This document shows positions 1 to 16,052 of a DNA stretch of 16,052 bases, in pieces. The position numbers and the translations under genes were made by a program. Where the stretch lies: assembly GCF_004138495.1 (NCBI RefSeq), contig NZ_ML142849.1:487050-503101 (forward strand), written 5' to 3'. The stretch is from Phytoactinopolyspora endophytica (GTDB taxonomy: Bacteria > Actinomycetota > Actinomycetes > Jiangellales > Jiangellaceae). The notes below the pieces were generated by a model, which saw nothing but the letters and a program-made list of their open reading frames with translations, was not told where the DNA came from and did not search any database. The stretch's first letter is position 1. Each line of letters starts with the position of its first letter.

Positions 1-619
1 GCTCGGCGTCGACTACGTGGACATCTTCTACTCGCACCGGCCGGATCCGCAGACGCCGGTGGCCGAGACCATGGGATCTCTCGCCACGGCCGTCCAGCAG
101 GGCAAGGCGCTCTACGTCGGAGTGTCCAACTACTCCCCCGAGCAGACCGCTGAGGCGGTCGCCACGCTCAGCGACCTCAACGTTCCGCTTCTGATCCACC
201 AGCCGCGATACTCGATGTTCGACCGTCGGCTCGAGGACGGCCTGGCGGACACCTTGGACGAGCTCGGCACCGGTGCGATCGTCTTCAGCCCGCTGGCGCA
301 AGGGCTGCTCACCGACCGATACCTCGACGGCTCCGTGCCCGCCGATTCCAGGGCAGCCACCAGCCGGTTCCTCAACGAGGCCGCGATCGGCGACGAGTAC
401 CTCCAGCGCGTCCGAGCCCTCAACCAGATCGCCACCCGCCGCGAGCAGACACTCGCCCAGCTGGCCCTTGCATGGACACTGAGGCGCTCCACCGTCGCGT
501 CAGCGATCATCGGAGCGAGCTCTGTCGCGCAGCTGGAACAGAACCACGCCGCCCTCCAGCGGCCGGACTTCACCACGGACGAGCTCGCCGAGATCGACCG
601 CCACGCTCAGCCGCTGTAG
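1..619 (+). CDS. Aldo/keto reductase, YghZ-like (5' end outside window)
   Basis: This is the C-terminal ~205 residues of an NADPH-dependent aldo/keto reductase, open from the window edge in frame 2. The segment from VDIFYSHR through GKALYVGVSNYSPEQT and LLIHQPRYSMFDR to FSPLAQGLLTDRYLDG closely follows E. coli YghZ (L-glyceraldehyde-3-phosphate / methylglyoxal reductase) and the related Kv-beta-like AKRs. It covers the C-terminal half of the TIM barrel. The late segment containing SAIIGASSVAQLEQN is the NADP 2'-phosphate/adenine-binding region typical of AKRs. The catalytic Tyr and Asp lie upstream, outside the window. Family members are about 330 aa, so roughly a third is missing. It ends in TAG and is followed by a hairpin at 645-674. 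The true substrate cannot be inferred. Confidence 0.93.
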   Translation, partial: LGVDYVDIFYSHRPDPQTPVAETMGSLATAVQQGKALYVGVSNYSPEQTAEAVATLSDLNVPLLIHQPRYSMFDRRLEDGLADTLDELGTGAIVFSPLAQGLLTDRYLDGSVPADSRAATSRFLNEAAIGDEYLQRVRALNQIATRREQTLAQLALAWTLRRSTVASAIIGASSVAQLEQNHAALQRPDFTTDELAEIDRHAQPL

Positions 620-644
620 AACGCGCTGCGTCCGTGGCTGACGG

Positions 645-674
645 TGCGTCCGCGCGCACTATCCGCAGGACGCA
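645..674 (+). terminator. Hairpin downstream of the aldo/keto reductase
   Basis: TGCGTCC (645-651) pairs with GGACGCA (668-674). The stem extends by GCG (652-654) with CGC (664-666) around one bulged A, leaving a 9-nt loop. It lies 25 nt after the reductase stop. There is no T-tract, so if it ends transcription it does so without a U-run, as is common in high-GC actinobacteria. A second TGCGTCC at 627-633 could compete for the same right arm. The same stem heptamer recurs in the hairpin at 12704-12753. Confidence 0.35.
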
Positions 675-752
675 AGGGCAGCCGGTCGGCGTCGTTTGGC
701 TCATCGGCCGTGGGGTACCAGGCCCACAACACGACCGGATGGAGGCACTGAC

Positions 753-968
753 ATGGGTCTCGGCCTGGGCATTTTCCTCATGGCGGTCGGTCTGATCCTG
801 GCATTGGGCGTGCGTGACCGGCTCGCCGACTTCGACCTGAGTGTGATCGGCTGGGTGCTCACCGGCGTCGGTGCGCTCTCAGTGGTGCTGACTCTGATCA
901 TCGCCACCGCACGGGGTCCGCGCCGCAGAGACGCGATCGACCCTGGACCCGACGACACCGGGCTGTAG
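753..968 (+). CDS. Small two-helix membrane protein (DUF6458-like)
   Basis: The 71-aa product starts at ATG 753, chosen because a perfect GGAGG (741-745) sits 7 nt upstream; upstream in-frame codons lack this. Residues 1-20 (MGLGLGIFLMAVGLILALGV) form one transmembrane helix. A short charged loop (RDRLADFDLSV) follows, then a second helix (about 31-51, WVLTGVGALSVVLTLII) and a basic, then acidic, C-terminal tail. The pattern GxxxFLxxGxILxFAV...DLxxxGxILxxxG is typical of a small actinobacterial membrane family I associate with DUF6458. Function is unknown. It is monocistronic and converges on the next gene with only 16 nt between stop codons. Confidence 0.8.
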   Translation: MGLGLGIFLMAVGLILALGVRDRLADFDLSVIGWVLTGVGALSVVLTLIIATARGPRRRDAIDPGPDDTGL

Positions 969-984
969 AAACGCCGATGCAAGG

Positions 985-1755
985 TCAGCGCAGCGCCCGT
1001 CGCCGGAGACGGGAGACGGCCCGGTCGTCGGCCAGCTCGCGTCGGTGGTCCGGACTGTCCAAGTAGAAGCGGACCGCGTGGTACGCCACGACCGCGTCGA
1101 CCCGCCACCGGCTGTCTGCGATGGCAACCACGCCGTGCGTCCGCAACCGCTGCGCCAGTCGCGCCGACGCTCGATGCCCGACCGGTTCGAGCACCGCCGA
1201 CGGAGCCTTCACGTCCAGGCTGAGCCAGTTGTGCCACGGGCGCGGAAATATCGTCCGACGCCCGTACCGGGTGGTAAACAGCCGGATGCCGTCCATCTCG
1301 TCCCACGGGATCGACAACGGCCCCTGGGCCGCGCCACCGTCGAACACGATCCTGGCCGGGGTGAGGCGCAGGCCAGGAACGGCATCCTTCCTCCTGCGCA
1401 CCACGGCGACCACGGATGCCCAGAAGATCGTGCCGAATGCACCCAGCACCAGGACACCGACCAAGTTGCCCCACTCCCCTTCGACGAAGGCCGCGACGAG
1501 AAGCACCAGCGCGCAGAACACGAAGAAGGACCCGAGAATCGCGAACAGCGCCCCCCACCACAGCGGCGTCACCTTCATCGGCAGCAGCATGCCCGTGTCC
1601 CGGAATCCCCGCGCATCGACCTCGACGGTGCGCACGCGCTCGACACCTTTCGCCTCGTAGGATCGCGCCCGTCGAAGTGTCTCCCGCCAGCCCTCCGGCC
1701 ACGGCAACACGTAGCCGCTCACCCCGTTCGGATCTTCGCTATTCACGAAAGGCAT
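985..1755 (-). CDS. Membrane protein with C-terminal PH-like domain, function unknown
   Basis: This 256-aa protein has a soluble N-terminus of about 55 residues. Two transmembrane helices follow: one after LLPMKVTPLWWGA (to about VAAFVEG) and a second around NLVGVLVLGAFGTIFWASVVAVV. Next comes a basic RRRK stop-transfer and a beta-rich region (LRLTPARIVFDGG ... SIPWDEMDGIRLF ... WLSLDV). That layout, two helices then a strand-rich domain with the IxWxEIxxI pattern, resembles bacterial PH-like proteins. The C-terminus is very basic (RAVSRLRRRALR). ATG 1755 is preferred; an in-frame TTG at 1776 would add seven residues, and neither has a strong Shine-Dalgarno sequence. It lies 60 nt behind the FAD oxidoreductase on the same strand, with a hairpin between them. 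No enzymatic motif is visible. Confidence 0.75.
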   Translation of the reverse strand: MPFVNSEDPNGVSGYVLPWPEGWRETLRRARSYEAKGVERVRTVEVDARGFRDTGMLLPMKVTPLWWGALFAILGSFFVFCALVLLVAAFVEGEWGNLVGVLVLGAFGTIFWASVVAVVRRRKDAVPGLRLTPARIVFDGGAAQGPLSIPWDEMDGIRLFTTRYGRRTIFPRPWHNWLSLDVKAPSAVLEPVGHRASARLAQRLRTHGVVAIADSRWRVDAVVAYHAVRFYLDSPDHRRELADDRAVSRLRRRALR

Positions 1756-1782
1756 CTTCGCAGCCGTCGCTATCAAGGCGCT

Positions 1783-1810
1783 TGCCGGACCGCGTCTTGC
1801 CGATCCGGCA
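1783..1810 (-). terminator. Hairpin just after the DAO-family gene
   Basis: TGCCGGA (1783-1789) and TCCGGCA (1804-1810) form a perfect 7-bp inverted repeat with a 14-nt loop. It starts 5 nt beyond the oxidoreductase stop codon on the minus strand. It could attenuate read-through into the PH-like membrane protein gene. No T-tract follows, so function is inferred. Confidence 0.35.
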
Positions 1811-1815
1811 TCACC

Positions 1816-2946
1816 TCACCGATCGAGGGCCACCGTGCGGTCCGCGGCGAACGCGCCCGGAATCTCGGCACGCTCGCCGAGGATGGACGCCGCGATCATC
1901 TTCCCGGAGTACGGCCCGAGGGTGAGGCCCTGCGGCCCGAAGCCGGTGGCCAGCCAGAGGCCTTCCACGCCAGGTGCATGGCCGAGGTACGGCTCGCCGT
2001 CCAGGCTGGCCGGCCGGATCCCGACCCGGACCTCCAGCCATTCGGCATCACTCAAGCTCGGCACGACGCTCAGCCCTTGCCGGATGACAGCGTCGATCCC
2101 GCCTGCGGTCGGGTGCGCCGCGAAGCCGCTGTCGTCTTCCCGGGTCGCGCCGATCACCACCCGGTCACCAGGGAAGGACAGCAGGTAATGCCCACGGAAG
2201 GTGATGAGCACCGGCAGCTGCGAACCCCCTGGCGTACGCAGGTGCACGATCTGGCCTCGCTGCGGATACAGTGCCAGGTCCACACCGGCGACGGCTGCCA
2301 AGTCCTTCGCCCATACCCCGGCCGCCAGCACCACCTGGTCGCATTCCAACAGCTCGCCGCCGGCGTGCACGCCACGCACCTGGGACCCGCTCAGCACGAG
2401 CTCACCAGGCGCCTCGACCACCCGGGCACCGTTCCTGACCGCCATCGTCGTCAGCAGCGAACACATCACACGCCCGTCCACCCGAGCCACGTCGGGCAGC
2501 CAGACTCCGCCCAGCGCCGTCGACACCCGCGGGAACCGTCTCGCGATCTCGGCCTGGGAGAGCAGCTCGGGCGAACCCACGCCGACGGTGCCGAGCCGCG
2601 CCGTGAACGCCGACGCACGTTCCCGCACGATCTCCAAGCGCTTCACCTCGTCCTCGTCGAGCGCGACGATCAGCTCACCGGTCGCGCCATAAGAGTGGTC
2701 ATCGAGGCCGTTCTCCTCGAACCGCTCGACCAGCTCCAGATAGTGCGCCGCACAAGCGAACGCGTACCTGACCCGCTCCTCCGCGAACTCCCGGGTGCTG
2801 ACCGGCGCGATGATCCCGGCGCCCGCACTCGTGGCGCGCTCCGGCCGGCCGTCGTCGACGATGACGACGTCCGCGCCGGACGCGGCAAGGTGGTACGCGG
2901 CGCTGGCACCGACGATCCCGGCTCCGATGACGACGACTCTGGTCAC
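1816..2946 (-). CDS. FAD-dependent oxidoreductase, DAO (D-amino-acid oxidase/dehydrogenase) family
   Basis: The product is a 376-aa flavoprotein. The N-terminal Rossmann dinucleotide motif is VVVIGAGIVGASAAYHLA (G8, G10, G13), followed about 20 residues later by the acidic end of beta-2 (VVIVDDGRP) that binds the FAD ribose. The C-terminal DAO signature is present: VRVGIRPASLDGEPYLG, then LWLATGFGPQGLTLGPYSGKMIA. The middle part is the variable substrate domain. Members oxidise D-amino acids, glycine, sarcosine or similar amines; the substrate here cannot be told. The start is GTG 2946, with AGAAGG 5 nt upstream. The gene follows the response regulator on the same strand after 82 nt that hold a paired palindrome, so it probably has its own control. 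Length is normal for the family. Confidence 0.9.
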   Translation of the reverse strand: MTRVVVIGAGIVGASAAYHLAASGADVVIVDDGRPERATSAGAGIIAPVSTREFAEERVRYAFACAAHYLELVERFEENGLDDHSYGATGELIVALDEDEVKRLEIVRERASAFTARLGTVGVGSPELLSQAEIARRFPRVSTALGGVWLPDVARVDGRVMCSLLTTMAVRNGARVVEAPGELVLSGSQVRGVHAGGELLECDQVVLAAGVWAKDLAAVAGVDLALYPQRGQIVHLRTPGGSQLPVLITFRGHYLLSFPGDRVVIGATREDDSGFAAHPTAGGIDAVIRQGLSVVPSLSDAEWLEVRVGIRPASLDGEPYLGHAPGVEGLWLATGFGPQGLTLGPYSGKMIAASILGERAEIPGAFAADRTVALDR

Positions 2947-2962
2947 TGTGCCTTCTCTCTTT

Positions 2963-3016
2963 CATGATCATCGAGGATAAGGGGCGTTATGGCGCCAGTA
3001 ATACTCGATGATCATG
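2963..3016. promoter_or_regulatory. Paired palindromes (inverted repeat) upstream of the DAO gene
   Basis: CATGATCATCGAG (2963-2975) and its exact reverse complement CTCGATGATCATG (3004-3016) form a perfect 13-bp inverted repeat with a 28-nt spacer. Each arm contains the 8-bp palindrome ATGATCAT, with centres 44 bp apart, close to four helical turns. This suits two dimeric repressor sites bound on one DNA face, possibly by looping. The spacer is AT-richer than its surroundings and could hold the promoter of the oxidoreductase; a weak TATCCT-like -10 is visible on the minus strand. It also lies 3' of the response regulator, so a terminator role is possible, but the 28-nt loop makes that less likely. 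Confidence 0.5.
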
Positions 3017-3028
3017 GAAACTGCCTGC

Positions 3029-3706
3029 CTACGATCCCCGCGGAGTGACCAGGCCGGACTCGTACGCGAACACGACCAGCTGTGCGCGGTCACGAGCGGC
3101 CAGCTTCGTCATCGCCCGGCTGACGTGAGTCTTTGCGGTCAGCGGACTGATCACCATCAGCTCGGCGATCTCCTCGTTGCTATGGCCGTGCGCCACCAGG
3201 GACACCACCTCGCGTTCGCGATTGGTCAGCGCTTCCAGCCCATGAACGACGGACGCCGCCGGCGGTCGCGACACGTACTCGCTGATCAACTTGCGGGTGA
3301 TCACCGGTGACAGCAAGGCGTCTCCGCGTGCGGCCGAACGCACCGCGCGCAGCAGGTCGACCGGTTCGATGTCCTTGACCAGGAACCCGCTGGCCCCAGC
3401 CCGCAGCGCTTCGAAGACGTACTCGTCGACGCCGTAGTTCGTCAGGATCACCACGTGCACGTCGGCCAGATCCGCGTCGGAGGCGATCCGCCGGGTCGCC
3501 TCCACACCGTTGAGCACCGGCATCTGCACGTCCACCAGAGCCACGTCGGGGCGCATCTGCCGGACGAGTTCCACGCCGGCCAGCCCGTCGGCCGCCTCCC
3601 CGACCACCTCGATGTCGTCCTCCGCCTCGAGCAACGCCCGGAATCCGCCGCGGATGAGCGGTTGGTCGTCGACGAGGGCGACTCTGATCTCGGCGTCGAC
3701 GCTCAC
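3029..3706 (-). CDS. NarL/FixJ-type response regulator
   Basis: This 225-aa two-component regulator has an N-terminal receiver domain with the acidic pair D13-D14, phospho-acceptor D59 in VALVDVQMP, T89 in VVILTN and K111 in GFLVKD. A LuxR-type helix-turn-helix follows at about residues 160-220, reading LTNREREVVSLVAHGHSNEEIAELM then SPLTAKTHVSRAMTKL. The start is GTG 3706, which overlaps the kinase stop codon as GTGA. A longer in-frame reading upstream lies inside the kinase gene and is not needed. The GTGA junction indicates translational coupling to the kinase, so the pair is a cognate system. Its targets are unknown; the divergent oxidoreductase/ABC operon is the nearest candidate, and the DAO gene downstream is another. 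Confidence 0.95.
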   Translation of the reverse strand: MSVDAEIRVALVDDQPLIRGGFRALLEAEDDIEVVGEAADGLAGVELVRQMRPDVALVDVQMPVLNGVEATRRIASDADLADVHVVILTNYGVDEYVFEALRAGASGFLVKDIEPVDLLRAVRSAARGDALLSPVITRKLISEYVSRPPAASVVHGLEALTNREREVVSLVAHGHSNEEIAELMVISPLTAKTHVSRAMTKLAARDRAQLVVFAYESGLVTPRGS

Positions 3707-4497
3707 AGCGCGAGGTCCAGCGGCAACTCCGCCCGTACCACGAACCCGCCTCCATCCCTGGGACCCGTCCGGAGCCACCCGCCCAGCGCGTTGACTCGCT
3801 CGCGCATCCCGGTCAGCCCGACACCTGGTTCCGGCGGGTGCTCCGGGGCCGCGGTGCCGTCGTCGTCGATCTGCACGACCAGCCGCTCCGCGGCATACTC
3901 CAGCTGTACCGAAGCCGACGACGGACCGGCATGCCGGGCGACGTTGGTCAGCGCTTCCTGGATGATCCGGTAGGCGGCGAGGTCGACGTCGGCCGGCAGG
4001 CTGCGCTTCCCTCCCTTGACGTCGACCGTCACCGGGACACCGGCGGTCCGGGCGCGTTCAGCCAGCTCGTCCAACCGTTCCAGCGTGCTGGTGGCCGGAT
4101 CGTCGTCGCTGCGCAGCACGTCCAGCGTCGAGCGCAGCTCGCGCACCGCCTCGCCACTGGCGTCCTGGATGGCGAGCAATGCCTCGGGAACCTCCGCGCC
4201 GTTCTTGCGTGCCAGATGGACCGCGACGCCGGCCTGCACCTTGATGATCGAGATGTTGTGCGTCAGCGAGTCATGCAGTTCCCGCGCGATACGCAGCCGT
4301 TCCTCCCCCGCACGCCGCAGCGCGGCCTCCTCGCGCGTCCGCTCCGCCTCGGCCGCCCGCTCCTCGACCTCGCGGACGTACGCCCGCCACTGCAGGTACG
4401 CGACGGTCATCCCGACCGCGGAGACCACCCATCCAGTGACGAGTAGAGAGCTGACGGCACGTTTCGTGGGCATGCGGCCATCGTAGACGTGCGGCAC
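3703..4497 (-). CDS. Sensor histidine kinase, HisKA_3 type, single membrane helix
   Basis: The 264-aa product begins with a short N-terminus and one transmembrane helix (about 14-37, AVSSLLVTGWVVSAVGMTVAYLQW). An Arg/Glu-rich coiled-coil linker follows, then the dimerisation box RIARELHDSLTHNISIIKVQ with phospho-acceptor H75. The HATPase_c domain shows the N box (IIQEALTNVARHAG), the DDG motif and GVGLTGMRERVNALGG. The start is GTG 4497, chosen for AGGAGG (4512-4507 on the minus strand) 9 nt upstream; ATG 4473 has no ribosome binding site. There is no PAS, GAF or extracellular domain, so it is short for the family and probably senses within or at the membrane, or through a partner. Its stop overlaps the regulator start. 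It diverges from the oxidoreductase/ABC operon. Confidence 0.93.
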   Translation of the reverse strand: MPHVYDGRMPTKRAVSSLLVTGWVVSAVGMTVAYLQWRAYVREVEERAAEAERTREEAALRRAGEERLRIARELHDSLTHNISIIKVQAGVAVHLARKNGAEVPEALLAIQDASGEAVRELRSTLDVLRSDDDPATSTLERLDELAERARTAGVPVTVDVKGGKRSLPADVDLAAYRIIQEALTNVARHAGPSSASVQLEYAAERLVVQIDDDGTAAPEHPPEPGVGLTGMRERVNALGGWLRTGPRDGGGFVVRAELPLDLAL

Positions 4498-4688
4498 GCC
4501 CGTGGTCCTCCTGCGGGCGAAGACATCCGGCACTACTACCGGCGGAGTACGCACGCCCTGCGCTGCACCCGGGCCAGTACTCGCGATTGCCTTCCCACGT
4601 GCGACGACGCGGCGCGCCGACAGCGGCGAGCATCGACCTGACGGCGACACACGACGACCCGTCGCCGGCATTCGAAGAGGAGACGACC
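4498..4688. promoter_or_regulatory. Divergent intergenic region, kinase vs oxidoreductase/ABC operon
   Basis: These 191 nt must carry the promoters for both directions. A 6-bp inverted pair GAGTAC (4545-4550) / GTACTC (4577-4582), centres 32 bp apart (about three helical turns), is the only dyad I see and could be a regulator site. No convincing -35/-10 pair stands out. GAGGAG (4677-4682) is the Shine-Dalgarno of the plus-strand operon, and AGGAGG (4512-4507, minus) is that of the kinase. Confidence 0.4.
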
Positions 4689-6119
4689 ATGAATCTGATC
4701 CAGACACGTTACATATCCGCGAGACTCCAAGCCGCCTTCGCGGGCCAGGTCCACGTACCGGGCGACGACAGCTACGACCGCGAGCGCCTCTCCTGGCACC
4801 GCACACTCGACCCGAGGCCCGCCGCCGTCGTCGAATCCGACTCCGCCGACGACGTGCGCGCCGCGGTGCTCACCGCACGCGAGCAGGATCTGCCGTTCGC
4901 GGTCCAGGCCACCGGACACGGGACCTACACACCGTGCGACGGCGGCCTGCTTCTGAAGACCGGGCGGATGGCGACTGTCCAGGTCGACCCGGAGAGCCGG
5001 ACCGCCCGGGTAGGCCCGGGTGCCCGGTGGACCGAAGTGGTGACCGCGGCCGCTGGGTACGGGCTGGTGCCGATCTCGGGCACGCTCGGTGTCGGGGCCA
5101 CCGGGTTCACGCTCGGTGGCGGTGCCGGGTATCTCTCTCGCACCTACGGATTCGCCGCCGACAGCCTGGTCAGCGCCGACCTGGTCACCGCGGACGGCCG
5201 GAAGCTCACGGCCAGCGGCGACGAGCACCCGGACCTGTTCTGGGCGATCCGCGGTGGCGGCGGCAACTTCGGCGTGGCGACCTCGCTGGAACTGCTGCTT
5301 TTCCCGGTCCGCCGGGTGTACGCCGGGATGTCGTATTACCCGGCCGAACGGGCCACGGAGATCCTCTCCGTCTACCGGGAATGGGCACTCGACGAGCCCG
5401 ACGAGCTCAACACCGGTATCACCGTGATGCAGATGCCTGACATGGAGCAGGTACCCGAGCCGCTACGTGGACGGGCCGTGCTGGGCGTTCGGGCGATCTG
5501 CCTCGCCGACGCCGACAACGCCCGGAATCACCTGGACCGCCTGACGAAGGCGGCCGGGACACCACTCATGGGCGGGTTCGCCGAGTCGACGTTCGCAGAC
5601 GCCAGCGCCGCCGTCGGAGGTACCGAGCAGCCTCCCACCGCCGTCGACCAGCGGTTCGAGCTCTTCCACGACATCTGTGACGACGTTGTGGCAGCTCTCG
5701 TCGACACCATCGACACCCCGGTTGCCGCCGTCGAGGTACGTCACTGGGGCGGCGCGATGGGCCGTCCGGGGGCGCACGGCGGGCCGGTCGGCCACCGCGA
5801 TGTGCCGTTCTCGGTCCTCACCGCTGCCATGCTCAGCGGCGACGAGGGCACAGACGCCGGTGCGATCCGGGCCCTGGACACCGTCGCCGGGCGGATCCGG
5901 CCGCACGCGACCGGTGGCTCATTCCTGAACTTTCTCGGAGACACCTCCCGGACCGAGGCCGCCTACACCGCGGACAACTACCGCCGGCTGAGAAAGGTCA
6001 AGCGCGACTGGGATCCGGAGAACGTCCTTTCGGGCAGCCACAACATCCCTCCGGCCGCCGCGGACACCATGCCGGCCGCCGCGGACACCATGCCGGCCGA
6101 TGCGGAGGCGAGCCGATGA
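4689..6119 (+). CDS. BBE-type FAD-linked oxidoreductase (PCMH fold)
   Basis: The 476-aa flavoenzyme starts at ATG 4689, six nt after GAGGAG. The PCMH FAD domain covers about residues 40-210. H77 in AVQATGHGTYTP matches the histidine that carries covalent FAD in this family. The Cys of bicovalent members is absent: the GTLGVGATGFTLGGGAGYLSR stretch has no Cys, so a single histidyl link is expected. The C-terminal BBE motif is YTADNYRRLRKVKRDWDPENV. Relatives oxidise sugars, alkaloids or polyketide antibiotics (aclacinomycin oxidoreductase), and the mitomycin resistance protein McrA is of this type. The C-terminus ends in a 7-residue tandem repeat (AAADTMP). Its stop overlaps the ABC ATPase start as ATGA, so it belongs to the transporter operon and likely acts on the same compound. 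I see no signal peptide, so it is probably cytoplasmic. Confidence 0.92.
   Translation: MNLIQTRYISARLQAAFAGQVHVPGDDSYDRERLSWHRTLDPRPAAVVESDSADDVRAAVLTAREQDLPFAVQATGHGTYTPCDGGLLLKTGRMATVQVDPESRTARVGPGARWTEVVTAAAGYGLVPISGTLGVGATGFTLGGGAGYLSRTYGFAADSLVSADLVTADGRKLTASGDEHPDLFWAIRGGGGNFGVATSLELLLFPVRRVYAGMSYYPAERATEILSVYREWALDEPDELNTGITVMQMPDMEQVPEPLRGRAVLGVRAICLADADNARNHLDRLTKAAGTPLMGGFAESTFADASAAVGGTEQPPTAVDQRFELFHDICDDVVAALVDTIDTPVAAVEVRHWGGAMGRPGAHGGPVGHRDVPFSVLTAAMLSGDEGTDAGAIRALDTVAGRIRPHATGGSFLNFLGDTSRTEAAYTADNYRRLRKVKRDWDPENVLSGSHNIPPAAADTMPAAADTMPADAEASR
6051..6099 (+). repeat. 21-bp tandem repeat in the 3' end of the oxidoreductase gene
   Basis: A 21-bp unit beginning CCGGCCGCCGCGGACACC occurs at 6051-6071 and identically at 6072-6092, followed by 7 bases of a third unit. 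It is in frame and adds a repeated seven-residue stretch after the BBE domain. Identity between units implies recent slippage, and copy number may vary between strains. Confidence 0.9.
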
Positions 6120-7168
6120 GGACGCTGGCGATCGAGACCGTGGGGCTGGTGAGGCACTTCGACCAGACCCGCGCGGTGGACGGAGTCGACCTGGCCGTCG
6201 AGCCAGGTATCGTCTACGGCCTGCTCGGCCCGAACGGCGCCGGCAAGACGACGATCGTGCGCATCCTCGCCACGCTTCTGCGGCCCAGTGCGGGGCGGGC
6301 CGCCGTGCTGGACCACGACGTCGTCTCCGAAGCCGCCGAGGTACGCCGTCGGATCAGCCTGACCGGCCAGTTCGCGTCGCTGGACGAGGACCTGACCGGG
6401 GCGGAGAACCTGGTGATGTTCGGGCAGCTGCTCGGCATGCGCAAAGGTGATGCGCGGGCACGTACCCGTGAGTTGCTGGCGGACTTCGAGCTGGTCGAGG
6501 CCGCGGAACAGCGCGTAGGCACGTACTCCGGCGGCATGCGACGACGGCTCGACCTGGCGGCCAGTCTGCTTGGGCGGCCGAGTGTGGTGTTCCTCGACGA
6601 GCCGACGACCGGGCTCGATCCCGGCAAGCGGGAAGAGGTCTGGCGGATGATCCGCTCCATCTCCCAGGCCGGCGGGACCGTCCTGCTCACCACCCAGTAC
6701 ATGGAGGAGGCCGACGCCCTGGCGGATGAGATCTCGGTGATCGACCAGGGTCGTGTCATCGCACACGGGACACCACCGGAGCTGAAGCGCGCCGTCGGCG
6801 GTCAGACGATCGTCGTCCGGCCGCAGGATCCCGGTCGTATCACCGAAGCCGCCACGATCATCGAACAGGTCGTCGGCCATGCGCCGGCCGCGGCCAGTCA
6901 TGAAGTGCTGACGGCGCCGGTAGCCGGCGACGGTGAGTTCGGCGCCCTGGTGCGGCAGCTCGAGCTCGCCGGGATCGAATCCGCTGAGCTCTCCCTGCGT
7001 TTGCCCAGCCTGGACGAGGTCTTCTTCACTCTCACCGGCCACCATGCGAACAACGGAGCGCACACCGACGACGAAACCCGCACCGACGACGGATCGCCCA
7101 CCGACGGGCCGGGCCACAGCGCTCAGGCGGACACCAGTCGCCCGCCGGGCGCGGAGACCGCCGCATGA
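6116..7168 (+). CDS. ABC transporter ATP-binding protein, DrrA (drug resistance) family
   Basis: The 350-aa ATPase energises the adjacent permease. Walker A is GPNGAGKTT (38-46), Q-loop Q85, signature YSGGMRRRLDLA (137-148) and Walker B VVFLDEPTTGLDP (157-169). The switch position is TTQYMEEAD, with Gln194 where most ABC ATPases have His; this is usual in DrrA-like exporters. After the nucleotide-binding domain comes a DrrA-type C-terminal region (PSLDEVFFTLTG). A final ~45 residues are hydrophilic and rich in Asp, Thr, Gly and Pro, with no visible fold. The start ATG overlaps the oxidoreductase stop, and its own stop overlaps the permease start, both as ATGA. This tight coupling supports one complex. 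Anthracycline-type drugs or lipids are known substrates of the family; the substrate here is unknown. Confidence 0.95.
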   Translation: MRTLAIETVGLVRHFDQTRAVDGVDLAVEPGIVYGLLGPNGAGKTTIVRILATLLRPSAGRAAVLDHDVVSEAAEVRRRISLTGQFASLDEDLTGAENLVMFGQLLGMRKGDARARTRELLADFELVEAAEQRVGTYSGGMRRRLDLAASLLGRPSVVFLDEPTTGLDPGKREEVWRMIRSISQAGGTVLLTTQYMEEADALADEISVIDQGRVIAHGTPPELKRAVGGQTIVVRPQDPGRITEAATIIEQVVGHAPAAASHEVLTAPVAGDGEFGALVRQLELAGIESAELSLRLPSLDEVFFTLTGHHANNGAHTDDETRTDDGSPTDGPGHSAQADTSRPPGAETAA

Positions 7169-8061
7169 ATGACCAGTCGACCACGGAAAGAGAGGACGGC
7201 GCAGCGATGACCGACGCCGCGACATCTATGACCGAACCCGCAGCCGCCGGCGACTTCCCACCGGTCACCGCTCCCCCACAGGGACGGGAGCTCATCCCCG
7301 GCCGTCTGGTCCGAGACAGCCTGGTCCTTGCCAAGCGGTCCCTGACGAAGACTCGCCGGAACCCGGGCGAGCAAGTGGACGCCCTGTTCCTTCCGATCAT
7401 GTTCCTGGTCATGTTCGTCTATCTCTTCGGGGGTGCCGTCTCCGGCTCCCGGGACGACTACGTGCAGTACATCTTCCCCGGGATCCTGGTGCAGACGACG
7501 ATCCTCGCCGGGTTACTGGCCACCGGGCTGCACATCAACATCGACATCAAGAAGGGCGTCTTCGACCGGTTCCGTAGCCTGCCGATCAGCCGCACGGCCC
7601 CGTTGATCGGCTCGGTGCTCGGCGACATGATCAGATACGTCATCGCTGTCGTCAGTGTTTTCGCCGTCGGCTATCTGATGGGATTCCGGGTGGAGACCGA
7701 CCTGGCGTCGGCGCTCGCCGCGACGTTGCTCTGCATCGCCCTCGGCTTCTCGCTGAGCTGGCTGTCGGTCTTCATCGGCGTGACCGTGAAGGACGAGAAC
7801 GTGGTGACCACGATCGCCTTCCTGGGCATCTTCCCGCTCACGTTCGGCACCGACATGGTGGCGCCGGAGGAGACACTGCCGGGATGGCTGCAGGCCTGGG
7901 CCGACGTCAATCCGGTGAGTCACGCCATCGACGCCTCCCGCGGCCTGCTGCTCGGGGAAGGTTCGGTCGCCGGCCCCGTGGTTGCCACGTTGCTGTGGTC
8001 GGCGGGTTTCCTGCTGGTCTTCGGCTTCCTCGCGATGCACGCCTACCGCCGCCGCGCCTAG
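7165..8061 (+). CDS. ABC-2 type permease, DrrB-like
   Basis: This 298-aa membrane subunit pairs with the ATPase upstream. A polar N-terminus of about 65 residues precedes six predicted helices: ALFLPIMFLVMFVYLFGGAV, QTTILAGLLATGLHI, the stretch around MIRYVIAVVSVFAVGYLMGF, LAATLLCIALGFSLSWLSVFIGV, VVTTIAFLGIFPLTFGTDMV and VATLLWSAGFLLVFGFLAMHAY. The segment GVFDRFRSLPISRTAPLIG between helices 2 and 3 is the ABC-2 coupling motif typical of DrrB. ATG 7165 overlaps the ATPase stop. An alternative ATG at 7207, with AGAGGA about 10 nt upstream, would remove 14 non-conserved residues. The gene is followed at once by the hairpin at 8075-8124. Confidence 0.94.
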   Translation: MNDQSTTEREDGAAMTDAATSMTEPAAAGDFPPVTAPPQGRELIPGRLVRDSLVLAKRSLTKTRRNPGEQVDALFLPIMFLVMFVYLFGGAVSGSRDDYVQYIFPGILVQTTILAGLLATGLHINIDIKKGVFDRFRSLPISRTAPLIGSVLGDMIRYVIAVVSVFAVGYLMGFRVETDLASALAATLLCIALGFSLSWLSVFIGVTVKDENVVTTIAFLGIFPLTFGTDMVAPEETLPGWLQAWADVNPVSHAIDASRGLLLGEGSVAGPVVATLLWSAGFLLVFGFLAMHAYRRRA

Positions 8062-8074
8062 CACGACTTCGAGG

Positions 8075-8124
8075 CCGAGAGGTGCGCTCACAGCCCTACC
8101 GGGCCATGAGCGCACGTCCCTCGG
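8075..8124. terminator. Hairpin with conserved GCCC-TACC-GGGC loop between convergent genes
   Basis: CCGAG (8075-8079) pairs with CTCGG (8120-8124), and GTGCGCTCA (8082-8090) with TGAGCGCAC (8107-8115). The loop 8091-8106 can close further as GCCC-TACC-GGGC. It sits between the permease stop (8061) and the MerR-type stop (8127-8129), a natural place for a bidirectional terminator; there is no T-tract. The loop plus adjoining bases (CTCA-C-AGCCC-TA-CCGGGCCA) match the loops of the long hairpins at 9156-9274 and 15618-15737, although the stems are unrelated. Confidence 0.7.
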
Positions 8125-8126
8125 AC

Positions 8127-9086
8127 TCAGGCTCGCAGGGCCGCGGCGAACCACTCCATCGTCGCGACGCCGCCACTCCGGCTCGGATCCTGCGGCCAGC
8201 CGTTGACGACGCCGACGAGCTCCCAGAACCGCTCCACGCGGCGGTCGGAAAAGGTCGTGATCTCGTCCGCCAGCCGCCGCCGGAAGCCTGGTCCGTCGTC
8301 CGTGCCCCGGAGAGCGGCGAACGCCTCGGCCAGCTCGCGGATCGTGTCCTGTGCCCGCTCGGACTCCGGCGCGACGCCGGCCTCCCGCAACGGTCCCGCC
8401 ACGGCCGACACCCGTCCGAACAGCTCCGCCTGCTCCGCGCCTGCAGCCGCCGCCTCGTCCGACCCGCGGGCGTCGTGCGAGGCCTGCGCCATCTGGCGCA
8501 CCCGCGCCCGGTAGTCCGGGTCTTGCACCAGCTCTGCCAGCTCGATCCAGGCGTCGACCTGCTCCTGACTGGGGTCGTCGGGCAGATCGATCTGGACCGA
8601 CCGGGACATCTGGACGAATTGCGGGTCCAGGTCCAGGCCCGAGAAGGTCTCGTCCCAGTACTCGTCGATGATCCGCTGCCGTTCCTCGGCGGACAGCTGT
8701 GCCAGCCTGTTCATGGTCTCCAACTCCTTCTGGTCGTCGATCCCCAGCCTGGACACGGCCCGCAGCACCGAACGGCGCGCCCGCAGGATGCGCATCTGCG
8801 CGTCGATGGCCGCAGCATGGCTCGTCGCCAGCTCGCTCAACGTGACTGCCCGATCCAGGAACGCCCGGATCGACGCCAGATCGAAGTCGAGGTCGCGCAG
8901 CGTGCGGACCAGGTCCAGCCTCGCCACCGCGCTCGCGTCGTAGAGCCGGTAGCCAGTCGGAGATCTATCGGTCGACGGCACCAGGCCGATGTCGGCGTAG
9001 TAGCGGACCGTCTTGACCGGCAGCCCGGTCCGCTCCGCCGCTTCGCCGATGGTCAGCCAGACGTCGTCGTTGTTCACGCGATCCAC
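8127..9086 (-). CDS. MerR-family transcriptional regulator
   Basis: The 319-aa product carries an N-terminal MerR winged helix: WLTIGEAAERTGLPVKTVRYYADIGLVP (about 10-37), then GYRLYDASAVARLDLVRTLRDLDFDL. A dimerising helix follows (about 80-115). The remaining 200 residues are helical, acidic and of no family I can name; presumably they sense a ligand. No Cys cluster of metal-sensing MerR proteins is visible. The start is GTG 9086, six nt after GGAAGG; the long in-frame extension upstream is translated intergenic repeat, not protein. It converges on the ABC permease and may control that operon or itself; a MerR-like dyad lies over its own ribosome binding site and upstream region. Confidence 0.9.
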   Translation of the reverse strand: MDRVNNDDVWLTIGEAAERTGLPVKTVRYYADIGLVPSTDRSPTGYRLYDASAVARLDLVRTLRDLDFDLASIRAFLDRAVTLSELATSHAAAIDAQMRILRARRSVLRAVSRLGIDDQKELETMNRLAQLSAEERQRIIDEYWDETFSGLDLDPQFVQMSRSVQIDLPDDPSQEQVDAWIELAELVQDPDYRARVRQMAQASHDARGSDEAAAAGAEQAELFGRVSAVAGPLREAGVAPESERAQDTIRELAEAFAALRGTDDGPGFRRRLADEITTFSDRRVERFWELVGVVNGWPQDPSRSGGVATMEWFAAALRA

Positions 9087-9090
9087 GGTG

Positions 9091-9115
9091 AACCTTCCAG
9101 TCGCTGGAGACTCAA
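9091..9115. promoter_or_regulatory. MerR-like dyad upstream of the regulator
   Basis: The stretch CTTCCAG-TCG-CTGGAGA (9094-9110) is an imperfect dyad of the shape MerR proteins bind. On the minus strand TTGAGT (9115-9110) stands a 19-bp spacer away from 9090, the long spacer MerR promoters use, but the -10 position reads CACCGT, which is poor. The dyad overlaps the GGAAGG ribosome binding site, so autorepression is possible. Confidence 0.35.
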
Positions 9116-9116
9116 A

Positions 9117-9152
9117 TCCATGACAAAGATCCTGTCCATGACAAAGATCCTG
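9117..9152. repeat. 18-bp perfect tandem repeat upstream of the MerR gene
   Basis: TCCATGACAAAGATCCTG occurs at 9117-9134 and again at 9135-9152 with no spacer. On the minus strand each unit carries TTGTCA, one base from the consensus -35. The repeat lies between the MerR-like dyad and the long hairpin, and could be a duplicated promoter or operator unit or a slippage product. Confidence 0.85.
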
Positions 9153-9155
9153 CCT

Positions 9156-9274
9156 GGCTGTACGGCACGGGAGAGGGGTCTCCCGGCTCAAGCCCAACCG
9201 GGCCACAGATCACCCACACCGGCCTGCGCCACGCAACCCGCCGCCGGGAGACGCCTCTCCCGTGCCGTACAGCC
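9156..9274. repeat. Long hairpin element, copy 1 (31-bp arms, 57-nt conserved loop)
   Basis: Arms 9156-9186 and 9244-9274 are complementary over 31 bp with one mismatch (9177/9253). The 57-nt loop (9187-9243) matches the loop of the hairpin at 15618-15737: 24 of the first 25 bases agree, and both contain CACCG and CACGCAACC further on. The loop begins CTCA-AGCCC-AA-CCGGGCCA. Each arm is also self-complementary (CGGGAGA-GGGG-TCTCCCG at 9168-9185; CGGGAGA-CGCC-TCTCCCG at 9245-9262), so two short hairpins are an alternative to the long one. It lies downstream of ctaB and upstream of the MerR gene, with the core reading opposite to both genes. Function unknown. Confidence 0.85.
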
Positions 9275-9329
9275 AACATGCTGCCGCCCAGTGTCAAGGC
9301 AGATAGGTCGGCCCCAGGATGCAGGCGGG

Positions 9330-10322
9330 TCAGCCGAGGATGAGGACGTCGGCCATCACGGCGACGAACGTGATCGTGAGATAGGTGATCGAGCCGTGGA
9401 ACAGTCGCATCGCCTTCAACGAGGCGTCAGACGGGTCACGACGCGCCCTGCTGTGCAGGTGATGCGCCTCTGCCAGGAACCACACGCCGGCCACGACCGC
9501 GCCCAGCCCGTAGATCCACCCCAGGTCACCGACCGGCCACAGCACCAGTGACGTCGCCACCATCGACCAGGAATAGGCCAGTATCTGCGCTGCCACCGTC
9601 GTGGCCGGAGCCACCACCGGCAGCATCGGCACCCCGGCGCGCTCGTAGTCCTCGCGGTAGCGCATGGCCAGCGGCCAGTAGTGCGGAGGGGTCCAGAAGA
9701 ACACGATCAGGAACAGCAGCACCGGAGGCCAGTCGAGGCTTCCGGTCACCGCCGCCCAGCCGATCAGCGTCGGAAGACAGCCGGCGACGCCGCCCCAGAC
9801 GATGTTCTGTGTGGTGCGCCGCTTGAGCAGCACGGTGTAGATGAAGACGTAGAACAGGTTCGCCGCGGCGGTCAATCCGGCAGCCAGCGGATTCACCCAG
9901 ACCGCCATCATCACCACGGCCATCACGAGCAGCACGGAGGCGAACGCGAAGCCCGCACCGGGTGAGACCACTGCCATCGCGACCGGGCGTCGGCGTGTGC
10001 GATGCATCACGGCGTCGATGTCCCGTTCGAGCACCTGGTTGAACGCGTGCGCGCTCCCCGCTGCCAGGGTGCCGCCCATAAGCGTGATCGCCGCGAGCCA
10101 CAACGGTGGGATGCCCCGCTCCGCCAGGACCATCGCCGGGAGTGTGGTGACGAGCAACAGCTCGACGACTCTCAGCTTCATGAGCGAGACATAGGCACCG
10201 GCGGTCTGCCGCCACCCCACGGGCTGTCCCGTCCGCGAACTGACCGGCCGGGCACCGGTGTGCGTGGCCGTACGGTCCATGATCCGCGTCACATCGGCGC
10301 CGCGTTGTTCCAGGGCCGTCAC
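9330..10322 (-). CDS. ctaB: Protohaem IX farnesyltransferase (haem O synthase)
   Basis: This is a UbiA-type prenyltransferase that adds a farnesyl group to haem B to give haem O, the precursor of haem A in aa3 oxidase. The first Asp-rich motif NQVLERDIDAVMHRTRRRP lies near residue 95, and the second region WPLAMRYREDYERAGVPMLPVV carries the paired acidic residues and the CtaB-specific GVPMLPVV. Eight or nine hydrophobic helices fill the rest. The start is uncertain: GTG 10322 has AAGGA 5 nt upstream, while ATG 10328 has that sequence directly abutting it; ATG 10280 is also possible. The product is about 330 aa, slightly long because of a polar N-terminus. The position divergent from tkt is the usual actinobacterial one. 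Confidence 0.95.
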   Translation of the reverse strand: MTALEQRGADVTRIMDRTATHTGARPVSSRTGQPVGWRQTAGAYVSLMKLRVVELLLVTTLPAMVLAERGIPPLWLAAITLMGGTLAAGSAHAFNQVLERDIDAVMHRTRRRPVAMAVVSPGAGFAFASVLLVMAVVMMAVWVNPLAAGLTAAANLFYVFIYTVLLKRRTTQNIVWGGVAGCLPTLIGWAAVTGSLDWPPVLLFLIVFFWTPPHYWPLAMRYREDYERAGVPMLPVVAPATTVAAQILAYSWSMVATSLVLWPVGDLGWIYGLGAVVAGVWFLAEAHHLHSRARRDPSDASLKAMRLFHGSITYLTITFVAVMADVLILG

Positions 10323-10328
10323 GGTCAT

Positions 10329-10587
10329 CCTTAGCAATGGTGGGCGGTTTGCCGGCGGTGTCGGAACAACCGCCACGAATATCGGGTTCGAGTTTAACGG
10401 TGAGGTACTTCGCATCGATCGCCGGGCACGCCGGAGTAGGACACTCGGTGAACGAACCGGCGGCCGCCGCACGGCGCGCGAAGGGCGCCACTAGGCTCGA
10501 GCTCGTATCCCCCGGCCGATGAATTATTGTCTGGCTCGACGGGCCACCACGGAAGGGACCGGTCACTATGGAAGGAACGGCGTACCT
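10329..10587. promoter_or_regulatory. Divergent intergenic region ctaB / tkt
   Basis: These 259 nt hold the promoters of both genes. A 7-bp inverted repeat GGCGGTT (10343-10349) / AACCGCC (10368-10374) lies close to the ctaB start. TAGGCT at 10492-10497 matches the actinobacterial -10 pattern on the plus strand, which would give a tkt leader of roughly 85 nt, but no clear -35 precedes it. GAAGGA (10571-10576) is the likely tkt Shine-Dalgarno, 11 nt before the GTG. No riboswitch fold is recognisable. Confidence 0.35.
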
Positions 10588-12684
10588 GTGAACACAACTC
10601 CAGCTAACTCCACCGGTCTCGAGTGGTCCGAGCTCGACGACCGCGCCGTAGACACCGTCAGGCTCCTGGCCATGGATGCCGTGGAAGAGGTCGGCAACGG
10701 CCACCCGGGCACGGCCATGAGCCTCGCCCCGGTCGCTTACACCCTCTACCAACGTGTGCTTCGTCACGATCCGTCCGACTCGGCCTGGCTCGGGCGGGAC
10801 CGGTTCGTGCTCTCCGCAGGCCACAGCAGCCTGACGCAGTACATCCAGCTGTACCTGTCCGGGTACGACGTCACCCTGGACGATCTCAAATCGTTCCGCA
10901 CGTGGGGATCCCGCACTCCGGGGCACCCCGAGTACGGCCACACCGACGGTGTCGAGGTCACCACCGGGCCGCTGGGCTCCGGCTTCGGCTCCGCCGTCGG
11001 CATGGCGTTCGCCTCCCGCCGGGTACGCGGGCTGCTCGATCCCGACGCGGCGCCCGGAGAGAGCGTCTTCGACCACCACATCTACGTGATCGCCTCCGAC
11101 GGCGACCTCGAGGAGGGTGTCTCCAGCGAGGCGAGCTCGCTCGCCGGCACGCAGGAGCTCGGCAACCTCATCGTCCTCTGGGACGACAACAAGATCTCCA
11201 TCGAGGACGACACCAACATCGCCTTCACCGAGGACACCGTCGCCCGCTACGAGGCGTACGGCTGGCACACGCAGGTGGTCGACTTCACCAGCCCGGAGTA
11301 CCGGGAGAACCCGCAGGCCGTGTTCGAGGCGCTGCAGGCCGCCAAGGCCGTCACCGACCGCCCGTCGTTCATCGCGGTGCGCACCATCATCGGCTGGCCC
11401 GCCCCGAACAAGCAGAACACCGGCGCGATCCACGGTTCCGCGCTGGGCGCCGACGAGGTCGCCGCCACCAAGCGGATCCTCGGCGCCGACGAGGAGAAGA
11501 GCTTCGACGTCGCAGACGACGTGATCGCGCACACGCAGCTCGCGGTCGACCGCGGAAAGAAGCTGCATGCCGAGTGGGATGAGCGCTATGCAGCCTGGCG
11601 GGACTCGAACCCGGAGCGCGCCGCCCTCCTGGACCGGCTGCGTGAGCGGAAGCTGCCGGAAGGCTGGACCGACGCCCTTCCCGAGTTCGAGCCCTCCGAG
11701 AAGGGCATCGCCACCCGCGCCGCGTCGGGCAAGGTGCTCAACGCGATCGCTCCGGTGCTGCCGGAGCTGTGGGGCGGCTCAGCCGACCTCGCCGGTTCGA
11801 ACAACACCACGATCACCAGCGAGCCGAGCTTCCTGCCGGAGAAGCGCTCCAGCGAGATGTTCCCGGGCCATCCCTATGGGCGCACGCTGCACTTCGGTGT
11901 GCGTGAGTTCGCCGGTGGGCTGATCGCGAACGGCATCGCGCTGAACGGGCTCACCCGGCCGTACGCGGCCACGTTCCTGGTCTTCAGCGACTACCAGCGC
12001 GCCGCGGTCCGGCTCGCCTCGGTGCAGCAGATCCCGACGACGTTCGTGTGGACGCACGACTCCATCGGCCTCGGCGAGGACGGTCCCACACACCAGCCCG
12101 TCGAACATCTGACGGCACTGCGCGCCATCCCGGGCTTCGACGTGGTGCGGCCGGCTGACGCGAACGAGACGGCCGTCGCCTGGCGGACCATTCTGGAGCG
12201 CAACCACAAGCCGGCGGGCATTGCGTTGACGCGCCAGGGACTCCCGATCTACGACCGCTCGGTGTACGCGTCCGCGGAGGGCGTGGCGAAGGGCGCCTAC
12301 GTCTTCGCCGAGGCGGACGGCGGCGATCCGGCGGCGCTGATCATGGCCAGTGGATCCGAGCTACAGATCGCCGTCGAGGCCCGTGAGCAACTCCAGTCGC
12401 AGGGTATTCCTACACGTGTGGTGTCGTTCCCATCGCACGAGTGGTTCGATGAGCAGAGCGACAAGTACAAGGAGTCCGTGCTGCCGTCGAGCATCAAAGC
12501 CCGGGTCGCGGTGGAGGCCGGCGTCGCCATGAGCTGGTACCGCTATCTCGGTGACGCTGGACGGGCGGTCAGCCTCGAGCACTTCGGGGCGTCCGCCGAC
12601 TACAAGATCCTCTTCCGCGAGTACGGCTTCACCGCCGAGGCGGTCGCCGCGGCCGCCAAGGAGTCGATCGAAGCCGCACGATGA
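10588..12684 (+). CDS. tkt: Transketolase
   Basis: The 698-aa, thiamine diphosphate-dependent enzyme transfers two-carbon ketol units between pentose and hexose phosphates in the cytoplasm. Visible landmarks are the N-terminal GNGHPGTAMSLAP (about 36-48), the cofactor motif SDGDLEEG through DDN (D171 to N201), and the pyrimidine-domain glutamate E440 in HFGVREFAGG. The substrate-binding run HDSIGLGEDGPTHQPVEHL is also present, followed by the C-terminal transketolase domain. Length and domain order are normal. The start is GTG 10588 (VNTTPANSTG), with GAAGGA upstream; the earlier in-frame codons read through non-conserved sequence. It is first in the tkt-tal-pgi-zwf series. A 96-nt gap with a hairpin separates it from tal. 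Confidence 0.97.
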   Translation: MNTTPANSTGLEWSELDDRAVDTVRLLAMDAVEEVGNGHPGTAMSLAPVAYTLYQRVLRHDPSDSAWLGRDRFVLSAGHSSLTQYIQLYLSGYDVTLDDLKSFRTWGSRTPGHPEYGHTDGVEVTTGPLGSGFGSAVGMAFASRRVRGLLDPDAAPGESVFDHHIYVIASDGDLEEGVSSEASSLAGTQELGNLIVLWDDNKISIEDDTNIAFTEDTVARYEAYGWHTQVVDFTSPEYRENPQAVFEALQAAKAVTDRPSFIAVRTIIGWPAPNKQNTGAIHGSALGADEVAATKRILGADEEKSFDVADDVIAHTQLAVDRGKKLHAEWDERYAAWRDSNPERAALLDRLRERKLPEGWTDALPEFEPSEKGIATRAASGKVLNAIAPVLPELWGGSADLAGSNNTTITSEPSFLPEKRSSEMFPGHPYGRTLHFGVREFAGGLIANGIALNGLTRPYAATFLVFSDYQRAAVRLASVQQIPTTFVWTHDSIGLGEDGPTHQPVEHLTALRAIPGFDVVRPADANETAVAWRTILERNHKPAGIALTRQGLPIYDRSVYASAEGVAKGAYVFAEADGGDPAALIMASGSELQIAVEAREQLQSQGIPTRVVSFPSHEWFDEQSDKYKESVLPSSIKARVAVEAGVAMSWYRYLGDAGRAVSLEHFGASADYKILFREYGFTAEAVAAAAKESIEAAR

Positions 12685-12703
12685 CATCCCCACACAGACA
12701 GAT

Positions 12704-12753
12704 GTTGCGTCCCGCAGAGTGAGGGCCACAAGCCACCGGCTGCAGGACGCAAC
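12704..12753 (+). terminator. Hairpin between tkt and tal, relative of the conserved-loop family
   Basis: The arms 12704-12717 (GTTGCGTCCCGCAG) and 12740-12753 (CTGCAGGACGCAAC) pair over 14 bp with one mismatch around a 22-nt loop. It begins 19 nt after the tkt stop and could set the tkt:tal transcript ratio by partial termination or by protecting a 3' end. The loop and right arm share GGGCCACA, then ACCGGC and ACGCAAC, in the same order as the loop of the element at 9156-9274, but the match is interrupted. Confidence 0.55.
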
Positions 12754-12780
12754 GAACCGCAAGCAATGGAGCTGATCGCT

Positions 12781-13896
12781 ATGACCACTGACCGAACACC
12801 TCTAGCGCAGTTGTCCGACGCCGGCGTCGCGGTCTGGCTGGACGACCTGTCCCGCGACCGCATCACCACCGGCAACCTGCGGCACCTGATCGACGGCTGG
12901 CACGTCGTCGGCGTCACCACGAACCCGTCGATCTTCCAAGCCGCGATCTCCAAGAGCAGCCTGTACGACGACGACCTTCGGACCCAGGCCGAACGGGGCT
13001 CCACCGCTGATGCCGCCGTACGTCAGCTCACGACCGACGACGTGCGGGCGGCCGCCGATCTGTTCGCCTCGGTGGCCGAGCGCAGCGACATCGGTGATGG
13101 ACGGGTGTCCATCGAGGTGGACCCCCGGCTGGCGCACGACACCGATGCCACCATCTCGCAAGCGCGCGAGCTGTGGGCCGATGTTGGCAAGCCGAACATC
13201 TTCGTCAAGATCCCGGCCACCAAAGCCGGGTTGCCCGCCATCACGGCGACCATCGCGGCGGGGATCAGCGTCAACGTCACGCTGATCTTCTCCATCGAGC
13301 GCTACCGCGAGGTCATGGACGCCTACCAGGCCGGTCTGGAGCAGCGTCTCGCCGCGGGCGGATCGCTGGACGGGATCGCTTCGGTCGCGTCGTTCTTCGT
13401 CAGCCGCGTCGACGCCGAGATCGACAAGCGGCTCGAGTCGATCGGCACCGATGAGGCACTGGCGCTTCGCGGGAAGGCGGCCATCGCCAACGCCCGCGCG
13501 GCCTATGCCGCCTACGAGGACGTCATCGCCGACGAGCGGTGGAAGCGTCTGGAGGCTGCCGGTGCCAAGCGGCAGCGCCCGCTCTGGGCGTCCACCTCGA
13601 CGAAGAACCCGGACTACCGGGACACCATGTACGTCGAGGACCTGGTGGCGCCGGACACCGTGAACACGATGCCCGAGTCCACCCTCGAAGCCGTCGCCGA
13701 CCACGGCGAGATCACCGGCGACACCGTCCGCCCGAACAGTGCGGACGCTGAGCAGACGCTGGCCGCGATCGAGTCCGTCGGTATCGACCTGGCGGATGCC
13801 ACGCAGGTCCTGGAGGACGAGGGCGTGGAGAAGTTCGAGTCCAGCTGGAACGACCTGCTGGACTCGGTCAACGCGAAGTTGGAGGCGGCGAAGTGA
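12781..13896 (+). CDS. tal: Transaldolase
   Basis: The 371-aa enzyme of the non-oxidative pentose phosphate pathway transfers dihydroxyacetone units from sedoheptulose 7-phosphate to glyceraldehyde 3-phosphate through a Schiff base. The transaldolase signature [13 protein letters not shown] lies at about residues 44-56. The catalytic lysine is K143 in [15 protein letters not shown], followed by [14 protein letters not shown]. The length fits the longer actinobacterial transaldolase class rather than the short 220-aa form. The start is ATG 12781, with GGAG 9 nt upstream; ATG 12766 in the same frame has no ribosome binding site. The stop codon overlaps a GTG that opens a 40-codon linker ORF leading to pgi. 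The C-terminus KLEAAK is echoed in that linker's last residues. Confidence 0.96.
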
Positions 13897-14024
13897 CGAG
13901 CGAGCGCAGTGGTCGCCGCCCATCGACGACGACCGCACACCCGAGACCAACCGCGGCGCCCGCGCAGCAAGCGAGGACCGGAGCGCCGACCAGCGAAATG
14001 GAGGCGGCGAAGTGACGAGCGAGC
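13880..14024 (+). repeat. 26-bp direct repeat duplicating the pgi initiation region
   Basis: A 26-bp sequence beginning TGGAGGCGGCGAAGTGACG occurs at 13880-13905 and identically at 13999-14024, offset 119 bp. Each copy contains a full GGAGG, a 7-nt spacer, a GTG start and the next codons ACG AGC GAG. The first copy is the end of tal; the second starts pgi. The intervening segment keeps an open frame. Confidence 0.95.
13893..14015 (+). CDS. Possible 40-aa linker ORF between tal and pgi
   Basis: It opens at GTG 13893, overlapping the tal stop as GTGA, with GGAGG (13881-13885) 7 nt upstream. It closes at TGA 14013-14015, overlapping the pgi GTG as GTGA. The peptide begins [10 protein letters not shown], is rich in Thr, Ala, Pro and Arg, and ends SEMEAAK, mimicking the tal C-terminus. 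It has no recognisable domain. Most likely it is a by-product of the duplication that keeps ribosomes moving from tal to pgi, rather than a functional protein. Initiation signals are as good as those of pgi. Confidence 0.35.
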
Positions 14025-15604
14025 TCACCGTGGCTGTGCACGGCGTCGACACGACGGATGCCGTGGACCGGCTCGTCGCCGACAAGGTCGCCTCGCGAAC
14101 CGCGGCCAAGGATCCCACCCTCTGGGGGCCGGACGCCGAGGCCGAAGCGTCGATCCGGCTCGGCTGGACCGACCTGCACGAGACGTCGCGGCCGTTGCTG
14201 GCCGAGATCGAGGCGCTGCAGGCGGAGCTGCGTGCCGAAGGGCTCGACCGGATCGTCCTCGCCGGCATGGGCGGCTCCTCACTGGCGCCGGAGGTGATCA
14301 CCCGCACCGCCGGCGTCGAGCTGACCGTCCTGGACACGACTGACCCGGCGGCGATCAAGCGGGCCCTGGCCGACCGGCTCGAGCGCACAGTGCTGGTCGT
14401 GTCCAGCAAGTCCGGCACCACCGTCGAGACCGACAGCCAGCGACGCGTCTTCGAGGCGGCGTTCACCGATGCCGGCATCGACGCCGCGTCGCGCATCGTC
14501 GCCGTCACCGATCCCGGTTCGGCGCTCGCGGAGACCGCCGAGCAGTCCGGTTACCGGCGGCTGTTCCTGGCCGATCCGAACGTCGGTGGCCGCTACTCGG
14601 CGCTCACCGCGTTCGGTCTGGTGCCCAGCGCCCTTGCCGGTGCCGACATCGCCGCGCTGCTGGACGAGGCGGACGCTGTCGCCGGCCGACTGGCGGACGA
14701 CGCCTCTGACAACCCGGCGCTGCTGCTCGGCGCCACGCTGGGGATCGGCGTCGCCGGCGGCCGCGACAAGGTCGCGATCGCCGACGCCGGATCCGGCATC
14801 TCAGGCTTCGCCGACTGGGCCGAGCAGCTCATCGCCGAGTCGACCGGGAAGCTTGGCACCGGCCTTCTTCCCATCGCCGCGGACATCGACGATCCGGAGA
14901 TCCGCTGGTCGGCCTCCGACGTGCTGCCCGCTATCGTCGGAACCCCCGAGTCCGCCCCGGACACAGGCGTCGTCGTCACCGGGGCGTTGGGCGCGCAGTT
15001 CCTGCTCTGGGAGTACGCCACCGCCGTCGCCGGCCGGCTGATCGGCATCAACCCGTTCGACCAGCCCGATGTGGAGAGCGCCAAGGTCGCCGCGCGCAGC
15101 CTGCTCGACGCCCGTCCGGAGCCCGAGACACCCGCGTTCGTCGACGGTGGCGTCGAAGTTCGCGGCTCCGCCGGCCTGCTGGACGGTGTGAGCTCCCTGG
15201 AGGGCGCCGTCGAGTCGCTGCTGAGCCAGCTCGACGAGAACGGCTACCTGGCGGTGATGGCCTACCTCGACCGGGAGGGTGCGGACTCCGACCTTGCACA
15301 GGTCCGGGTGCCACTGGCTCGCCGCACCGTGCGGCCCACCACCTATGGATGGGGTCCACGGTTCCTGCACTCGACCGGCCAGTACCACAAGGGCGGACCG
15401 GAACAGGGCGTATACCTGCAGGTCACCGGGGCGATCTCGGACGACCTCGCGGTTCCGGACCGGCCCTTCACCTTCGGCCAGCTCATCTCCGCGCAGGCCG
15501 CGGGAGACGCCACGGTGTTGGCCGAGCACGGCAGGCCGGTCCTCCGGCTGCACCTCACCGACCGAGCCAAGGGCATTGCCCGTCTGAGGGAGATACTTCA
15601 GTGA
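14012..15604 (+). CDS. pgi: Glucose-6-phosphate isomerase
   Basis: The 530-aa enzyme interconverts glucose 6-phosphate and fructose 6-phosphate, linking glycolysis with the pentose phosphate genes around it. Two SIS-type domains are visible: IVLAGMGGSSLAPEV, the phosphate loop SSKSGTTVET (about 131-140), and GGRYSALTAFGLVPSALAG. The likely catalytic glutamate is E276 in EQLIAESTGKLG. The C-terminal FLHSTGQYHKGGPEQG carries H453 and K460. The sequence resembles the isomerase half of the bacterial transaldolase-isomerase fusion proteins more than E. coli Pgi, which fits its place beside tal. The start is GTG 14012, with GGAGG 7 nt upstream. Downstream, a long hairpin element fills the gap to zwf. 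Confidence 0.95.
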   Translation: MTSELTVAVHGVDTTDAVDRLVADKVASRTAAKDPTLWGPDAEAEASIRLGWTDLHETSRPLLAEIEALQAELRAEGLDRIVLAGMGGSSLAPEVITRTAGVELTVLDTTDPAAIKRALADRLERTVLVVSSKSGTTVETDSQRRVFEAAFTDAGIDAASRIVAVTDPGSALAETAEQSGYRRLFLADPNVGGRYSALTAFGLVPSALAGADIAALLDEADAVAGRLADDASDNPALLLGATLGIGVAGGRDKVAIADAGSGISGFADWAEQLIAESTGKLGTGLLPIAADIDDPEIRWSASDVLPAIVGTPESAPDTGVVVTGALGAQFLLWEYATAVAGRLIGINPFDQPDVESAKVAARSLLDARPEPETPAFVDGGVEVRGSAGLLDGVSSLEGAVESLLSQLDENGYLAVMAYLDREGADSDLAQVRVPLARRTVRPTTYGWGPRFLHSTGQYHKGGPEQGVYLQVTGAISDDLAVPDRPFTFGQLISAQAAGDATVLAEHGRPVLRLHLTDRAKGIARLREILQ

Positions 15605-15617
15605 TACGCACGCAGAG

Positions 15618-15737
15618 GCTCCGGGATTCTCGGGTTGGGGGTCTGGAGGCTCAAGCCCAGCCGGGCCACAGATCGACCGCACCGACACGGACACGCAACC
15701 ACCTGCCTCCAGACCCCCAAGCTGTGAATCCCGGAGC
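15618..15737. repeat. Long hairpin element, copy 2 (split stem, 56-nt conserved loop)
   Basis: The outer arms 15618-15629 and 15726-15737 pair over 12 bp. After a 5 x 5 nt internal loop, inner arms 15635-15649 and 15706-15720 pair over 15 bp. The 56-nt loop (15650-15705) starts CTCA-AGCCC-AG-CCGGGCCAC and is homologous to the loop at 9187-9243, while the arms share no similarity with those at 9156-9274. It occupies most of the 182-nt gap between pgi and zwf, with the core on the same strand as these genes. It may reduce read-through, process the transcript or bind a factor; no direct evidence separates these. Confidence 0.85.
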
Positions 15738-15786
15738 TCGCATCGAGTCACGGGCCACCCATCACGACCGAGCGGGGGTGCTCTAG

Positions 15787-16052
15787 GTGACAAAGGTGGC
15801 GAATCCACTCCGGGACAAGCGCGACAAGCGGTTGCCGCGGATCGCCGGTCCTTCCGGCCTGGTGATCTTCGGCGTCACGGGCGACCTGGCCCGCAAGAAG
15901 TTGATGCCGGCCGTGTACGACCTGGCCAACCGTGGCCTGCTGCCGCCGGGCTTCTCGCTGGTCGGATTCGCGCGTCGGGACTGGGCGACGCAGGACTTCA
16001 GCAAACAGGTCCATGATGCCGTCAAGGAGCACGCCCGCACCCCGTTCAGCGA
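15787..16052 (+). CDS. zwf: Glucose-6-phosphate 1-dehydrogenase (3' end outside window)
   Basis: The first 88 residues of the NADP-linked enzyme that opens the oxidative pentose phosphate pathway are present. The nucleotide-binding motif LVIFGVTGDLARKKLMPAVYDL (GxxGDLA type, about residues 26-47) is followed by LLPPGFSLVGFARRDW, both characteristic of G6PD. The start is taken as GTG 15787, preceded by a G-rich GGGGGTG; GTG 15796, three codons in, is an alternative with AGGTGA in front. The catalytic His and the substrate-binding lysine lie beyond the window. It follows pgi by 182 nt, which contain the long hairpin, so it may have its own promoter or be expressed by read-through. Confidence 0.95.
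   Translation, partial: MTKVANPLRDKRDKRLPRIAGPSGLVIFGVTGDLARKKLMPAVYDLANRGLLPPGFSLVGFARRDWATQDFSKQVHDAVKEHARTPFS

What the first reader, a model, noticed from the sequence alone, without database searches (positions are those of the whole stretch)
8075..15737. Family of intergenic hairpins with a conserved loop and unrelated, self-pairing stems
Seen: at 8091-8106, 9187-9243 and 15650-15705 the loop carries CTCA-(C)-AGCCC-NN-CCGGGCCA, which itself can fold as GCCC-NNCC-GGGC. The two long copies agree at 24 of the first 25 loop bases. Their stems (31 bp with one mismatch; 12 + 15 bp; 5 + 9 bp) have no sequence in common. Ordinary palindromic repeats (REP, BOX, MITEs) conserve their arms. Here the arms vary but still pair, which is compensatory change as in a structured RNA or a protein-recognised loop. 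All three copies sit between genes. I do not know a named family with this pattern.
Basis: partly seen in the sequence, partly recalled or inferred. Interest (0 to 1): 0.72.

Follow-up and report, generated by a model that had tools for sequence, protein, structure and literature searches.

The report
Hairpins with fixed loop, changing arms
This actinobacterium carries dozens of long DNA hairpins whose 50-letter loop stays nearly the same while the paired arms change together from copy to copy, which makes them a natural record of how hairpins spread and stay paired, though what they do is unknown.

Summary
Two of the three reported hairpins (9155-9275, 15618-15737) belong to a dispersed repeat family; the third (8075-8118) is a unique, short hairpin and not a member. 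The window's genome has 47 full copies: a ~55-nt loop beginning TCAAGCCCARCCGGGCCACA between long arms. The arms are not unrelated: they form three diverged lineages, and pairing is kept through double changes (91.8% of cells paired; 220 both-side changes versus 73 in shuffles). The loop is absent from four congeners, which lack the hairpin between pgi and zwf, so that copy was probably inserted. Relatives carry a sister family with another conserved loop. At four orthologous loci its loops are 90-96% identical, its arms only 48-69%, yet the arms still pair. Some copies lie in frame inside genes; at one such site the loop faces opposite ways in different species. No Rfam, plasmid, phage, viral or Y1-transposase match was found. 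Best reading: non-autonomous mobile palindromes whose arms are rewritten from each other by replication template switching, a published process that also inverts spacers, while an unknown factor constrains the loop. Mobiliser, mechanism and loop function are inferred. Compensatory change holds; 'structured RNA' is not established.

The parts
9155..9187 (+). copy A, left arm (33 nt, 32 of 33 paired)
   Evidence: inverted repeat I1; model hit G000:C1:496202-496327, 103.4 bits
9188..9242 (+). copy A, conserved loop (55 nt, TCAAGCCCAACCGGGCCACAGATC...)
9192..9203 (+). copy A, invariant mini-hairpin GCCC-AACC-GGGC inside the loop
   Evidence: 4 of 4 pairs unchanged in 44 of 44 copies; no covariation, so its pairing is not itself supported
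9243..9275 (+). copy A, right arm
15618..15650 (+). copy B, left arm (33 nt, 30 of 33 paired)
   Evidence: inverted repeat I2; model hit G000:C1:502665-502787, 98.4 bits
15651..15704 (+). copy B, conserved loop (54 nt)
15655..15666 (+). copy B, invariant mini-hairpin GCCC-AGCC-GGGC
15705..15737 (+). copy B, right arm
   Evidence: the hairpin is absent between pgi and zwf in 4 of 4 congeners
8079..8118 (+). third reported hairpin: a unique short hairpin, not a family member
   Evidence: one match in the genome; fold
14012..15604 (+). phosphoglucose isomerase gene (pgi), upstream of copy B
   Evidence: PF00342
15787..16052 (+). glucose-6-phosphate dehydrogenase gene (zwf, runs off the window), downstream of copy B
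   Evidence: PF00479 N-terminal domain
9330..10280 (-). UbiA-family prenyltransferase gene (start uncertain); copy A lies beyond its 3' end
   Evidence: PF01040
8127..9080 (-). MerR-family regulator gene (stretch as tested; start uncertain); copy A lies upstream of it
   Evidence: PF13411

Best explanation
The two hairpins are copies of a non-autonomous mobile palindrome of the family Jiangellaceae. A loop of about 50 nt is the conserved, recognised part; the arms only need to pair. New copies are inserted, mostly just beyond gene 3' ends, sometimes in frame inside genes. Once in place the hairpin extrudes as single-stranded DNA at replication forks, and template switching copies one arm onto the other. 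A mutation in one arm is thereby written into its partner, so arms drift quickly but stay paired, and now and then the loop is flipped. SHOWN: dispersal; absence of copy B's hairpin in four congeners; paired divergence of arms between copies (this family) and at orthologous loci (sister family); loop conservation; in-frame copies; loop in both orientations at one orthologous site. INFERRED: insertion rather than fourfold loss, template switching as the cause, single-stranded DNA as the form acted on, and an unknown trans-acting factor that reads the loop.
For: 47 copies in G000, none credible in congeners. Hairpin absent at pgi-zwf in 4 of 4 congeners. Covariation: 220 both-side cells versus 73.1 shuffled, score 0.467 versus 0.151, slid controls at most 0.166. 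Within copies 0.879 of the first 22 arm positions pair; with right arms dealt among copies the highest of 2000 was 0.681. Sister-family orthologues, 4 loci and 6 comparisons: loop identity 0.90-0.96, arm identity 0.48-0.69, own pairing 0.71-0.96, pairing with arms swapped 0.50-0.65; 45 pair positions changed on both sides and still paired versus 26 changed and broken in at least one. A hairpin in frame in a hydantoinase/oxoprolinase gene stays paired in G011, G009, G003, G002 and G004, with the loop in opposite orientations. Published template switching homogenises arms and inverts spacers (PMC8604942, abstract and passages; PMC8794818, abstract and start of introduction). G-C/C-G swaps are common among pair types. 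One-sided tandem duplications, 7 right versus 0 left of 47, and 39 of 47 copies with negative GC skew on the loop strand suggest events tied to replication direction.
Against: No mobilising gene was found: Y1_Tnp PF01797 is absent from 5 of 5 genomes searched; other enzyme classes were not searched. No exact target-site duplication at the arm ends. The sister family shows no skew bias (G001 0.010 +/- 0.010, H. alba 0.017 +/- 0.011), and its tandem duplications are 3 right versus 1 left of 35. Enrichment between convergent genes, 21 of 46 versus 17% of intergenic length, fits a 3'-end RNA role as well. At the hydantoinase site, independent insertions in both orientations are not excluded. The number of pairs with any both-side change was only slightly above shuffles (19 versus 16.7, reached by 13 of 500). 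Whether double changes arise as single events was not tested on a tree.
Confidence: 0.5

Rival explanations
1. RNA-level element: the hairpin is transcribed at gene 3' ends as a (bidirectional) terminator, stabiliser or processing site, the loop binds a protein or RNA, and ordinary selection on the RNA keeps the arms paired.
For: Convergent regions enriched (21 of 46) and divergent ones depleted (2 of 46 versus 26% of intergenic length; chi-square p 1.7e-7). In H. alba 11 of the 15 hairpins classified follow a co-oriented gene by 0-30 nt. The loop is more conserved than the aligned coding flanks (0.90-0.96 versus 0.71-0.83).
Against: In-frame copies inside genes keep their pairing across genera. 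No G.T excess over A.C among arm mismatches in G000 (22 versus 21), and an A.C excess on the loop strand in the sister family (17 versus 5, p 0.017). Loop in both orientations at one site. T-tracts and transcripts were not examined.
Confidence: 0.25
2. Ordinary MITE or REP-like element moved by a transposase that recognises the arms as terminal inverted repeats; arm divergence is just age.
For: Many short palindromic copies, mostly between genes; QMITE2, for instance, is mainly in 3' untranslated regions (PMC10969869, passages). Arms share a distant consensus.
Against: The arms are the least conserved part and the loop the most, yet 94% of aligned arm pairs still match in G000 (80 mismatches in 1361; local alignment trims bad ends, so this is an upper figure). 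No exact target duplication, no GTAG or CGTC tag, no Y1 transposase.
Confidence: 0.12
3. Loop-targeting: a short mobile loop inserts into pre-existing hairpin terminators, so the arms belong to the host site.
For: Long hairpins of all kinds are common here (42 in 400 kb of G000, members of this family included, versus 1 in the reversed control); arms in the sister family differ from site to site.
Against: In G000 whole arms are shared by many loci, so they travel with the loop. In 50 orthologous regions of congeners for 24 G000 copies the copy's own arm matched no better than arms of other copies (mean score 7.38 versus 7.26).
Confidence: 0.08

Closest known systems
Rickettsia palindromic elements (RPE) and CGTC-tagged REPs
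   Same: Dispersed palindromes, some in frame inside protein-coding genes (PMC10969869, passages); CGTC repeats are reported to lack a dedicated transposase (PMC3733652, abstract and passages).
   Different: No CGTC tag; the conserved part is a ~50-nt loop while the arms vary; another phylum.
GTAG REPs with RAYT transposases (REPtrons)
   Same: Many-copy palindromes near genes, hypothesised to be miniature transposons (PMC3733652).
   Different: REPs are 20-40 bp with a GTAG tag; here ~120 bp, no tag, no Y1 transposase gene.
MITEs such as ERIC and Correia elements (PMC10969869, passages) and YPAL (recalled, no call)
   Same: Short palindromic repeats, mostly between genes, some in 3' untranslated regions.
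   Different: MITEs are defined by terminal repeats and, at first, target duplications; here the arms vary and no duplication was seen.
Inverted repeats maintained by template switching (yeast genes, RNA genes, Nematomorpha mitochondria)
   Same: Arm homogenisation and spacer inversion; palindromes inside coding genes (PMC8604942; PMC8794818; PMC6649704; passages or abstract only).
   Different: In the yeast study inverted spacers were 2-5 bp; here one ~50-nt conserved loop recurs at dozens of loci.
Integron attC sites (recalled, no call)
   Same: Sites that differ in sequence but fold alike and are recognised as folded single strands.
   Different: In attC the ends are conserved and the loop varies; here the reverse. 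No integron feature was tested.

Membership tests
REP/RAYT (GTAG REPs) | GTAG tag next to the palindrome | tested here: not met
   within 8 nt of the arms GTAG is found left 1, right 0 of 44 (G000) and left 1, right 0 of 35 (sister family); the reverse complement CTAC 0, 1 of 44 and 0, 2 of 35
REP/RAYT (GTAG REPs) | Y1 (HUH) transposase in the genome | tested here: not met
   PF01797 in 0 of 5 genomes including G000; the control rings in 5 of 14 genomes
RPE / CGTC REPs | CGTC tag at one end | tested here: not met
   CGTC left 1, right 2 of 44 and left 0, right 4 of 35; GACG left 2, right 0 of 44 and 2, 2 of 35
RPE / CGTC REPs | in-frame copies in protein-coding genes | tested here: met
   1 of 47 in G000; nine sister-family loci read through by a reading frame, with Pfam domains around or on both sides in the two checked
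MITE | conserved terminal inverted repeats | tested here: not met
   outer arm positions 19-27 have base entropy 1.4-1.9 bits of 2 over 45 copies
MITE | target-site duplication | tested here: inconclusive
   0 of 44 exact for k = 2-9 in G000, but the true element ends are not known
MITE / mobile repeat | presence/absence between relatives | tested here: met
   absent at pgi-zwf in 4 of 4 congeners
Known RNA family (Rfam 15) | match above gathering score | tested here: not met
   window: five matches, all below gathering score and not at the hairpins; 8 loci: 0
Structured RNA | covarying helix | tested here: met
   also expected from DNA template switching
Structured RNA | transcription and RNA function | not testable with these tools
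   no RNA data
Template-switch-maintained inverted repeat | arms kept alike in place while they diverge | tested here: met
   orthologous sister-family loci; the cause is not shown
Template-switch-maintained inverted repeat | spacer inversion between the arms | tested here: inconclusive
   loop in opposite orientation at the same site in G002, G004 versus G011, G009, G003; independent insertion not excluded

The most novel reading that the evidence does not exclude
A kind of mobile element whose identity lies in a loop presented on a stem of almost any sequence: it is mobilised as folded single-stranded DNA by an enzyme that reads the loop, its arms are rewritten at replication forks, and lineages swap in new loops with, presumably, new partner enzymes, so that each has its own loop on the same kind of arms.
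Probability: 0.25. Interest if true: 0.8.

Novelty: new variant of a known kind. Interest (0 to 1): 0.6.

Why it matters
Covariation is treated as the strongest sign of a functional RNA. Here is a repeat family, with copies inside coding genes, where paired change occurs at many loci around a nearly fixed loop. It offers a natural test of whether compensatory change comes from selection on RNA or from DNA template switching. If the loop is the recognition site, it also points to an undescribed mobilising or binding factor in Jiangellaceae.

Tried and rejected
Rfam match: none at the hairpins. Phages, viral contigs and plasmids (with a sister-family copy as query): no match. Y1 transposase: none. 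The idea that the flanks of type I copies carry a TNA target, as in some IS families, came from eyeballing; exact repeats at the arm ends were not found, and the TNA idea itself was not tested. The idea that arms are native terminators into which the loop inserts: own arms match orthologous regions of congeners no better than other copies' arms. Homology between the G000 loop and sister-type loops, in either orientation: not above shuffles (557, 1361, 1925, 322, 1742 and 1341 of 2000 as good or better). Membership of the 8075-8118 hairpin: rejected. The inverted-repeat paper on Proteobacteria that PMC6649704 cites could not be read.
Full report
WHAT IS IN THE WINDOW. Copy A (9155-9275) and copy B (15618-15737) are long hairpins with 33-nt arms, 32 of 33 and 30 of 33 positions paired, and loops of 55 and 54 nt. 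Folded as single-stranded DNA they are far more stable than shuffles (z -9.9 and -6.7). Copy A lies between the 3' end of a UbiA-family gene and the start of a MerR-family gene; copy B lies between pgi and zwf (Pfam). The third reported hairpin (8075-8118) occurs once in the genome and is set aside.

HOW MANY COPIES. The loop pattern CTCAAGCCCNNCCGGGCCACA (up to 2 mismatches) has 46 places in the 7.6 Mb genome G000 and 0 for its reversed control. All 46, found by loop alone, have complementary flanks: arms of 25-37 nt in 44, 18 nt in one with masked bases, and 41 nt with 31 identities in one. A covariance model built from 44 of the 46 (two dropped for masked bases) finds 47 copies at 68 bits or more, one of them new, plus a degenerate one at 38 bits. 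That search scored 150 of 6547 first-look candidates, so weaker copies may be missed. In the 59 relatives eight genomes had a match, nine places in all, every one with 2 mismatches, against 18 places for the reversed control; the four congeners had none. Exact scans of genome contigs and viral contigs found none, although records near the window's genome may be left out there.

ARMS COVARY. On the 44-copy alignment 91.8% of cells are standard pairs (73.6% when 3' letters are dealt anew), 220 cells are changed on both sides (73.1 in shuffles) and the covariation score is 0.467 (0.151 shuffled; 0.090-0.166 in slid controls); the number of pairs with any both-side change is 19 versus 16.7, reached by 13 of 500 shuffles. 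The copies are related, so the shuffles overstate significance; the slid controls keep relatedness, but the structure came from this alignment. The mini-hairpin GCCC-NNCC-GGGC never varies, so covariation says nothing for or against it. The arms form three lineages ending ..GATCGCCAGGC..GATCTCCCGGC and ..GGTCTGGAGGC (my reading).

INSERTION. In the four congeners tested the pgi-zwf junction lacks the hairpin: in three the two genes appear to abut or overlap, in G002 about 40-50 other bases lie between them. Copy B therefore arose after these lineages split, or was lost in all four. For 24 further G000 flank pieces I searched the four congeners and examined 50 orthologous regions, which belong to 24 G000 copies. 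None showed the copy's arm above background (mean score 7.38, against 7.26 for arms of other copies). Fourteen of the 50 had some other long hairpin scoring 14 or more, one of them (G002, site of L035) with a sister-type loop.

SISTER FAMILY. One hit in a congener had similar arms but another loop. That loop type..CTCGCTCGTNCCTCGCTCGCCGATGCCCG.., has 20 places in G001 by a partial pattern (2 mismatches) and 21 in Haloactinopolyspora alba (3 mismatches); it also occurs in Phytoactinopolyspora species and a metagenome bin (21 stretches in all). In a class-wide draw 6 of 296 genomes had it, all in the window's family and in 2 genera; G000 itself had none at that threshold, but holds variant sister-type loops. 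Pairing within the kept copies (0.949) is inflated by that choice; between copies it is 0.431. For 45 of the 47 G000 copies the figures are 0.879 and 0.624. No homology between the G000 loop and sister loops rose above shuffles. A similar loop appears once, by eye, in 200 kb of another genus (L293).

CHANGE IN PLACE. Four sister-family loci are orthologous between species, with aligned flanks 71-83% identical. Over six comparisons the loop is 0.90-0.96 identical, the arms 0.48-0.69, own pairing 0.71-0.96 and pairing with arms swapped between species 0.50-0.65; both-side changes that still pair total 45, changed and broken 26. Three of the six comparisons are at one locus and not independent. 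Arms thus change together at a fixed site while the loop is held. This was seen in the sister family; the G000 family had no orthologues to compare.

INSIDE GENES. Nine sister-family loci are read through by an open reading frame. Pfam confirms two: the hairpin lies within the hydantoinase C-terminal domain match of a hydantoinase/oxoprolinase gene, and between the membrane and ATPase domains of an ABC transporter. In G000 1 of 47 copies (L006) has coding signal on both sides; its upstream part is an FAD-binding enzyme, but no Pfam domain follows the hairpin, and congener matches stop before it, so this case is weaker. At the hydantoinase site eight genomes were read: G011, G009 and G003 have the hairpin with the loop one way, G002 and G004 with the loop the other way, starting 71-81 nt from a common point; G004's loop is enlarged to 103 nt; G001 has a short palindrome by eye only; G000 and G005 have none. 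Either the loop was inverted between its arms or the site was hit more than once.

CONTEXT AND STRAND. Of 46 G000 copies 21 lie between convergent genes, 23 between co-directional and 2 between divergent ones, against 17, 58 and 26% of intergenic length in a 400-kb sample (chi-square p 1.7e-7; a simple gene caller of my own). Orientation follows the contig: 8 of 8 on C1, 5 of 5 on C4, 6 of 6 on C18, 3 of 3 on C5, 2 of 2 on C7, C11 and C22, but mixed on C3, C6 and C8. On C1 the loop strand is C-rich (skew -0.054) and carries fewer genes (132 of 363), which by general knowledge suggests the lagging strand; 39 of 47 copies have negative local skew. The sister family shows no such bias. In 7 of 47 G000 copies a 13-mer of the right arm recurs downstream, in 0 the left arm upstream; in the sister family 3 and 1 of 35.

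DNA OR RNA. If the sense RNA were selected, G.T mismatches should be tolerated more than A.C. In G000 they are 22 and 21; in the sister family 5 and 17 on the loop strand (p 0.017), the opposite of what sense transcripts predict. With in-gene copies and the reversed loop this favours DNA template switching, which is documented to homogenise arms and invert spacers (PMC8604942, abstract and passages; PMC8794818, abstract and start of introduction; PMC6649704, passages). The 3'-end enrichment keeps an RNA role alive.

KNOWN KINDS. REP and CGTC-REP tags, a Y1 transposase and conserved terminal repeats were tested and not met. It behaves like an RPE or a MITE in being dispersed and tolerated, but fails their tags or ends. 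In nine literature searches, judged from listings and from passages of seven papers, I saw no description of dispersed palindromes with a conserved loop and variable arms, nor of such repeats in these genera; most subscription papers are not in that library.

Noticed in passing
window 2960-3019: Palindrome with CATGATCAT near its outer ends (I3); resembles an arm-conserved hairpin family (CCATGATCATGAAC...) seen several times in the samples of G000, G001 and G002.
   Followed up: partly
window 12704-12753: Hairpin GTTGCGTCCCGCAG/CTGCAGGACGCAAC between two sugar-phosphate genes; a congener gene end has similar arms (L165).
   Followed up: no
L202:11500 and L207:1426: G000 also holds hairpins with sister-type loops (tcgcccgcggcgag... 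and atggtgtggcgggcatcag...), so two loop types coexist in one genome.
   Followed up: partly
L005, L013, L015, L020, L029, L035, L036, downstream of the right arm: Right-arm sequence, in some copies with part of the loop, is repeated in tandem on the right side only.
   Followed up: partly
window about 13884-13910 and 14000-14026: A direct repeat of about 24 nt (GGAGGCGGCGAAGTGACGAGCGAGC) at the end of one gene and the start of pgi, seen by eye.
   Followed up: no
400 kb each of G000 (L194-L213), G002 (L214-L233) and G001 (L234-L253): Long hairpins are frequent: 42, 29 and 66 versus 1, 4 and 3 in reversed controls, including several families with conserved arms.
   Followed up: partly
G000_L009 versus H. 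alba L143; G000_L031 (2533) versus H. alba L124: The same gene ends carry hairpins in both species, but with different loops and, as oriented by loop, opposite directions.
   Followed up: partly
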